A stretch of 64,000 nucleotides of DNA from Salinibacter sp. 10B (GTDB lineage: Bacteria > Bacteroidota > Rhodothermia > Rhodothermales > Salinibacteraceae). The position numbers and the translations under genes were made by a program. Shown here in pieces: positions 1 to 64,000 of this stretch (within the stretch, counting starts at the first letter, position 1; each line of letters opens with the position of its first letter). The DNA lies in the NCBI RefSeq assembly GCF_002954405.1, contig NZ_MQWC01000005.1:124001-188000 (forward strand), in the 5' to 3' direction. Under the pieces are notes generated by a model that was not told the origin of the DNA, made no database searches, and saw only the letters and a program-made list of their open reading frames with translations.

Positions 1-583
1 GACACGCGGCTCGGTCTTGCGGGGGGGTCCTCTTCAGTTTCTAATTTCTTGTTCCTTAGTCTGCCCAAAACTACGCCGCTCTCGCTTCTTCGATAGCGTT
101 CCCGGCTGGACGCCTGTACCTGCTGAACTCTCACTTCGGCTCCGCAAGGGGGCCTCTAGACAAGGAAGGTCCGCTTTCACTCCGCGGCAGTAAAGGATGC
201 ACGTGCCGCCTTGTCCATTTTAAGCACTGCACTTGTAAACAGCAGAGTGCTCATTTGGATCGGCCAGATCTCCGATCCAAGGGGTCAACTTTATTGGTGA
301 GACAAATACCTCCGAGTGCTCTGAAGCGGGAGAATGGAGCGGGCCGCCGATGGGCTGGAGCGTCGCCGCAAGGAGGCCCTGAGGAACGTTGCGTCAATTC
401 CGATACTACCTGCCTTTTAACGCCGATTAGCGACCGAAAAAATATGGACCAATAATGCGAACGTACAGAACGGGATCTACCCTCGTCTGGGTGCGAAATC
501 TTCAAAGCTGAAGTATCCTTCCTACACCGAAGTGACGTCTATCCGTGGAGCAGGTCGAGGGAGAACAATCAAAGGTTCAGGAC
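1..583. other. Stretch without a recognisable gene
   Basis: Short open frames exist on both strands but none has a recognisable family, a good start or coding character. I see no RNA gene, repeat or IS end here. It may hold the remainder of an element lying outside the window. Confidence 0.4.
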
Positions 584-1384
584 TTATTCGCCTGCTGTAG
601 ACCAGATCTGGGCATCGAGAATGAGAGACTTCTCCCGAGACTGGAGCAGGCCGTACCGCAGAAGCAGCGGCTCACCGAACCCCGAGGGCCAGGCGTAAAC
701 TGCCCCGAGGACGCCAATGGATTCGCTCGTTGGAGGAGACACTTCTAGAATTAGTTTGGGATCAACCATGCCAGGGATGCTGAGCGTCGTATCCGGTTGC
801 AGGCGGTCAGTCTCGCTCGGATACTCGTCAGGAGCAAGGCTATCGGGACGGGTAAACGTGTCGACTACCTGCCCTTCTGACCCTACGATCGTTCGCCGCA
901 AGGTGTCGACCGTCCGGTAAGTGTTCTCGACATCGTACCTGACACGGTTCATTTCGCTTGGGCTTCGAAGAATTCCGGCGACGGTGACGTTGTCAGACGC
1001 CACTACCGTTCGTGACGTGTCGTCCTTGCCGTTGGTCCTGTTGGACTCAGGACCGCTTACAGTCAGAGACACCTCCACGCTTGGGCCGTCGAGCTCCCGG
1101 TTAGCACGAACAAAAAGGACCGCGTCCTCGGTTGCTGGCACTTCACGGGACCATGGGAGGTCCACGCGCTCAACGCTTTGGTCCCCATCAGGGCCCACGT
1201 GCCATACGGTCGACTTGTCAGCACCTCCGGTCACCCGATAGGTGGCTACGGGTGTTTGCTCCTCTTTAGCACTGGGGGACCGGTCGCACCCGCCTGCAAG
1301 GCCGGTTGTCAGAAGCAGAAGGACCAGACCGCAGGTCTTCCCGATGAGGGATGAGAGTCGGTTGGGTGCAATGCAAGAGAACAT
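584..1384 (-). CDS. Putative secreted lipoprotein of unknown function
   Basis: About 266 residues if started at the internal ATG at 1384. That start is preferred because it puts a clean lipoprotein signal first: a basic stretch (PNR..K), a hydrophobic core (LVLLLLTTG) and the lipobox LAGGC with the lipidated Cys at about residue 33. A start at 1465 would add 27 Ser/Arg-rich residues before the signal. After the signal the chain is Ser/Thr/Asp-rich with no motif I recognise. By the usual sorting rule it would be anchored in the outer membrane or periplasm. It stands alone with no operon partner. The family is unknown to me and the function is not assigned. Confidence 0.6.
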   Translation of the reverse strand: MFSCIAPNRLSSLIGKTCGLVLLLLTTGLAGGCDRSPSAKEEQTPVATYRVTGGADKSTVWHVGPDGDQSVERVDLPWSREVPATEDAVLFVRANRELDGPSVEVSLTVSGPESNRTNGKDDTSRTVVASDNVTVAGILRSPSEMNRVRYDVENTYRTVDTLRRTIVGSEGQVVDTFTRPDSLAPDEYPSETDRLQPDTTLSIPGMVDPKLILEVSPPTSESIGVLGAVYAWPSGFGEPLLLRYGLLQSREKSLILDAQIWSTAGE

Positions 1385-2033
1385 GTCGCGTACAGTGACG
1401 GAAGATTTGCGCGAAGATCGTGCTGTGGAATTGTCGGAGGATGAGGGCGGCAGAATGTAATTCAACCGAATGTTTTAGAAGATCGATCAGGTGGCCTGTT
1501 CTACCCTCCCTAACCTGTTGACGCCACGACCGCCCCAACAATGTGTGGCCTGCCTGCGCAGCGGGTTGGGTGACTTCGGCCGCTTGAACCGGCCTGGACG
1601 TAACGACATGGGAAAGCGCCAAGTCAAACGCAAGCCTGAAGGCCTTTCCCGACGAAAGCGCCTCCTCTACGCCTGCATCGAAGGGGCCAACAGAAATCTC
1701 ATTCTGCGTCGTTCGTTGAATGAGCGTGTGACGGTTGTGGAGATCCCGAGAGTAAACATAGACTGCTTTCAGCGCATGTGCCCCCATAACTAAATGACCG
1801 ACAATGCGGACTTACTCAAGGAGTTCAGGTCGTCACTCTCACGTGTCGTATCTTGATGCGCCGATGCATTGAAGACAAGCATGAGCGTTTTTTCCGATGA
1901 GTTGACTTAAAGGCGTTTGTTGATTAGATGGTCAACTGTGCCTATTTAGCCAACAATGGGAGATTCTTCAAAATGAAACCGCCGGATGAGGCCGACGCCG
2001 AAAGGCTGAGAGTGGACAGAAGAGCAGGCCTCT
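1385..2033. other. Gap without a supported gene
   Basis: Open frames on both strands overlap each other at 1266-1793, but neither has recognisable homology or a lipobox, HTH or catalytic motif. The last part, from about 1850, is AT-richer and is probably the promoter region of the AbiEi-like gene. In-frame stops at 1974 and 2007 limit how far upstream that gene can start. Confidence 0.35.
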
Positions 2034-3020
2034 GTGGAACGGCAAACAGAGGTACCCTCTGGGAGGGGAGATGCCCGAATGTGGGACTTTAGGGTTCAGC
2101 TTCGCGAGGAAATCCTGGTCGGGGAATATAAGCGATCGAGCGATATCGCCACGATCACTCGGGCCATAGAGCAGCTGAGAAAAGCCCAGGGAAACGATGG
2201 AAACGTGCCGCTCCTTGTCGTTCCCTACATGGGTGAAAAAGGCGCTAGACGATGCCGAGAGGAGGAAGTCAGCTGGATTGATCTTTCGGGAAATGCCCAT
2301 CTGAGTACCGACTCGTTTTTGATCCACGTCGAGGGAAAGCCCAACCAGTTCAAGCAGAAGGGACGCCCCGCCAACCCGTTTGCACCGAAAAGCTCGCGGA
2401 TCTCCCGCTTCCTTCTCGCTCATCCGAACCAACACTTCAGACAAAAGGAAATCGCCACTCGGGCGGTCGTGGGGCGGGGGTGGACCAGCAAGGTCGTTCG
2501 GCGTCTGGAAGAAAAAAAACTCGTTCGCCGCGATGAAGAGGGGCGTGTCGAGGTGCCAGATCCCGCACTTCTCCTCGATGCCTGGCACGAGAAATACGAC
2601 TTCTCGAAGCATCGAGTCATAAAGGGCACGGTGGCATCGAAGGACAGCCTCGACTTAACGAAGCGCTTAGCAAGAGCGTTCGAGTCAGCAAATGTCGAAT
2701 ACGCAGCAACGGGGCTGGCAGCGGCGTGGCTCTTGACTCGGTTTGCCCGGTTTCGAATCGCGGCGTTTTACTTCAGTAGGCAGCCAGAGGAAGACCTGAA
2801 GCGTGAAATAGGGCTTCGAGAGGAGCCCAAAGGCGCAAATGTTTGGCTTATCGTCCCAAACGACGAAGGCGTGTTCTTCGAGAACTCCATGCGAGAGGGC
2901 GTGCGGCACGTCCACCCGGTGCAGGTCTACCTGGACTTAAAAGGACATCCGGAACGCTCGGAAGAGGCGGCCGGATCGATCAGGAAAGAGTACTTAAACT
3001 GGAAAAAGAACGGCGGATGA
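2034..3020 (+). CDS. AbiEi-like antitoxin/transcriptional regulator
   Basis: A 328-residue protein with a GTG start; an internal ATG at 2079 (MWDFRVQL) is the alternative. The middle (about residues 120-175) holds a winged-helix segment: SRISRFLLAHPNQHFRQKE, then RGWTSKVVRRLEEKKLV, typical of AbiEi-type regulators that bind their own promoter. The C-terminal half resembles the AbiEi antitoxin domain. The next gene encodes a nucleotidyltransferase of the AbiEii type, and that order (regulator, then NTase) is the known layout of type IV AbiE systems, which act in phage abortive infection. The family call rests on the domain pattern and the partner, not on a search. It is the intact half of the pair. 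Confidence 0.7.
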   Translation: MERQTEVPSGRGDARMWDFRVQLREEILVGEYKRSSDIATITRAIEQLRKAQGNDGNVPLLVVPYMGEKGARRCREEEVSWIDLSGNAHLSTDSFLIHVEGKPNQFKQKGRPANPFAPKSSRISRFLLAHPNQHFRQKEIATRAVVGRGWTSKVVRRLEEKKLVRRDEEGRVEVPDPALLLDAWHEKYDFSKHRVIKGTVASKDSLDLTKRLARAFESANVEYAATGLAAAWLLTRFARFRIAAFYFSRQPEEDLKREIGLREEPKGANVWLIVPNDEGVFFENSMREGVRHVHPVQVYLDLKGHPERSEEAAGSIRKEYLNWKKNGG

Positions 3021-3066
3021 CGTTCCGCAAACTGCAGAGGACTACGGTCCCGAAGACCTCCGGCAG

Positions 3067-3864
3067 GTGAAGGCCGGATGCCTCGAAGTCGCAACCCGCC
3101 TTGGGGACCTGTTGGACGATCTGGTAATCGTAGGGGGACTCGTTCCGGCGCTTCTGGTCGACCTCGCTCAAGAAGAGACCTCGGACGAAACCGATCCGCT
3201 CAGCAGGCACGTCGGCACTCGGGACCTCGATCTTGGCTTTGCCATAGGGCTGGTCGATGAGGGTCGGTATACTAGAATTTCGACGCGGCTCGTCCGCTGC
3301 GGCTTTGCTCCAGACCGGAATGAAGAGGGGAATCCGACACCTCAGCGCTGGCGACACGAGACCGCAAGCGAGCTAACTGTCGACTTTCTCATTTCTCCAA
3401 CCGGAGAAGAGGAGGGAGGGTCGATCAAGCACCTAGAGGGGGACCTTGCGGCCATTGTCATCCCGGGGCTTGAGGTCGCATTTGAAGACCTTCGTAGGCT
3501 GGAGCTTACAGGCACTCGGTTGAGTGGGGCCGAGGCTACTCAGGAGGTTCCGGTATGCGGACCGGGTGCGTTCGTCCTGCTCAAGGCTCTTGCCTGCGCT
3601 CGTCGAGGGAAAGACAAAGACAAGTACGACCTCTTCTACATGATCCGGAACTACGGAGAGGGACCGCCGACTGTAGCTGGGCATTTTAGGCCGTTCTTAG
3701 AGTCGGGGCGCCGTGAAGCGGAGGAGGCTCGAGAAATTCTAGGAGACCTTTTCGAGAGCCCCCTAAGCATCGGTCCAGTCGCCGTAAGCCAGTTATCCGA
3801 CGACGCACTTCAAGCGGATGCAGCAGCGTTTGTCGAAGCATTTTTGAGGCAACTGGAGAGCTGA
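3067..3864 (+). CDS. AbiEii-like nucleotidyltransferase toxin
   Basis: A 265-residue protein with the NTase fold signature: GG-LVPALL near residue 19, and about 35 residues later GTRDLDLGF, which carries the metal-binding Asp pair. A later KALACARRGKDKDKYDLF segment is typical of the AbiEii/AbiGii family. The GTG at 3067 is the only usable start in this frame. Upstream codons back to a stop at 2995 encode plausible protein, and the neighbour's ATGA overlap at 3017 opens a different frame. The real start may therefore have been lost by a 1-bp deletion just after 3019, leaving a shortened N-terminus. The toxin would transfer a nucleotide to an RNA target such as tRNA (family knowledge). Whether it is active is uncertain. 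Confidence 0.7.
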   Translation: MKAGCLEVATRLGDLLDDLVIVGGLVPALLVDLAQEETSDETDPLSRHVGTRDLDLGFAIGLVDEGRYTRISTRLVRCGFAPDRNEEGNPTPQRWRHETASELTVDFLISPTGEEEGGSIKHLEGDLAAIVIPGLEVAFEDLRRLELTGTRLSGAEATQEVPVCGPGAFVLLKALACARRGKDKDKYDLFYMIRNYGEGPPTVAGHFRPFLESGRREAEEAREILGDLFESPLSIGPVAVSQLSDDALQADAAAFVEAFLRQLES

Positions 3865-4456
3865 ACATTTCGCGAGAGCCGCGCGAGCCTAGCAGGTCGA
3901 GTATTTGGGTAGAAAGTTTATGTAGTGAGTCTGGCCGAATTGGTAGAAAGTAAACGTGCGCTATGCCTATTCGCCGTCGACCCCCCGGTATTGATCCGTT
4001 GAGAGGGGAAAAGCCCGGGCGACGGCAGTCCGGGAATGGCCTTTGCCATCTAAATAGGGCGGAATCGAAAAGCGGAGATTTCCCGACACTTCTCACACAA
4101 AACTCCCTTCTTTGCTGCCATGACCCCGACGTGGACCCTTCTCCTTCTGGTTTTTGTGTTCTGGACGTACCCCGCTTGCGCCGCCGTGATTGCGTACCGG
4201 CTCCACGGAAGCTCGATGGAAAACGTGAAATCTGCTTTTGAGATGTCGGTGCGCGACGCGTCCAAGGCGCTGGGGCTCGACGGACTGAGCCTCAAGGTGC
4301 CGGACCTCAGTGCACTGAAGCTCCAGTTTCGGACCGAAGCGTAAGTTTTCCCTCTCGAGCCGATCGTGACGGAGTACCGGCGGGTCCTCCAAGAGATCGG
4401 CGCGGTCAATGCTGCAGACAGTCCCCCCCAGTCTGATCAGCCTCCCGCCAATGGGG
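3865..4456. other. Gap with one weak small open frame
   Basis: The only candidate is 4120-4344 (+), 74 residues beginning MTPTWTLLLLVFVFW. It has one hydrophobic segment that could be a signal or anchor, then a polar tail. It has no recognised family and no partner, and it lies where opposite-strand frames are also open, so I do not call it a gene. It could be a small membrane protein (about 0.25). Confidence 0.3.
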
Positions 4457-5596
4457 TCAACCCCGACCTCCGTGCTGGCGAACAATCCATCGTTGAAAAA
4501 AGCGATCCAGCACAACGAACGTGCCGTTGTCTCGGTCGATCAAGTCCTTTTGCATTAATGCTTCGGCGGCGCGCTGCGCGCTTGAGGGGGAGCTGAGGTC
4601 ATACCGGCCAACGAACGCCGACGAGAAGGGCTGCACGTCCTCCTCCTGAGCCAGTCCCAGAAGAAACCGCTGCTGATTGGTCGTGAGTCCTTCCCAAAGC
4701 GCCGTATACGCGTAACTCTCCCGGTCGAGCAGAATACCGGTGGCCTCCTGCACGTCCTCGGGGTCAACCTCGGCCCCTTCATCGCAGCGCTCCCAGAGCA
4801 CGTGGCAAAGGTGCTGGACGTAAAACGGGTGCCCTTCCGTGATCTGGCAAACCTCATGGACGACCGATTCGGGAATCAACTTGCCAGCTTTCTCGAACCG
4901 ATCGCGAATGAAGGGCTGCCAATCGGCCTCATCAATGGCCCGAAGCGGGTAGTGCTGAGCCGAGCGGTAGAGCGGCCGTTTCGAGTCGAGAAACATCTCT
5001 CGAATGAGGTGTCTCCGACTTCCCAGAAACAGGTACGCCACCTTCTCGTGGTGCTGGATCTCTGATCGGAGCTTTCGCTCGACGCGACCAGCCTCATAGG
5101 TGGCGATCTGCTGAAACTCGTCGAAAACGACGACCACGCGCTTCCCCGTCAGTTCGGCGGCCCGAGCCGGAGCTGCAAGGACCTCCTCGATCTCAGGGTC
5201 GGTGCCGGAGGGCCGTTCGGATCCAAACCTCAGGACGGGGGCTCCCGACTCGTCGACCGTCACGCTCGGTTGGAGACTTGAAAAGAACCTGCGGGCGTTT
5301 TCCAAAAGCGTCTCGGCTGTGGTGCTTGAGGCCTCGGCGGTCGCCTTCGCCATTGCCTTTGTGAACGAGGCCGGTCCGTCGGTCGGCCAAAGATCGACGT
5401 AGGCGGCCACGTACTCCTCGCCTGACAACTCGTCGAGGAGAACGCGCACGAGAGAAGTCTTCCCCATACGCCGCTCGGCGTAGAGAAAAAGGCGTCCTGC
5501 GTTGTCTACTGTTCGCCGCAAAACCTGTAGGTCCTCCTCGCGGTTGCAGAACGAGGAGGTGCCGACGACGCCTCCGTAGGAAAAGGGATTGGTCAC
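4457..5596 (-). CDS. AAA/STAND-like ATPase (archaeal-ATPase-type)
   Basis: A 379-residue P-loop ATPase with a GTG start at 5596. It shows Walker A near residues 41-48 (ERRMGKTS), Walker B near residue 160 (VVVVFDEFQ) and a sensor-like LGSRRH. The C-terminal part has winged-helix character, with ITEGHPFYVQHLCH and then LTTNQQRFLLGLAQE. This is the pattern of the archaeal-type ATPase/MNS clan of STAND NTPases, common in accessory regions and often linked to conflict or regulation. No effector gene is attached. Two overlapping palindromes lie 40-70 bp upstream and probably control it. The ligand and role are unknown. Confidence 0.75.
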   Translation of the reverse strand: MTNPFSYGGVVGTSSFCNREEDLQVLRRTVDNAGRLFLYAERRMGKTSLVRVLLDELSGEEYVAAYVDLWPTDGPASFTKAMAKATAEASSTTAETLLENARRFFSSLQPSVTVDESGAPVLRFGSERPSGTDPEIEEVLAAPARAAELTGKRVVVVFDEFQQIATYEAGRVERKLRSEIQHHEKVAYLFLGSRRHLIREMFLDSKRPLYRSAQHYPLRAIDEADWQPFIRDRFEKAGKLIPESVVHEVCQITEGHPFYVQHLCHVLWERCDEGAEVDPEDVQEATGILLDRESYAYTALWEGLTTNQQRFLLGLAQEEDVQPFSSAFVGRYDLSSPSSAQRAAEALMQKDLIDRDNGTFVVLDRFFQRWIVRQHGGRG

Positions 5597-5635
5597 GGGA
5601 GCCGAACGCGTTCTGTTTGAGAGTGATACCTATTA

Positions 5636-5666
5636 TTACGCAAGATGAGTAACGCAGGATGCGTAA
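5636..5666. promoter_or_regulatory. Tandem palindromic operator upstream of the ATPase gene
   Basis: Two imperfect 17-bp palindromes overlap by 3 bp: TTACGCAAGATGAGTAA at 5636-5652 and TAACGCAGGATGCGTAA at 5650-5666. The half-site is TTACGCA and each copy has one mismatch. They sit 40-70 bp before the GTG of the minus-strand ATPase gene, so they are a likely operator. The 14-bp period would put two dimers close to 1.3 turns apart. The binding protein is unknown. Confidence 0.6.
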
Positions 5667-5889
5667 TAAGGTTTAGCACCGTACTGATTCGTTTGCAAGA
5701 CCCGATTTTACCGGATCAACTTTAGGAATGACAAAATGGACATCCGGAGCGAGAACGGTACCCCCAGCCCGGCCGACCCTGGGAGGGAAGGCGGTGATTC
5801 GATCCCGTTCTCAATGACCAAGGGAAACACCTTCTTTCTACCCGGGCTACGAGCAACTGTCCTTTCCATCCTAAGAGCCTTCCGAGCCC

Positions 5890-6327
5890 ATGACGACGGC
5901 TGATCCAGACGAGCACCGCGAGGCCTCCGAGACCCCACCTGCGGGAGAATCTGCGGGCGAGACCTCTTCAAGGGGCAGCAGGACCCTCACCGGCGAAAAG
6001 CGATCGGGGCCGATCGAAGACGCAAGGTGCTTTATGGAGAGCCTTGAGAAATCTTTTCAGCTTCTGGCCAGAGAAGAAGCCTCCCGTGAGGGCGCCCCCC
6101 CAAGAATAAGACCAGCGAAGACCGGTAGTAGAGCCGGTGGACATCACTGGCTCACCAAGTCAACGAGGAACTTTGAAGCGAAGATCTGGCTCGAATCACG
6201 GGAAGTGGCTTTCAATTACGGCTTTGCCAGCCACGAATTGAACGACATTGAAGACATCATTATTGAGAACCACACACAATTGGTGGAGGCCTGGTATGAG
6301 CACTGTGGTCACCGACGAACCCGCTGA
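5890..6327 (+). CDS. DUF4160-type protein with an extra N-terminus
   Basis: A 145-residue protein. The last 55 residues match the DUF4160 pattern as I know it: NFEAKIWLESREVAFNYGF, then ELNDIEDIIIENHTQLVEAWYEHCG. The usual N-terminal half of DUF4160 is not clear. In its place are about 85 acidic, Ser/Glu-rich residues, so this may be a truncated domain joined to new sequence or a diverged one. The stop overlaps the start of the following DUF2442 gene by about 32 bp, the standard arrangement for DUF4160/DUF2442 pairs, which behave like toxin-antitoxin units. Its biochemical role is not known. Confidence 0.6.
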   Translation: MTTADPDEHREASETPPAGESAGETSSRGSRTLTGEKRSGPIEDARCFMESLEKSFQLLAREEASREGAPPRIRPAKTGSRAGGHHWLTKSTRNFEAKIWLESREVAFNYGFASHELNDIEDIIIENHTQLVEAWYEHCGHRRTR

Positions 6328-6799
6328 CAAGACGCCCTCTCCGGAGGTATCTGAACGCATTGAGGACGTCACGGACTCGTCGATTGCATTAGAGCTGACA
6401 GACGGGCGCTCGGTGAGTGTCCCTCTTTCCTAGAGCTGGCGGCTTGAGGGCGCAACCGAAAAGGACCGTCAGAACTTCCCGATCAGCCCCAGTGGATATA
6501 GCGTCCGCTGGCCGGATGTGGACGAGGACCTGAGCGCTCGCGGCGCACTTCGAGGAACGCCGGCGCCCCGGCCCTCAACAGCACCGCCGGCGGAGACCCC
6601 AAGCGAGTGGACACCGGGGCGGATTCAGAAGCTTCGAAATCAACTCGGCATGTCTCAAGCAGCGTTCGCCGAGCGAATGGGTGTCCGGCAGGCAACCATT
6701 TCCGATTGGGAAACCGAGAAACAAGAGCCTTCACCAATGGCCCGACGACCTCTGGATCGAGTTGTGAGCGCCGCCGACGATAACGCTGTTTCATCCTGA
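6296..6799 (+). pseudogene. DUF2442-XRE fusion gene with in-frame nonsense codon
   Basis: From the ATG at 6296 the frame reads a DUF2442 domain (VTDSSIALELTDGRSVSVPLS), meets TAG at 6431-6433, and continues in the same frame with the rest of the domain (SWRLEGATEKDRQ, then GYSVRWPDVDEDLS). A classic XRE helix-turn-helix follows (LRNQLGMSQAAFAERMGVRQATISDWE). DUF2442 proteins often have an aromatic residue at the stop, so a single TGG-to-TAG change would explain it. The protein would be about 167 residues without the stop. Either the antitoxin/regulator is dead, or the C-terminal XRE part is made from an internal start (for example ATG at 6518). Confidence 0.75.
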
Positions 6800-6821
6800 A
6801 TCGTATTTCCGCTTCCTCTCG

Positions 6822-7052
6822 ATGGAAGATAAGGAACTAACCACCAGCGAGGCCGCGGAAGTTCTCAACGTTTCGCACCGCTACCTCCTGAATCTGTTGG
6901 AAGAAGGAGAAATTCCTTTCCATGACGAGGGCACCCGCCTTCTGATTCAGCGAGAGAAATTGCTTGAGTACAAGCGGCGGCAGCGGGCGGTGGCTGAAGA
7001 GGCAATGCAAAAACTTACCGATCAAGCCCAGAAACTCGGGCTCGGCTACTGA
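6822..7052 (+). CDS. Excisionase-type HTH antitoxin
   Basis: A 76-residue protein beginning MEDKELTTSEAAEVLNVSHRYLLNLLEEGEIPFHDEGTR in pattern: the MerR/excisionase-like DNA-binding helix-turn-helix (AAEVLNVSHRYLLNLLEEG), then a wing and a basic helical tail. Proteins of this size and type are usually the antitoxin before a PIN-domain toxin. Here the downstream toxin is reduced to a 20-codon stub (7079-7141), so this looks like an orphan antitoxin. It starts 22 bp after the DUF2442-XRE frame and may be read with it. Confidence 0.65.
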   Translation: MEDKELTTSEAAEVLNVSHRYLLNLLEEGEIPFHDEGTRLLIQREKLLEYKRRQRAVAEEAMQKLTDQAQKLGLGY

Positions 7053-7055
7053 CGA

Positions 7056-7195
7056 GGTCTCCGGAGGACAACCGCACCATGTCCAACTTCCAGGTTCAGG
7101 ACGCCGCCTTATCCGTCCATGATCTGACGACCAACGGGTGATTTTTTCGAGCGTTTAGCGCCCCAAATAATAAGCACTGACAAGGCGAACATTGT
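7056..7195. repeat. 140-bp direct repeat, copy 1 (toxin start to AAGGC motif)
   Basis: It begins AGGTCTCCGG, covers the toxin stub and ends with CCCAAATAATAAGCACTGAC then AAGGC. A diverged copy lies at 8526-8655 in the same orientation. The final 25 bp (consensus CCCAAATTATAAGGACCGAT then AAGG) recurs alone at 9993-10019 and, less well, at 8808-8830. Confidence 0.55.
7079..7141 (+). pseudogene. Stub of a PIN-type toxin gene
   Basis: A short frame (MSNFQVQDAALSVHDLTTNG) begins 13 bp after a good ribosome site (GGAGG at 7062). It follows the excisionase-type antitoxin exactly where the toxin should be. A second, more decayed copy with ACG instead of ATG lies at 8549. Both look like the first codons of a deleted PIN toxin. 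That identity is inferred from position and the repeat. Confidence 0.45.
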
Positions 7196-7323
7196 GCAAC
7201 TGGAAGACGGGGGGTGGGGCATTTAGTTCTCGTTTTTCTGGAAGGAAGGGCGCCACCGACGTACCTAGCGGTCGGGTAATCAGAGCACAACTGCAATTCC
7301 TTCCTGAAATCTATCCCCTCAGT

Positions 7324-7701
7324 TCAGCAGTCCATAACCTCCACGTCGTAGTTGGAGAAAGCGTCATCCGGCGTGACAACCGTGAGATTTTCCTCGAGTC
7401 CTTGCGCAATGATCATTCGGTCGAAGGGGTCTCGATGGTGCATGGGAAGTTGCCCCGCCAGGGCGGCGTGAGGAGAGGTAATGCGAACCTCTTCGAATGA
7501 GGAGCGAGCAGCCTTCACGACGCTCTCCGCCGGACGTTCGAGCTTGCCGATGGCGACCTTGATCTCAATCTCCCACACGTTGGCAGGAGTGAAGAAGACC
7601 TCGTTTTCGGAATCGGAAATCTCGCTCAGGGCCGGTTCTTTCAAGTCTGCAGGTCGAGCTAGCGCGTAGATGAGCGCGTAGGTGTCAAGAAGAAGCCGCA
7701 C
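7324..7701 (-). CDS. PIN-domain toxin (VapC-like)
   Basis: A 125-residue PIN nuclease of the type with a PLHHRDPFDR-like signature. MRLLLDTYALIYAL gives the first catalytic Asp. HHRDPFDRMIIAQ gives the later acidic residues, and VVTPDDAF the last. Proteins like this cleave tRNA or rRNA when freed from their antitoxin. The usual small Phd-type antitoxin is not next to it. The gene upstream on the same strand encodes a DUF1508 protein whose N-terminal 50 residues might serve as antitoxin, but that is a guess. It could be an orphan toxin. Confidence 0.75.
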   Translation of the reverse strand: MRLLLDTYALIYALARPADLKEPALSEISDSENEVFFTPANVWEIEIKVAIGKLERPAESVVKAARSSFEEVRITSPHAALAGQLPMHHRDPFDRMIIAQGLEENLTVVTPDDAFSNYDVEVMDC

Positions 7702-7765
7702 GCCTTGGAGGTCTTGCTAGAAGGGAACTGGAAGGGGTGATCTCCTGACGAAGAGAAACGCGGGG

Positions 7766-8140
7766 CTACTGCTTCTCTTCGACTTCTGCCTCGGGGCCGA
7801 GGTGCCGCACGCGCTCGATGGCGTCTAAGCAAGAGTCGGAGGTCGGGTAGGCGCCCCCCGAGTTGGCTAGGATGTGTCCTGATTCGTCTACGAAGCGCCA
7901 GCGGAAATCACCGCTTTCAATCCGGTAGATCTCGAAGTGTGCCTTGCGCTCTTCTCGAGATGAGTCCTCAAAGGTGGAACGATTTCCTGCAGGACCGTCA
8001 CCCGAAGATATAGGAAGACTGCTCTCGTAGAAGTCGTCTGTCACACTAGGCTCTGGCTCAAGAAGAGTCTTGAGCTTGTCGGGACCGGGCACGTCCCACT
8101 TTTCAGCAAGTGCGCCGAGCCGCGTGGAAGAGTCGCTCAT
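7766..8140 (-). CDS. DUF1508 (YegP-like) protein with antitoxin-like N-terminus
   Basis: About 124 residues from the ATG at 8140 (MSDSSTRLGAL); a start at 8188 is possible. The C-terminal 50 residues match DUF1508: FEIYRIESGDFRWRFVDESGHILANSGGAYPTSDSCLDAIERVR, shown here as a pattern of Trp/Arg and the AS-GGAY turn. The N-terminal half is acidic and has no family I know. The gene overlaps the 3' end of an ImmA/IrrE relic on the same strand and precedes a PIN toxin by about 65 bp, so the three may be one TA-like operon. Confidence 0.6.
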   Translation of the reverse strand: MSDSSTRLGALAEKWDVPGPDKLKTLLEPEPSVTDDFYESSLPISSGDGPAGNRSTFEDSSREERKAHFEIYRIESGDFRWRFVDESGHILANSGGAYPTSDSCLDAIERVRHLGPEAEVEEKQ

Positions 8141-8405
8141 GGGGAACTCGGAGTGTTGCGAGATTGGGTGCTCTCTGTCGGTCCGCATCCGCTCGGTTCA
8201 GAAGCTTGGGGGCGGGGCCAAATATTCCTGAGTTAGCAAGTCGAGAGGCCATTGCCTGTCTGCTTACCTGGAAGAGGCGAGCAAGGTTCGTCAGAGAGCC
8301 TTGCTCGGTTAGCTCGAAGTCTCACTTCGAGATTTCCTCCTCAAGCATCCCGATCGGCATCAGGGGGGAAGCGCCAAACGCATTGACCTCAAGCGGCCTC
8401 TGAGG
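8103..8405 (-). pseudogene. ImmA/IrrE-type metallopeptidase, C-terminal relic
   Basis: Read on the minus strand from about 8390, the frame gives VNAFGASPLMPIGMLEEEIS, then a TGA, then LTNLARLFQVSRQAMASRLANSGIFG. These are the two hallmark parts of the C-terminal half of ImmA/IrrE (COG2856) proteins: the NAFAA..LLMP helix and the LA..F.VS..AM..RL helix-turn-helix. The HExxH protease part is absent and there is an internal stop, so it is dead. ImmA/IrrE proteins cut XRE repressors in mobile elements and TA units. The stop lies inside a perfect inverted repeat, CTCGAAGTCTCACTTCGAG. Confidence 0.7.
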
Positions 8406-8525
8406 AGCGGTTGTCCCTGTAGAAGACGCTGCTGTACTTCTTGTCGATGAATAGCTTCGTCTAATCCCTATGCGATCAAAGCCCAGAAGTTGTATAACCG
8501 GCGTCCTGGCAGATCATCAACTTAA

Positions 8526-8655
8526 GGTCTCCGAAGAGCAGCTACACCACGTCCAACTTCCAGGTCCAGGATGCCGAGGTATTCGTATTTGATCCGGTGC
8601 CTGAATCCCAAAAATTCGCCCCCAAATTATAAGGACCGATAAGGCAAAGATCTGG
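8526..8655. repeat. 140-bp direct repeat, copy 2
   Basis: A decayed copy of 7056-7195. It carries the same toxin-start segment, with ACG in place of ATG at 8549, and ends CCCAAATTATAAGGACCGAT then AAGGC. Its reading frame runs to a stop at about 8632. The rest of 8406-9104 holds nothing I can support as a gene. Confidence 0.55.
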
Positions 8656-9104
8656 CAAGATGGACCACTTCGCGGCGAGTGCGTCGGCCGTCAATCACAC
8701 GTTGACTCGAAGAGCGTCCTGTCGCCATTCCCATCCAGGCTGTGCGGGCCGGTTGCAACTTTCGGAGACATCGCTGGACGAGAACCACTCCGATTTTTGG
8801 CGACTGAGTATAGGACCGACAAGGCGACCTTCTCACTCTCAGTTGTTCTCTCGGGAGGGCCTGTCATAGTGGGACGCCCCGACGGCCAACCCTTCGACGC
8901 GCTGGGCCAAGCAATGTAGAGAAACGTCCGAAAAAGGGGCCGCTTAGAAAGATAGATCTTGACTGCACCGGATTCCCTACTACATTTCAACATGATGGAC
9001 GAGCGTGTCCCTGGCAACCCTCTCATCCTCACTGGGGAACGCTGAAAGAGACATTCCGTCAAACCTATACGTATCTTTTCAGATTCCCATACGTAGGAAC
9101 TGTC

Positions 9105-9449
9105 ATGAGCCGAAAGAAACTAACCTTGTCGGTTGAGGAGCGCCTGACTCGGCGCGCGAAAGCCATCGCCAAGAAGCGCGGCACGAGCGTTTCTCGCCTC
9201 GTCGAGACGTTGTTCTCGGCGTTGGAGCAGGAGGAAGAAGACACGGTTGAGGTCGAGCAGCTTCGCCAACGCAGAGAGGAAAAGTTCCCGGAAGGATCGG
9301 ACGACTCGTCACTCGCGGACTATAAGCCGTCCGAATGGGCACGGCGGTGGCGCGGAGCTTTTGCAAAGGCAGGAGAGGTCTACCCCGACGATCCGGCGTG
9401 GGAAGAGAAGGTGCTAACGGAGGAGATCAAAAAGAAACACGCCTCTTGA
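9105..9449 (+). CDS. RHH-type antitoxin (DUF6364-like)
   Basis: A 114-residue protein starting MSRKKLTLSVEERLTRRAKAIAKKRGTSVSRLVE in pattern. This ribbon-helix-helix N-terminus is typical of VapB-like antitoxins. The acidic C-terminal tail (from about residue 45) would wrap the toxin. A similar protein with the same KLTL..GTSVSRLVE core lies at 18340. The partner VapC follows after 94 bp, which is wider than usual. The tail is predicted to be disordered when unbound. Confidence 0.75.
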   Translation: MSRKKLTLSVEERLTRRAKAIAKKRGTSVSRLVETLFSALEQEEEDTVEVEQLRQRREEKFPEGSDDSSLADYKPSEWARRWRGAFAKAGEVYPDDPAWEEKVLTEEIKKKHAS

Positions 9450-9543
9450 TGGAAAGCTCCCTAAACGAGGGCCCCTTGAAAAAGGCTCCCTGAAAGAGGC
9501 CTCCGGACCTTTTCAAATTCCGCACGTCTAGACGTCTTTCTTC

Positions 9544-9951
9544 ATGACGGTTCTCTTCAACACGAACGTACTTTTAGATGTCCTCTTAGACCGGACCCAC
9601 GCGGAGGAGGGCCTCTTTCTTCTTGACCGGTCTCGGGAGGGAGTGATTGCTGGCACGGTCACGCCGACAGTCTTGACTAACACGTTTTACGTCGGACGGA
9701 GCACTGCCGGAAGCGAGGTCGCAAGGGACTTTATCGAGTCGGCTCTGTCGTTTTTGGACGTGGCCTCGGTTTCACACGCCGGAGCGGTCCGAGCAGTCAA
9801 GCGGTACGACGATTTCGAAGACGGGATCATTGGCGAGGCGGCCGCCGAGTACGGAACTGACGTCATCTGCACGCGGAACGCCGAGGACTTCGGGCCGGCG
9901 CGCCCTCAGGTGCTTACCCCGAGGGAGCTTGCAGGTCTCCTCAAGACGTAG
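9544..9951 (+). CDS. PIN-domain toxin with Asn in place of the first catalytic Asp
   Basis: A 135-residue VapC/PIN protein with the right length and all blocks: TVLFNTNVLLDVLLDR, then RYDDFEDGIIGEAAAEYGTDVICTRNAEDFG. The first block should read LFDTN. Here it is LFNTN (AAC codon), which removes the first of the metal-binding aspartates. In PIN nucleases that residue is needed for Mg2+ binding, so the protein is probably not an active RNase, although it could still bind the antitoxin. The rest of the gene is clean, with no stop or frameshift, so the change is recent or selected. Compare 18778, where the Asp is intact. Confidence 0.8.
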   Translation: MTVLFNTNVLLDVLLDRTHAEEGLFLLDRSREGVIAGTVTPTVLTNTFYVGRSTAGSEVARDFIESALSFLDVASVSHAGAVRAVKRYDDFEDGIIGEAAAEYGTDVICTRNAEDFGPARPQVLTPRELAGLLKT

Positions 9952-9992
9952 GCTGCCGGCCCTCCGAGCGCCGCTTTATACGCTCGTTATTT

Positions 9993-10019
9993 TTCCCAAA
10001 TTATAAGGACCGATAATGA
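9993..10019. repeat. Isolated copy of the CCCAAATTATAAGGACCGAT motif
   Basis: It is identical over 20 bp to the end of the repeat at 8526-8655. It sits in the short gap between two convergent PIN genes, close to a small dyad (CCGATAATGAGGGGTTATCGG at 10010-10030, allowing one base). It may be a terminator-like or recombination-related element. Confidence 0.45.
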
Positions 10020-10089
10020 GGGGTTATCGGTTGTAATAGCGGAAAATCTCCCCTATATTTTCCCCCCTGAGACGCTCAGAGCATCTTCC

Positions 10090-10488
10090 TCAACGTACCT
10101 CTTCCCAGAACGTGCGCGGAGTCATAATTCGAACCGCATCGACCTGATCGGCTATGTCAAGGAGATCCTTGTCTCCGGTTATCAGAATTTCCGCCTCCGC
10201 TGCGATGGCTGACGCCAGAACGATCTCGTCATCCGGATCTCGGATCTCGACCGGAGGCTCCGAATCTGGAACCGGCTCGACGTGGCGCCGGCGCAGTAGG
10301 CTCTCGATCTGGTCGGCCTTATCGCCGGGCACCCCGAACTTTTCGGTCAGGACCCGACGGGTTTCTTCCAAGACCACCTCACTGGTCACAAGCTCGTGTT
10401 CTGCCAGAAGCAGCCGGACGACATCCGCGCTGAGCCCACGCGTTGCAAAACCGCTGACCAAGACATTCGTGTCGAGAAAAACTCGCAT
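10090..10488 (-). CDS. PIN-domain toxin (COG1569-like)
   Basis: A 132-residue PIN protein of the 'putative TA toxin component' family. FLDTNVLVSGF gives the first Asp, and RDPDDEIVLASAIAAEAEILITGDKDLL gives the later acidic cluster. All expected catalytic acids are visible. It follows the RHH antitoxin gene at 10559-10777 by 70 bp on the same strand, making an ordinary antitoxin-toxin pair. Confidence 0.85.
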   Translation of the reverse strand: MRVFLDTNVLVSGFATRGLSADVVRLLLAEHELVTSEVVLEETRRVLTEKFGVPGDKADQIESLLRRRHVEPVPDSEPPVEIRDPDDEIVLASAIAAEAEILITGDKDLLDIADQVDAVRIMTPRTFWEEVR

Positions 10489-10558
10489 CTATTCGCTTCC
10501 GCTATTCGGCCGTGCGAGTCTCGCTTGGAGAAGGAATTGGTTTTTCCAGACACGCACG

Positions 10559-10777
10559 TCAGGACACGTCCTCGAAGACGTCCTCGTCGGTAAGGTACCC
10601 GCGGGCTTCAGCAAACGGCATAACCTGCTCCCTCAGCTCCTCGAAGCGAAGGACCGAAAGCTGCCGCCGGAGCGCGTCGCGGACGATCTCGCTCCGGCTC
10701 TGGCCAAGCGCCTCTGATACCTCGGAGAGTTCCCGATCGAGGTCCTCATCCAAACGGACGGTCACGGTGGACTTCAT
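10559..10777 (-). CDS. RHH/CopG-type antitoxin
   Basis: 72 residues from the ATG at 10777 (MKSTVTVRLDEDLDRELSEVSEALGQSRSEIVRDALRRQL in pattern). The ATG at 10777 is preferred over an earlier one because the RHH strand TVTVRL normally begins at residue 3 or 4. The C-terminal part (about residues 45-72) is the acidic toxin-binding tail. It forms a module with the PIN gene 10090-10488 and would repress the shared promoter. Confidence 0.8.
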   Translation of the reverse strand: MKSTVTVRLDEDLDRELSEVSEALGQSRSEIVRDALRRQLSVLRFEELREQVMPFAEARGYLTDEDVFEDVS

Positions 10778-10999
10778 GGCGGTAGGAGCATTGGAGAGAA
10801 AATGCCGTTGTGTTACACCGTAACACGAAAGCCGAAGCGTACTCGTTCCTGCCATTCATAATGGTTTCCGGGTGTTCAGCTTATCACCCGCCTCTGATTC
10901 GAGACGGAAACGTCTACCGCACCCCGCGTTCAATACATGAGGCGTTCAAGATACCAATCACGCGCACTCGCTCTTCTGGACATCCACTCATCCGGCGCC

Positions 11000-11197
11000 A
11001 TGAAAACCCTCACGATCCAACTCTCCGACGAGACCGCCGACCGCCTGGAGACTCTCGCCGAACAGCTCGGAATGTCTCTAGAAGAGGTCGCGCAGGTAAG
11101 CATCGACGATCAACTCAAACGATTAGACCGTGAGTATGAGGAAGCCGCCGAAGAGGTGCTGTCGAAGAACGCTGAGCTCTATCGGCGCCTTTCGTAA
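11000..11197 (+). CDS. Small RHH-like antitoxin for Doc
   Basis: A 65-residue protein, MKTLTIQLSDETADRLETLAEQLGMSLEEVAQ in pattern, then an acidic helical tail (EYEEAAEEVLSKNAELYRRL). The strand-helix-helix start is RHH-type and the tail is the kind that blocks a Fic/Doc active site. An upstream in-frame ATG at 10937 would add 21 residues of no known type, so 11000 is preferred. The Doc gene follows after 56 bp. Confidence 0.75.
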   Translation: MKTLTIQLSDETADRLETLAEQLGMSLEEVAQVSIDDQLKRLDREYEEAAEEVLSKNAELYRRLS

Positions 11198-11253
11198 TCG
11201 AGGGTTCGCGTTTTTGGGTGGTCCCATCAGCTCCTCTATAGTCGTCGAGTGTC

Positions 11254-11649
11254 GTGCGATACCTGAACGTCACCGAAGTCCTTGATCTCCATCGGCGCCT
11301 GATCGAAACGTCGGGAGGGAGCCCAGGGCTGCGGGATCGGGGCGCCCTCGTTTCAGCGGTCCGCCAACCTCAGATGCAATTCGGAGAAGAGGAGCTGTAC
11401 TCCTCGACCGTAGAGAAAGCGGCCGCGCTCGGGTTTGCCCTGATCCAAAACCACCCGTTCGTAGATGGGAACAAGCGGGTGGGTCACGCCTCGATGGAAG
11501 TATTCCTGAGACTGAACGGCTGGGAGATCACTGCTTCCATTGGCGAGCAGGAACGTCTTATCCTTGACGTGGCGGCTGGCGGGGTCAGTCGGGACGAGCT
11601 GACCGAGTGGCTTTCAACTCACGTCGAACGTCTCCAGTCGACGGAATAG
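11254..11649 (+). CDS. doc: Doc-type toxin (Fic family)
   Basis: A 131-residue death-on-curing protein with a GTG start. The Fic core is complete: HPFVDGNKRVGHASMEVFLRLNG at about residues 68-90, with the catalytic His and the GNKR anion-binding loop of the Doc branch. Upstream, YLNVTEVLDLHRRLIE and GLRDRGALVSAVRQP match the Doc N-terminus. Doc phosphorylates elongation factor Tu and stops translation (family knowledge). It is paired with the antitoxin at 11000-11197. Confidence 0.9.
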   Translation: MRYLNVTEVLDLHRRLIETSGGSPGLRDRGALVSAVRQPQMQFGEEELYSSTVEKAAALGFALIQNHPFVDGNKRVGHASMEVFLRLNGWEITASIGEQERLILDVAAGGVSRDELTEWLSTHVERLQSTE

Positions 11650-11750
11650 GTGGTCTTCCCTCCCATCCTCTTTCAGACTCCTATCCAGCACGAGTTCATT
11701 TTGGCAAATACGAGGCGCAGCGATCCCAGCTTAGAGACTGCAGTAAATCT

Positions 11751-12984
11751 ATGACCGGTACATCGAATCCTCCAGGCGGAGACAGCCAGGCCTCACCCGA
11801 GATCGATGAATCACCCGAGAGCGAGGGGACCTCTCAAGACGATCCAGATTCGAACCAAAACCCGAGGCGTGCAGACAAGCTTGCCCCTCCGCCCCTCTCT
11901 GAGATCGGAAAAAATGAGTCCGATCCGGGGGAAGACCCAGACGACGGCTCTGACGGCGCCCCTGACGCACAGGCGCTCGAAGATCCAGAGCGTCTCCGCG
12001 AACTCCAGGAAAGCCTCGGCCGCCTAGAGGACTTTGCTGCCCAAAGCCAGGCAGAGAACACCATCCGAGCCTACGCGGCCGACCTGGAGGACTTCCGGCA
12101 CTGGTGTAAAAAAAATGGATCGGAAGTGGCTTCCCGCCGAACCGAAGACGATCGGGCTCTACCTCGGGGCCCGAGCCGATGAGCTGCGCCTCGCCACGCT
12201 CGAACGCCGCCTCGCCGCAATAGCCTCCCTCCATAAAGAGGAAGGTCACGAGTCGCCGGCGTCGGTGGCCGAGGGTCCCTTGCGCGAAATCTGGAAAGGC
12301 ATCGTCCGGGAGAAAACGCGGCAGCAAGATGGCGCCCCTTCTCTTATGGTCGAGGACCTCAGGTCCATCATTGAGCACCTGCCCCGTTACTCCAGCTCCG
12401 ACGGCGGCCCCACTGGGCGCCTTACACTTACTGCCCTTCGCGACCGGGCCCTCCTCCTCGTCGGCTGGACCGGGGCGCTGCGCCGGAGTGAGCTGGTGGC
12501 CCTCACCACGGAGGACGTTCAGTTTATCGAGGGCGAGGGCGTGAACGTCTACGTTCGCCGCTCGAAAAGCGATCAGGAAGGCACGGGGCTCGTCAAGGGC
12601 CTTCCCTACGGGTCCAACAAAGAGACCTGCCCGGTCACCGCCCTCCGGCAGTGGCTTCAGGCGGCAGACCGACAGGTAGATGGATCTTTTGAGGGGGACA
12701 TCTTCCGCCGCTTCTACCGTGGGGAGTCGGTCGGGGAGTCGGCGATGACGGCCCAGTACGTGTCTACGGTCCTCAAGCGCCACGCTGAAAGCGCCGGCCT
12801 GGATCCGGAGGAATACTCGGCTCACTCCCTCCGGGCGGGCTTCATCACGCAGGCGATCCGCGCGGGCAAAGCCGAGCGGCGCGTGAAAGAGCACTCCGGC
12901 CACGCCTCGTGGGAGACCTTCAACCAGTACGTCGAGGAGGCGGGGACCTTTCAGGACAATCCTGCGAAAGGGATTGGGCTCTAA
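11751..12984 (+). pseudogene. Tyrosine recombinase (integrase), frameshifted at an A8 run
   Basis: The N-terminal part, from the ATG at 11751, has an acidic Pro/Ser-rich leader of about 80 residues and a SAM-like core-binding start (FAAQSQAENTIRAYAADLEDFRHWCKK). At A8 (12108-12115) the frame must move by one base to continue into the rest: PAEPKTIGLYLGARADELR, then the catalytic domain. That domain has all catalytic residues: Arg in TGALRRSELVAL, Lys in RRSKSDQEG, HSLRAGF, GHASWETF and the Tyr in NQYVEEAG. With A7 the join reads WCKKMDRKWLP, matching the expected spacing. It is therefore either a recent null mutation or expressed by slippage. Its 3' end is repeated at 17131, 18025, 19198 and 32941. 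Confidence 0.85.
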
Positions 12985-13093
12985 GCTTTTGCAGCTCCTG
13001 AGGAAGGCCGGGGTTTTTGTCCGATGCAACACAGCCGTCCTGTTCTTAGTACCAAGCACTGTGTCGGCTATTACTTGACAGTCTGCGCTTCTT

Positions 13094-13519
13094 ATGTCTT
13101 CTCCCGCGACTCAGGCTCCTCCTCGCTCTCTCGATCAGCTCGAGGCAACCGAGCTCTCTGGACTTCTGGCTTCAATTGAGGAGGGGCTTCCGGCAAGCCT
13201 GGCCAGCGAGGTCGAGGAGCGGCTCGACCTCGCGCCTGAGGAGATGGCCTCCTTCCTCGGGATCTCGCCTCGGACCCTCGAGCGCCGGCGGGAGAACGGC
13301 ACCTTGAACGCCGTTGAATCAGAGCGTCTCTACCGGATCGTTCGTCTCTTTCGCAAAGCGACCGATGTCTTCGAAAGCGAAGAAGAAGCGCGACGCTGGC
13401 TGAAGCGCCCGCAGATGCGCCTGGGGGAGCAGGTGCCCCTCGAGATCGCCCGGTTAGAGCCCGGGGCCCGCGAGGCCGAGCGGCTCCTGGGCCGGATCAA
13501 GCACGGCATTCCGGCTTGA
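13094..13519 (+). CDS. ParS/Xre-type antitoxin (DUF2384)
   Basis: A 141-residue antitoxin. The N-terminal half holds an Xre-like HTH (LDLAPEEMASFLGISPRTLERRRENGTL, about residues 45-72). The C-terminal half is the MbcA/ParS domain, with VRLFRKATDVFESEEEARRWLKRPQMRLGEQVPLEI as its typical pattern. It is followed after 64 bp by a RES-domain toxin, the standard RES-Xre arrangement. Confidence 0.9.
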   Translation: MSSPATQAPPRSLDQLEATELSGLLASIEEGLPASLASEVEERLDLAPEEMASFLGISPRTLERRRENGTLNAVESERLYRIVRLFRKATDVFESEEEARRWLKRPQMRLGEQVPLEIARLEPGAREAERLLGRIKHGIPA

Positions 13520-13583
13520 CGTTGTCCCGGTTTGATGTTGTCGTTTCCGGAGCGCTTCTAGTCTCTCAGCTCCGCGTTTCTCC

Positions 13584-14054
13584 ATGGCTGAGCTTACAAT
13601 CTGGCGACTCACGCATGAGCGGTACGCCAATTCAGCATTCAGCGGCGAGGGGGCTCGCCAGTACGGGGGTCGGTTCAACAGCCCAGGAACTGCTGTCGTC
13701 TACACGTCCGAGAGCCTTGCCCTGGCACTTTTGGAGACGCTCACGGGCCTGGAGCGCTACCATCAGCTCCGCAGCTACGTCTTCTTTCAGGCGAGGCTTC
13801 CCGAGGACCTAGTATCTGAGGTTTCAGAACCCGGCTTGCCGGACGAATGGGACCAGCATCCTCCTCCTTCCCAGCCGCAGCAGATGGGTAACCGGTGGGC
13901 CTCCCGGGAAGAGTCGGTCGCGCTTCGGGTGCCGTCGGTCGTGGTGCCCTACAGCTACAACTACTTGTTGAACCCGTCCCATCCATCGTTTGAGGAGATT
14001 GAGATCGGGACGGAAGAATCCCTTCCGATCGATCGCAGACTGATTCCTGGCTAA
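13584..14054 (+). CDS. RES-domain toxin
   Basis: A 156-residue RES protein: TIWRLTHERYANSAFSGEGARQYGGRFNSPGTAVVYTSESLALALLE in pattern. It contains the R, Y and E residues of the NAD+-binding pocket (R..GGRFNS, VYTSES..LA..E). RES toxins degrade NAD+ (family knowledge, e.g. MbcT). It is full length, with no lost residue that I can see, and is paired with the ParS/Xre antitoxin upstream. Confidence 0.9.
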   Translation: MAELTIWRLTHERYANSAFSGEGARQYGGRFNSPGTAVVYTSESLALALLETLTGLERYHQLRSYVFFQARLPEDLVSEVSEPGLPDEWDQHPPPSQPQQMGNRWASREESVALRVPSVVVPYSYNYLLNPSHPSFEEIEIGTEESLPIDRRLIPG

Positions 14055-14102
14055 AGCACGAAATCCACTCGCGAATAACCGCCCCGATCGGGGCACCTCC
14101 CT

Positions 14103-14321
14103 ATGCCTGACCTCAAAGAGCCTGACCTCGAAGACAAGATCGAAGAGCTTCGAGAAGAGACCGGGCTGTCAACCGAGGAACTTTTGACCCGGCTTAAAGA
14201 GGAGCGAGAGGCCCTTGTTAGGGATCGTTACGGGGAAGCACCAACCGGTGAAGAGGGTTCTACCGGAAATGCTTCTCAGAAAAGTGCTTCTCAAAATCGG
14301 TCTGGAGCCGGTAATGAGTGA
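14103..14321 (+). CDS. Small acidic putative antitoxin
   Basis: A 72-residue, strongly charged protein. MPDLKEPDLEDKIEELREETGLSTEELLTRLKEEREALVRDRYG is a two-helix pattern, then a Ser/Asn-rich tail. It overlaps the start of the PIN gene by 8 bp (ATG at 14314, stop at 14321), which is translational coupling typical of TA pairs. No family name is known to me. The assignment rests on size, charge and coupling. Confidence 0.6.
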   Translation: MPDLKEPDLEDKIEELREETGLSTEELLTRLKEEREALVRDRYGEAPTGEEGSTGNASQKSASQNRSGAGNE

Positions 14322-14793
14322 CGATTCGACCTCTCGCGACAACCCCAATCCTTCCAGCAAAGATCACCTTCGGGTATACGTCGACGCGGACGTTCTTTTC
14401 GCTGGGGCGTCCTCTCCCTCCCAGCACAGCGGGAGTCAGGTACTACTGACCCTTTCAGAGATCCCCCTTGTGGATGGGATCACCTCGGAGATCGCCGTCG
14501 AAGAGTGCCGGCGCAATCTTCGGGCAAAGCTTCCGGGCGCAATCGGCGACTTCGAGCGCCTCGTTGGTCGGGCTCTTAAGGTCCGAGAGTCCCCGGGTCG
14601 AGAGGCGCTAAATCCCCACGAAGGGCGGGCCGACTGGAAGGATTTGTCTCACCTTGTGTCCGCCCTTGAGGCAAACTGCCGGTACCTGACGACGTATAAC
14701 GTCGAGGATTATGAGCCGGGGCACCCTGGCGTGCAGGTGGTGCGACCTGGAGCGTTGGTTCGCCGGGTCCGGGAGAAGCTCTCGTCGCTTTAG
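14314..14793 (+). CDS. PIN-domain putative toxin
   Basis: 159 residues from the ATG at 14314 (MSDDSTSRDN); an earlier in-frame start at 14215 would run through the antitoxin gene. LRVYVDADVLFAGASS gives the first PIN Asp, SEIAVEECRRNL the second acidic position, and ADWKDLSHLVSALEANCRYLTTYNVEDY the rest. It belongs to the DADVLFAG branch of PIN proteins. It pairs with the acidic 72-residue protein just upstream. The following IS1182 element begins 75 bp after its stop. Confidence 0.75.
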   Translation: MSDDSTSRDNPNPSSKDHLRVYVDADVLFAGASSPSQHSGSQVLLTLSEIPLVDGITSEIAVEECRRNLRAKLPGAIGDFERLVGRALKVRESPGREALNPHEGRADWKDLSHLVSALEANCRYLTTYNVEDYEPGHPGVQVVRPGALVRRVREKLSSL

Positions 14794-14867
14794 GACCCTC
14801 TTTTCTTTAGAACACCCTTTCGTAAGAGCGCCTTCTGTAAGGCGTCTTCCATCGTTTCAAAAACCAG

Positions 14868-16648
14868 GGGATACTGTTGGCGAACTCCTGGCGTGGAGCA
14901 TTTCAAGGTTCGGGAGTAGAAGAGGACCTTTGTCTGTTTCCTCCTGCTCCCAACGACGATGTCCCTCAAGATTAGGTCTCTTCCCTCTATTCCACTGGAT
15001 ACTAAGCGCGTAGCTCGAAGGGCTTTTCCCAAAGGGTGCCCTTCCATCCGCCTTCGCGATAAGCTCGGAGCGATCTTCAGCGACGAGGATTTCGCTGAGT
15101 TGTATCCGGACTGCGGCCAGCCTGCATACGCTCCCTGGCGTCTCGCCTTGGTCAAAATCCTCCAGTTCGCCGAGGGCCTCTCCGATCGGCAGGCCGCCGA
15201 GACGGTGCGGGGCAGACGGACACGTCCGTCAGACTCGACTGGAAGTATCTGCTTGCATTGGAGCTGACCGATCCGGGCTTCGACTTCAGCATCTTGAGCG
15301 AGTTTCGGTCCCGCCTGCTCGCTGGCGGCAAGGAAGAGTTGCTCCTCGGCCGTCTCCTGGAGCAGTGCCGAGCGAGAAGCCTCTTGAAGGCCCGTGGGCT
15401 TCAGCGCACCGACTCGACGCGGGTATTGGCGGCAGTTCGGGAGTTGAACCGTCTTGAACTTGTAGGAGAGACGCTCCGTGCCACGCTTAACGAACTCGCG
15501 ACCGTGGCGCCTGAGTGGCTCCGATCGGTCGCTCCTATCGAGTGGTTCGACCGGTATGGCCGGCGGATTGAGGATAGCCGTCTCCCTTCGAAGAAAGCCG
15601 AGCGGACTGCCTACGCCGAGACGGTCGGCCAAGACGGCTACCGCCTGTTTCGTCTGCTGGAGGAGAAGGAGGCCCCAGCCCGGCTCACAGGCCTGCCTTG
15701 CACCGAGTTTCTCCGGAGGGTCTGGAAGCGTCATTTTCGGCTCGGAGAGGGCGAGAAGGCCGTTTTTTATTCCTGCGAAGGAGATCGATTCTGACTCTGA
15801 GATCCTGGAGTCTCCCTACGATCCGGAGGCTCGGTTCCGCACCCGATTCGATACCAGTTGGACCGGATACATGGTTCATCTGACGGAAACCTGCGACGAT
15901 GAACGACCTCATCTGATTACGCACGTAGATACGATCCCGGCCACTACTCACGAAGCCCGTCGTACCGAAGCAATTCATGACGGGCTTGCGGACAAGAATT
16001 TGCTTCCCGGCCAGCACCTTGTAGATGCCGCCTACGTCGACGCTGGTATTCTCCTCAGCAGTAAAGAAAAACATGACATTCAGCTCATCGGACCGGCCCG
16101 TCCGGACCCAAGCTGGCAGGGCCCGGATCGAAGGCGGATACACCGCTGATCAGTTCGAGATTGACTGGGCGAACCGGAAGGCAACCTGCCCCGAAGGAAA
16201 AGAAAGTTCCGGATGGGGAGAGTACGCCAATGAGGATCGCGGTCCCTACGTGAAAGTGCGTTTCTCGACGGCTACCTGCCAGGCGTGTCCGAGCCAATCT
16301 CTCTGTACGCGAGCCAAGAAGAGCGGTCGCCAGCTCATCATGCAGGCGGGAAAACAGCACAAGGCCCTCTCCACAATCCGGGCCAAAATGGAAGGCGAGG
16401 ACGGCAAGCGACTCTACCAGAAACGAGCGGGTGTGGAGGGAACGCTCTCACAGGCCGTTCGCGCCTTAGGACTTCGACAGACCCGGTACATCGGGCTGGC
16501 GAAGATCCATCTTCAGCACCTCGCGACCGCCGCGGCGATCAACCTGACTCGGATCAACAACTGGCTGATGGACATCCCGCTGGCCCGAACCCGAACATCC
16601 CAGTTTGCGGCACTGGGGCCCTGAAACGGGGTTCGCCAACAGTATCCC
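14868..16648 (+). mobile_element. IS1182-type insertion sequence with terminal inverted repeats
   Basis: The ends are an 18-bp perfect inverted repeat: GGGATACTGTTGGCGAAC at 14868-14885 and its complement at 16631-16648. The 1.78-kb length and the single transposase fit an IS1182-type element. It lies inside the 3' part of a minus-strand gene (remains at 16649-17130 and 14794-14867). I cannot define a clear target duplication. The transposase is broken, so the copy is dead on its own but could be moved in trans. Confidence 0.85.
14959..16624 (+). pseudogene. IS1182-family transposase, three frameshifts
   Basis: Four consecutive frames together make one DDE transposase. The N-terminal part is 14959 to about 15210 (FPKGCPSIRLRDKLGAIFSDEDFAELYPDCGQPAYAP). 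Next comes 15258-15760 (LTDPGFDFSILSEFRSRLL, HFRLGEGEK). Then 15770-16120 (SPYDPEARF, GYMVHLTETCDD, DAAYVDAGIL). The last part is 16125-16624 (GGYTADQFEIDW, CPEGKESS, then the Cys-rich CQACPSQSLCTR and the C-terminal helix). The second break is at T6 (15763-15768), where five T restore the frame. The third is at GGG near 16117, where two G restore it. The first, at 15210-15250, is not at a homopolymer. Confidence 0.85.
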
Positions 16649-17130
16649 ACCGTTTTGGAACAAAGATTGGAAGATGCTCCAGGGGACCACTTTGCAGTTT
16701 GAACCTGCATTCTCTGTTCGATCACGTCTCGAAGCGTTTCGGGAGACGCCTTGTCTTTTAACCCATCAACAGCCTCTCGGAGCTCGTTCGGAAGCGGCTG
16801 GAGGTCAGCCTGTGGACTTGCCTGTTCAGCCTGTTCACTTTGGCTCCCGGCCTGTGGACTTTCCGCGTCAGCTTGTTCACTCTCACCCGTAGCCTGTGCA
16901 GTTTCCTCGCTGAGCGTTGAGGATTCTTCCTCAGCTTGATTATTTTCTTTTTCCGCTTGTGTGGTGTCCGGTTCGGTTTCCTCGAACGGAATTTCCCCTT
17001 GCGCCGTCGGTTCGGCCCCAAGCAGCTTCTCAGTCGGCTCGTAGTAGGTGGCCGTGCTCCGCTCTTGTTGAGCGAGGAGACCGGCATCCCGGAGGCTCCG
17101 CAAATCCTGACTGGCCTCAAGCGTCTCCAC
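16649..17130 (-). pseudogene. 3' part of an unknown gene with a Ser/Glu/Gln-rich linker, split by the IS
   Basis: On the minus strand, SQDLRSLRDAGLLAQQERSTATYYEPTE is a winged-helix pattern like the C-terminal HTH of AlbA/schlafen-type ATP-binding proteins. It is followed by an unusual linker with repeated SEQA and PQA units, and by LPNELREAVDGLKDKASPETLRDVIEQR. The frame then runs into the IS end. On the far side of the IS, 14867-14794 (-) encodes FETMEDALQKALLRKGVLKKRGS and a stop, which could be the lost tail. A second copy of about 245 bp of this gene is at 29531-29775. The 5' part of the gene is missing at 17131, where an integrase tail begins. Confidence 0.55.
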
Positions 17131-17186
17131 TCCGTTATTCTCGCGGTACGTCTCAGGACAATCCCGCCGAGGACATCGGGCTATGA
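17131..17186 (+). repeat. Integrase 3'-end copy 2 (short)
   Basis: This ends CAGGACAATCCCGCCGAGGA then CATCGGGCTATGA, encoding QDNPAEDIGL-stop, against QDNPAKGIGL-stop in the integrase at 12984. Only the last 12 or so codons are clear. It abuts the start of the broken minus-strand gene. Confidence 0.7.
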
Positions 17187-17223
17187 ACGGTCTAATTCTT
17201 TGATGCAGACTGCCTCTTCAGAC

Positions 17224-17495
17224 ATGGAAGCAGAGATTGACAACTACGGCCGGATTGTCATCCCGAAAAAAAGATTCGAGGTACGCTCGGTATTGAGTCG
17301 GGCACTTCTCTTGAGATTCGCGTAGACAATGAAGAAGGGGCCATCACGCTCAGGCCCAAAGAACAAACTCCCGCGCTACAACAGAAAGGTGAGCTACTGG
17401 TCCACTCCGGAACGCTTACCGAGGAGGACTTCGACATGGTCGAGCAACTCCGCTCCGAGCAGCGCCAGCGCGCGAAAACACGCCGGGCTGGATAG
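17224..17495 (+). pseudogene. AbrB/MazE-type antitoxin, frameshifted at A7
   Basis: MEAEIDNYGRIVIPKK is a swapped-hairpin AbrB start (an ATG at 17203 is possible). After the A7 run at 17266-17272 the continuation is in another frame: IRGTLGIESGTSLEIRVDNEEGAITLRP, then a tail to the TAG at 17493. A5 (or A8) would rejoin them. AbrB antitoxins of this kind pair with VapC, and the next gene is a PIN relic. Translation of the present sequence would make only about 34 correct residues. Confidence 0.75.
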
Positions 17496-17562
17496 ATAAG
17501 CTTCCGGTCCCTGGCAAGCCTCCTTTCCGCCCGTTGTCCCCTACTCTTTCGCAACCGATTCA

Positions 17563-18001
17563 ATGAGAGTTCTGTTGGACACCTCCGTTTTGGTTCCGGC
17601 CCTCATTCCTGCTCTTCCCCAACATGAGAAAGCAGCTTCGCACCTGGAGTCGGCCCACCGTGGAGAGACAAGTCTGATCATAAGTAGCCACGCTCTCGCT
17701 GAATGCTATTCCTCACTGACGGACCTTCCGGTCAGTCCGACAGTCACGCCCGGACAGGCCCGGCGTCTCATTGAGGAGAACGTTTCGGAAGCGGTTGAGG
17801 AAATAGTTCGACTCGGAGGCAGAGACTACCTGAAGGTTCTGCAGCGCATGGCGGATCTGGGGCTTGGGAGCGGGGCCATCTACGACGCTTTGCCCACCTG
17901 TTGCGCCGAAAAAAATCTCTGCCGACGAACTTCGGACGTTCAACGGCAAGGAGTTCCGTCGGATACCTCCAGAGGGAGCTACTGAACTAGTGGTGCTCTA
18001 A
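17563..18001 (+). pseudogene. PIN-domain toxin, two frameshifts near the 3' end
   Basis: The first 107 codons are a good PIN protein (MRVLLDTSVLVPALIPALPQHE, SSHALAECYSSLT, GLGSGAIYDAL). After about 17889 the frame shifts, giving AHLLRRKK. It shifts again at the A7 run 17909-17915 into ISADELRTFNGKEFRRIPPEGATELVVL, with a stop at 17999. Both breaks are single-base losses (or 2-bp gains). The first-frame product is a 140-residue hybrid lacking the last acidic block, so it is probably inactive. It pairs with the broken AbrB gene upstream. Confidence 0.8.
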
Positions 18002-18024
18002 CTATTCTGTTTGACCGAGCGAGA

Positions 18025-18225
18025 GTCAAGATCCGGCTCGGCCCAAACGAATTCCCGACCTACTCACTCTGGGTGAGTTTCACCAACGCAGGCAATCCGC
18101 GCGGGCAAGGACGCGCGCGGCGCGTCAAGAAGCAGTCCGGTTAGACCTCGTTGGTGACGTTCAACCAGTATGTCGAGGAAGCCGAGCCCTTTCAGGACAA
18201 CCCCGCCGAGGATATCGGACTCTGA
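18025..18225 (+). repeat. Integrase 3'-end copy 3
   Basis: A degraded copy of about 200 bp of the integrase C-terminus. Recognisable pieces are GCAGGCAATCCGCGCGGGCA, ACGTTCAACCAGTATGTCGA and CAGGACAACCCCGCCGAGGA, ending GATATCGGACTCTGA. Encoded fragments match QAIRAGK, TFNQYVEEAEPFQDNPAEDIGL. It contains stops and shifts, and follows the AbrB/PIN pair directly. Confidence 0.8.
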
Positions 18226-18339
18226 CGAGGGCGTTTTCCCAAAGGAGCCTCCTCCACCGAGAGAACCCGAAAGAGGAACCCACCCTTTTTCAGCCGGTGT
18301 ACGTCACAAACCAAATTACTTGACGTATGGGGGTTAGCC

Positions 18340-18660
18340 ATGAAATCAAAACTCACCCTGCGCCTGGACGACGACCTGAAAGAACGGGCCAAGCAACTCG
18401 CCGAGGAGCGGGGGATCTCCGTCTCGCGACTCGTCGAAGACTACTTCCGGCTTCTCCTTCGGGAGCCGACGAGTGGAGACGGGCGCTCTTCCGAGCATTC
18501 AGAGTTGCCGGACGCCTCAGGTAAGCAGTCTGGCTTAGAAGGGACTCTCTCCCCTCGAATTCAGACCCTGAAAGAGGACCTCGGCAAGCCGGCCCCTGCG
18601 GTACAGATGGACGAAGACACTGAGCGTTGGATCGACGCCGCCGCCGAGAAGCACCGATAG
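18340..18660 (+). CDS. RHH-type antitoxin (DUF6364-like)
   Basis: A 106-residue protein, MKSKLTLRLDDDLKERAKQLAEERGISVSRLVEDYFRLL in pattern. It belongs to the same antitoxin type as 9105-9449 but has a different tail (Ser/Asp-rich, then IQTLKEDLGKPAPAVQ). It is paired with the VapC at 18778 across 117 bp, similar to the wide spacing at the first pair. Confidence 0.75.
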   Translation: MKSKLTLRLDDDLKERAKQLAEERGISVSRLVEDYFRLLLREPTSGDGRSSEHSELPDASGKQSGLEGTLSPRIQTLKEDLGKPAPAVQMDEDTERWIDAAAEKHR

Positions 18661-18777
18661 TCCCCTTCACGGCCGCTCGTTATCACGGTCGCTCCTCCTT
18701 CAACTCCCCGCTAGGCCACGGTCTATGCCCTGGCCCTGCCCACTTCGGAACGGCCACCTGTACCTCCATTTCCCCTT

Positions 18778-19197
18778 TTGCCTGTGCGCGTTCTCTTCGA
18801 TACCAACATTGTTATTGACGCAGCCGTCCCAGACCGCCCAAGCCATGAGGTCGCCTTGCGGCTTCTGTCTGAGGTAGATCGGGGACGGATCTCGGGGCTG
18901 GTTGCCCCAACCTCTCTTACGACATGTTGGTACGTGGCAACGACTCACTACGAGGTCGACCCTCGGCCTCTATTCGAGACCCTCGAAGCGGTCTTTGATT
19001 TTGCCCTCATGAACAGGGCGACTCTGCGGGTGGCACTCGACGCCGATCAAGGTGCAGACTTCGAGGATGTCTATCTCGCGGCGGCCGGCAAGGAAGCTGG
19101 AGCCGAGATCGTTGTCACTCGCAACGAGCAGGACTTCACGGGCGGGCCTCTCACGCCCTACGGTCCTGAGACGCTCATATCAATGATCGGGAGTTGA
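18778..19197 (+). CDS. vapC: PIN-domain toxin (VapC)
   Basis: A 139-residue VapC with the catalytic set intact: VRVLFDTNIVIDAAVPDR for the first Asp, then DQGADFEDVYLAAAGKEAGAEIVVTRNEQDF. The start is TTG at 18778 or, more likely, GTG at 18784. It is close in build to the PIN protein at 9544, which has lost the first Asp. Its stop codon lies right at the edge of an integrase tail copy (19198), so it seems to have been joined to that sequence by recombination. Confidence 0.8.
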   Translation: MPVRVLFDTNIVIDAAVPDRPSHEVALRLLSEVDRGRISGLVAPTSLTTCWYVATTHYEVDPRPLFETLEAVFDFALMNRATLRVALDADQGADFEDVYLAAAGKEAGAEIVVTRNEQDFTGGPLTPYGPETLISMIGS

Positions 19198-19400
19198 CGC
19201 GGGACCGGTCGGCCTCGCCCCAGAGGCGTACTCGCCCCCCCTTCTCTGGGCCGGCTTCATCACACAGGCGATCCGGGCCCGCAAAACCGAGCGGCACATC
19301 AAGAAGCACTCCGGGCACCAGAGCTGGGAGACGTTCAACCTCCGCGCCCGAGGAAGCGGGGACCGTTCAGGACAACCCGGCCGAGGGAATTGGGCTTTAA
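19198..19400 (+). repeat. Integrase 3'-end copy 4
   Basis: It begins in the region matching GLDPEEYS, then GGCTTCATCACACAGGCGAT, CACATCAAGAAGCACTCCGG, and ends CAGGACAACCCGGCCGAGGG then AATTGGGCTTTAA. Encoded fragments are FITQAIRARKTERHIKKHSGHQSWETFN and, in another frame, EAGTVQDNPAEGIGL. It is frameshifted and has lost the Tyr codon region. Confidence 0.8.
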
Positions 19401-19782
19401 AGGAAGTGATTTTCGCCTCTCCTTGTGCTGATACCTTGGGGGCTCTGTCTGAGGCGTCTCCCGAGACTCTCAGACGGTCGGCTTGAGTCAGGGCGCCGCC
19501 TTAATAGGAAAAAACCGAACTCGGCCGCGGAGAAAGACCCCCACCTATACCCCCTTACCGAGGTGCGGGAAGTTAAATCTCATCCCCGTGCGGGTGGTAG
19601 GCCTCAGTTCGTGGTGCCCCCCCGACCAACCAAGTCCACTTCGAACCAGGAGTACATCACGGTCTATCAGGAGGATTCGCAAACCGCGTTGTTGAATCCT
19701 CTCCGCTGGGATCGCTTTCGGTTCCGCTCTGGCCGTCAGTGTTGATTTGGACCTCGCCTAAATGGTCAAGGGGTGTAGCCGA
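19401..19782. other. Gap without a supported gene
   Basis: A 106-codon open frame (19425-19745, +) has no family, start signal or context that I can support. It may be a leftover of a lost cassette. Nothing else is seen. Confidence 0.3.
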
Positions 19783-22197
19783 TCACTCAGCAAGCCCCTG
19801 CGAGATCCATGATTCTCCAGGCTCGACAGGCAACACTTGCCCTCTGGCGGATTCCCCATCGTCTTGTTGGATGATCCAATCCGTACTGGAATAATCAAGA
19901 ACCCATTCTTGCTCGCCTGTGTCACCATCGATCTTGTGGAGTGACCCAGGAGGTGCGGCGTAAATATCACCCTTGGGGCCGACACTAACTTCCAATACTG
20001 GGTTTGAAGGAGCAGTATACGTCCATTCCTGTTCGCCCGTGGTTGGGTTAATCTTATGGACCTCATCGTTGTAGAACGCAGCGGCGTATACGTGTCCCCC
20101 AGAACTCACAGTCACATCGGTAACCATGTCCTTGTCAGCAGAATAACTCCACTCTTGCGCGCCGGTATCGGGATCGACTCTGGACACCATCCCATTGACA
20201 TCTAACGAAAGGTTTGCGGTACCGACATAAACGGAGCCGTCAGGACCTGTTGCTACGCTTTGGACGAACCCGTCGTAGTTAGAAGTGGCGGTGGCCCATT
20301 CTCGCTCTCCTGTTTGGGCATCGATTTTATGCAAATCTGAATCACCGGAGGCATAAACGTGGCCGTTGGCACCGAGTGAGACTCTAGCTACACATTTCTC
20401 GTGTTCGGCATACGTCCAATCTTGCTGGCCTGTCTCGGCGCTCACTCTGTGCAATGCCGGATCGCAAGATCCTGCGTAAACGTATCCGTCGGGACCTACT
20501 GTCATCGCAACGACGGCGCTATCAGGACTTGTATAATTCCATTCGACCTCTCCGGTCTTTGTGTCGATTCTCTGAACTTCTCCCCTTTCCCACCCGGCGT
20601 AGAGATGGTCGTAGAGTTCGACCGTCCCCGCGGTTGGGTTGGAGGAAGACTCGTAAAACAGTTCTCCTCCGGCCGTTTCGGTATCTATTTTGTAAAAGCC
20701 ATCTTCAGAACTGAGATAGAGCTGCGCCGTCACGGGCGACAGCCCAAAATCGGCGGTCATCGATTCCGCGAAGGGGATTGTCTTCTCGGAGGAATTGTAA
20801 CCACCAGTAGACGCGGATATTGTCAGTGAGTCCGGTTTCTCATCCAGCCTGACCTCAAACGTTGTGTCAAACGCACCACTTCCGTCCGTGGAGGTTGAAA
20901 ATAGCTCTTCGCCAGACGCAGCACCAGAGCCAGAGATACTGACATTCTCAAGTCCTTTCCCAGTTTCACTGTCCGTGACAGATCCAGATACGCTTGCTTC
21001 TGTTTTTCCACAGCGATCGAGCAGTTCCCTCTCTGCTATGCTGTATGTGTGCTCAAATCGCGCGAGACCGTAACTCATAAACTCTACAGATCCGCCAAAG
21101 CCCGCGTCCAAGCCAGAATAGATCCCACACTCGAAAGAGGGATTCACTTGGGTTTTTGCACGAACATACGGTCCTGCGTTCACGAAGGGACCAGGCCCAC
21201 TGTAGATTTTAAAAGTGAGCTCCGGTTTGACATATCCTTTTGCTTGAGCCGAGAGATTGGTGTCCCAGTCAATACCCGATGAGCTAAGTGTAGCGTCTCG
21301 GTCCGAAACTGGTGACCACGACCCGTTCTTATAGTGAGCACCCAGCGTCAATCTGTTCGTTGATTGTATACCGGTTGATACAGTGCCACTTGCTTCTGCA
21401 TTGGCCTGATACCCCGCCACAAATTCTAAAACAGGAGTGATTGTGACTGGAAATGGACCAGCATTGAACGTTATCGAACCCGCCGTGAACCTGGCAAGTG
21501 ATTTGGTCGTCTCTCCTTGGACACGGCCCTCCGCTGTCGCCTTTACGTCGGTTTGGAAGCCGAGCTCGCCCTGGGCCGCCAGTCTCAGTTCCTGTAACCC
21601 ACTGAGCCCCACATCAAACTGAAAGTCAACACTTGGGTCGAAACTAGCTTCTCCATTTTCAAACGTCACCGCAAAACCAGCCTCTCGAGTGAGTCTAACG
21701 TTGTTCATTTCAACACCTAGGCCGTTAGACTTCGCCTTCACTCCCTTGGCCGTTTCGACCGCTTTCCATTTCCAAGATTTCCTCTCCGCTCCAGAGAGAT
21801 CGAAGTCAACGTTTAGCTTCCCGCGGTCGAGCGCCTCAACGATGGAGGCCCGTTCAGTAATCAGAGTAGCCTTATTTCCTTCTTCCGCCACGGAGGTCAC
21901 CTTCCGTAGGAATCCCCCCTTATCTTTACCGACAACAATATCGTCGGCCGCTAGGTCTGGAGATGAGTTTGAGAGATTAAAAACGAGGGTATCTCCTGAA
22001 ATCCTCTCAAGTGATGTGTTTTCAGGGTCTATCACTGCTGTTTCATCGGCCAGAACAACATCCTGTTCTTCATCATCGCTGTTTTCATCTTGCTCCATAC
22101 CGGAGCCAGAACTGTCACAGGCAGCCAGCCCAAATATCAAGAGTGTAGTACATAAGATGTGCAAGGGGAAAACCTTACAAGAAGACCGGTACATCAC
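19783..22197 (-). CDS. Large lipoprotein with carboxypeptidase-like domain and PQQ-type beta-propeller
   Basis: An 804-residue protein. The signal peptide ends in a lipobox (LIFGLAAC, Cys at about residue 27), then an Asp/Glu-rich linker (DENSDDEEQD). The middle (about 150-390) is beta-rich and unknown. Around 405-480 is a carboxypeptidase regulatory-like fold (VSGSVTDSETGKGLENVSISG). From about 485 to the end are repeated PQQ/Kelch-like blades with the pattern G.VYAG...L.KIDA.TGE.EW.Y, at least six copies. It is probably a surface protein anchored in the outer membrane. Ligand unknown. It stands alone and is the largest intact gene of the accessory half. Confidence 0.8.
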   Translation of the reverse strand: MMYRSSCKVFPLHILCTTLLIFGLAACDSSGSGMEQDENSDDEEQDVVLADETAVIDPENTSLERISGDTLVFNLSNSSPDLAADDIVVGKDKGGFLRKVTSVAEEGNKATLITERASIVEALDRGKLNVDFDLSGAERKSWKWKAVETAKGVKAKSNGLGVEMNNVRLTREAGFAVTFENGEASFDPSVDFQFDVGLSGLQELRLAAQGELGFQTDVKATAEGRVQGETTKSLARFTAGSITFNAGPFPVTITPVLEFVAGYQANAEASGTVSTGIQSTNRLTLGAHYKNGSWSPVSDRDATLSSSGIDWDTNLSAQAKGYVKPELTFKIYSGPGPFVNAGPYVRAKTQVNPSFECGIYSGLDAGFGGSVEFMSYGLARFEHTYSIAERELLDRCGKTEASVSGSVTDSETGKGLENVSISGSGAASGEELFSTSTDGSGAFDTTFEVRLDEKPDSLTISASTGGYNSSEKTIPFAESMTADFGLSPVTAQLYLSSEDGFYKIDTETAGGELFYESSSNPTAGTVELYDHLYAGWERGEVQRIDTKTGEVEWNYTSPDSAVVAMTVGPDGYVYAGSCDPALHRVSAETGQQDWTYAEHEKCVARVSLGANGHVYASGDSDLHKIDAQTGEREWATATSNYDGFVQSVATGPDGSVYVGTANLSLDVNGMVSRVDPDTGAQEWSYSADKDMVTDVTVSSGGHVYAAAFYNDEVHKINPTTGEQEWTYTAPSNPVLEVSVGPKGDIYAAPPGSLHKIDGDTGEQEWVLDYSSTDWIIQQDDGESARGQVLPVEPGESWISQGLAE

Positions 22198-22302
22198 GTT
22201 GGGGGTCTCTATGTATAGTGAAAAGTCGGTCTGTGAGGTGCTGCCCCAATACCTGATCCAGTGTGTATGTTAATCAGGTGATCCAATCCAGCCTGACCGA
22301 CC

Positions 22303-22445
22303 ATGAAAAAAGACTGGACACACCCCGAATCAGATTATCACGAAGCTCCGCAAGGTCGAGGCCGCTCGGACCGAAGGCCGCACCGTTGCTGACGCGGTCC
22401 GCGACATTGGCGTCACCGAGCAGATCTACTACCGGTGGAAGCGAG
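22303..22445 (+). pseudogene. IS3-family OrfA relic
   Basis: After ATG and an A6 run, the next frame reads TPNQIITKLRKVEAARTEGRTVADAVRDIGVTEQIYYRWKRG. This is the HTH of IS3 OrfA (TPEQII.KLRE, VADVCRELGVSEQTYYRWK). Removing one A would join the ATG to it (MKKTGHTPNQ). It is cut at about 22446 by an IS256-type fragment. Confidence 0.8.
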
Positions 22446-22446
22446 G

Positions 22447-22748
22447 TCAGCTCTTGAAGTGCTTCAGGAGAGCCTTTTTGACGCGACTGCCGCTGGCCCG
22501 GGCCGGGAAGTACCGTCTGCGGCACCGAACTTCCAACATGGTCGCACAACGCATCCAAGAAGTGCACCGTCGCGAAAAGGCGATTCGCACCTTTCCGAAC
22601 AAGGCACCCGTCTGGCGCCTCGACGGGGCATTGCTGGCCGAAAAACATGAAGATGTCATTCTGGGATTGCCCTGGTCAACTGCCCCCTACCTCACCGATG
22701 GACGAGTTCTACGAGTGGCGTGAGGAGCAGATCACAGAAACCAGCTGA
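22447..22748 (+). pseudogene. IS256-family transposase, C-terminal relic
   Basis: ALEVLQESLFDATA, then (shifted) GKYRLRHRTSNMVAQRIQEVHRREKAIRTFPNKAPVWRLDGALLAEKHEDVI, then (shifted) MDEFYEWREEQITE and a stop. This is the typical end of mutator/IS256 transposases, with the RTSNM.ER...E.RRR....FPN signature. Only the last 100 codons remain. Confidence 0.8.
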
Positions 22749-22894
22749 CTAACGACAATCAGAATCCTCCAATCAGACTCTTCAACCTGCCTAATAGACA
22801 GTCCAGTTTACACAATAAAGTGGACTTGATGAAAACCCCCGATGGCCTTCCGGCCACCGGGGAAATACGAACTCGATCAAGAAAAGAAGCTTGC

Positions 22895-23461
22895 CTATTC
22901 AACAACGTAAGCGAGACCTTTATCCTCGTCATGGATGATCACCTCCCCTTCATGTTGGGGAACTATAACTTCCCCAGAGGAGTCAACCCGCAATTCCTCG
23001 ATCGAAAACGCCTTGGGACCGACGTCCGCCGTATAGGTTTCAGATTTGTCCAACAGGGACGCTGACGATTCTGCTTGCTCCAGCTCTGTGGCATATTCGG
23101 TTTTTCCATATTTCATGACAGCTCCCGTCAAGGTGTCAATCCCCCAGAATAATACGTTCCCAAGATTTAGAACTGCCACTGTGGCAAACTCCTTCTGAAG
23201 TCGCAGTCTCTCCGCTTCGTAACCCTCCTTCTTCAGGGTTACTGTCATGTCGTTCAGGGCATCTCGACTGACGTTAACGACTGCAGGCGTCTCTGCACGT
23301 TCAACCCCGTCAATCATAATTTTCGCCCCAGATGGCTCACTCTCGAAGCGTATCTCATCAGAGGTGCCGGAAAATAGAGTGGCACACCCTGTGAGCAGGG
23401 CTGCGGTGACGAGGGCCGTGAAAAAAAGCGTGAGCGAAGAGCTTCCTACCTTTTTACTCAT
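22895..23461 (-). CDS. PEGA-domain lipoprotein
   Basis: A 188-residue lipoprotein. The signal ends LLTGCATLFSGTS (lipobox LTGC). A PEGA domain follows at about residues 40-90 (FESEPSGAKIMIDGVERAETPAVVNVSRDALNDMTVTLKKEGYE), then a hydrophobic stretch and a tail. PEGA domains are beta-structures of surface lipoproteins. It lies next to another lipoprotein gene (23593). Function unknown. Confidence 0.75.
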   Translation of the reverse strand: MSKKVGSSSLTLFFTALVTAALLTGCATLFSGTSDEIRFESEPSGAKIMIDGVERAETPAVVNVSRDALNDMTVTLKKEGYEAERLRLQKEFATVAVLNLGNVLFWGIDTLTGAVMKYGKTEYATELEQAESSASLLDKSETYTADVGPKAFSIEELRVDSSGEVIVPQHEGEVIIHDEDKGLAYVVE

Positions 23462-23592
23462 AATTCTAGTATGAAAGAATGAGAATTACCACTATTTGTT
23501 GTTCAGCAATACGATTTACCCCCCCCCAATATAATTGGTACTTTTCGTTTTGTATATTTGTGTTTCGTTTTAAGACTCACAATATTAAGCTT

Positions 23593-24093
23593 TTAATACC
23601 CTTTCATTCTTTCTATCTTTTCTTGGTATGAGATTGGTCTCTCATTTTTGTTCGCCTGTGACGGCAAAGTGCAAAAAGCTGAGCCGGAACGAACCCGATG
23701 TTGACCATCATCGTCATTCCAACGTATCCGCACAAACCATTCTCCAACGAAGTATAAATCTGAATCACGAGTCGAAATGCTAGCTCTATAAGTTTCTTCT
23801 TTATTGGTAACCGTAACCTGTGAAGTTTCTTTTACCTCCCCACCAGCTACCCACTCTACCGTTACCGAAATATTATCCGGGGAGGGTGATGACTGAAAGA
23901 GACCACTTTTGTCCTCGAACTGGCGGTCCAATTCGATTCTGGACTCCATTTCTTGCACATATTGTCCTCCATTAGGCTCGGTAATGAAACTAGCTCTCAA
24001 GGTAGTTTCTCCTTGCCCAGTGCCACAACCGAGAAATAAAAAAGTCAAAGTTACTGTCACAAGATAGGCTAAAAGTGAGCGAGTAAGTCGCAT
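23593..24093 (-). CDS. Small secreted lipoprotein
   Basis: A 166-residue protein with the signal and lipobox FLFLGCGTGQ, then a beta-rich domain with no family known to me (ISVTVEWVAGGEVKETSQVTVTNKEETYRASIS). It lies on the same strand as the PEGA lipoprotein, about 130 bp upstream of it in transcription, so the two may be co-transcribed. The sequence between is AT-rich and has a run of C and T. Confidence 0.6.
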   Translation of the reverse strand: MRLTRSLLAYLVTVTLTFLFLGCGTGQGETTLRASFITEPNGGQYVQEMESRIELDRQFEDKSGLFQSSPSPDNISVTVEWVAGGEVKETSQVTVTNKEETYRASISTRDSDLYFVGEWFVRIRWNDDDGQHRVRSGSAFCTLPSQANKNERPISYQEKIERMKGY

Positions 24094-24995
24094 GGATAGA
24101 GGGTATTTTACTTGAGTTTAGAATAGGCTCACGATGATGTGAGTGATACTGAGACACCCTCAGGACGGTGGATCGACCGCACCTATAACATTCATTTGAG
24201 CATCAACAACCTCACAGCCTCCTTCCCCAAACCACGTAGCTTTGCAGAAGCTAGGAGAACGACGTGTAGCCATTCAGCACAGCACCTTATTCTTAGAGCC
24301 TAGTGCGATCTGAGCCTGAACCGTCCAGTTCGTGTCTGACACGTGCCACGAAGTGTAATATCTGTACCCTGTTTGGGACTTTTTCCCTCAAATCTGATTC
24401 CACAATCAATTACTCAAGCCGATGTTGGGAAAAGGCTAAAACATGTGGTAAAAACAGGACTTGATTTGCTCCGAAAGTTGAGTGTCTGCAACACCGAGAA
24501 TATCGAATGTTGCAGGAGTGCACCTCTCCTTATTCCCGATTGTCGAGATAATCCCCTTCCTTTCTTACCTTTTTGAGGGACTGGGACGGACAGATCGAAA
24601 CTCACATCTACGGCCTGTTCGGTGGAGGGGCAATCGGTGGATTCTAGTACCCCTTCGACTCTTCAGGCGCTTTCTGATTCACCTCTATAATGGAAAAGAG
24701 TGGCCTTGAAATACTAAGAATCAGAGGCTTGCAGGTAGAATCGCTGTCGAGTACCGCCCACAACAGACGGGTCTCGATGAGAAATCGAACTCCGTGTCCT
24801 GTTCTCCTCAAATCCTTTCATTAAAGACCCGCTCCCCAACGAAAACGTCGATGCATTTCCTTTTCTAAACCTGAACTCTGGAGTAAAAAAAGAAGTGATC
24901 CCTGTACGCTTATTGCAGACATGCAACGTCCAAAATCTTCTTCGTTGCAGACATGGAACACAGCTTTTCCAAAAATACCCTCGGTCGAATTGCCC
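24094..24995. other. Gene-poor gap
   Basis: About 900 bp with short open frames on both strands and no family signal. It separates two lipoproteins from the NtrC-type regulator. Composition is similar to the rest of the accessory half. I see no hairpin or repeat that I would name. Confidence 0.4.
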
Positions 24996-26342
24996 TTATT
25001 CTTGGGTTTCAATCCCATACTCATCCATCTTCCGCCAGAGCGAAGAACGGTCAATGCCGAGTGCGTCGGCGGTGGATTGAATAGCCCCGCCGTGAGCACG
25101 GAGGGCCTGGCGGATGTAAGCGGCCTCGAACTGGTCACGAGCAGCACGAAGACCGACTTCTTCCGAGGAGAATTTCTGCTCCGGTTCGTCCAATGCCTGC
25201 TCGACGGCTCCGGCCCCAATTGAGTCCCCCTCGTTAAGCACCACGAGCCGCCGGATCGCGTTTTCCAACTCACGCACATTGCCGGGCCAGTCGTGGCTCA
25301 TGAGAAGTGCAAGGGCGTCCTCCCCGAGATCCGGGGCCTCCTCCTTAGTCACCTTGGATAAAAAATGGGCGACCAGATCCGGGATGTCCTCCCGCCGCTC
25401 ACGGAGGGGTGGCACCTCGATCCGAAGAACGTTGAGCCGATAATATAAGTCTTCACGGAAGTCCCCTCTTCCTTCGATAGCAGTCTCCAAGTCGGCGTTT
25501 GTCGCAGCCAGCACGCGAACGTTGACCTCGATAGGCTCCTCGCTGCCAATGGGTTGGACCCGTCCGGTCTCGATGGCGCGTAGAGTTTTTGACTGAGCGG
25601 CGAGGCTCATATCGCCAATCTCATCGAGAAAAAGGGTGCCATCCTCGGCTTGGGCGAATTTGCCTCTGTGTTCGCCTTCTGCACCTGTAAACGCCCCTTT
25701 TTCGTGTCCAAACAGCTCGCTTTCAATCAGCTCCTCGGGCAAGGCTGCACAATTGACCGTCACGAACGGAGCCCCTGCCCGTTCACTATTGTGATGGATG
25801 GCCCGAGCCACCAACTCCTTTCCTGTACCGCTCTCTCCGGTGATGAGCACGCGACAGTCCGACCCGGCCGCCTTGTCAATACGGTCGTAGACGCGCTGCA
25901 TGGCGTCGCTGGTGCCTACCATGCGGTAGCGCTCCCGCACGTCTTCGAGCAGGCGGTCACGTTGGCGTTCCAGTCGGGCTCTCTCCAAGGCGTTTCTCAC
26001 CGTCACGAGCAAGCGCTGGGCATTGACGGGCTTCTCGAGAAAGTCGTAGGCCCCGATCTTGGTAGCCTTCACCGCCTTCTGGATGGTACCTTTTCCGCTA
26101 ACGATCACGACCGGCACGTCTGGATGCTCCTCCACCGTTTTGCGAAGCACCTCCATTCCCGACACGCGGGGCATTTTGAGATCGAGTAAAAGCAGGTCCA
26201 CGATCGACTTCTCAAGTCGAGCTAGGGCCGTTTTCCCGTCGCTGGCTTCCAAGGTATCGTACTCTTCGTGCTCTAGCACGTCACAGAGGCCTTCCCGAAT
26301 GGGGGGATCGTCGTCGGCGACGAGAACAGTAGGTGTTGACAT
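24996..26342 (-). CDS. Sigma54-dependent response regulator (NtrC family)
   Basis: About 448 residues from the ATG at 26342. It has a receiver domain (VLVADDDPPIREGL, phospho-Asp in LLLLDLKMP, Lys in FLEKP). It has a full AAA+ domain: Walker A GESGTGKE, the sigma54-binding GAFTGA loop, Walker B LFLDEIGD, and LPEELIESELFGHE. A Fis-type HTH closes it (IQSTADALGIDRSSLWRKMDEYGI). It would activate sigma54 promoters by ATP-driven opening. It lies 23 bp after the stop of the sensor kinase, so they form one operon. The target genes are not visible. Confidence 0.93.
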   Translation of the reverse strand: MSTPTVLVADDDPPIREGLCDVLEHEEYDTLEASDGKTALARLEKSIVDLLLLDLKMPRVSGMEVLRKTVEEHPDVPVVIVSGKGTIQKAVKATKIGAYDFLEKPVNAQRLLVTVRNALERARLERQRDRLLEDVRERYRMVGTSDAMQRVYDRIDKAAGSDCRVLITGESGTGKELVARAIHHNSERAGAPFVTVNCAALPEELIESELFGHEKGAFTGAEGEHRGKFAQAEDGTLFLDEIGDMSLAAQSKTLRAIETGRVQPIGSEEPIEVNVRVLAATNADLETAIEGRGDFREDLYYRLNVLRIEVPPLRERREDIPDLVAHFLSKVTKEEAPDLGEDALALLMSHDWPGNVRELENAIRRLVVLNEGDSIGAGAVEQALDEPEQKFSSEEVGLRAARDQFEAAYIRQALRAHGGAIQSTADALGIDRSSLWRKMDEYGIETQE

Positions 26343-26365
26343 GACCAAGAGGTGAGTTGAATCGA

Positions 26366-28936
26366 TCAGTCACTCTCTGGAGACGGAGGTCCCTCCTCCG
26401 TCGGCAGGTATAGTGTGACGCTCGTCCCGACATCGGACTCGCTTTCAATTTCAATCTCCCCACCGTGATCGTCGATAATTTTCTTCACGAGGGCCATTCC
26501 GAGTCCGGTGTCGTCCCGGGAGGAAAACCCCGGCTCGAAGAGGCGCTCCTGCTCGGCGGGAGTCATGCCGACGCCCGTATCCCGCACTTCCACAATTACG
26601 TAGTCACGCTGTCTTGTACTACCTTCAAGGTACAAGTCACGTGCCAACTGTGTGGAAATTGTCAACATCCCACCTTCAGACATTGCCTCGATGGCATTGG
26701 TGACCAAGTTCTCGACGACCGAACGCATTAGGTCTTGGTCCACTGGCACCGTAGGAAGATCGTCCTCGAACTGTCGCTCCATACCGATGTCAGGAGGAAG
26801 GTTCTGCTCGATGGTCTCGCTTACCCTTTCTAAAAACGCGCTCAGGTCTGTGGGCGCCCGCCGCAGGTCTTCTTTCCCCACGAACTTGAGCACATTCGTG
26901 GTCATTCGGCGAAGCGAGGAGATGCGCTCCTCGATGCGACCGGTGTAGGTGTCGAGCGTGTCAGCCAGTTCGGGAGCTTCTTCTTGATACGCCATCTGCA
27001 TGCGCTGGAGAGTGAGCAGAATGCTCGTGAGTGGATTTTTGAGGTCGTGTGCTACCCGCTGGGCCATCAGCCCCTGGGTCTGATACTCGTCAACTTCAGG
27101 GGTGACCGGATCCAGCCACACCAGCCAGTAGGGCCGTCCATTGCGCATGACCTCCAGCGGCGTGCACGTTATCGTAAACGCCTTCCCGTCGATCATCATC
27201 TCTTCGGGCTGCGGCCCTGTTCTCCTTCTTGCAAGTCGGTCAACGTAATCGGCAAGCTCGGGGGTTCTCTCCCGAAGATCCGTCCGGTCGGAGAGGCTCT
27301 CTTCGGAAAGCTCCGAAAGGACTGAAGGGGCCTCACTCATCCACTGAATTCCCGCACGGGGATGCACGAGCAAACAGGCCTGATCTGACATAGCGGCCGA
27401 CTGCTCGTAAATTGCTTCTCGGAGCCGAAATCGCTGGTATTGCCGCGTGCCGACGATTCCGACCCCGATGAGCGTAAGGACGCCTATCAGGATCCCGGCC
27501 GCCGGTCCGTATCGGTGCGCCCACCACCAGACATTCTCCATGGACCGGAAGTGTGCCATCGTTCCGCCCTGGACTATCGCGACAAGCGGAGGCCGCCCAA
27601 TACCAGTCTGAACGACTCTCCAGCCCCCCTCTTCTCGCGTTGAAGCAAGAACTGACAAATCTGCTCCGAGCCAAAGGGTGCCTTTTTCAGTGTGTACTAC
27701 AATCTCCTCCCGGCCATTGCCATTCAGGTCGGTGTGTAGTCGGACTGATCGGATCTTAGCCTCAATTGATTGGCGATGAACAACCTCAAACTGGTGATTG
27801 AGTACCTGAAGGGTTCCGTTTGCATCGCGTACAACGATCCGGTCACGTCCCTCAGGACCCAATGCTCCGACGTGGACCGACTGTAGAATTCGATTAGAGA
27901 TATGGCGCTTGATCGTCTCCCCCGTCGCAGGGTCGATCTGCCGGAGAGGACTTCTTGTCTGTCGGCCTGACCGTGGCACCCGAAGCGCCACGAATTCGGG
28001 TTGGCTGTCGCCATCGAGGTCACCGTGATCAAGCTCGACCGCCGAAAACGTCTCTCCTATCTCTCGACTCCACTCCACTCGGGGCGAAGCTCCAACCTCG
28101 ATTGTCCCGAGATACGCCCGGTCGTCCCTCATCCCTCCAGCTTCTGCGCCGTTGTTCGTCGCTATTGTACCAAAAACCCACTCCAGCACTGCATCCTTAT
28201 CGGCATCTCCAAAATAGAGATTATTCTGGACCAATCCGCCAATCCGTTGTTGTCCCACCTGCCGTCCCTCAGGGTACGTATGGACCCAGACGCCACGGGG
28301 CTGCCGGGCATATCCTGTCTTGAAGAAAGACACCAGCTCCGGCTTCCGATCACCTACCACGTCCGCCAGCCGAATGTAAGCCCCTCGCAAATCCCATTGA
28401 ATCGTGCCCCCGGACTCCCGCCGCGGCTCTCCAGACAGCACGTGAAAACGACGAAGTTTCTCTCCGTCCGCCGCCACTACATTGTAGAAAAGCGAATCTT
28501 CCCGGACGACGGCAGCGACAATCTCTAAATTTCCGTTCTGCGTCAGGTCCAGAAACTGAAGAGAGACAATCCGCCCCGCAAAGTGCACCTGATCCATTGC
28601 CCGTCCCCTAATGGACTTGATGATCACAGACTCCTTTTGCCCGTTGGGCAGTTGACCCTTTCTAACCCGTTCGTCACGCCCATCGCCATCGAGATCAACG
28701 GGACGGTAGGTAGCCTTTTGACCGACCGGCTTCAACCGTGTTGGATGCACGTCAGAGTCGTAGGGAGAAAAACAACCACCAATGAGAAACCCGAAGACAC
28801 CCAGTACGAGCCAGAGACGAAAGATTCTCACAGCAGGGTGCAGAGTGCAATTGGAGAAAGCTAACTCTCTTATGTAGAAGATCCGTTTTGTAGAAGGCGA
28901 GTTTCGATCTGCAACGGGAAATTTACCTCCTAGCAA
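26366..28936 (-). CDS. FG-GAP-type sensor histidine kinase
   Basis: An 856-residue protein. A signal-like segment (LWLVLGVFGFLIGGC) near residue 50 suggests export, and a GTG at 28831 would be a shorter start (VRIFRLWLVLG). The long N-terminal half has repeats of the FG-GAP/VCBS kind (DLDGDGRDERV, DLDGDSQPEFVALR, DLNGNGREEIVV). A transmembrane helix (AAGILIGVLTLIGVGIVG) precedes a PAS-like region and a HisKA domain (RVAHDLKNPLTSILLTLQRM). A HATPase domain ends it (VVENLVTNAIEAM, DTGVGMTPAEQERLF, GLGMALVKKI). It would sense an extracellular ligand through the FG-GAP propeller and phosphorylate the NtrC-type partner. Confidence 0.9.
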   Translation of the reverse strand: MLGGKFPVADRNSPSTKRIFYIRELAFSNCTLHPAVRIFRLWLVLGVFGFLIGGCFSPYDSDVHPTRLKPVGQKATYRPVDLDGDGRDERVRKGQLPNGQKESVIIKSIRGRAMDQVHFAGRIVSLQFLDLTQNGNLEIVAAVVREDSLFYNVVAADGEKLRRFHVLSGEPRRESGGTIQWDLRGAYIRLADVVGDRKPELVSFFKTGYARQPRGVWVHTYPEGRQVGQQRIGGLVQNNLYFGDADKDAVLEWVFGTIATNNGAEAGGMRDDRAYLGTIEVGASPRVEWSREIGETFSAVELDHGDLDGDSQPEFVALRVPRSGRQTRSPLRQIDPATGETIKRHISNRILQSVHVGALGPEGRDRIVVRDANGTLQVLNHQFEVVHRQSIEAKIRSVRLHTDLNGNGREEIVVHTEKGTLWLGADLSVLASTREEGGWRVVQTGIGRPPLVAIVQGGTMAHFRSMENVWWWAHRYGPAAGILIGVLTLIGVGIVGTRQYQRFRLREAIYEQSAAMSDQACLLVHPRAGIQWMSEAPSVLSELSEESLSDRTDLRERTPELADYVDRLARRRTGPQPEEMMIDGKAFTITCTPLEVMRNGRPYWLVWLDPVTPEVDEYQTQGLMAQRVAHDLKNPLTSILLTLQRMQMAYQEEAPELADTLDTYTGRIEERISSLRRMTTNVLKFVGKEDLRRAPTDLSAFLERVSETIEQNLPPDIGMERQFEDDLPTVPVDQDLMRSVVENLVTNAIEAMSEGGMLTISTQLARDLYLEGSTRQRDYVIVEVRDTGVGMTPAEQERLFEPGFSSRDDTGLGMALVKKIIDDHGGEIEIESESDVGTSVTLYLPTEEGPPSPESD

Positions 28937-29530
28937 GGAGGCTGTGTTCGGTCTTTTGCCTAAAGAGTATAGAGTGTATTCCTAAACAAACTTATATATC
29001 TAGAGGAGTCTAATCAGTCCCCACCGCTCAACCCAAAATAACCGATAAACCGCGTGGTTATCGGATGGGAAAGTTACTTACAAAGCTGTTTTGGGAGTGT
29101 CCTCGACGTTCTAACTGATCAAATTCGTTTGTAACTGAAAAGAACCGAGTTCTGAAGCCAATCAACCTCACGTGAGCAAGTGTCAAGGGCCAAAACCTGC
29201 CGCTCGCCGTTTGCTAACCGAAAGTGGTCACCTGAATTCGCCAGTTGCGTCTATTCCGAAAGCCCCTGGTAGCGGAAACGGCTGATTCGCAAACGCAGAG
29301 CTGCAAGATAGCGAATGTGGGAAAAACAGCCGGTTGGACCTTTAGTCCTCAACGGCGGCGGACGGTACCCGGTACTTTTGATTCGGACCGCTGGGAACCT
29401 GCAGCTGTGTGCGCTCCAGAGTCCCACTTTCAATCATTGGCTTCACGTGAGAAGGTATCAGGTATCGCCGTCCCCGTCCCAAATACTGGGCCAGCTCCAC
29501 AGCCGAAAGGAGGCGTTACTGGCACAACTG
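28937..29530. other. Gap without a supported gene
   Basis: It contains a small dyad at 29039-29067 (CCGATAA..GTTATCGG), related in wording to the CCGATAA part of the repeats at 8640 and 10010. A weak frame (29245-29535) has no family. Nothing else is seen. Confidence 0.35.
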
Positions 29531-29775
29531 CCTGATCACTTCTCGAAGCGTTTCGGGAGACGCCTTGTCTTTTAATCCATCGACAGCACCTCTCTGGCTC
29601 GTTCGGAAGTGGCTGGAGGGCAGCTTTTGGACTTACCTGTTCAGCCTGTTCACTTTGGCTCCCGGCTTGTGGACTCTCCGCCTCAGCTTGTTCACTCTCA
29701 CCCGCAGCCTGTGCAGTTTCCTGACTGAGATTTGGAGATTCCTTCCTAGCTCGACTTTGGCCTTATGCGGTGTAG
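29531..29775. repeat. Second copy of the linker-encoding segment (16718-16970)
   Basis: It shares long identical stretches with 16718-16970, such as CTCGAAGCGTTTCGGGAGAC and CAGCCTGTTCACTTTGGCTC. It encodes on the minus strand the same PQAGSQSEQAEQ linker, but with stops, so it is a dead fragment. It ends at the point where the next relic begins. Confidence 0.75.
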
Positions 29776-29818
29776 GAGAGTGCGCGATGGAGTCGTTCAA
29801 ACAACTCCGCAGGGATTT

Positions 29819-30196
29819 TCAACATACCAGTCGGTAGTCCCGGCCCGAATAATGTTCTCGTTGCCGTTTCAACAATAGGATCCGAATGACTGCCAGCGCG
29901 TCGCTGAAGCTGGAACGTGGCTTTTCACACCAGGCGTCTCGTTGGACTTCAAGTGCGCCGGTCCGTGACAGCCGGTCCGCCATCAGCGTCACCAGGGAGA
30001 AGAGGCCCCAAGGTTTGGCACGTCCTACCACGTGCAGGGCCGCCGTGACGGTGCGGACTCGTACCGCCAGGAGGGCTCCGACGAGGAGCACCAGCGCCCA
30101 CCGGACCGATTTGGGGAAAAGGGAACGAAACGGTATCATCACCGGAGCAAGTTCGGGAGGCAGCATAGTGCAATCGGTAGCATTGTTTAACGGCAA
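29819..30196 (-). pseudogene. DDE transposase relic with internal deletion
   Basis: A single 125-codon frame that joins an N-terminal part (LPPELAPVMIPFRSLFPKSVRWALVLLVGALLAVRVRTVTAALHVVGRAK) directly to a C-terminal part (WGLFSLVTLMADRLSRTGALEVQRDAWCEKPRSSFSDALAVIRILL). These are the two ends of a family of DDE endonuclease transposases (start 'VGALLA..RTVTAALRV.GR', end 'FSDALAVIRR.LW'). The catalytic middle, about 300 codons, is gone. Confidence 0.7.
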
Positions 30197-30458
30197 AGCT
30201 ACCGGCCTACGCTGTCTCTCGTCTTGTGCTCAGATGGCCAAAGTCGAGCTAAGAAGAGGGATTGGTGGGAATCGTTGGCACTATGAGAACCGGGAGAAAG
30301 GTGTCATGAGTCTCTCCGGATCGGATAAGTAGCTTTTTGACCCCGGATCAGACGTCAAGGTCGAAGGTCGGCAGAGCCCAAACGGACCGATTTGCGATGC
30401 CTCGAATATTCCCCAAACGCCTCTCCTTCGCAGACACTGGAGACAGTCTCTGATCCAC

Positions 30459-31088
30459 ATGAGTCAACTTGAGTACCTCGTCGCTCTCATCTCTATCATC
30501 GTCGGCTTAGGCATCACCGATCTCGCCCAAAGCCTTCGAGAACTGGTTCGACCGAGCCGACCCGTCCGATGGCACTGGCTGCCTCTCCTCTGGGCCGTAA
30601 ACATGGTTCTCATTGTTCTGCAGTTGTGGTGGATCTCTTTTCGTCTTCTGCAACTTGAACTGTTTGCCAACGCCTTGGCCTTCCTCCCAGTCCTGCTTCT
30701 CTTCACTGGATTGTACTTGGCCTCTGCCTTTGCGCTTCCGGATCTGAGATGGGGGCCCTCTACCTCCGTCTCCAATTCAAAACCCTCGGTCGAGGAGCAA
30801 TTAAATCTGGAAGACTTCTATTTTTCAAGGGGGCACCGACGGTGGTTTTTTGGGACGCTGGTCGGGACGGTACTTATCGGACAGGCCGTGGTCGTTCCTC
30901 TGAATCTCGCTCGAGGGGAGGTTACCCCCCTTCAGGTTGTATCTTCTCTCGCACAGAACGGAGTATTGGTTGCCTTTCTGGCGTACTTGGTTTTCACGAA
31001 GAGCCGATGGGCTCACACTTGCGGGGCTCTTCTTGTATTCGGTGCGCTTGTCTTCACGCTATGGTCAGGGGTCCCCGCACTTGGCTGA
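30459..31088 (+). CDS. Integral membrane protein of unknown function
   Basis: A 209-residue protein with six likely transmembrane helices. The first begins at residue 8 (LVALISIIVGLGITDLAQSL). Others are LLWAVNMVLIVLQLWWISF, ALAFLPVLLLFTGLYLASAFAL, FFGTLVGTVLIGQAVVVPL, VVSSLAQNGVLVAFLAYLVF and TCGALLVFGALVFTLW. This start and the FGITDL-like pattern are common among uncharacterised bacterial membrane proteins. It has no partner and lies among IS relics, but the frame is clean. Confidence 0.7.
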   Translation: MSQLEYLVALISIIVGLGITDLAQSLRELVRPSRPVRWHWLPLLWAVNMVLIVLQLWWISFRLLQLELFANALAFLPVLLLFTGLYLASAFALPDLRWGPSTSVSNSKPSVEEQLNLEDFYFSRGHRRWFFGTLVGTVLIGQAVVVPLNLARGEVTPLQVVSSLAQNGVLVAFLAYLVFTKSRWAHTCGALLVFGALVFTLWSGVPALG

Positions 31089-31204
31089 GATCGGGGAATC
31101 AAGTGCACGAGCCATCTATTCAGTTAGGTCTTTCCGTGAAAGTCCTCGGGCAATCAAGGCAGGTCCTCGCTTTGCAGAAAAGAACCGGACGCCGTTGGCG
31201 AATC

Positions 31205-31800
31205 ATGCGGGGTCTAGAGAGCCGGACACTCAAGCCCGAGTTTTTCGAGGTCGTTCCTCCAGAGACCGCTTCGGTCGCGAAGGCCGCCCTTCCACGAGGG
31301 AATCCTTATCTTCAGATCCGAGACGGACTGGGGCCGATCTACCGAGATGAGGACTTCGCCGAGCTGTATTCTCACCGCGGACCGCCAGCCTATCCGCAGG
31401 GGGCGCTTGGCTCTTGTCACGGTCTTTCAGTACATGGAGAATCTCTCCGTCCGACAAAAGGCTGTTCGCGCTCGCCTGGATTGGAAGTATGCCCTCGGGC
31501 TGGCGCTAATCGATTCGGGCTTCGAACGCACGGTCCTGTGCGAGTTTCGGCGCCGTCTGGTTCGAGCAGGAGCCGGCCCCTTTTGCTGGATCGACTGGAA
31601 ATCGGAAGAGTCAAAGGAGTGGCGACAAGGAAGATTTATCGGCAAGGTTGGCATCTGCAAAGAGTGCTCAAGTAGGCGCTTCGTTTCAGGACTGCACGAT
31701 GCAGCATTTTACGTGGCCACTCTCAGGCAAGGAGACTCGCGAGAGACCCTCCGACCTCAAGGCCTTGCTGAACGCGCCCAACGGAAGCCCCGAAGTTGAA
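31205..31800 (+). pseudogene. IS1182-type transposase relic, second lineage
   Basis: LKPEFFEVVPPETASVAKAALPRGNPYLQIRDGLGPIYRDEDFAELY, then in another frame RRGRLALVTVFQYMENLSVRQKAVRARLDWKYALGLALIDSGFERTVLCEFRRRLV. This is the N-terminal third of an IS1182-family transposase, but a different subtype from 14959 (which has YPDCGQPAYAP). No terminal repeats are seen. Downstream to about 31914 is an unassigned open frame. Confidence 0.75.
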
Positions 31801-31958
31801 GGGTATGCTGAGCCGGGAACCTACACTCTCCAAACGGCGCTCGACTGGACTGTTAACGATCGGGAGGTAGAAAAGAACCTCGAAGCTGATGTCGAGATTG
31901 TTGACCAGAAGTGAAGTTACCTAGGGTTCCGTTCTTATAGGCAGCCTCTTCCCGCCGT

Positions 31959-32360
31959 TCACTCGAGAAAGTCATTCGGATGAACGGCCGTTTCTGGGAG
32001 CGCCTCCAGAACTTCTCCATCATGAGTGATAAGGGGGACGTCCAGCTGCTGGGCGAGGGCCGCGTAGTGGGAGGCGTAGGCTGAACAGCCCGACTGGGTA
32101 GCCAGACGAAGCACCTCCGTTGGGGCCACATCATAGCTCCGTCCCCCGATCAGGTCCTCGGCCAGATCAATGTGTTGGATCGCCAGATCCAGGTCAAACT
32201 CTCCTTGCCGAACGTGAAGCCAGAGGACGTTCAAGAACTCCGCACGCCAGAGCAACGGTGCAGCCCACTCCGGATCCCTCTGCCGAACCTGTATCGCCTT
32301 TTCGGTAAACTCTCCTTCGATCGTGAAGTAGCTGATGAGGGTATTGTCGGCAACGATCAT
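31959..32360 (-). CDS. PIN-domain toxin
   Basis: A 133-residue PIN protein: MIVADNTLISYFTIEGEFTEKA, AEFLNVLWLHVRQGEFD, SAYASHYAALAQQLDVPLITHDGEVL. The first block normally reads ADTN; here it is ADNT, keeping the Asp but swapping the next two residues. The rest, including the Y..HYAALA and D at LITHD, is present. It follows the FitA-like antitoxin by 41 bp on the same strand. Activity is likely but not certain. Confidence 0.8.
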   Translation of the reverse strand: MIVADNTLISYFTIEGEFTEKAIQVRQRDPEWAAPLLWRAEFLNVLWLHVRQGEFDLDLAIQHIDLAEDLIGGRSYDVAPTEVLRLATQSGCSAYASHYAALAQQLDVPLITHDGEVLEALPETAVHPNDFLE

Positions 32361-32401
32361 CGACTGTGCAGATGTGAAGTAAGAAAGCCAAAGGAAGCCC
32401 G

Positions 32402-32641
32402 TTACGCCCTTCCTCGCCGGAGGGCCTCCCGGCGCTTCTCTTCGGTAAGGCGAGTCGGGGTTCGGTCTCGGAGCCGTTTAGCACGCTGGAGGAGCTCTTC
32501 CTCAGGAGTAGCGCGTTCCCCAAGGGCCCGCTCCAGAAGCACCGTCACCTCCGAGGCGATCGAGCGCCGATTGGCGTGGGCCTGAGACTTGAGCTTTTCG
32601 TAGAGGGAGTCTGGTAGATCCTTGACGGTTAGGTTCGCCAT
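32402..32641 (-). CDS. FitA-like RHH antitoxin
   Basis: A 79-residue RHH antitoxin: MANLTVKDLPDSLYEKLKSQAHANRRSIASEVTVLLERAL in pattern, then a basic tail with EEKRREALRRGRA. The MANLTVKDLPD start is typical of FitA/VapB types paired with PIN toxins. A repeated ATGCAT motif (GCATTATGCATGTAAAATGCATG) at 32713-32735 lies about 75-95 bp upstream of the start and could be its operator. Confidence 0.85.
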   Translation of the reverse strand: MANLTVKDLPDSLYEKLKSQAHANRRSIASEVTVLLERALGERATPEEELLQRAKRLRDRTPTRLTEEKRREALRRGRA

Positions 32642-32784
32642 AATCAGATCGGTCTATTCCGAGAGATTGAGTTTGGGCGTTCTCCCTAAACTACCTTTAA
32701 TGGGGTCGCTCATGCATTATGCATGTAAAATGCATGTAGACTGATACAGTTCGAGGCTCTGGCCCGTCGACTTGGATGGCTCAC

Positions 32785-32940
32785 TCAGCGCCTGCGCTCT
32801 CCCTCCGGCCCGACGTACCGATACAAGGTCGCCTTTGAGATCCCAAACCGCTCGCAGACGTCGGCGGTGGAGACTCCTTCGTCATTCAGGAGGGCCTGCA
32901 CCTGAGGAATGTCCTCCTCATCCAGTGAGCGCGGCCTCCC
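32785..32940 (-). pseudogene. Serine resolvase/invertase C-terminal relic
   Basis: Read on the minus strand: GRPRSLDEEDIPQVQALLNDEGVSTADVCERFGISKATLYRYVGPEGE and a stop. This is the HTH_7-type DNA-binding end of Hin/Tn3 resolvases, with the GRPRSL linker and the GISKATLYRYV recognition helix. A stop lies directly before GRPRSL, and the catalytic domain is absent. It abuts an integrase tail on the plus strand. Confidence 0.75.
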
Positions 32941-33020
32941 TCACCCCCTTCCTCGCTCCCAAACGGCACATCAAGGAGCACTCCGGCCACGCCTCGTAGG
33001 AAACGTTCAACTTTTGTCGT
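32941..33020 (+). repeat. Integrase 3'-end copy 5 (short)
   Basis: CGGCACATCAAGGAGCACTC then CGGCCACGCCTCGTAGGAAA, encoding RHIKEHSGHAS-stop, then ETFN. It matches the part of the integrase just before the catalytic Tyr. The last part (QDNPA..IGL) is missing. It is the only copy outside 12-19.4 kb. Confidence 0.7.
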
Positions 33021-33032
33021 GAAGAACGCGGG

Positions 33033-34514
33033 CTAGAACAGATATGTCGCCCGAAGGCCAACATGTGTCATCGCCTGCCCTGCGGGAGTCTGTCGGAGAA
33101 ATTCCCCAGTCAGGAAGTGGCTCGCCTCGACTGCGACATTCACGTGCCGCCCTGCGTCCCAGCGGAGCAATAGCTCAGGCATTCCACCCACAAACCGCGC
33201 CTTCGCAGATGGAGAACGGCGGAGCGGAGCGCCCCAGATGGCATAAATTCCGTCCGTTGGCCGCAGGCGCCAAAAGAGATGTCCCCGCAACTGAACGTGG
33301 AGATTCGAGTGTGGTCGGACGCCGAGAAACGGGCGCAGATTGACTAAGTTGCCCGGTCCCATTCGGCTGCCGGCACCGGTGAAACGGCCCGAGGGATACG
33401 GAGCAGCGAAGGTTTCCAGGGCGTCTGTGCTGCCAGCGTCGCCACTGCTGATGTCGGTAAGTAGACCAATTTCAGGCCGGCCTGCAGCCCCCGGAACTCG
33501 ATAAGCAACGCGTCCCCCAAGTGTCCAGGCCCGGATCGGTCCCTCCGCTGTGCCTCCCTGACTCTCGGGCGGTGCGTTGAGATGATAGTGCCCGAATTGA
33601 GCGGTCCCCTCCAGGTCGTACTGCAGTTGACCCACCGTCCCGTACCCACGCGCTCCAACCGTGTGTCGGGTCGCCTGCAGGCCGGGCTGTTGAGGCGACG
33701 GCGCGCGCCTCGTGCCGAAGTAATACAGAGAAATGGAGGGGCTACTCGCCCGGGTTCGACGCAGGTACGTCCCCCAGAGGGTGCGTCCCCGCATCCAGCC
33801 ATTATCCAGTGCTCCGGGCAGCGATTCGGTCGGCTTGGCCGCGAATGCATCCACGCGCCAGCGGCGCCCCTCGTAGCGGGCCAGTACCGCATCAAATCCA
33901 AGACGCACGTTCGGCCCTTCACGGGCCGCAATCATCCGCCCGGCCCCGTAGTGCAGTTCCTGTCGCCCCAGGCGAAGGAGCCACTCCCGCTCCGGCGACC
34001 GTGCAAACCCAACCTCCAGGAATGCCTGGTTGACGCCCAGTCGGTCACGGGACGGCGGGTACACGGGTCCGTCCCGCCCCGCAATGAGGCCGCTTTTGAG
34101 CTGCGCGAACCCTCGCCCCCACAGCCCATTCGGCGCTCCGCCCGCTGTAAGCGAGCCGTGCAGCATGAAGCGCTGGAGCAGATAACCATCCTGGGCTGGC
34201 CCTGCGCCCCACCCTTCGTTCCTGTACCATCGTCCGTACGATCGGGCCTCCCCCCCGATCGTCAAGAACGTCTTCGAGGCATGCAAGAGAGGAATGTACT
34301 TGAGAGAGGCCAGTTCGTCTTCCTCTCCGGACAGGGCGCCCCAGGTTTCTTCCTGACGAAGAAGGCGGAAGCTCGGCCGCTCTTGCGTTGCCTTCTTTGC
34401 GTCGAGGCTGTCTCGGGCTGGGTCGGCTTGCCCCTGTCCATTGGCCGGGCCAACCAGGAAAACCATCCAGAATGCACTGCCCAGTAGAAGAATCGGTCGA
34501 AGTTGCGAGTGCAT
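33033..34514 (-). CDS. Alginate-export-type outer-membrane porin
   Basis: 493 residues from the ATG at 34514, chosen because it puts a signal peptide at the start (LRPILLLGSAFWMVFLVGPANGQ). An Alg_E-like beta-barrel follows: repeated aromatic strands such as ASKTFLTIGGEARSYGRWYRNEGWG, YLLQRFMLHGSL, LLRLGRQELHYGAGRMI, AYRVPGAAGRPEIGLLTDISSGD and LRGHLFWRL, with a terminal aromatic residue (RATYLF). Such proteins let sugars or other small acids pass the outer membrane. An in-frame start at 34901 exists but only adds basic, non-signal sequence. No partner genes are seen. Substrate unknown. Confidence 0.8.
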   Translation of the reverse strand: MHSQLRPILLLGSAFWMVFLVGPANGQGQADPARDSLDAKKATQERPSFRLLRQEETWGALSGEEDELASLKYIPLLHASKTFLTIGGEARSYGRWYRNEGWGAGPAQDGYLLQRFMLHGSLTAGGAPNGLWGRGFAQLKSGLIAGRDGPVYPPSRDRLGVNQAFLEVGFARSPEREWLLRLGRQELHYGAGRMIAAREGPNVRLGFDAVLARYEGRRWRVDAFAAKPTESLPGALDNGWMRGRTLWGTYLRRTRASSPSISLYYFGTRRAPSPQQPGLQATRHTVGARGYGTVGQLQYDLEGTAQFGHYHLNAPPESQGGTAEGPIRAWTLGGRVAYRVPGAAGRPEIGLLTDISSGDAGSTDALETFAAPYPSGRFTGAGSRMGPGNLVNLRPFLGVRPHSNLHVQLRGHLFWRLRPTDGIYAIWGAPLRRSPSAKARFVGGMPELLLRWDAGRHVNVAVEASHFLTGEFLRQTPAGQAMTHVGLRATYLF

Positions 34515-34684
34515 AGCGCTTGGCTGTGTCTTCTGAAAGAGACAATGATCGATGTTCGAGAAGAACCGAAAAAACGGAAGCGTCCCCGCCCCGCCCTCGG
34601 GCGGGTCGCTTCCAAAGGGGCAGGCGCCCGTGCTAACGGGAAATGTCCACGCCGTACGGATCGGGGACGCCTTTCCCTGGACCG

Positions 34685-35104
34685 CTACGCTCCTGCTGAA
34701 GCTGGAGCGTCCTCTTTGGCGACGGGCTCTTTGTTCGGGCCCAGGCTGAGCGGACCGGTCCCTTCCGCGATCACCATCACGAGCCCGCCAATGATCGCCA
34801 CGTTCTTGAGGAAGTGGAGGAGCTGCTGCTGGTCGCCGAGATTCATGTGGAAGACGAGCGTCGCGACCGCCAGGAACCCGGTGAGCAGGAACGCAGCCCA
34901 ACGCGCCCTCAGGCCGAAGAGTAGCGCCAGCCCGCCTCCGAGCTCGGTGACAATCGCGCCGAGAAGAAGCGGGCCGGTCATCGGCAATCCGTAGGCCGAC
35001 ATGTAAGCCTGCGTGCCAGCAGGGTCAGCGATCTTCGTCGCCGCACTGCCGAGAAAGATGACCGAGAGAAGAATGCGTCCGATGTCGAGTGTGTAGCGCT
35101 TCAT
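34685..35104 (-). CDS. DoxX-family membrane protein
   Basis: A 139-residue protein with four transmembrane helices: IGRILLSVIFLGSAATKIADP, LLLGAIVTELGGGLALLFGL, WAAFLLTGFLAVATLVFH and VAIIGGLVMVIAEG. The GSAATKIADP and GGG..LL.G patterns are DoxX/DoxD-type. DoxX proteins are linked to quinone or thiol redox in the membrane. A tandem MarR-type operator (35201-35229) lies about 100 bp upstream, so it likely belongs to the MarR-controlled cluster to its right. Confidence 0.85.
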   Translation of the reverse strand: MKRYTLDIGRILLSVIFLGSAATKIADPAGTQAYMSAYGLPMTGPLLLGAIVTELGGGLALLFGLRARWAAFLLTGFLAVATLVFHMNLGDQQQLLHFLKNVAIIGGLVMVIAEGTGPLSLGPNKEPVAKEDAPASAGA

Positions 35105-35200
35105 AGCTGTAAAGGGATTGAGTGTAGAGAGTACGCTTCTGATGTAGAGGCCGGACTGAGCCCGTCGGCCTCGCTGTCGCCGCTTCGATAAAGAGATTCA

Positions 35201-35229
35201 GTTCAACAGTGAACCGTTTAACATCAAAC
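35201..35229. promoter_or_regulatory. Tandem 14-bp dyad, site A (upstream of doxX)
   Basis: GTTCAACAGTGAAC (35201-35214) and GTTTAACATCAAAC (35216-35229), 1 bp apart. It lies 97 bp upstream of the DoxX start. It matches the consensus GTTYAAYRTNRAAC seen in sites B, C and D. Confidence 0.75.
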
Positions 35230-35434
35230 TATTGATCTAAACAAAGATTTAGCCATTCCGCCCTTCGAGAGGCGTCCACGTCCGGCCGCTGTCGCCAGTA
35301 TAGCTGCTGGCCGGACGGACCAGTCGTGCTTTTCATGAGAGCATCGATGACAAGGAGGACGGTCCCGATCCGACACCGGCGTCTAGGCGGCCGACGCTCC
35401 GGTGCCCGACCATCTCGTTGCCCTACTATATACA

Positions 35435-35463
35435 TTTCAATGTCGAACAGTTCAATATAAAAC
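35435..35463. promoter_or_regulatory. Tandem 14-bp dyad, site B (in the doxX-SDR gap)
   Basis: TTTCAATGTCGAAC (35435-35448) and GTTCAATATAAAAC (35450-35463), 1 bp apart. No gene starts nearby that I can support, so it may be an auxiliary site or belong to a lost gene. The remainder of the 35105-35908 gap holds no gene apart from an alternative SDR start at 35819. Confidence 0.65.
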
Positions 35464-35784
35464 TGTCTTTTCAAATGCACTGCATATTCTTGCTTTTGAG
35501 TACAGTGATGCCTGCCCCCTCGCCCCTATTCTTCAGTATTCTGCGTCTGTGCAGATTCTACGCGTGATTCCCCAAATGACAGCACGCGTGCACTCCCCTA
35601 CGCACACGCGAGATGCATATAAAGCCATCCGGAGAAGCACACCCGCTGGATCAATTGGGACTCGTTGATGCGGGAGATTTCTCGTCTGAATTCTCCTACT
35701 CGAGAAAATTAGGCAGCCTATACACGCCCCTCCCCTTCCTCATTCCTCTGAGCACGGCTTCTGTAAACCCATCGTGAATCAATA

Positions 35785-35813
35785 GTTTTATATTGAACAG
35801 TTTCATGTAGAAC
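35785..35813. promoter_or_regulatory. Tandem 14-bp dyad, site C (upstream of the SDR gene)
   Basis: GTTTTATATTGAAC (35785-35798) and GTTTCATGTAGAAC (35800-35813), 1 bp apart. It lies 95 bp before the preferred start of the NAD(P)-binding protein and 5 bp before the alternative ATG at 35819. A site this close to 35819 supports transcription beginning further right. Confidence 0.75.
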
Positions 35814-35908
35814 GACATATGAAGGACTGGAAGAACGAGAGGCCGGGCGCTGGTCCTCTTTTCAGCGCCGACCGCTACTCCTTTCGAATCCTTACAATCT
35901 GCAGTCCC

Positions 35909-36769
35909 ATGATCCTCGTAACCGGCGCAACCGGCACGATCGGACGCCGCGTTCTTCGACTCTTATCGGAGCGGGGCATTCCTACGCGAGCCCTCTCCCG
36001 CAACCCGAGTCAAGGAGAAACGCTCCCTCACGTGGAGTGGGCCGAGGCGGATCTGGGAGAGCCAGAGACACTTCCCTCGGTGTTCGACGGCGCCAACCGT
36101 CTTTTCATCCTCACGGGCAATGCCCGATCGATGACCCGCCTTCAGAAAAACGCCATCGATGCAGCCGCAAACGCAGGCGTCGAGCACGTGGTCAAGCTCT
36201 CGGCCCGAGGGGCCGATCCGGGATCGAAGTCGGCCATCGGCCAATGGCACCACGAGGTGGAAACGTACCTGAAGGCAGCCGGCCCCACCTGGACGATGCT
36301 CCGTCCCCACGTGTTTATGCAAAACCTTCTCGGTCAGGCCGAGCGCATTCGCAGTCAGGGTGAGATCCGGGCTCCCTCCGGCGAGGGACGAATTCCACTC
36401 GTCGACATCCGTGACATCGCCGACGTGGCAGCCCAAGTGCTCACCGAAGATGGGCACGGGAAAGAGACCTACATTCTGACCGGCGGAGAAGCAATAGACT
36501 ACCATCAGGTTGCAGGCGCCATTGGAACGGCGACAAAGCAGGACGTCGAGTACGTCCCTGAGAGCTTCGATGAGGCGCGCGCCCGCTTTGAGGATGAAGG
36601 GCTTCCCGACTGGCTCATCGACAGCAAGTTGGCCCTGGCCTGGTATCATCGCGCTGGTGGGGCAACGGCCCGGACGACGCGAGACATCTACGACGTGACC
36701 GGACAGCCGCCCCGCACCATCGTCCAGTTTGCCTACGATTACAAGAGCGCCTTCTCCCAGCCGGCATGA
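35909..36769 (+). CDS. NmrA/SDR-type NAD(P)-binding protein
   Basis: 286 residues from the ATG at 35909. The Rossmann start MILVTGATGTIGRRVLRLLSERG has the GxxGxxG dinucleotide motif. Next come TRALSRNPSQ, AEADLGEPETL and HVVKLSARGADPG, as in NmrA/YtfG-like quinone reductases. The later PTWTMLRPHVFMQNLL is typical of the family. These proteins bind NAD(P)H and act as quinone or azo reductases or as redox sensors. The site C operator and MarR gene nearby suggest quinone/electrophile control. An ATG at 35819 would add 30 residues without a Rossmann role. Confidence 0.85.
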   Translation: MILVTGATGTIGRRVLRLLSERGIPTRALSRNPSQGETLPHVEWAEADLGEPETLPSVFDGANRLFILTGNARSMTRLQKNAIDAAANAGVEHVVKLSARGADPGSKSAIGQWHHEVETYLKAAGPTWTMLRPHVFMQNLLGQAERIRSQGEIRAPSGEGRIPLVDIRDIADVAAQVLTEDGHGKETYILTGGEAIDYHQVAGAIGTATKQDVEYVPESFDEARARFEDEGLPDWLIDSKLALAWYHRAGGATARTTRDIYDVTGQPPRTIVQFAYDYKSAFSQPA

Positions 36770-36894
36770 GCGACTCTGAACCGAAACCGGCCACGAGCAA
36801 TTCGGGCTCGATGTCTCGGGAGAAGGCACTGTTCCGGTCTTAACCCGAGGACCTCCCTCGAACCGTTTTTCGATCACCCGAAGCGAGTCCTCCC

Positions 36895-37347
36895 ATGGCC
36901 ACACAGCACGACGGATCCGAAGCCGAAAAGCGTGCCTTGAATGCCTACATTCGGTTTACCCGCGCGTTTGACAGCGTCGATCGCAAGATCGGAGAAACCT
37001 TTCGGACCCGCGACCTGACCTCCGGTCAGTTCGGCGTGCTGGAGACAATCTACCACCTGGGCCCGCTGTACCAGGGCCAGCTCGGGGAAAAGCTCCTTCA
37101 AAGCAAGGGCAACATCAGCACGATCATAAGCAACCTCGTCGATCGAGGCCTCGTTGAGCGACGCCGCGACCAGGAGGATCGCCGCTACATCAAGATTCAT
37201 CTGACGAGCGACGGAGAGGAGTTGATCGAGGACCTCTTTCCTGAACACGTGGAGCGCATTCGATCCACCTTCGAGGCGCTGGAGGCGGAAGAGATCGAAG
37301 AATTCAGTCGGCTGTGCAAGAAGCTCGGGCTCGCAAACGCAGACTGA
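36895..37347 (+). CDS. MarR-family transcriptional regulator
   Basis: A 150-residue MarR protein: FRTRDLTSGQFGVLETIYHLGPLYQGQLGEKLLQSKGNISTIISNLVDRGLVERRRDQEDRRYIKIHLTSDG shows the winged helix (recognition helix GNISTIISNLVDRG) and the D..DRR wing. It lies between the SDR gene and WrbA. The dyads at 35201-35813 and 37407-37435 are the right size for MarR dimers. There is no Cys in the chain, so an oxidative switch by thiols is unlikely; a ligand such as a quinone is more likely (inference). Confidence 0.9.
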   Translation: MATQHDGSEAEKRALNAYIRFTRAFDSVDRKIGETFRTRDLTSGQFGVLETIYHLGPLYQGQLGEKLLQSKGNISTIISNLVDRGLVERRRDQEDRRYIKIHLTSDGEELIEDLFPEHVERIRSTFEALEAEEIEEFSRLCKKLGLANAD

Positions 37348-37406
37348 CGTCCCCTACTCGACCCACTCTAACGGACCCAATATCATGATTTTCTTTTAGT
37401 TGGATA

Positions 37407-37435
37407 GTTTAATATCAAACGGTTTAACGTAAAAC
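37407..37435. promoter_or_regulatory. Tandem 14-bp dyad, site D (upstream of wrbA)
   Basis: GTTTAATATCAAAC (37407-37420) and GTTTAACGTAAAAC (37422-37435), 1 bp apart, 38 bp before the WrbA ATG and 59 bp after the marR stop. It is the best match to the consensus and lies where a repressor would cover the promoter. Confidence 0.8.
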
Positions 37436-37473
37436 CTACAGCTACTTCTCACGCGCAACCCACGTTTTCCACT

Positions 37474-38133
37474 ATGCAATCCGCAAACATCGTCATTCCG
37501 TTCTACTCGTCGTACGGCACCACTCACAAGCTGGCGGAAGCCGTTGAGGAGGGCGCCGCCAAGGTGCCCGGGTCCACTGTTCGGCTCCGCCGTATTCCCG
37601 AGATTTCTTCGGCCGAGGAGGCCATGTCGGGCCAGGACGCCTACGAGGCGGCTCAAGCCGACATGGCAGAGATTCCTCGGATCGAGCAGGACGATCTCCG
37701 CTGGGCCGACGGCATCATCTGGGGGACGCCCACCCGCTTCGGTAACATGGCTGCCCAAGTCAAGCAGTTCATCGATACCCTCGGCGGGATGTGGTTCGAG
37801 GGCGAACTGGAGGGCAAAGCCACCGGTGTCTTTGTCTCGACCGGCTCCATTCACGGCGGGCACGAGACCACGATTCTCACGAGCCTGGTGCCCTTAATTC
37901 ATCTCGGCATGGTGTTCGTCGGGGTGCGCTACTCGACCAACGATCAGATAATGACCACCGAGGGCGTGGGCGGATCCCCGTACGGCCCCTCTACCATGCC
38001 ACGCGAGGACGAAGACGTAGAAGCGCCGGTCCCCGAAGAGGTCCAGACAGCCCAGTCCTTGGGCCAACGCGTGACGCGGGTCGCCGCACGGTTGCGAGCG
38101 CCGGAGGCGGCGCCGGCGAAGTCCTCGGCGTAA
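37474..38133 (+). CDS. wrbA: NAD(P)H:quinone oxidoreductase (WrbA-like)
   Basis: A 219-residue flavodoxin-like protein: IVIPFYSSYGTTHKLAEAVEEGA is the FMN phosphate loop. WADGIIWGTPTRFGNMAAQVKQFIDTLGGMWFEGELEGKATGVFVSTGSIHGGHETTILTSLVPLIHLGMVFVG is the WrbA signature. It reduces quinones by two electrons and so avoids semiquinones (family knowledge). It overlaps the MFS gene (TAATG). It is controlled by the MarR-type operator at 37407. Confidence 0.93.
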   Translation: MQSANIVIPFYSSYGTTHKLAEAVEEGAAKVPGSTVRLRRIPEISSAEEAMSGQDAYEAAQADMAEIPRIEQDDLRWADGIIWGTPTRFGNMAAQVKQFIDTLGGMWFEGELEGKATGVFVSTGSIHGGHETTILTSLVPLIHLGMVFVGVRYSTNDQIMTTEGVGGSPYGPSTMPREDEDVEAPVPEEVQTAQSLGQRVTRVAARLRAPEAAPAKSSA

Positions 38134-39476
38134 TGACGCCGCCGTTCCCCCACGACCACTCATACGAACGAGTGCATCAACTCGCCCTCCCCCTCATGCC
38201 CAACCGCACGCGACTGTCGGTCCTGCTTCTCATCAGCACGCTCCCAGTAATGACGGGCGCGGTGCTCTCCCCCGTTCTTCCGGATCTCCGGGCCGCCTTC
38301 GGCGGCGGGCAACGCGTGGAGGCCTGGACCCGATGGGTGCTCACGACACCGGCCCTGTTTACGGCCGTCGGTGCTCCGCTGGCCGGCGTTCTGGCTGATC
38401 GCACAGGCCGGCGCCCGGTCCTGCTCGGATCCCTCCTGCTCTTTGCTGGCAGTGGGAGCGCGGGCGCCCTGCTCGGCTCCCTTCCGGCCATCACAGTCAG
38501 CCGGGCCGTTCTGGGACTCGCGGCCGGAGGCATTGGCACGGCGGCGACCACCCTCATCGTCGACTACCACGACGACGCCCAGAGCCGGGTCTTGGGCGGA
38601 CAGGCAGCGGTAATGGCCCTCTCCGCGATGATGTACACCGTTCTCGGCGGGCTCCTCACGGACATCTCCTGGCGGGCGCCGTTCGGGATCTATCTGGCCG
38701 GGCTCGCGGTCGTCTGGCCCGCTAGTGCACTCCTTCCCGAGCCGACGCCTGCTGCCGAGGCGGAGGGCACACCCCCCTCCTCCCCTAACGAGAATGTAGA
38801 CGATCGTGAAATAGGCATCGGGTGGGGACGCATTGGCATCCTTTACGGGCTGGCGTTTCTGGGGCTGGCCGTGTTCAATCTCATCCGTGTCGAACTGCCG
38901 TACGCCCTGCAGGCAATGGGCCTCCAGTCGGGCGTATGGATCGCCGTCGTGCTCTCAGGCGGGACCGTGACCGGCGCCCTCGCGTCCGCTGGCTACGACC
39001 GGATCCAGGCGCGAATGGGCACGCGCGGGACGCTGGCCGTCGCGCTGGGGCTCTTCGCCACGGGCTTCGGCATCATCGCGGCAGCCGGCACGCCGGCGAT
39101 GGCCACTTTCGGCGTCGCACTCGCCGGTGGGGGCATGGGGCTGCTCGTGCCGTCCCTCAGCGACGGCGTGGGGAAGGCAACCCCACAGGCAGTGCGCGGC
39201 CGCCTGATGGGCGGGCTCAGCACCCTCCGCAACCTCGGCCGCTTCGCCTCCCCCCTGCTCGCCGCCCCTGCGTTGGTTGGCACCGGCGCGGCGGCGCCCT
39301 TTATCGGCGGGGCACTCACCTCAGCCGTTCTCGCCCTGGCGTTTCTCGCCTGGATGGCTGCCTGCCGCCTTCCAGACGCCCTGCAGGGGCTCCTTCCGGC
39401 TGGCGGCGCTTCGCAACCCCCTTCGCGGAAAGAGAAGCGAGGATCCAAGCCTGAAGCTGCCCTCTGCCAGACGTAA
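38133..39476 (+). CDS. MFS transporter (drug/quinone efflux type)
   Basis: 447 residues from the ATG overlapping the wrbA stop; an ATG at 38196 is the alternative. It has about 12 transmembrane helices. MFS motif A appears as GAPLAGVLADRTGRRPVLLGS between helices 2 and 3, and motif-like GGGMGLLVPSL later. It is coupled to WrbA, so it probably exports a toxic compound or its product. The call as an exporter is from the family. Confidence 0.88.
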   Translation: MTPPFPHDHSYERVHQLALPLMPNRTRLSVLLLISTLPVMTGAVLSPVLPDLRAAFGGGQRVEAWTRWVLTTPALFTAVGAPLAGVLADRTGRRPVLLGSLLLFAGSGSAGALLGSLPAITVSRAVLGLAAGGIGTAATTLIVDYHDDAQSRVLGGQAAVMALSAMMYTVLGGLLTDISWRAPFGIYLAGLAVVWPASALLPEPTPAAEAEGTPPSSPNENVDDREIGIGWGRIGILYGLAFLGLAVFNLIRVELPYALQAMGLQSGVWIAVVLSGGTVTGALASAGYDRIQARMGTRGTLAVALGLFATGFGIIAAAGTPAMATFGVALAGGGMGLLVPSLSDGVGKATPQAVRGRLMGGLSTLRNLGRFASPLLAAPALVGTGAAAPFIGGALTSAVLALAFLAWMAACRLPDALQGLLPAGGASQPPSRKEKRGSKPEAALCQT

Positions 39477-39518
39477 CCTCTCCACCTTCTCATCACCTCT
39501 CAAATTAGGACACAACCC

Positions 39519-40310
39519 ATGGATAACCAGCAAGCTCATTCGACAAAATCTGCAAGCCGACCGACGAGAGAACGTGATCCTCAGGCTGCGCCTCGCATTC
39601 GACGAAGCGGGGATCGAGGCCTCCAGGACCTCGGCTGGTCGACGAACCGAATGACGTTTTCGTTCGCCGACTATCATGACCCGAACTGGATGCGCTTCGG
39701 CCCGTTGCGGGTGCTCATCGAAAGCCACATTGATCCGAACGAGGGCTTTGACAAGCACCCGCACCGCCACGCCGAGATTGTGAGCTACGTGACGGAGGGC
39801 ATCCTCCACCACGAGGACAGCTTTGGTCGGGAAGCCGACATTCGCGCGGGGGAAATGCAACTCATCAGCGCAGGCAGCCGGGGCATGATTCACAGCGAGA
39901 CGAACCCTCGAGGTAAACCGGAGGCCCACTACCAGCTATGGTTTATCCCTGATCGCCTAGATACGGACTTCGCTTACCACGAGCTGAAGCCCCCGACCGA
40001 GGAGCGGCAGGGGCAGTTTCGCCTCTACGTCTCCCCCGATGGGCGCGGGGATAGCATGCCGATCAATACCGACGCCTTTGTCCACGTCGGGCAGTTTTCG
40101 CCAGGGGACCGAGCGTCTCACGAGTTGCCCTCGGGACGAGGCGTATGGGTACAAGTAGTGGACGGCACAGTATCTGTGAACGGTCACACGCTTCAGGCGG
40201 GCGATGGAGCCGGGATCACGGCGCCCGATGAACTCTCCTTTTCGTTCGACGGTGAGACGGAGCTTCTTCTCATCGACGTTCGGATGGACGCAAATCGAAT
40301 CTGGGAATAG
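39519..40310 (+). CDS. Pirin-family protein
   Basis: A 263-residue pirin with the N-terminal cupin metal site (FDKHPHRHAEIVSYVTEGILHHEDSFG, His at HPHRH, then Glu). MQLISAGSRGMIHSETNP gives the rest. The C-terminal cupin is present (GRGVWVQVVDGTVSVNGHTLQAGDGAGI). Pirins are iron-dependent quercetinases or regulators. It lies 42 bp after the MFS gene and probably in the same transcript, adding to the redox theme. Confidence 0.9.
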   Translation: MDNQQAHSTKSASRPTRERDPQAAPRIRRSGDRGLQDLGWSTNRMTFSFADYHDPNWMRFGPLRVLIESHIDPNEGFDKHPHRHAEIVSYVTEGILHHEDSFGREADIRAGEMQLISAGSRGMIHSETNPRGKPEAHYQLWFIPDRLDTDFAYHELKPPTEERQGQFRLYVSPDGRGDSMPINTDAFVHVGQFSPGDRASHELPSGRGVWVQVVDGTVSVNGHTLQAGDGAGITAPDELSFSFDGETELLLIDVRMDANRIWE

Positions 40311-40806
40311 CCTGTTTGCTGCTTCGGATCGGCCGACGCTTCCAAATTCAAGTGAATGCATCCTCCATGTGAGAGCTCAAGGGGTCAGGCCGAATGCTAA
40401 GCACAGTTTCGAACGAAAGGAGGTTTGCAGCGCGCGTCTTCCAGACCGTGTTTGTAGCGACTCAACATTGCTCTTCCCTACTCCGCTTCATCGCCGCTGA
40501 GGACGGATGGTGTGTGTGGGAGATGTTTTCAAAACTTTGTCTCAGGACTTGCCGGCCCGGATCCTGACATGAGAAGATCAATCCTCAATGCTGAGAATCA
40601 ATAATGATTCGGTATCGGCTGTTATCGGGACAAGGATCACCTACTTCATTGCCTACTCTGACGGTAGATGAGTGGTCATCCCGAGGCGCCTTCGCTCAGC
40701 CACATGCCTTATAATAATCTCCTCAATTGGCAATGCCCATCCCGAATCTCGGACTGCTTTACATTCCAGGTGGATTCTGGGCTACCAGCTAAGTACTTCC
40801 AGACAG
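40311..40806. other. Gap between convergent genes
   Basis: Nothing recognisable. It contains GTATCGGCTGTTATCGGGAC near 40610, not clearly related to the other repeats. Open frames are short. Confidence 0.4.
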
Positions 40807-42552
40807 CTACCTAGCAACCGGATTACGGATCGCTCCATGAAAGAGAATTACCCCGGTCTCTCGCTCGGCAATGGCAAAGTAAAACGGCCGGTTCACCTTC
40901 ATTTTCGGAGGAGGGCTCACATCGCGCAAGTCGAAGGACACCGCTGCAGCTTCCGTGCCCCTCTCGTTCACCTTCAGATAGATTTTCTGCTCCACCTCAT
41001 TCAGGAAGAACGGGGTAGGTCGCCCCCGAAGACTGTCGGTACGAGACCCGACATTTATGATGCGTGCAAAATCCGCTTCCCGCGTGAAGGCCTGTTCGAC
41101 GCCGAGCTCTTTGAGCAGCGGGATCAGGTCCAACTTCTTTCGAAGTGCAAATTTCGGCAGGCTAAGTTCGATCTCACTGTTAGTGCTGTCCATTGCGCTG
41201 GTGAGCCGATCCCAGCGCTCCGGTCTAAGCTCACGAACAAACTGGTCAAGGTCCTGCGGCACGAACACATACATCGCCATACGTCCAGTCTCTCCATAGG
41301 GAAGCCGCACCCCTTGGAGGATTAGCTCACCTCCTCGCTTCCGTTGCATGTATGGATATTTTGCCTTCCGTACCATAGTTGGCACCCAAACCGTGTCGGG
41401 CTTTTTCCCTCTCCTCGTGACGATAAAGGGCCTTTGCATGGTGTTTTCCGAATCGAACGGCGCGCTCCATTCTCCGAAGAAGTAAGTCGCATTAGCTAAC
41501 ACTGCTCCATCCTTTGGCCCCTTCTTTATTACTCTTCGAATCTTACCGTTGGTCTTCTCAGTGGCCCACTTGTTGACTTCCTGCGCAAGCTCCTCGCTAT
41601 CGAAGTCTCGCAGATACACCTCTGCATCGAAGTTCTCTTCGAGGGTTCGCCGGTACTCTTCTCGAATTTCAAGGTCAAGGTCGAGGAGACCGGCACTCTT
41701 CATGCTCTTGGTCGGAGAAGCATCGAACCATCCGGCGTTTGCCAAGCGGGTCTCAATGGCAGAGGCGCGACCCACAAGACGCTGTAGAACATGTTGTGGC
41801 TCAGGATGCCTCAGTCGTTGTAGGATTTGACTGGGACCAGAAGCTACAGACTCCCTCAATGTATCTGGCAGGTGGAGCACCTCATAGAGCTCCTGAGCTG
41901 TTCGCCCTCTTGCTCCCTTCGCCGTCATATGCAGAGTCGTTCCCAGGCTGATTGAGGAAAGCAGCGTGTTCGTAGGGGGTTGGCCTTTAGACGCGCTGTC
42001 CGGCTGAACTGTTAGTTCCTTGAGGACATCGAACCCAGTCTGGTTATACTTGGAAGCAAGGGCACGGTCGGCCTGACGGACATCGGCGCTCCTCGATGAA
42101 ACCCAAAAGCGAAATCCCCACGCTCCAGACAGAAGAACTAGGCAGGCCAGTCCTGTAGCCCCGCCGAAGACGACAAGGTCACCGGGAGAAGCGTACCGAG
42201 TTCGGGCCCGCCGATAGGCCACCCAGCCTCCTGAAAAAAAGGCAATGCTACAGACCAGCCTGACAAATGTCCAGGGAAATAGGCCCAGCCCAACCTCATA
42301 CCCGCACTTCCAAAATAACAGAAAGAGGTAGTTGATTATGTAATACAAATACAACCACCAGCCTGATGCCGACTCAGGTCCCACACCTAAGTAGCGGTGC
42401 ATAAACATTATTCCTCCCTCCGCTACTGTTTTGGATACGGCGTAGTAGAGCCCTCCCGCTCCGAAGGTGACACAGAGCAGCGTGAGAACCGCCCAGCCGG
42501 CGAAGACATTGCGACGCCAGGTGAGCCAACTTCTTGAGAAGGGAGCGTCCAT
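40807..42552 (-). CDS. Membrane-anchored serpin
   Basis: A 581-residue protein. About residues 1-160 carry four transmembrane helices (FAGWAVLTLLCVTFGAGGLYYAVS, WWLYLYYIINYLFLLFWK, LVCSIAFFSGGWVAYR, DLVVFGGATGLACLVLLSGAW). A whole serpin domain starts near 190: YNQTGFDVLKELT, NTLLSSISLGTTLHMTAKGARGRTAQELYEVLHL, NATYFFGEWSAPFD, MAMYVFVPQ and IELSLPKFALRKKLDLIPLLKELGVEQAFT. The reactive-loop hinge is VNERGTEAAAVS (EEGTEAAA normally), and the signature RPFYFAIAERETGVILFHGAIRNP is near the end. The loop between hinge and signature is about 5 residues shorter than usual. Bacterial serpins are normally secreted, not anchored by several helices. Confidence 0.9.
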   Translation of the reverse strand: MDAPFSRSWLTWRRNVFAGWAVLTLLCVTFGAGGLYYAVSKTVAEGGIMFMHRYLGVGPESASGWWLYLYYIINYLFLLFWKCGYEVGLGLFPWTFVRLVCSIAFFSGGWVAYRRARTRYASPGDLVVFGGATGLACLVLLSGAWGFRFWVSSRSADVRQADRALASKYNQTGFDVLKELTVQPDSASKGQPPTNTLLSSISLGTTLHMTAKGARGRTAQELYEVLHLPDTLRESVASGPSQILQRLRHPEPQHVLQRLVGRASAIETRLANAGWFDASPTKSMKSAGLLDLDLEIREEYRRTLEENFDAEVYLRDFDSEELAQEVNKWATEKTNGKIRRVIKKGPKDGAVLANATYFFGEWSAPFDSENTMQRPFIVTRRGKKPDTVWVPTMVRKAKYPYMQRKRGGELILQGVRLPYGETGRMAMYVFVPQDLDQFVRELRPERWDRLTSAMDSTNSEIELSLPKFALRKKLDLIPLLKELGVEQAFTREADFARIINVGSRTDSLRGRPTPFFLNEVEQKIYLKVNERGTEAAAVSFDLRDVSPPPKMKVNRPFYFAIAERETGVILFHGAIRNPVAR

Positions 42553-42757
42553 TGGCTGAAGAAAGTGTTGAAGGAGAAGGGGATGAAGAGGAATTCCTGC
42601 TGCGGCAAAGCTCCCGGCCTAGCTGGAAAGGGGTAACTAGAGATGGATCATGATGTCTGGTCACATGATTGGTAATTAGACCAGAAGAAAGTTCCAACTT
42701 TCAGAAGTCTGCAGGCGTGTTCTCTGTGTATCATTTGTTCCACTACGATCCTGAACC

Positions 42758-43168
42758 ATGGCCGAACAATTTTCTGCGTTCCGCCGAGCCGCGAAAAGCA
42801 TAGGAGACATTTTTCTTTGGGGGGTCGTGTCGATTGTCAACGGCGTCTTTGTCGCCCTATTCAGTAGTGGCGTATTCAGGGCTTTGAAGTATCCCAATTG
42901 GGAGCCCTGGTTTTGGCTCAAAGTGTGGGGACCACCGGTCGCCGTCGGCACACTTGCCGGACTGTTATGGTGGAGACGAGGTCATGGAAGTTTTCTCTGG
43001 GCAGTCGTGCCGATTTTCACTGCCCCCCTTCTTGCCGCATTCCTTCTTGGGATTACGTCTCCCCCCTCGAATGCACTACTCACTTCTATGATACTCGTAC
43101 TGGTAGCACTGCCAATTGTCACCGGCGGGTTTGCCGCAGTGCGTTGGTGGAGACGAGGCGACGACTGA
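42758..43168 (+). CDS. Small integral membrane protein
   Basis: A 136-residue protein with four predicted helices: DIFLWGVVSIVNGVFVALFSSG, VAVGTLAGLLWW, FLWAVVPIFTAPLLAAFLLG and LLTSMILVLVALPIVTGGFAAV, with basic loops WWRRGHG and WWRRGDD. No family is known to me. It lies divergent to the serpin and 133 bp ahead of the kinase gene, perhaps in its operon. Confidence 0.6.
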   Translation: MAEQFSAFRRAAKSIGDIFLWGVVSIVNGVFVALFSSGVFRALKYPNWEPWFWLKVWGPPVAVGTLAGLLWWRRGHGSFLWAVVPIFTAPLLAAFLLGITSPPSNALLTSMILVLVALPIVTGGFAAVRWWRRGDD

Positions 43169-43301
43169 ACGGTGCTGCTTGCTCCACAACTTCAGACGCT
43201 GCTAACAGCGGCTTTCTACGAACACTTTCCAATTTTGGAAGGTGGGTATCCGTATTCAGTACAGGCACGTGTAACCACTTCAACGTTCACTCCGACTCGA
43301 C

Positions 43302-45437
43302 ATGTCCGAAACGCCCGATCGTCCACCGATCGCCTTGCCGGAGGACACCCGCCTTCGAGAGGAGTACCAGATCGGCCCAGTCCTTGGGACCGGCAGTTTC
43401 GGCATTACCTACCAGGCCCTAGACAAACACCTCGACACCACCGTTGCGATCAAGGAATACTACCCCCGCCAGATCGCCGGGCGCACTGCCGGAAGCAATA
43501 GCTCAACTTCGAACGAGGATTCCGAGGACAGTCTCGAAGTCCATCCCCACACGAGCCAGGACACTGAAGAATTTAAGCGCGGGCTCCAGAGGTTTATGGA
43601 AGAGGGCCGTACAATCGCACGATTCGACCACCCGAATGTCGTTGACGTCAAGTCCTACTTCGAGCAACACGGGACCGGCTACCTCGTGATGGACTACTAC
43701 GAGGGCCAGTCTCTTGCCGAGGAACTAGCTGAACGCGGAGGACGCCTGCCAGAAAATGAGGCGCTCGGCTACGCGAACGATATCCTCTCAGGGCTGGAAG
43801 CGGTTCACGCCGAGGGCGTTTTGCACCGCGACATCGACCCGCAAAACATCTATCTTTCTTATGAAGAGACCTCTTCTCACAGCCCGAAAGCCGTCCTAAT
43901 CGACTTCGGCGCTGCTCGAGAAGCAATTGGGCAGCAGAGCCAAGAACTGGAAGTAATCCTAAAGCCCGGCTACGCCCCGCCGGAGCAGTATCACCGGAGT
44001 GGCGACTTCGGGCCGCACACTGACATCTACGGGTGCGCTGCGACCCTATATCGGTGCCTGACGGGGCTAAAGCCACCAGAGTCGACCGAACGGACTACGT
44101 CCGACGAACTCGTCCCGCCGCGGGAGATCCGAGAAAAGCTCTCTCTCGAAACGGATCTGGCCGTCCGCAAGGGTCTGGCGCTACGTCCAGAGCAGCGGCC
44201 CGCATCAGCCCAGGAATTTGCCCATCTGCTCGGTTGTACCGAGACGACTGACCGCTCCCACCAAGCCCCAGCGTCTTCTAAAACGGAAGTCCCGTCACCC
44301 AGGAGATCATCTGACACGGATTCGCCCATTCAAGCAGCACATGACGCGTCTGACAATAGTTCCGACCCAAGGGAAAAGGCTCTCTCAGCCCCGACAGCTG
44401 GCGCAGCAACTGGTCCAACTGAATCCCGCGCTACAGACTATGACCCTCCGGTTGGCACACCCGACGGCAAAAGGAGCGCCGCCGCTGAAGAGGTTCCGGC
44501 CTGGAACCTCCTAGGGTTAGCTGCCGCACTGGCCGTGCCGGTCTTGGGAGCGCTCGCGTTTGGCAAGGCGGGACTGGGACAGGTATTTGCCTATTTCGGG
44601 ACGTGGACGCTCGTCTGTGGCGGCCTTGTCGGGCTGTTCCGGCAAGGCGAGCGGCTGATGACGCCAGAAAGTCGGGCAGCAACCGCCGATTGGATCTTGC
44701 AGGAGCAGTTCAGTGAAACGGCCTCGGGCTGGCCTGGGGCGTTCACCGACCTCTTCGACGCGGTGTTCACCAAGGATCACCTCTCCTGGACTTGTTTCCA
44801 GCGGTCGGCCCTTGCCTCCTTCGCAGCGGTGTCACTGCTGGGGATGAGCTTCGTCGGGCTTGGTCTACTCGATCCGCCGCGCTCGGGAAGCGAACTACTC
44901 CCCGCCTTCCTTCTTCTTGCCTCAGTCAACGTGTTTGTCGACTACGCCTCGCTTTTTGAGACGCGCTGGATCTTGGGGCACATGGGAAACACGAATCGCA
45001 CCTCCGCCCACACGGGATACCTTGCGGCCGATCTGGTGCTGACGATTCTCTGTATTGTGCTCCCGGTATCGCTCTTTCAAATTATTAGCTCCGGCGTGTT
45101 AGCGGGGAGCTCGATCCTTTCGTTCCGCTTTTGGGAGCAGTTGGTGGCCTATGTGCTGCTTTTTGGGGAGTGGTTTGTGCAACTGAGCGGGAGGCAAGGA
45201 TCGGAGGCGCCGGCGGTCTTAAGTGTGATGCTGTTCTCGACGCTTTTTACGTCGGTATGGGTGTGGCTCTACGTTGGTTCAGGCCTCCTACTGCGAGCAC
45301 TGCGCCCCCTGTTGGAAGGCCTCGAGTGGCTGAAGCGCGTTCTCGACGTAGAGAATAAGCCGGCTGAAGCAATGGGCTTCCTGCTGGCAACCGTCGCGTC
45401 AGTGGGCTTTGCGCTCAGCGCACCGTTTGCGCTTTAA
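43302..45437 (+). CDS. Membrane Ser/Thr protein kinase, HRD-Lys replaced
   Basis: A 711-residue protein. The kinase domain spans about residues 12-300: glycine-rich loop GTGSFGITYQA, catalytic Lys in VAIKEYYP, an alphaC Glu in FMEEGRTI, DFG as IDFGAARE, and APPEQY. The catalytic loop reads HRDIDPQNI where HRDIKPDN is expected, so the conserved Lys is Asp. From about 305 to 400 is a Ser/Thr/Pro-rich linker. The last 300 residues hold about eight transmembrane helices (VPVLGALAFGKAGLG onward, ending FLLATVASVGFAL). The kinase side faces the cytoplasm. Activity may be altered. Confidence 0.88.
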   Translation: MSETPDRPPIALPEDTRLREEYQIGPVLGTGSFGITYQALDKHLDTTVAIKEYYPRQIAGRTAGSNSSTSNEDSEDSLEVHPHTSQDTEEFKRGLQRFMEEGRTIARFDHPNVVDVKSYFEQHGTGYLVMDYYEGQSLAEELAERGGRLPENEALGYANDILSGLEAVHAEGVLHRDIDPQNIYLSYEETSSHSPKAVLIDFGAAREAIGQQSQELEVILKPGYAPPEQYHRSGDFGPHTDIYGCAATLYRCLTGLKPPESTERTTSDELVPPREIREKLSLETDLAVRKGLALRPEQRPASAQEFAHLLGCTETTDRSHQAPASSKTEVPSPRRSSDTDSPIQAAHDASDNSSDPREKALSAPTAGAATGPTESRATDYDPPVGTPDGKRSAAAEEVPAWNLLGLAAALAVPVLGALAFGKAGLGQVFAYFGTWTLVCGGLVGLFRQGERLMTPESRAATADWILQEQFSETASGWPGAFTDLFDAVFTKDHLSWTCFQRSALASFAAVSLLGMSFVGLGLLDPPRSGSELLPAFLLLASVNVFVDYASLFETRWILGHMGNTNRTSAHTGYLAADLVLTILCIVLPVSLFQIISSGVLAGSSILSFRFWEQLVAYVLLFGEWFVQLSGRQGSEAPAVLSVMLFSTLFTSVWVWLYVGSGLLLRALRPLLEGLEWLKRVLDVENKPAEAMGFLLATVASVGFALSAPFAL

Positions 45438-45610
45438 GCAAGAGTTTCAAGACCTAAATGTCGAACACGGCTCTAAAACGACACCTTTATCAACAACTTT
45501 TGCAACGCTCAAACCGGGGCAGGTCCAATATTCCCGTTTCCGAAGCGGCTCAGCGAATCGTTTCAGAGGAACCGCTTTCGAAACAGCGGGTCCAGAGCCT
45601 TCTCCTCACG

Positions 45611-47035
45611 CTAACGTCTGGGGAGGCGTACCTCAAAGGTACTGCCCTCCTCATGGCCTGAACTCCAGGCCGTCACCGCTCCCCCATAGCTTTCCGCAAT
45701 CGCCTCCACGATAGGCAGTCCGAGCCCTCCTCCGTCTGCGCACTGCTCCGCTGCGCCCGTGCGATAGAAGCGCTCGAAGAGCCGGTCGGCGACCTCAGGA
45801 TCAAATCCAATTCCCGAGTCCAACACGCGCAGCACAACGTCGCCTTCCTCCTTCGCCACCTGCACCGTCACCTGCCCCTCGTCAGGCGTGTACTTCAGAG
45901 CATTGCCGAGAAGATGATCAACCACGAGATTGAGGTCCTCCGGAGAGACAAGGGTCTCAATTCCCGAGCCCCCCTCCCACTCGATTGAGGCTGCCTCAGG
46001 ATGGGCCTCTTGGGCTCGCCGAATCCGGTCCTCAACCTGTCGGCTCACGTCAATACGGGTGGGAGACAACTGGCCGTCGCGGGCCTCAATGCGTGAGAGC
46101 GTCATCAGCTCCTCCAAAAGCGACGAGAGGGTTTCGGTATGCCGCCGCACGGTTCGAAGCGCTTCCCGATACTCATTTTCGGATCGGGGATTGCGGAGCG
46201 TCACGTCGAGCTCGCTCTGGATCGCCGTAAGCGGGGTAAACATGTTGTGGGCCGCGTCGGCACGGAAGCGTCGCTCCCGTTGAAGGGAGTCTCTGAGGCG
46301 GCCAATCAGGTCGTTGAACGTCTCGGCCAGATCAGTTAGTTCGTCCTCGACGCCGAAGTCCGTGGGCAGGCTGCCACTGGGCTGTTCTTGCATATCGTTT
46401 GCTGCAGCGGTGAGGGCAGCCACCGGGCGAAGGGCCCGCCGGGCCAACCCGTAGCCGACCAGCATCGCCATCCCGACCCCACCCACAATGCCGATCACGA
46501 GCCATCCCCGCAAGCTGTGTAGCTGACGGTGGATGGGCGACTGCAGCTTCGTCACCTCCAGCCACGCAACGGCCGGCGATTTGGTGTCGAGGGGCACGTA
46601 CAGCGACTTCGCGGCGGTGCTGCCCCACGTCCGCGTGTGCAGTGTGGCCGCCGTCGATTCGGGCAGATCGACCGGCAGTGACGGACGGGCCTGGAACGAC
46701 GAACTTTTCTGTACCACGCGGCCGTCGGCGCCGAGCAGGCGGATGAAGGTGCCAGGCGCGGCCTGAACGGGATGGCTCCCGGCAGCGGACTGGGGCAGCG
46801 ACGCCCCGCCGTGGGCCCGGAGGTGCGTCTGTACGGCGGCGGCCTCCTCGTGGAGCCGCGTCTCCAGATCGTCGTGCAATCCCAGATGAACGCTCACATA
46901 GAGCCCTACGACAAAAAGGGTCAGTAGCACCAGCAGGCTCGTCCCGAACCAGAGCGTAAGACGGGTTGAGATCGACAGCCGGGAAATGAGAGCACGAATA
47001 TTCATCTGAGACGAGCGCATGCTAAGCGGAATCAC
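45611..47035 (-). CDS. Sensor histidine kinase (CusS-like)
   Basis: A 474-residue protein. Two transmembrane helices (LWFGTSLLVLLTLFVVGLYVSV, LVIGIVGGVGMAMLVGYGLARRAL) flank a periplasmic domain of about 130 residues. HAMP is followed by HisKA with FRADAAHNMFTPLTAI. The phospho-His is present, but the residue after it is Asn, where Glu or Asp is usual (HELRTPL). HATPase is complete (VVDHLLGNALKYTPDEG, DSGIGFDPEVADRLFERFYR, GGLGLPIVEAIAE). It overlaps the regulator by 14 bp. It probably controls the metal-efflux operon on the other strand. Confidence 0.9.
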   Translation of the reverse strand: MIPLSMRSSQMNIRALISRLSISTRLTLWFGTSLLVLLTLFVVGLYVSVHLGLHDDLETRLHEEAAAVQTHLRAHGGASLPQSAAGSHPVQAAPGTFIRLLGADGRVVQKSSSFQARPSLPVDLPESTAATLHTRTWGSTAAKSLYVPLDTKSPAVAWLEVTKLQSPIHRQLHSLRGWLVIGIVGGVGMAMLVGYGLARRALRPVAALTAAANDMQEQPSGSLPTDFGVEDELTDLAETFNDLIGRLRDSLQRERRFRADAAHNMFTPLTAIQSELDVTLRNPRSENEYREALRTVRRHTETLSSLLEELMTLSRIEARDGQLSPTRIDVSRQVEDRIRRAQEAHPEAASIEWEGGSGIETLVSPEDLNLVVDHLLGNALKYTPDEGQVTVQVAKEEGDVVLRVLDSGIGFDPEVADRLFERFYRTGAAEQCADGGGLGLPIVEAIAESYGGAVTAWSSGHEEGSTFEVRLPRR

Positions 47036-47819
47036 TCGTGGTGGACGACGCCTCTTGAGGCGGATCGTTGGGCGGGGGCGAGACCGTTAGCCGGTAGCCG
47101 ACGCCTCGCTCTGTCTCAATGGACACCCGGGAGAGGGACGCGCCCGTGATGTCCGCATCTTGAAGCGCCTGTCGGAGGCTCGACACGGTGACGTCAATGG
47201 CGTTGGCCGTCACGTCGTAGGGGGAGCCCCAGACGCGTTCGGCGATGGTCGTCCGGGTCACGACCGTGCCCTTTTGGCGGAGCAAAAGCTCCAGCAGGCG
47301 AAACGCCTTCGGGCGTAGGTCCAGCGACGACGGCCCGTAGCGTACCGTTCGCCGGGCGGTGTCCATGGTGAGCCCCCCCGCCTGCAGGTGGGTTTTCTGA
47401 GTGTCGGGGGACTCGGCGTGGCGGTCGGCCCGTCGGGTGAGGGCCCGGAGACGGGCAAGCAACTCTTCGAAAGAGAAGGGCTTCGTGAGGTAGTCGTCGG
47501 CGCCGGCGTCGAGGCCCGCAACCCGGTGATCCACGTCTTGAAGGGCGGTGAGCATCAGTACGGGGGTGGGGTTTCCTTCATTCCGCAGGCGCTCGATGAG
47601 CGTGCGCCCATCGAGGCCGGGAAGCCGCCAATCGACGATGACAACGTCGTACGATCCCGCAAGTGCCTCGGTGAGTCCTTCCTCTCCCTTCCTCGTCCAG
47701 CTCACGCGGTACCCCTCCTCTTCCAGTCCCTGCTTAATAGGACCAGCCACATCTGCTTCGTCCTCGACAAAGAGGAGCCGCTCGGGAGAGGTTGATGGGC
47801 TTGAGGAATGCATGAGCAA
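47022..47819 (-). CDS. OmpR-type response regulator (CusR-like)
   Basis: 265 residues (start at 47819 or ATG 47813). Receiver: LLFVEDEADVAGPIKQ, phospho-Asp in VVIVDWRLPGLDG, TALQ, YLTKPFSFEELLARLRALTRR. A winged helix follows: YGPSSLDLRPKAFRLLELLLRQKGTVVTRTTIAERVWG, VDVTVSSLRQAL and GVGYRLT. It is the partner of the overlapping kinase. It diverges from the efflux operon and most likely activates it. The gap of about 100 bp to the small frame at 47922 is the probable control region. Confidence 0.92.
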   Translation of the reverse strand: MLMHSSSPSTSPERLLFVEDEADVAGPIKQGLEEEGYRVSWTRKGEEGLTEALAGSYDVVIVDWRLPGLDGRTLIERLRNEGNPTPVLMLTALQDVDHRVAGLDAGADDYLTKPFSFEELLARLRALTRRADRHAESPDTQKTHLQAGGLTMDTARRTVRYGPSSLDLRPKAFRLLELLLRQKGTVVTRTTIAERVWGSPYDVTANAIDVTVSSLRQALQDADITGASLSRVSIETERGVGYRLTVSPPPNDPPQEASSTTSDSA

Positions 47820-47921
47820 AAAGTGAGCCGCGTAAGGGAAGAACCTTTTGGATTTTTCAGGTGACCGACAACCTCCGAACAGCCGCCGTCGCCTATATTC
47901 TTTGACGGATTCACCGACTGT

Positions 47922-48095
47922 TTGATCAGAGCTCTCTCCCTCGTGTGGCCTCTCGCTCTCGGACTGGCGCTTTGGACCGCCCTCCTCTTATGGGTTTGGG
48001 TCCAGGTCGGCCGCTCCCTCGGCGGTTCAGTCCGGAAGGACGAGTTTCGAGACCCGACTACGGCCGGTGAAGGAACGCGACGATCTGTGCAGTAA
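47922..48095 (+). CDS. Possible small membrane protein before the efflux operon
   Basis: A 57-codon frame from TTG at 47922 (or GTG 47943), too short to stand out: ALSLVWPLALGLALWTALLLWVWVQVGRSLGG is one clear transmembrane helix, then a polar tail RKDEFRDPTTAGEGTRR. It ends 39 bp before the TolC ATG. There is no strong ribosome site. It may be a small subunit or a leader peptide for the operon. This is a position- and helix-based guess. Confidence 0.4.
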   Translation: MIRALSLVWPLALGLALWTALLLWVWVQVGRSLGGSVRKDEFRDPTTAGEGTRRSVQ

Positions 48096-48134
48096 CCTTC
48101 CGTCCCTGTACTCATCACGACTCGTTCCCGCAGC

Positions 48135-49469
48135 ATGTCTCGAGTTTCGATCCGCTGCCTTGTGTCCGTCGCCGTCTTGTGCCTGCTCGGCGTGACGGCC
48201 GGCGCACAGCCAGCTCGCATCCAGGCGGAGAGGAGTGCGTCGTCTGCTGGCACACAGGCACCCGGTCTCGACTCCCAAGCGCCGGAGGTGGGATCAGCAG
48301 ACTCGCTTCAGACCGTCGACCTGGAGAAGGCCTTGCGCCTCTTTCGAAATAACAACCTGTCCCTGCAGCGAGCGCAGTCGGAAGCCCGCGCATTTCAAGG
48401 GGAAGCCCGGCAGGTTCAAGCCTACCCGAACCCAACGCTCCAGGCCACACACGAGCCCCTCTGGCAGGGCGACATGCGCCAATCGGAGACGTACCTGAAC
48501 CTCAGCCAGAAGCTGGAGTGGAGCGGCCGCTCCGCTCGAACTGCCTCCGCAAAGCAGGCTGCGCGGGCGGCGCGTGCCCGAACCGCAGTAGACAGTGCCC
48601 GATTGGCCCTGCAGGTGACCGAGGCCTACGTCCAGGCCGCGACCGCCGAGACGCGCCGGCGCCGGTTAGAGCAGGTAACCCGCGTCTTTCGGCAGGCCGA
48701 CTCCAACATGGCCGAGCGACGGAGCGAGGGCGACGCGTCCGGCTACGCCACCCGGCGCATCCGGCTGGAGCGGGCGCGATACGAGCAACGCCTGGCCGCG
48801 GCACGGCTGGAGGCTCAGAGCGCCCGGCGACAGCTCGCGCTTCTGATCCTCCCAGGCGGGGCAGCCTCCGTGACGGCCGAGCCGCTTCCCGACGCAACGC
48901 CACCCCCAATCTCCCGAGACGAGGCCCTTCGCACGGCGCTGCGCACCCGTTCGGAGCTGCGCCACTGGCAGTCGGCGGTGGCGGCGCAAGAAGCCGCCCG
49001 CCGAGCTGCTCGCCGGGAGGCGTGGCCCGATCCGTCCGTCACCGCCGGGTACAAGCGGCAGTCCAACGGCGCGGAAGGCGCCTTTTTCGGCATCGGCATT
49101 TCCCTCCCCTTCTTCGACCGCAATCGGGGGGCCGCGGAAGCCGAATCGGCCCGGCTCCAGGCTGCAGAGACCCAGCAGGTGCTCGCTCGCCGCGAGATCC
49201 GCACCGAGGTGCGCCGCGCCTACGCCGCCTACACGTCTTCCCGCCGCCAATCTCAGCTCCTCCGCGACGAGTTGCTGCGTGGATCCGACGACCTGCTCCG
49301 CATTGCTCGGACTAGCTACGACGAGGGCGAAATGTCGCTCGTCGAACTTCTCGACGCGGCCGACGCGTACCGCGATGCCCGTCTCCGGACCGTAGCCCTT
49401 CGATCTGATCTATGGACCCGATACTTCCGGCTGCTACGCGCGATGGGGCAGCCAATCGCCTTCCCGTAA
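48135..49469 (+). CDS. TolC-type outer-membrane efflux channel (CusC/CzcC-like)
   Basis: A 444-residue protein: signal peptide (LVSVAVLCLLGVTAGAQ), then the two OEP repeats rich in Ala/Arg/Gln heptads. The first contains LEKALRLFRNNNLSLQRAQSEARAF..EARQVQAYPNPTL. The second contains TALRTRSELRHWQSAVAAQEAARRAARREAWPDPSVTAGYKRQSNGAEGAFFGIGISLPFFDRNRG. SYDEGEMSLVELLDAADAYRDAR near the end is typical. It forms the outer-membrane tunnel of the RND system and is the first large gene of the operon. Confidence 0.92.
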   Translation: MSRVSIRCLVSVAVLCLLGVTAGAQPARIQAERSASSAGTQAPGLDSQAPEVGSADSLQTVDLEKALRLFRNNNLSLQRAQSEARAFQGEARQVQAYPNPTLQATHEPLWQGDMRQSETYLNLSQKLEWSGRSARTASAKQAARAARARTAVDSARLALQVTEAYVQAATAETRRRRLEQVTRVFRQADSNMAERRSEGDASGYATRRIRLERARYEQRLAAARLEAQSARRQLALLILPGGAASVTAEPLPDATPPPISRDEALRTALRTRSELRHWQSAVAAQEAARRAARREAWPDPSVTAGYKRQSNGAEGAFFGIGISLPFFDRNRGAAEAESARLQAAETQQVLARREIRTEVRRAYAAYTSSRRQSQLLRDELLRGSDDLLRIARTSYDEGEMSLVELLDAADAYRDARLRTVALRSDLWTRYFRLLRAMGQPIAFP

Positions 49470-49517
49470 TTTGGTTTTCCGTTTCGGTTTCCCATTCAAC
49501 AACGACCACTCTGCGTC

Positions 49518-49841
49518 ATGAACCGCAGCTGGACCTCTTCGATTTTCACCGCTCTTCTTATCCTCGCACTCACCGTTATGCTTCCGGCCTGCGGGGGCGA
49601 CAGTGAGGGCAGCCACTCACACGGTGGCGACTCCCACACGCACGCCGAGGGAAATGAGCACAGCCACGAAAATGGCGACCACGCTCACGAGGGTGATCAC
49701 GCCCACGCGGACATCGCCAAGACCCGCCTGGATACCTCCGGGATGGAGGCCGACAGCACCCATGGGCACGAAATGGAGGGTAATCTCAGTCACGAGGAGG
49801 ACAGTCATTCCCACGGCGGCGAGGAGCATTCACACGAGTAG
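49518..49841 (+). CDS. His-rich lipoprotein, putative metal-binding
   Basis: A 107-residue protein with a lipobox (LPACGGDS) followed by repeated His pairs and triplets: HSHGGDSHTHAEGNEHSHENGDHAHEGDHAHAD, and later HGHEMEGNLSHEEDSHSHGGEEHSHE. About a quarter of the mature chain is His. It likely binds transition metal ions in the periplasm, as a buffer or donor for the pump. No named family is known to me. Position between the channel and fusion-protein genes supports this. Confidence 0.75.
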   Translation: MNRSWTSSIFTALLILALTVMLPACGGDSEGSHSHGGDSHTHAEGNEHSHENGDHAHEGDHAHADIAKTRLDTSGMEADSTHGHEMEGNLSHEEDSHSHGGEEHSHE

Positions 49842-49896
49842 GAGCGCGGCTTCTACTGCCGACACAGGCCCTTTCCGACCCAATTGTTTTCAGTCC

Positions 49897-51483
49897 ATGA
49901 CGCCATTGCTCCGTTTCGCCTTCGCCGTCTTGCTTGGAGCCAGCGTTTTGCTCACTGGATGTGGAGACGAATCGTCCGATGGGCACTCTCACGGCGAGGA
50001 CACCCATAGCCATTCCGGCACGCAAAGCACGGAGGCCCACGATCACGCAAGCGGGATCTCCACGACGGCATGGTCGGAGGCCATCGAGATTTTCGCCGAG
50101 CATCCCGCTATGTTCGCGGGACAGACGAGCGCCCCCTGGGCCGTCCACGTCACCCGACTCGACGGCTCCCGCCCACTCACGGAGGGAGCGCTCACGCTGC
50201 GTTTTCGTCGCCCGGATGGCGCGGCGTACGTACACACGGTCGAGGGGCCGCCGGAACCCGGCATCTTCACGCCTCAGCCCACAATTCCGGAGGCGGGTAC
50301 ATTTCGCCTCTTCGTAATCGTGGAGGGAGTGCAGGTACAGGACACCGTCGAGGTGGGCGACCTCACCGTGTACGAAAGTGCGTCGGCAGCGCCTGCGCCC
50401 GAGGCCCGCTCGGCGGAGATCTCGTACCCGAAGGAGCAGCAGTGGGACGTGTCGTTTGAGGTTGCGGAAGCGCAGGAGCGGTCGATTCAACGATCCATTG
50501 ACGCGTCCGGCATGATTGAGCCGGTCGCGGGGCAGTTTGCGAAGGTCGCGGCCCCGGTGAGCGGCCTCACGCCCGCCCGGGCGAACCTGGACATGCCGGC
50601 TCCCGGCGATCGGGTGCGCGAAGGACAGACGCTGGCGATCCTCAGCCCGTCGGGGGGTGACGGCTCGTACGCCGACCTGAAGGGGCGCGTCGAACGGCTG
50701 GAGCGGGAGGTGCGCCGGGCCGAGCGGCTGATAGAGGCAGAAGCGATTCCCCGAAAGCGGCTCGTGGAGGCGCGCCACGACCTGACGCTGGCTCGGGCAG
50801 CCCTCAATTCGATGGGACAGGCTGGTGAAAACGCTGCGTCACAGATGGCCTCGGCTTCCGCCGAGCCGACTCGGGACAGCACCGGCTTCAACTACCACCT
50901 GACGGCCCCGATTAGCGGCCGAGTCCAGGAGCGTCACCTGGCGCCGGGAAGCCGCGTGGGAGTAGGAACGGTGCTCTACACGATCGTCGATCCCAGCCGC
51001 GTCTGGATCCGCCTTCGCGTACCCGCCGAACACGCGGCCGCCACGAGCCGAGCCACCGGCGCCGTGTTCACCGTTGAGGGCAGCAGCCAAGCATACGAGG
51101 CGAGCCAGGTCGTCTCCACGGGCGCCTCCATTGACACAGACACGCGGACGCTTCCCGTCCGCCTCGAAGCCCCCAACCCGAACGGCGCGCTCAAGATCGG
51201 CATGATGGCCGACGCCCAGCTTCTTCTTGAAGAGACGCAGTCCGGCGTCGCCCTCCCCAATGAGGCCATCCAGACCGAGGACGGCCGGCCGGTGGCCTAC
51301 GTGCAGACCGGCGGCGAATCGTTCGAGCGGCGGCCCCTTGAGCTCGGCCCCACCGACGGGCAGTACACCCTCGTCGAGCGGGGCATCCAAGCGGGCGAAC
51401 ACGTAGTCACCGACGGGGCCTACCAGGTCTACCTCGCCTCCCTGAACACCAGCCAGATGGCCGGGCACGGGCACCCGCACTGA
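49897..51483 (+). CDS. Membrane-fusion protein (CusB/CzcB-like) with His-rich lead and extra domain
   Basis: 528 residues from the ATG at 49897; an earlier in-frame start overlaps the His-rich gene and is unlikely. Lipobox LLTGCGDES, then a short His-rich stretch (GHSHGEDTHSHSG). A beta-domain of about 110 residues resembles YtkA-like domains (TLRFRRPDGAAYVHTVEGPPEPGIFTP). The HlyD/CusB body follows (SIDASGMIEPVAGQFAKVAAPVSGL, coiled coil near EREVRRAERLIEAEAIPRKRLVEARHDL, then GRVQERHLAPGSRV). It links RND pump and channel. Confidence 0.9.
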   Translation: MTPLLRFAFAVLLGASVLLTGCGDESSDGHSHGEDTHSHSGTQSTEAHDHASGISTTAWSEAIEIFAEHPAMFAGQTSAPWAVHVTRLDGSRPLTEGALTLRFRRPDGAAYVHTVEGPPEPGIFTPQPTIPEAGTFRLFVIVEGVQVQDTVEVGDLTVYESASAAPAPEARSAEISYPKEQQWDVSFEVAEAQERSIQRSIDASGMIEPVAGQFAKVAAPVSGLTPARANLDMPAPGDRVREGQTLAILSPSGGDGSYADLKGRVERLEREVRRAERLIEAEAIPRKRLVEARHDLTLARAALNSMGQAGENAASQMASASAEPTRDSTGFNYHLTAPISGRVQERHLAPGSRVGVGTVLYTIVDPSRVWIRLRVPAEHAAATSRATGAVFTVEGSSQAYEASQVVSTGASIDTDTRTLPVRLEAPNPNGALKIGMMADAQLLLEETQSGVALPNEAIQTEDGRPVAYVQTGGESFERRPLELGPTDGQYTLVERGIQAGEHVVTDGAYQVYLASLNTSQMAGHGHPH

Positions 51484-51551
51484 TCGGAGTTCGGAGTGCG
51501 GAACTCGGAGTGGGAATCGGCTCATCCTTTTCCATCCACGCAGGCAGCAAG

Positions 51552-54500
51552 ATGCTTGATCGGACGATTCAGTGGGCGCTTACGAACCGAGTGACGACGC
51601 TCGTCGGCGCCATGCTTCTACTGGCGGCGGGCGGGTACGCAGCGCTGACAATGCCGGTGGACGTGTTTCCGGACCTGACGGCCCCGCGCGTGACGGTGAT
51701 CACCGAGTCGCACGGGATGGCCCCGGAGGAGGTGGAAAAGCTGGTGACCTACCCGATCGAGACGGCTGTCAACGGGGCGGCAAGCGTGCGGCGCGTACGG
51801 TCCAGCTCCGCGCAGGGCTACTCCATCGTGTGGGTCGAGTTCGAGTGGGGCACCGACATCTATCAGGCCCGCCAGATCGTGAGCGAAAAGCTCCAGCTCG
51901 TTGGGGGGCAGTTGCCGGACGGGGTGGACGCCCCCGTGATGGCTCCAATTACGTCCATCATGGGCGAAATCCTGCTGGTTGGTCTCACCAGTGACGATCA
52001 TTCGATGCGCGAGGTACGGACGGCTGCCGACCGCGTCGTGCGCCGCCGGCTGCTGGCCGTGGATGGCGTCGCGCAGGTGATTCCCCACGGCGGCGAGGTG
52101 AAGGCCTATCAGGTGATCGTCGATCAGGAGCGCCTGCGCACGCTCGGACTCTCGCTGTCGGCGGTGATGGACGCGGCGGAAGGATCGAACGAGAACGCGG
52201 CGGGGGGCGTCTATCAGAAAGACGGGCGCGAGGTGCTCATCCGCGGGATCGGGCGCACCAACGAGATTCAGGAGATCGGGGCCACGGTGGTGACGAGCCG
52301 TGACGGGGCGCCGATCCGGCTTCGGGACGTGGCGGAAGTCAAGATAGGCACCCAGCGGCCCCGCCTCGGCACCGGATCGGTCAACGGCGAATCGGCGGTC
52401 ATCGTCTCCATCCAGAAGCAGCCCGGGGCCAATACGCTCGAACTCACGGAGCGGGTCTCCGGCGAACTCGACCAAATTGAGCAGCAGCTCCCTACTGGGA
52501 TGGAGGTGAACCGCTCGATCTTCCGGCAGGCCGACTTTATCTCCCTCGCGGTCAGCAACGTGATCGAGGCGCTGCGGGACGGGGCGCTCCTCGTCATTCT
52601 GATCTTGTTCCTCTTCCTATGGAACGTGCGGACGACGGCGATTTCGATTCTCGCCATTCCGCTCTCGCTGTCCGTGGCGATGGTTGTGATGTACGGCCTC
52701 GGCATCACGATCAACACCATGACGCTCGGGGGCCTGGCGATTGCCATCGGGGCGCTCGTGGACGACGCGATTATCGACGTGGAAAATGTCTTCCGGCGGC
52801 TCAAAGAAAATGCCCAAGCGCCTCCCGAAGAGCAAAAGAACATCCTGCGGGTCGTGTACGAGGCGTCGATGGAGGTGCGGGGCCCCATCCTAAACGCCAC
52901 GCTCATCATCAGCGTGGTCTTCGTTCCCCTCTTCTTCCTCTCCGGCGTGCAGGGACGGCTTCTGCAGCCCCTGGGGCTGGCCTACATCGTGGCCATTCTC
53001 GCGTCGCTATTCGTGGCCGTGACGGTGACGCCGGTGCTCTGCTACTACCTGCTCCCGCAGTCCTCTACAGTCCAAGAGGACGAGGAGACGTGGCTGGTAC
53101 GGAAGCTGCACAGCACCTACCGCGCCACCCTGGACTGGGTGCTGGGGCACTCCCGGTTTGTGCTTGGGGCCGCTGCCCTCCTTCTGGCCGTCACGCTCGC
53201 CACCCTCCCCTTCCTCGGGCGCGGCTTCCTGCCGGACTTTCAAGAGGGAACGCTCGTCATCAGTGCCGTCACGGCGCCGGGGACGAGCCTGCAGGCCTCC
53301 ACCGACATCGCCCAGAACATCGAGGAGCGGCTGCTGGGACACCCGGCCGTCGAGGCCACCTCCCGCCGCACCGGCCGCGCTGAACTGAGCGCTCACGCAC
53401 AGGGCGCCAATGGATCCGAGATTGACGTGCGGGTGGACCTTTCGGAAATGGAAATGAGCGAGGTCACCGCCGACGTACGGGCCCGCCTTTCCTCGATTCC
53501 AGGTACCAACATCACGATCGGCCAGCCCATTGGGCACCGCATCGACCACATGCTATCGGGCACGCGAACGGACATTGCCCTGAAAATCTTCGGCCCGGAC
53601 CTCTACCAGCTGCGCGACTTGGCGGAGGAGATTCGGGGGGCTGCCCAGGGCACGCCGGGCCTCGTCGACCTGTCCGTGGAGCAGCAGGCCGATGTCTCCC
53701 AACTCCGCCTCTATGCGAGGCGGAAGGAGATGGCGAAATACGGCGTCACCCCCGGCCGCTTGAATCACGCCATCGAGGCGCTGGTGGGCGGAGAAGCCAT
53801 CTCGCAAGTGCGCGAGGGACAACAGACCTTCAATCTCACCGTGCGGCTCGACTCCGCCCGCCGGGCCGGTGCAGAGTCCATCCGCAACGTGCTCATTGAC
53901 ACGCCAGCCGGCCCGAAGGTGCCGGTCTCGCGCCTCGCCACCGTGCAGCACGAGCGCGGCCCCAACACCATCAGCCGCGAGGACGTGCAGCGCAAGATCG
54001 TGGTCTCGGCCAACATCCGCGGACGGGACGTGGGAAGCGTTGTGGCGGGCCTACAGCAACGCATCGGGAATCAGGTCGAGCTTCCGGAAAACTACTACTA
54101 CGAGGTTGGCGGGCAGTACGAAAACGCCCGGCAGGCCTCTCGGCGAATCGGGTGGCTTTCTCTCGTCGCACTCTTGGTCGTCTTCCTCCTTCTCTATCAG
54201 GAGTTTGGCAGTGCCCGGGCCGCGGCGCTCGTGCTCGTCAACCTGCCGCTCGCCCTCACCGGCGGGGTGGCAGCCCTCTTTCTCTTCCTCGGCGGCACGC
54301 TCGACATCGCGGCGATGGTCGGATTTGTGACCCTCTTCGGCATAGCCGTGCGCAACGGTATCCTCCTCGTAAGCCACTATATCAACCTGCTCAAGGAGGG
54401 CAAATCGCTCCGCGAGGCCGTCGTGCAGGGATCGCTGGAGCGACTCAATCCCATTTTGATGACGGCCCTCACGGCGGGCCTCGCACTCATCCCACTGGCG

Positions 54501-54674
54501 CTGGGCGGCGGCGAGCCGGGGAAAGAGATTCAGACCCCGCTCGCCATCGTCACCATCGGGGGCCTCCTCACGTCCACGCTGCTCAACATGGTCGTCGTTC
54601 CGGTGCTCTTCGACCGGTTCGGAGACGAAGAAGCTCTTCGATCGGCAAGCGAGAATGCCTCGCTAGAAGACTGA
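51552..54674 (+). CDS. HME-RND heavy-metal efflux pump (CusA/CzcA family)
   Basis: 1040 residues from the ATG at 51552. The start MLDRTIQWALTNRVTTLVGAMLLLAAGGYAAL is the first transmembrane helix. VDVFPDLTAPRVTVITESHGMAPEEVEKLVTYPIETAVNG is the usual HME porter region. The helix-4 motif is AIAIGALVDDAIIDVENVFRRL. PFLGRGFLPDFQEGTLVI and GVAALFLFLGGTLDIAAMVGFVTLFGIAVRNGILLVSHY complete the pattern. HME pumps drive metal out using the proton gradient. The metal is uncertain: the His-rich neighbours favour Zn, Co or Ni over Cu/Ag, but that is inference. Confidence 0.95.
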   Translation: MLDRTIQWALTNRVTTLVGAMLLLAAGGYAALTMPVDVFPDLTAPRVTVITESHGMAPEEVEKLVTYPIETAVNGAASVRRVRSSSAQGYSIVWVEFEWGTDIYQARQIVSEKLQLVGGQLPDGVDAPVMAPITSIMGEILLVGLTSDDHSMREVRTAADRVVRRRLLAVDGVAQVIPHGGEVKAYQVIVDQERLRTLGLSLSAVMDAAEGSNENAAGGVYQKDGREVLIRGIGRTNEIQEIGATVVTSRDGAPIRLRDVAEVKIGTQRPRLGTGSVNGESAVIVSIQKQPGANTLELTERVSGELDQIEQQLPTGMEVNRSIFRQADFISLAVSNVIEALRDGALLVILILFLFLWNVRTTAISILAIPLSLSVAMVVMYGLGITINTMTLGGLAIAIGALVDDAIIDVENVFRRLKENAQAPPEEQKNILRVVYEASMEVRGPILNATLIISVVFVPLFFLSGVQGRLLQPLGLAYIVAILASLFVAVTVTPVLCYYLLPQSSTVQEDEETWLVRKLHSTYRATLDWVLGHSRFVLGAAALLLAVTLATLPFLGRGFLPDFQEGTLVISAVTAPGTSLQASTDIAQNIEERLLGHPAVEATSRRTGRAELSAHAQGANGSEIDVRVDLSEMEMSEVTADVRARLSSIPGTNITIGQPIGHRIDHMLSGTRTDIALKIFGPDLYQLRDLAEEIRGAAQGTPGLVDLSVEQQADVSQLRLYARRKEMAKYGVTPGRLNHAIEALVGGEAISQVREGQQTFNLTVRLDSARRAGAESIRNVLIDTPAGPKVPVSRLATVQHERGPNTISREDVQRKIVVSANIRGRDVGSVVAGLQQRIGNQVELPENYYYEVGGQYENARQASRRIGWLSLVALLVVFLLLYQEFGSARAAALVLVNLPLALTGGVAALFLFLGGTLDIAAMVGFVTLFGIAVRNGILLVSHYINLLKEGKSLREAVVQGSLERLNPILMTALTAGLALIPLALGGGEPGKEIQTPLAIVTIGGLLTSTLLNMVVVPVLFDRFGDEEALRSASENASLED

Positions 54675-54691
54675 TCTCCGCTGAGATCAGT
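54670..54691 (+). terminator. Hairpin over the end of the RND operon
   Basis: ACTGATCTC and GAGATCAGT form a perfect 9-bp stem with a CGCT loop (54670-54691), overlapping the stop codon of the pump gene. There is no clear T-run after it, so it may end or stabilise the transcript. No other gene follows on this strand until 56271. Confidence 0.6.
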
Positions 54692-55015
54692 TGAGTGGTA
54701 CTGGGAAGTACTTCCCTTTCAAAAACTTTCGTCTCAGTGCTTGTCGGTCGAGTGGGATTTTGCCTCAATCACATCAATCTTCGATCCTGAGAGCCGATAA
54801 TCGGTCCGTTGTGACTGAAAAAGTGGGCCGACACGGCCTTGAACCGACCTTCTACAGAATCTCTTCGTGGGCGTCCTAAGAACGGAGCATTCCGGAAAAA
54901 AGTCGAGGCGGCCTCGGTCTGCATAACGGGCTTTGTCATTGCCGTCCAGCTTTGATACCGATGGCCCGTAAAATCTTCCTTTACGAGCCAACGGCATCTG
55001 CACGTACGCTCCTGC
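54692..55015. other. Gap between convergent genes
   Basis: An open frame 54691-54879 (+) has no recognised family. GAGAGCCGATAATCGGTCCG near 54789 contains a small CCGATAATCGG dyad. Nothing else is seen. Confidence 0.35.
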
Positions 55016-55606
55016 TCAGTTCTTCTTCAGTTTCCGAATACGAAGGGCCTCTGCCCGACGCACATCCTCTAGCGACAGCCGCTTGGTTCTAATGGTCTGT
55101 TCCTTGAGCTCCGGATACCTGTCCAGGTAGAATGCGGCGAGGCTACTGTGGGTGGCCTGCCTCGTTTTTTGGGACTGAGATTTTCCATCCTCAACGAGTC
55201 TCTCAAGAGCCTTCAGATCCCCAATATTGACGAGAGCCGAGAGCGCCAACAGCCGCTGGCCATCGGCAGGTCCACTGCGGTAGACTTCCAAAAGGTCTGG
55301 AACGAGGTTGGTGAGTTCGACTACTGCACCGGTCCCGGTCTCGTTGGCGATGCTCAACTTCTTTTCCTCGATCGACTGAAGACTTACGGTACATGTTTCG
55401 CCACAGCCTGCCAGGGCAATCACGTCTACGAGAGCGCGTTCCCGCTGTATAGGCTGATCACTATGGAGACCATTCCGAAGGTGTTGGATAAGGCTGGGTG
55501 GGCGATCCGCCTGAGCGGTCGATCGTTGAATGGGGACCATCAGGAGAGCCCCGCCAAACAGCGCGGCGGCGAGAAGGTGAGATCCTAGGGAGATGAAGAG
55601 TTTCAT
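55016..55606 (-). CDS. Secreted protein with HEAT-like helices
   Basis: 196 residues from the ATG at 55606, chosen for the signal peptide (MKLFISLGSHLLAAALFGGALLMV); the frame also continues upstream to 55870 with non-signal sequence. The mature part is helical: SLIQHLRNGLHSDQPIQRERALVDVIALAG, LLEVYRSGPADGQRLLALSALVNIGDLKALERLVEDG. This looks like HEAT-type repeats. One Cys pair (GCGETC) may form a disulfide. It stands alone and its role is unknown. Confidence 0.65.
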   Translation of the reverse strand: MKLFISLGSHLLAAALFGGALLMVPIQRSTAQADRPPSLIQHLRNGLHSDQPIQRERALVDVIALAGCGETCTVSLQSIEEKKLSIANETGTGAVVELTNLVPDLLEVYRSGPADGQRLLALSALVNIGDLKALERLVEDGKSQSQKTRQATHSSLAAFYLDRYPELKEQTIRTKRLSLEDVRRAEALRIRKLKKN

Positions 55607-56270
55607 GGCGGTACGGGGGTATGGATGATTGAATGCGGTCGGGGTGTCCGCCTCTTTTTGTGTCCAAACGGGCCCGTTTGAGGACGAAAGAACGGCTCGG
55701 GTCGGCTCTAAGGTATCTTGAGCTCCGTGCCCGCACAAGCGCAATGCAACAAGTGGCGTTATCTGGTTGCAAAGCCCCAGAAACGTGTCACGAAGCGAAA
55801 ACGCCCCGCCCAATGTGATCGAACAGGTTTTCACTGGCTTCCTTTTCGCTTCATGACGGCTTGTTGCCACTTATCGCCTCCGAACTGCAATTCGTATCAG
55901 AGCAGTGGACGCGCACTGGCAGGAGGAGTATTATCTGAGACCACACCGGACCGAGCATGGCCTCCTCCGGGGGAATCGACAGGTTGCACCAGAAACCAAT
56001 TCCGGGCTACCAGGCCTGTCCTATTTTTTTGATTCACTCCCCCCACCATTCCCTGCTTTCCTGCTCTTACCATTCGATCGTCCTTCCTCCTCTGCCTCGT
56101 ACTCGCGCTACTGCTTGGCCTCAGCAGGACAGGGGCCGCTCAGTCTCAGGCACTGGCCAGTGAAGTCTGACATCAGGATCTGGAGGCCCTGGAAGGATCT
56201 GGAGCCCTGGCCCGGGGCATCGAAAGATCTCCCTCACCCCGTCAGTGACGCCCCTCCTGTTCGATTGTGA
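55607..56270. other. Gap upstream of the LytS kinase genes
   Basis: No gene supported. It includes a short direct repeat (GGATCTGGAGGCCCTGG and GGATCTGGAGCCCTGG near 56170-56210) and presumably the promoter of the kinase operon. Open frames on the plus strand run to 56270 but lack any family signal. Confidence 0.4.
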
Positions 56271-57521
56271 ATGCCGATGACGCAAACGCTCCGCTGGCCG
56301 TTTCTTTTTTCGTCGTTCTGGGTTCTCCAGGGAATCGGATGGGGAACGTACGCCCTGCTGTGGTATCTGGCGTCTTTTCCTATCTACGAGCAAATCGACG
56401 CCCCCCTTTACGTTGGGGTCGTTCGAGTCGGGTATTACGTGGGGATCGGGATCGCGGTCACACTCATGCTTCGTACCCTGTACCGCCGCCTATGGAAACG
56501 CGGGGCCTCCTTGACCGCTCTCCTCACGCTGTCCCTCGTATGCTCCCTGTTCGGGTCCGGGACGTGGCTCTTTCTTTTCGAAGGTGTGAAGTGGCCCCTG
56601 GACACTACCCCCTTCTCCGGGGCCTACGGGGCCTCGAACCTCTGGTACTTTGCCCGGCCAGTAGTGAGCAATACCATTGTTCTTCTGGCGTGGAGCACCC
56701 TCTACTTTGGCATCAAGTATCAGCGCAACCTTCTTGTCCAGCAGGAGCGCACCTTCCACGCCGAATCCCTCGCCCGAGAGGCCCAGATCCAAATGCTGCG
56801 CTATCAGCTTAATCCACACTTCTTGTTCAATACTCTCAATACCCTGCTCACCCTGATCGGCGAAGACGATGATCGGGCAAAGCAGTTCGTTCACGAACTC
56901 GCGGGCTTTCTTCGGTACTCGCTGCTGGACACCGACACTCACACCGTTCCGCTCCACGAGGAAATCGCGGTCATCCGTTCCTTCCTGTCCATCGAGAAGC
57001 TTCGATACGAGGAGAACCTCCAGGTCAAGTTCGACATCGACCCGGCTAGCGAATCAATGCAGATTCCTCCCTTCCTCGTCCAGTCCCTCATCGAGAACGC
57101 CATAAAACATGGCCGGGCGACCGGGCCCACCCCACTGCAAGTTCGTCTTAGCACGAGCAAAGAGGGAAACGTCCTGCGAATCGACGTCACAAACACCGGC
57201 CGGCTCCCCTCATCCTCCTCCCGGAGCAAACACGGCGGCATTGGGCTCAAGAACGTGCGGAAGCGACTCCGGAGCCTCTACCCTACCCGCCACTCGTTCT
57301 CTCTTCAGGAAGAAGACGGATGGGTCCATGCCCGGGTTGTCATTCAGGATTCAGGAGACGAGCAATCGCGTCGACATTCGTCAGGGAAGAAGGACGGACG
57401 CGATTGGGCTCGCCCCGGCCCTCCCCCGGACGCCCCGCCCCGATTGTCCTACTCGGAGCATAGAGATATTCCCTCTGACGACTCCCCGCGTCTTTCTCCC
57501 TCTTCCTCGTACACCTCATGA
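56271..57521 (+). CDS. LytS/YehU-type sensor histidine kinase 1
   Basis: 416 residues (start at 56271 or 56277). Four transmembrane helices in the first 150 residues (FLFSSFWVLQGIGWGTYALLWYL, VGYYVGIGIAVTLMLRTL, LTALLTLSLVCSLFGSGTWLFLF, VSNTIVLLAWSTLYFGIKY). The PF06580-type core reads QMLRYQLNPHFLFNTLNTLLTLI, with the phospho-His in NPHFLFN. HATPase: FLVQSLIENAIKHG, GGIGLKNVRKRL. It is followed by a Ser/Pro-rich tail. It overlaps kinase 2 (ATGA). It probably phosphorylates the LytTR regulator. Confidence 0.9.
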   Translation: MPMTQTLRWPFLFSSFWVLQGIGWGTYALLWYLASFPIYEQIDAPLYVGVVRVGYYVGIGIAVTLMLRTLYRRLWKRGASLTALLTLSLVCSLFGSGTWLFLFEGVKWPLDTTPFSGAYGASNLWYFARPVVSNTIVLLAWSTLYFGIKYQRNLLVQQERTFHAESLAREAQIQMLRYQLNPHFLFNTLNTLLTLIGEDDDRAKQFVHELAGFLRYSLLDTDTHTVPLHEEIAVIRSFLSIEKLRYEENLQVKFDIDPASESMQIPPFLVQSLIENAIKHGRATGPTPLQVRLSTSKEGNVLRIDVTNTGRLPSSSSRSKHGGIGLKNVRKRLRSLYPTRHSFSLQEEDGWVHARVVIQDSGDEQSRRHSSGKKDGRDWARPGPPPDAPPRLSYSEHRDIPSDDSPRLSPSSSYTS

Positions 57522-58756
57522 TCTTCCCTCATCTCACGGACCGATGGTGGCACAGTCACCTTTTCCTCTGGCTCTTCTGGACGGGGGCGGCTTTCCTGTT
57601 TGTGGGAATGCGCTACGTGGCTCCCTTCCTCGTGGGGACCGACCTGCCCGACTGGTCCAATCAGCGGTGGATCGTTCTCGGCTGGATGATGTGGATTCCG
57701 ATGACCTACATCGCCGTGGGGATGGCCCGGCTTTTTCCGCTGAACACGCCGCGATGGCCCCTCTACGTGCCTCTTCACGTCGTTGGGACCATCGTTTGTA
57801 GCAGCATCGGCGGGGTGCTGTGGATTTCACTCATTTGGATGCTCAGCGGCGGACAGATTGTCTTCACCGAGCGCCTGCAGGCCGCATTCGTCGGGGCCGT
57901 GCCTATCGACTCTATCATTTACTTTGCCGTACTCGCCGGCGTTTACGGCTTCGATTACTATCACCTGCACAAGGAGGCTCAACGTCGCACGGAGCGGCTC
58001 CGCGCCGAACTGGCCGAGGCGGAGCTGACCACGCTCCGCACGCAACTCAATCCACACTTCCTGTTCAACGCCCTCAACGCCGTGGCCGCTCACATTCGCG
58101 AAAATGCATCGGAGGCAGTGCAGATGGTCGCCGAGCTCGGCGACTTTCTACGGTCCGTTCTCGAACTGGGGGGCAAGCACGCCCTCTCCATTGACGAGGA
58201 GATCGGCATGCTAAAGCAGTACCTGGCGGTCCAACGCAATCGTTTCGGCGATGCGCTGGACGTGACGGTTGAGATCGATCCCAACACAGGCGACGCGAAG
58301 GTGCCAAGCCTGCTGCTCCAACCCCTCGTTGAGAACGCGATCCATCACGGCATCCGGGCGCGGCACGATGGCGGCCGCATTTGGGTAACTGCCTGCCGGA
58401 CCGACGGCACCGTTCAACTGCACGTAATGGACGACGGGCGGGGTCCCCAAATGAGCGGAGCAACGCTCACGAAGCGCGGCATCGGCCTCCAAAACGTCGA
58501 AATGCGGTTGCGGCACCTGTTTGGGCGAGCGTATTCCCTGTCCCTCGGGCGACAGGAGCACTCGGGCACGATGGTCACGGCCGTCAGCATCGAGGTTCCC
58601 TATCGAACCGAGATCCTTGTTCCAGAGGCCCGAGAGGAGACGCACGCGGGCCTCCGCCCCGAGCGCCACGAGACGAGCGTGTCTCTTCGAACGAGTCGAG
58701 GGGAGCGCGTTACAGAGGGCTCGCCCACCAACGGCACGGCGCCCACGCTCTTCTGA
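57518..58756 (+). CDS. LytS/YehU-type sensor histidine kinase 2
   Basis: A 412-residue protein with similar build: helices HLFLWLFWTGAAFLFVGMRYVA, WMMWIPMTYIAVGMARLF, VVGTIVCSSIGGVLWISLIWML and IDSIIYFAVLAGVYGFDYYHL. The core reads LRTQLNPHFLFNALNAVAAHIREN, and HATPase LLLQPLVENAIHHGI, GIGLQNVEMRL. Both kinases keep NPHFLFN. Thus one operon carries two kinases and one regulator. They may form a heterodimer or take two inputs. Confidence 0.9.
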   Translation: MIFPHLTDRWWHSHLFLWLFWTGAAFLFVGMRYVAPFLVGTDLPDWSNQRWIVLGWMMWIPMTYIAVGMARLFPLNTPRWPLYVPLHVVGTIVCSSIGGVLWISLIWMLSGGQIVFTERLQAAFVGAVPIDSIIYFAVLAGVYGFDYYHLHKEAQRRTERLRAELAEAELTTLRTQLNPHFLFNALNAVAAHIRENASEAVQMVAELGDFLRSVLELGGKHALSIDEEIGMLKQYLAVQRNRFGDALDVTVEIDPNTGDAKVPSLLLQPLVENAIHHGIRARHDGGRIWVTACRTDGTVQLHVMDDGRGPQMSGATLTKRGIGLQNVEMRLRHLFGRAYSLSLGRQEHSGTMVTAVSIEVPYRTEILVPEAREETHAGLRPERHETSVSLRTSRGERVTEGSPTNGTAPTLF

Positions 58757-58785
58757 TTCGTCCTTCCTCTTATTCGCATACCGCC

Positions 58786-59616
58786 ATGGATGCTCTTCGT
58801 GTTCTCGTTGTTGATGACGAAGCGCCCGCCCGAAAGCGCCTCACCGACCTCGTGGAGGACACCGATGGCATCACGCTACTGGCAGCGTGTAGCGACGGGC
58901 GTTCGGCCGTCGAGCAGATCCTCCGCAACGACGCGGAGCTCGTCTTTCTGGACGTGCAGATGCCGGAGATCACCGGAATCGAGGTGGTGCGGCTCGTGGG
59001 ACCGGACCGCATGCCGCCGGTCGTCTTCGTGACCGCCTACGATCAGTACGCATTGAAAGCCTTCGAACTGGCGGCCGTCGATTACCTGTTGAAGCCCTTT
59101 AGCGACGATCGCTTCCGGCAGGCCGTCGAGCGGGCAGCCGAATACGCGCGGCATCGTTCATTCGAGGAGTTGAGCGGCCGCATGATGGATCTGCTCCGTT
59201 CGGCTGGCCGGGCCGACCTGGACAACGGAGAATTGGCCTCCGACCCGTCGATCGAACAGGGCGACCGCGAGGCCAACTCCTCTCCCCTACTCGAACGGAT
59301 TGCGGTGGAGCGTCGAAATGAAATCGAGCTCGTGCCCACTGAGGAGGTAGTCTACTTTGAGGCTGAAGGGGCCTACGTTAACGTTCACACCGACGAGCGC
59401 ATTCACCTCATCCGTGAGCGGATGAAGACGCTTGAAGAGCGTCTGCCTTCTGGCCAATTCTGCCGCATCCACCGATCAACCATCGTCAACCTCGATTGGG
59501 TCGAGGCCCTTGAACCGACGGATCCCGGGAACGTCGTGGCGCGCCTTACGACTGGAAAGCGCCTTCGGGTAAGTCGGAGTCGGCGCAAGGAGATGGAAAA
59601 ACGACTCGGCTTGTAA
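58786..59616 (+). CDS. LytTR-type response regulator
   Basis: 276 residues from the ATG at 58786. Receiver: RVLVVDDEAPARKRLTDLVED, phospho-Asp in LVFLDVQMPEITG, Lys in LLKPFSDDRF. Linker of about 60 residues. LytTR DNA-binding domain: IAVERRNEIELVPTEEVVYFEAEGAYVNVHTDERIHLIRERMKTLEERLPSGQFCRIHRSTIVNLDWVEALEP and the RLRVSRSRRKEM end. It lies 29 bp after kinase 2. Confidence 0.92.
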   Translation: MDALRVLVVDDEAPARKRLTDLVEDTDGITLLAACSDGRSAVEQILRNDAELVFLDVQMPEITGIEVVRLVGPDRMPPVVFVTAYDQYALKAFELAAVDYLLKPFSDDRFRQAVERAAEYARHRSFEELSGRMMDLLRSAGRADLDNGELASDPSIEQGDREANSSPLLERIAVERRNEIELVPTEEVVYFEAEGAYVNVHTDERIHLIRERMKTLEERLPSGQFCRIHRSTIVNLDWVEALEPTDPGNVVARLTTGKRLRVSRSRRKEMEKRLGL

Positions 59617-60174
59617 GAAACGCCCCTTCGCACTGATCCCACATCCGGCGACCTGGAGGACGGACCGTCTATATGGAGAACCGTGCAGCCCCACAGTCCA
59701 GAATAGCGACGTGTCCCCGCTCTGTCACTCATCGTACCGGAGCGCGGAGCTGTCGTCCACCGCACGACCGATACGCGGCGGGTCTGGGTCTTTTCACCGG
59801 CGGTAAGGCACAGGAGGCAGAAGCCGCTCGCGAGGCCCGAGGCGTCGAGACGCGCGGTCTGCGCCTCTCCGGCGGCCGGCGTACCGCGGTAGACCGCGCG
59901 GACCCGCTGGCCGAGCATGTTGTTGAGAGCGTGAGGCGGTTCCCCGATTTCCGCCGGTTGATGCAGTTGGCGGGGGCGAATGTCGTAGAGCTTAACGCCT
60001 GCTTTCTTGAGAACGGGCTCCCATGACAACACCCCAAACACATGTCTAAAACATGTTTCAACAATCGCTCTGCAACGCGCCTATAAACCTCCTCCCTCTT
60101 CTTCGATTCCACTTTCTCGGACCTCATGAAAAGGGACTCGTCGCATCCCACCAGAATAGAGTCCTATTGGGAGG
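59617..60174. other. Gap without a supported gene
   Basis: GC-rich with open frames on both strands (59673-60026, + and 59729-60151, -), the pattern of antisense frames. Neither shows a family. It may hold a gene fragment or a regulatory region. Confidence 0.3.
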
Positions 60175-60456
60175 TCAGTCGGGAGCCTCTTTGTCCCCAT
60201 ACTCTTTTTCCCCATCACGGCCGGAAAGTCGGTCTAAGAGCTCATTGATTTTCTCACGAACGGCTGCCGAGTCCACAATCACTTTCGGATGGGGATCGTG
60301 AAGCAGTTGCCGGTTCAGTTCTAAAGACCGGCGGATTGCGTTTTTGTCGTCACCAAGATCGAAAGGCGCAATCCTGATTGAGGTGTCTTGATTTTGATTT
60401 TCCGAATCGCCCCGATCTGAGTCGCTGGGGTCAGGCGTATGGAGGTTGCTGCTCAT
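60175..60456 (-). CDS. Small hypothetical protein 1
   Basis: 93 residues from the ATG at 60456 (MSSNLHTPDPSDSDRGDSENQNQDTS), a longer frame reaching 60570. An acidic Ser/Asp-rich start, then FDLGDDKNAIRRSLELNRQLLHDPHPKVIVDSAAVREKINELLDRLSG. It is a halophile-like acidic small protein of no known family. The next gene on this strand begins 65 bp away. Confidence 0.45.
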   Translation of the reverse strand: MSSNLHTPDPSDSDRGDSENQNQDTSIRIAPFDLGDDKNAIRRSLELNRQLLHDPHPKVIVDSAAVREKINELLDRLSGRDGEKEYGDKEAPD

Positions 60457-60521
60457 TTTAAGTACATAAGAGAAGTAGGCTTTCCGGCAGAAATGAGGTT
60501 TTGGCCACAGGCTGAACGGCC

Positions 60522-60962
60522 TCACGGCGATGCCGCTTTTGGGTTGAATGACTCTGTGTTTGAGGGCCACGCGACCGAAAGCCCGATCACTTCTTTAAAG
60601 TCGAGAGGGAGCATGACCTTTTTGTCCGGTGCCCCAGCTCGGCGATACATGTAGATCTCTTGCCGGGTCTCTTCCCTCCGATCTTTTGCGTACTCGACTA
60701 TGTCGGCCGCAATGGTTTGGGCTACAGGTGCGGGCACGCCCTCGAATTCTCGGGTGTGGATCTCCTCCTCAGAAACGGACATCATCGAGTCGGGAGACTT
60801 AAATGTAATTCGGAGGATCACCGGCCGTGGAACGGCCCGTTGTGAGGCGGACACAGAGTTGGAGGCGCCAGGACGGTCGAAATGAATTATTTGGCCCTGC
60901 AAGAAGAGAGGAAGTGGCTCCCACAAAACCGCTTTCAATAGAGTCAAACCTATTGGCCTCAA
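60522..60962 (-). CDS. Small hypothetical protein 2
   Basis: 146 residues from 60962, or shorter from Met codons near 60788 (MMSVSEEEIHTREFEGVPAPVAQTIAADIVEYAKDRREETRQEIYMYRR). The second half has mixed charge and a clear helix. Family unknown. It is probably in one transcript with the gene at 60175. Confidence 0.45.
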   Translation of the reverse strand: MRPIGLTLLKAVLWEPLPLFLQGQIIHFDRPGASNSVSASQRAVPRPVILRITFKSPDSMMSVSEEEIHTREFEGVPAPVAQTIAADIVEYAKDRREETRQEIYMYRRAGAPDKKVMLPLDFKEVIGLSVAWPSNTESFNPKAASP

Positions 60963-62590
60963 GGGAATAGCTATGGATTATGTGCATGTGGGGAAAGACA
61001 CCACATGCCGCAAGAAGCGGATGAAACTAGAGATAGGTTTCGGTGCAGAACGTCTCGTGAGGAGAGTTCGCTCTCGGTAGCCCCTCCCTGTGGATGCGCG
61101 CCTTGCCGTAGGGTCGGGGGCCTGCATTACACGTCTGACGACTTTCCACCCGATAGGAGCCGGTCAGGCAGTAATTTCCTCTGGAGGAGACACCTTTGTC
61201 CTTTGGATCCACCGGTGTCCTTTAAGCCCCTAGTCCTTCAGGGTCGACAGCGTGCCAGCCGTCTAGTGCCAGCCACTTAACGTGGGGGTTCAGAGGAGCG
61301 CTCCGAGAGCCTTGTCAACAGGCAAACTGGCTAACAAGAAGCTGGAAGCGCTTCCAAAAGAAGAAAAACGAAAAGCCCGTCTCGTGGGGGCCAGAGACGG
61401 GCGCGCACGGGACAAAGGGCTCACACAGAAAAAGCCCACTGAGGCCGATTACGACTTTCGGCTGTAGCGAGCTTGAAAAACTATCATCACATGTCTACTA
61501 CCATTGTACAAATATCGTCCCCCGGGTCGTCAAGGAATGCCTATGACGAAACAGTGAATCCATATAGAAAATCCACAGGAGACGGGCTTATGTGCGCAGA
61601 GGCGTTCATGGGCGTAGGCCCGTCGGATCGTTCGGGTCAAGTGATCTCCCATGGCTTGTGGATTGCCGCCCATAGACACGGGCTTCCCATGATCGCCCCT
61701 TCTACCTCACACCTTCTCGCGCGAGAATGAAGGAACTCCGACGAACGGTTCCACATGGGTTCATCGGATGGTTTCGATGGCGTTCCTATCGGGTCCAAAG
61801 GGACGTATACCGGTCCCTTCACCGATCGGCACGAGTGAGGGATGTGGTCTCTTGTGGCCCAAAAGGGCTAAATTCTCACGCTAAAATCTCGCAGACCTGC
61901 CTGTCCTTATCGGTTCGCCAGACGCGAGAAAACCCGTACATCCGGATCGCCTCCGCGATGTTATGCACGAGGAAATTAATAAGAAGTCCCCCAGAGAACT
62001 GTTTTCGGTGGGAGATTGGGGAAAAAGGTCGTCATCCATTCGAACGGATTCGCGCGATCAAACTGGCTGCTTTCATAGCGCGAAAGGTCCAGCGGCAAGG
62101 AAGAGATGTGAGCGGCAAGCGCTCTCGGACGCAATAACATGTGCATTGTGTTCTCCCCCGATAAACGCCAAGTTTCCCAGGCTAGAACGTGTGCCGGGGA
62201 GAGCCCAATGTGATCGACATTCCAGGTCCCAATGTTCGAACCTGGACCTTCCAGGCATTCAGAATCAAGAATCGATTCTGGAGATCGACAACGCACCTTC
62301 GGCATGGTAGCCTCGACAGTTCAACTGTAGACTCTGCCCCGCTGACACGCCATCAGAAATGCGGCCCGTGATGTTTTAGGCGAGCCCGCGTCCTCAACGG
62401 TGAACTTGTTTAACGCTGCCGGTAGTACCCCGATGTCCGCGCCATTAAGGAGGCAATTCGGAGGAATGGGGAAACGACCCTTTGCACAGGCTCGCTGGCG
62501 TGGTGAACCTACTTTTCTTGGCCTAGGTGTCCTGAAGCTCGACGCTTGCGGTTCTTCGTCCCCAGTTCGAGGCGTTTGGTTCTATGTGTC
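60963..62590. other. 1.6-kb gene-poor stretch
   Basis: Open frames on both strands are short (60-136 codons) and none has a family. A Lys/Arg-rich frame 61282-61467 (+) covers the candidate RNA below and is probably not a gene. The only structured signal is the set of hairpins at 61365-61497. Confidence 0.4.
61365..61497 (-). ncRNA. Candidate structured small RNA with intrinsic terminator
   Basis: On the minus strand three hairpins follow each other: CCGA..TCGG, GGGCT..AGCCC, and GCCCGTCTC..GAGACGGGC (61375-61402). The last is followed by TTTTCGTTTTT, a good intrinsic terminator. Upstream are TTGACG (61528-61533) and TACAAT (61503-61508) with a 19-bp gap, a possible promoter, although sigma factors of this phylum often use other boxes. 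No protein gene lies on the minus strand before the terminator. It matches no RNA family I know. Confidence 0.4.
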
Positions 62591-63922
62591 TCAGCGCGGC
62601 GTCCTTGAGTCCGGCGACTCTGCTTCCGTGGTCCGCACATCCCGCACTTCACCTCCATCAGCGGGTGGTAGCTCGGAGAGTGGATTCTCAGAAGAGACCT
62701 CCTTCCCGCTACGACCAGACCGAAGGAGACGAGTTAATAACACCCGTGCGGCGGTGCCCCTTCTGTAGAACCAGTGGCGATGCCGAACCCCCTCAACGAA
62801 AAGGGTTAGAAGGACGGCCAGGAGCAGCACCGGGAGGTGGAACCGGAAGACAAAGTATGTGGCCAGCGAAATGAGAACCAGCCAAAAGGTATTCTCGATC
62901 CCCTCGGCTCCCAGTTTCTGAAGCCAGGCACGGAATCCGGAACGTGTCCCCATCCTCCCTGTCTCTTGTTTGCGCTCGGCCTGTACAGTGGACTGGGGAG
63001 ATGGCCCGAGTTCCCAACTCAGGCTGTACCACGTGAGGCCCACCAGCGCCCCCCAAAGGAAAAAGAGGAGCCAAGGAGAGAGAACGTGATCGCCGTGGCG
63101 GAGAGCAAGGTAAAGGTTAGCGAGCACGAGGGGGCCAGGCATGGGGCCAAGCACAGTGTCGTGGATGTCCAGATTGCGGCCGAGTGCCCCGATCACCACA
63201 ATACGATCCTTGAAATAATGTCGCACCGCCGTCGTGTCCGTTAGGACGGAGAGAAGCTGGCCCAGCGGAAGAGGAGCCGGCATCGCCTGTACAGGTAGAC
63301 GCAGGTCCGGAATGAATCTCGGAAGGCGCAGCAGACCAAGTACCGGCTCGCTTGGATGCAGAACGCGATGCATATGAAGCGGGATCGTCGCCCGATCGCC
63401 ATCGACGAGGGAGAATCGGACGAACGTGTTGCCGTCCTGAGAATACTGGGCGAGGGCGCGTGGCGCATCGACGGCTAAGTTGACAGGAGTGCCGGAAGCG
63501 TCGAGCGTGTACGGGATGACGAGGTTGCGAACGCCCTCAATGGCGTCCTGCAGAGCCGCGTCGTGCGGAGACGGATCGAGAAACAAGATGTCACAGAGGA
63601 CAAATCGGTGGACGTTCGTATCAGCGAGAAGACGAAAGAGCGCCGTGAGCTCTGCCCTGTCGGTGATGGGACGCTCCCCGATTGGGAACCCTTCGTCGTC
63701 GACGGCCTCGACGAGCATGGGGTCGTAGGCCGTGTCGATGAATATAAACTCGTCCCAGGCGTGCTCCGGAGCGCGCGCTATCGCCCCGTGAATGATCGAC
63801 GAGACTTGTACCAGAAGCTTCTCATCCTCGAGGGGAAGCCCGTACCGGAGCCACCCGAGCGCGAACAAGAGGAGTGCGGTGCCGAACACGACGCTGTGAG
63901 GAAGCCAGGACTGTCGCAGCAT
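62591..63922 (-). CDS. CHASE2-domain membrane protein
   Basis: A 443-residue protein. N-terminal helix (SVVFGTALLLFALGWLRYG), then an extracytoplasmic CHASE2-type domain to about residue 280: EFIFIDTAYDPMLV, ITDRAELTALFRLLADTNVHRFVLCDILFLDP, RYFKDRIVVIGA pattern and LDIHDTVLGPMPGPLVLANLYLALRHGD. Helices WLLFFLWGALVGLTWYSL, TFWLVLISLATYFVF and LPVLLLAVLLTLFVEGV end it. The chain ends without a kinase or cyclase domain. It may be a sensor that acts through a partner outside the window. Confidence 0.8.
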   Translation of the reverse strand: MLRQSWLPHSVVFGTALLLFALGWLRYGLPLEDEKLLVQVSSIIHGAIARAPEHAWDEFIFIDTAYDPMLVEAVDDEGFPIGERPITDRAELTALFRLLADTNVHRFVLCDILFLDPSPHDAALQDAIEGVRNLVIPYTLDASGTPVNLAVDAPRALAQYSQDGNTFVRFSLVDGDRATIPLHMHRVLHPSEPVLGLLRLPRFIPDLRLPVQAMPAPLPLGQLLSVLTDTTAVRHYFKDRIVVIGALGRNLDIHDTVLGPMPGPLVLANLYLALRHGDHVLSPWLLFFLWGALVGLTWYSLSWELGPSPQSTVQAERKQETGRMGTRSGFRAWLQKLGAEGIENTFWLVLISLATYFVFRFHLPVLLLAVLLTLFVEGVRHRHWFYRRGTAARVLLTRLLRSGRSGKEVSSENPLSELPPADGGEVRDVRTTEAESPDSRTPR

Positions 63923-64000
63923 GAGACGAAGCGGATGAGAGGGGGTTGCTCGAAAGACCCGGGTTTATGACTGTCCCAGGTGTTGATCCATCCAGGCCTC

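Follow-up and report, generated by a model that had tools for sequence, protein, structure and literature searches.

The closest described relatives of the gene analysed here are bacterial serpins with solved structures and the serpins of its own order. According to the available text of PMC8233489, most prokaryotic serpins carry N-terminal transport peptides, and some are classed as membrane anchored from the type of their N-terminal signal peptide, with no multi-helix anchor described in that text; the available text of PMC10090351 has many prokaryotic serpins as intracellular. Miropin from Tannerella forsythia (PDB 5ncs; Group T in the available part of PMC8233489) shares the bacterial serpin fold with our protein (Foldseek E 7.3e-28), but its sequence match is confined to residues 296-575, and no polytopic part is present in its solved chain (375 residues). 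By sequence, a conserpin variant is the PDB entry that matches best (E 4.4e-41, residues 188-578), and chloropin 8gxv is matched at E 1.8e-27; the matched conserpin and chloropin chains, of 375-379 residues, leave no room for a further membrane part.

Within the order, 20 of 24 serpin loci could be aligned, with start codons that we chose; each of these has an N-terminus of the signal type, with a cysteine at the lipobox position. The loci left out are two cut by contig ends (L009, L018), one with no in-frame start (L012) and one remnant (L026). These lipoprotein-type serpins, for example G003 C1:2920359-2921453 and that shared by G008 and a Salinivenus MAG (L139), also carry an inhibitory-type hinge, are apparently membrane-tethered and occur, as here, as one match per genome. 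The view that bacterial serpins are normally secreted, from which the original prediction started, therefore needs nuance, since tethering to the membrane is the norm in this order and only a polytopic anchor appears new. The order serpins are 27-32% identical to our protein over the whole alignment and 31-42% in local matches, and they differ from it in having a single lipobox-like signal in place of several helices, a neutral to acidic domain and no insertions.

One gene for a serpin domain and a membrane part

The window, by which we mean the whole stretch analysed (64,000 nucleotides; 1-64000 = C5:124001-188000), encodes a serpin domain and a predicted multi-helix membrane part in one gene (Table 1). 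The open frame around this gene is 603 codons long and has no start codon upstream of the ATG, and four hydrophobic segments stand ahead of the serpin domain in that same frame. Pfam Serpin (PF00079) matches at E 3.6e-78 and 263.8 bits, against a cut-off of 27, and the match spans profile positions 4-370 of 370, so that similarity extends over the full domain. It is the sole Pfam domain in the 581-residue protein and the only serpin match in this genome. Together with the hinge, ERGTEAAAVS, the match bears out the claim of a full serpin, as the continuous frame does that of helices joined to it.

Table 1. Features of the serpin locus, in window positions
Feature	Position	Strand	Size, basis or remark
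Polytopic serpin gene	40807..42552	(-)	581 aa, ATG start
N-terminal membrane part, residues 1-150	42103..42552	(-)	No convincing relative
Hydrophobic segment 1, residues 17-38	42439..42504	(-)	Hydropathy scales
Hydrophobic segment 2, residues 64-82, Trp/Tyr-rich	42307..42363	(-)	Marginal on insertion-type scale; AF2 helix 62-86
Hydrophobic segment 3, residues 89-111, with Pro93 and Arg98, then RRARTR	42220..42288	(-)	AF2 helix 92-118, low confidence
Hydrophobic segment 4, residues 125-147	42112..42180	(-)	AF2 helix only 132-144, low confidence
Serpin domain, residues 170-578	40819..42045	(-)	Pfam PF00079; AF2 and Foldseek
Region with two insertions, residues 228-300	41653..41871	(-)	Alignment with relatives
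Hinge and reactive centre loop, residues 530-557 (ERGTEAAAVSFDLRDVSPPPKMKVNRPF)	40882..40965	(-)	Sequence; alignment with relatives
Membrane ORF, 136 aa	42758-43168	(+)	Between serpin and kinase; weak family matches only
Kinase	43302-45437	(+)	Divergent from serpin

The AlphaFold2 (AF2) model, built from an alignment of 50 sequences that included 49 of the 80 named loci described below (L134 was excluded, as it ends at a contig end), assigns pLDDT >=90 to 281 of the 581 residues, in blocks within the serpin domain. Foldseek matches this model to solved serpins, in both native and cleaved forms, from E 5.4e-29; 415 PDB chains are matched at E <=0.001, and the 50 matches listed are all serpins, with target-normalised TM-scores of 0.75-0.89, as expected of a serpin fold.

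When codon scores are compared over six frames, the gene's own frame is best for residues 1-60 and is not best in windows 91-150, 211-270, 331-390 and 361-420, the last three of which lie inside the serpin domain. A search of the 205 bases 5' of the ATG on the same strand found no promoter of the sigma-70 type, with a consensus that may not apply to this host. The possibility that the helices belong to a separate gene, two genes being read as one, was rejected because there is one open frame.

Topology of the membrane part

The four hydrophobic segments have Kyte-Doolittle 19-residue peaks of 1.77, 1.12, 1.68 and 2.06, in order, and all four contain windows that the Wimley-White octanol scale rates as favourable. 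A stricter, insertion-type scale ranks segments 1 and 4 highest and has segment 3 outside its 25 best windows; segments 1 and 4 are thus clear on all three scales used and 2 and 3 weaker on one. AF2 gives most of the membrane part a pLDDT below 70, residues 61-80 excepted, so a helix bundle is not confidently predicted.

Under the positive-inside rule, a strict four-helix model ends in a 6:6 tie of Lys+Arg residues, whereas each of four three-helix variants places the serpin outside (8:5, 7:6, 5:3 and 9:3). With four helices, at most one of the two basic stretches, WRR ahead of segment 1 and RRARTR behind segment 3, can be inside. Export is also the local default for the domain, since the 20 aligned order relatives have exported, lipoprotein-type N-termini. 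From the charge counts and this family precedent we judge that the serpin domain is probably on the periplasmic side; the original proposal that it faces the periplasm or the surface survives as a leaning, which the three-helix variants favour and the four-helix tie holds back.

What counts against a periplasmic serpin is a protein of four true helices whose WRR-flanked N-terminus is inside, which would put the serpin on the cytoplasmic face, where it would inhibit or sense an intracellular protease. Such an arrangement fits the number of hydrophobic segments, the three basic residues before segment 1 and the equal four-helix charge counts, but it would leave RRARTR outside and departs both from the three-helix variants and from the exported appearance of the aligned relatives, and we consider it rather unlikely. 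An internal start, for example at Met49 or Met51, would by contrast give a smaller anchor of three helices with the N-terminus inside and the serpin outside. Although that protein would satisfy the positive-inside rule at 5:3, it would forgo residues 1-60, for which the own frame has the best codon score, and segment 1, one of the two clearest helices, which makes it improbable.

The lipobox signal that is the only N-terminal helix of the order serpins has no equivalent among these several segments: Cys83 aligns under the lipobox cysteine, yet it is positioned after segment 2 and not after a signal peptide.

Reactive loop and body of the serpin

Inhibitory serpins share a P17-P8 hinge consensus of E, G, T/S and small residues, and have 17 residues from P17 to P1. 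The hinge here conforms to that consensus and to the pattern of its relatives, E-x-G-T-E-A-A-A-V-S/T. The loop that follows had been described as short, which is so only mildly, because the 26 residues from P15 to RPF, a length found in 3 of the 65 matched serpins including this one, compare with 27-33 in 57 of the 65. (The pattern matched 65 of 70 serpins; lengths of 20 and 22, in three rows, arise where it stops at an internal PV.) Val545-Ser546 aligns on the P1-P1' of the relatives, which leaves 16 residues from P17 to P1 and a P side one residue shorter; with Ser546 as P1 the count is 17 and the next residue is Pro. Either way the geometry counts against an inhibitor, as a short P side or as a Ser-Pro alternative that would be a poor site, though a shorter P side is also a feature of C1-inhibitor and alpha-2-antiplasmin. 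In the model the reactive loop has pLDDT <50 at residues 537-548, compatible with an exposed loop.

Residues of 28 columns invariant among 50 serpins are kept here, for example N354, F358, W362, G532-T533-E534 and P556-F557. The shutter histidine is replaced by glutamine, a residue also found at this position in 1 other of 21 order serpins and 8 others of 50, and likewise in PAI-1. Two insertions, which we take to lie near the helix D region, enlarge the body: residues 228-271 number 44 against 30-34 in relatives, and residues 272-299 number 28 against 14-18. The net charge of the domain is +9, whereas that of 20 order serpins ranges from -1 to -50, and among the 49 other serpins of a wider set only L138 (+25) is more basic. 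Its PF00079 score in the phylum survey, 264.6 bits, lies below the 317-402 bits of the other full-length serpins in the phylum survey described below, and in the class survey no full-length serpin scores lower, the lower rows being fragments.

Two MAGs labelled Bacteroidetes and Syntrophomonadaceae (L127 and L131) hold closely related serpins with one N-terminal hydrophobic peak, a long stretch before the serpin domain (an open frame of ~210-220 residues) and net charges of -60 and -56.

The explanation that we favour, at about an even chance, is an inner-membrane suicide inhibitor that faces the periplasm and protects envelope proteins, encoded on a megaplasmid-like replicon; its topology, cleavage site, targets and protective role are what we infer. 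An N-terminal bundle of three or four helices would hold the protein in the cytoplasmic membrane with the serpin body in the periplasm. A serine protease would cut the exposed loop, most likely after Val545 and before Ser546, upon which the cut loop would insert into sheet A and the protease would be covalently trapped, as in the ordinary serpin mechanism. The trapped protease would then be tied to the inner membrane, and neither to a lipid anchor nor free in solution, and the role of the protein may be to shield the envelope proteins of its own cell from elastase- or subtilisin-like enzymes, whether endogenous or foreign. Against this explanation stand, besides the four-helix charge tie and the loop geometry, the divergence of the domain, seen in its low profile score and long tree branch, its odd net charge and the promoter search described above.

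Loop cleavage or ligand binding might instead alter the body of a non-inhibitory, sensory serpin and the change be passed to the membrane bundle. The close spacing of the two parts, with eight residues between residue 147 and a model helix from 156 (at low confidence there), and the two insertions in the body would suit such a sensor; the intact inhibitory hinge would not, nor have we found a dedicated signalling partner, the kinase not being linked to the serpin (see below), and we give the idea only a small chance. A related idea, that the very short linker transmits the cleavage rearrangement to the membrane and makes the protein a one-shot transmembrane protease sensor or gate and not a plain inhibitor, seems to us very improbable.

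Distribution, neighbourhood and origin

The original prediction called for a search for other membrane-fused serpins, and the outcome agrees with its expectation of an unusual protein: no second polytopic serpin was found in 394 genomes of the phylum, 244 of the class and 76 judged named loci, some of which have N-termini cut by contig ends. In the phylum survey, where frame length was the criterion, PF00079 is matched in 72 genomes, this one included; one of the other full-length serpins has an open frame of 719 codons, and the frames of the rest span 409-479. In the class survey 99 genomes have a match, again with this one included. Frames of 484, 488, 508 and 534 codons there are too short for the polytopic architecture (the N-termini of the last two were inspected), and both surveys contain serpins that are incomplete or at contig ends (e.g. 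G010, G013, G174, G443, G447, G454, G475, G510 and G511). Other phyla were sampled through 80 named loci, the best of at least 562, and through plasmid and phage collections. Of these loci, 76 could be judged, L078, L094, L140 and L145 being unplaceable because of tandem matches; none has more than two hydrophobic peaks before the serpin and six have two, which look like a signal peptide plus upstream reading, against three for our protein at a like threshold.

Four other frames of the class survey, of 551, 559, 604 and 719 codons (G005, G045, G046 and G044, respectively), are long enough for a polytopic serpin. They were rejected as such, as they hold lipoprotein-type serpins that start well downstream in the frame.

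Searches with the membrane part yielded no convincing relative. Among the 393 other genomes of the phylum, 76 have matches at E <=1, the best at E 0.0047 (query residues 64-139); the best E is 0.12 in 12 congeners, 0.1 in PHROGs and 0.32 against neighbouring membrane proteins, and NCBIfam has no match. Exact-pattern scans of genome and viral contig collections with the whole protein gave no confirmed homologue, and among plasmid and phage collections, where 102 and 2 records, respectively, match the serpin domain, none covers 80% of the query. Two unannotated gut records labelled 'Bacteriophage sp.' (MT835777.1 and MT835510.1) encode serpin-like proteins at 25-29% identity and may be bacterial contigs labelled as phage.

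A literature search returned no description of a transmembrane serpin, or of a bacterial periplasmic serpin with transmembrane helices, and phrases such as 'membrane-anchored serpin' led, as judged from the listed entries, to mammalian topics only. Membrane anchoring of serpins is already known; the polytopic anchor appears to be new within these searches.

A membrane kinase had been noted next to the serpin. The kinase is there, on the opposite strand and divergent, but the 136-residue membrane ORF intervenes, and the suggested check for co-occurrence of serpin and kinase gave no support for a link. Relatives of the kinase turn up in 36 of 41 genomes, a count that includes this genome, which has nine matches with the kinase itself among them. 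The two closest full-length relatives (54% and 52%) stand near each other in G009, a genome 83% complete in which no serpin was matched, where they lie among non-serpin genes; judged on these two, there is no conserved serpin-kinase neighbourhood. None of the 12 other genomes of the genus matches the DNA that separates the serpin from the kinase. From these comparisons the kinase does not appear to be linked to the serpin, and nothing found supports a shared function.

In G009 the two full-length relatives (L060 6660-13613) are interleaved with three other genes, presumably DUF3047-like, and a kinase-DUF3047 pairing is possible there. The kinase of our locus also matches PADLOC defence-kinase models (mad6, E 1.6e-52; PD-T4-6, E 4.5e-50). 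These matches probably reflect general kinase similarity, since the NCBIfam MADS6 model scores 136.7 bits against a cut-off of 460.

The serpin's contig, C5, is 287 kb long, another contig, C4, being 4.32 Mb, and it is probably a megaplasmid, because both Rep3 matches of the genome fall on it (C5:265657-268117) among 10 contigs. From ~46072 to 54000, the end of the query, the window is 81% identical, in four pieces, to the Salinibacter ruber plasmids pSR60 (NZ_CP030371.1) and NZ_CP030363.1. The matching block comprises a sensor kinase, a response regulator, TolC and RND efflux genes, beyond which pSR60 has a mercuric transporter gene; the serpin lies outside the match.

The lipoprotein-type serpin of G003 is flanked by what we take, from reading the sequences, to be HDAC-like and acetyl-CoA-carboxylase-alpha-like genes. 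The matches of these flanking genes in our genome are on C4, 1.4 kb apart, and enclose no serpin, so the C5 serpin is not the G003-type serpin in place. A serpin remnant in another congener (G010:C1:1298590-1298772, L026), in which only the C-terminal 62 profile positions match, suggests that the lipoprotein-type serpin decays in some lineages. A quick tree of 70 rows joins our serpin to one Verrucomicrobiota and one Acidobacteriota row by a very long branch (length 2.24; the median is 0.54); in a tree of 31 of those rows its position is different and unsupported, and grouping it in a clade with six family rows is not rejected (p-AU 0.128). The L139 and G008:C160 serpins are identical in the tree.

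These data bear on whether the gene is a young, perhaps drifting plasmid fusion that by now has little or no function, made from a serpin without its former export signal and a membrane ORF acquired upstream. Its presence in one genome, its long branch, the congener's serpin locus standing empty of a serpin here and the remnant in G010 would all be compatible with such a history, as would its low codon score and its GC3 of 0.60, both set against the same seven neighbours (GC3 0.69-0.80; the 136-residue ORF has 0.55 and the kinase 0.67). Yet all 581 codons stay open, residues at positions that do not vary among 50 serpins are conserved and the two parts of the gene are of like composition, and we therefore think this history distinctly unlikely.

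We conclude that the gene is real and its architecture, a serpin on a predicted polytopic anchor, unusual, and that its product, known from one genome, is most likely a periplasm-facing, inner-membrane suicide inhibitor. Serpins change shape drastically when cut; one carried on several helices would fix the protease that it traps in the inner membrane, and its change of shape could be coupled to the membrane. If confirmed, the protein would add to signal-peptide, lipid-anchored and cytosolic serpins a further type of anchor, known from one genome and carried on a plasmid-like replicon.
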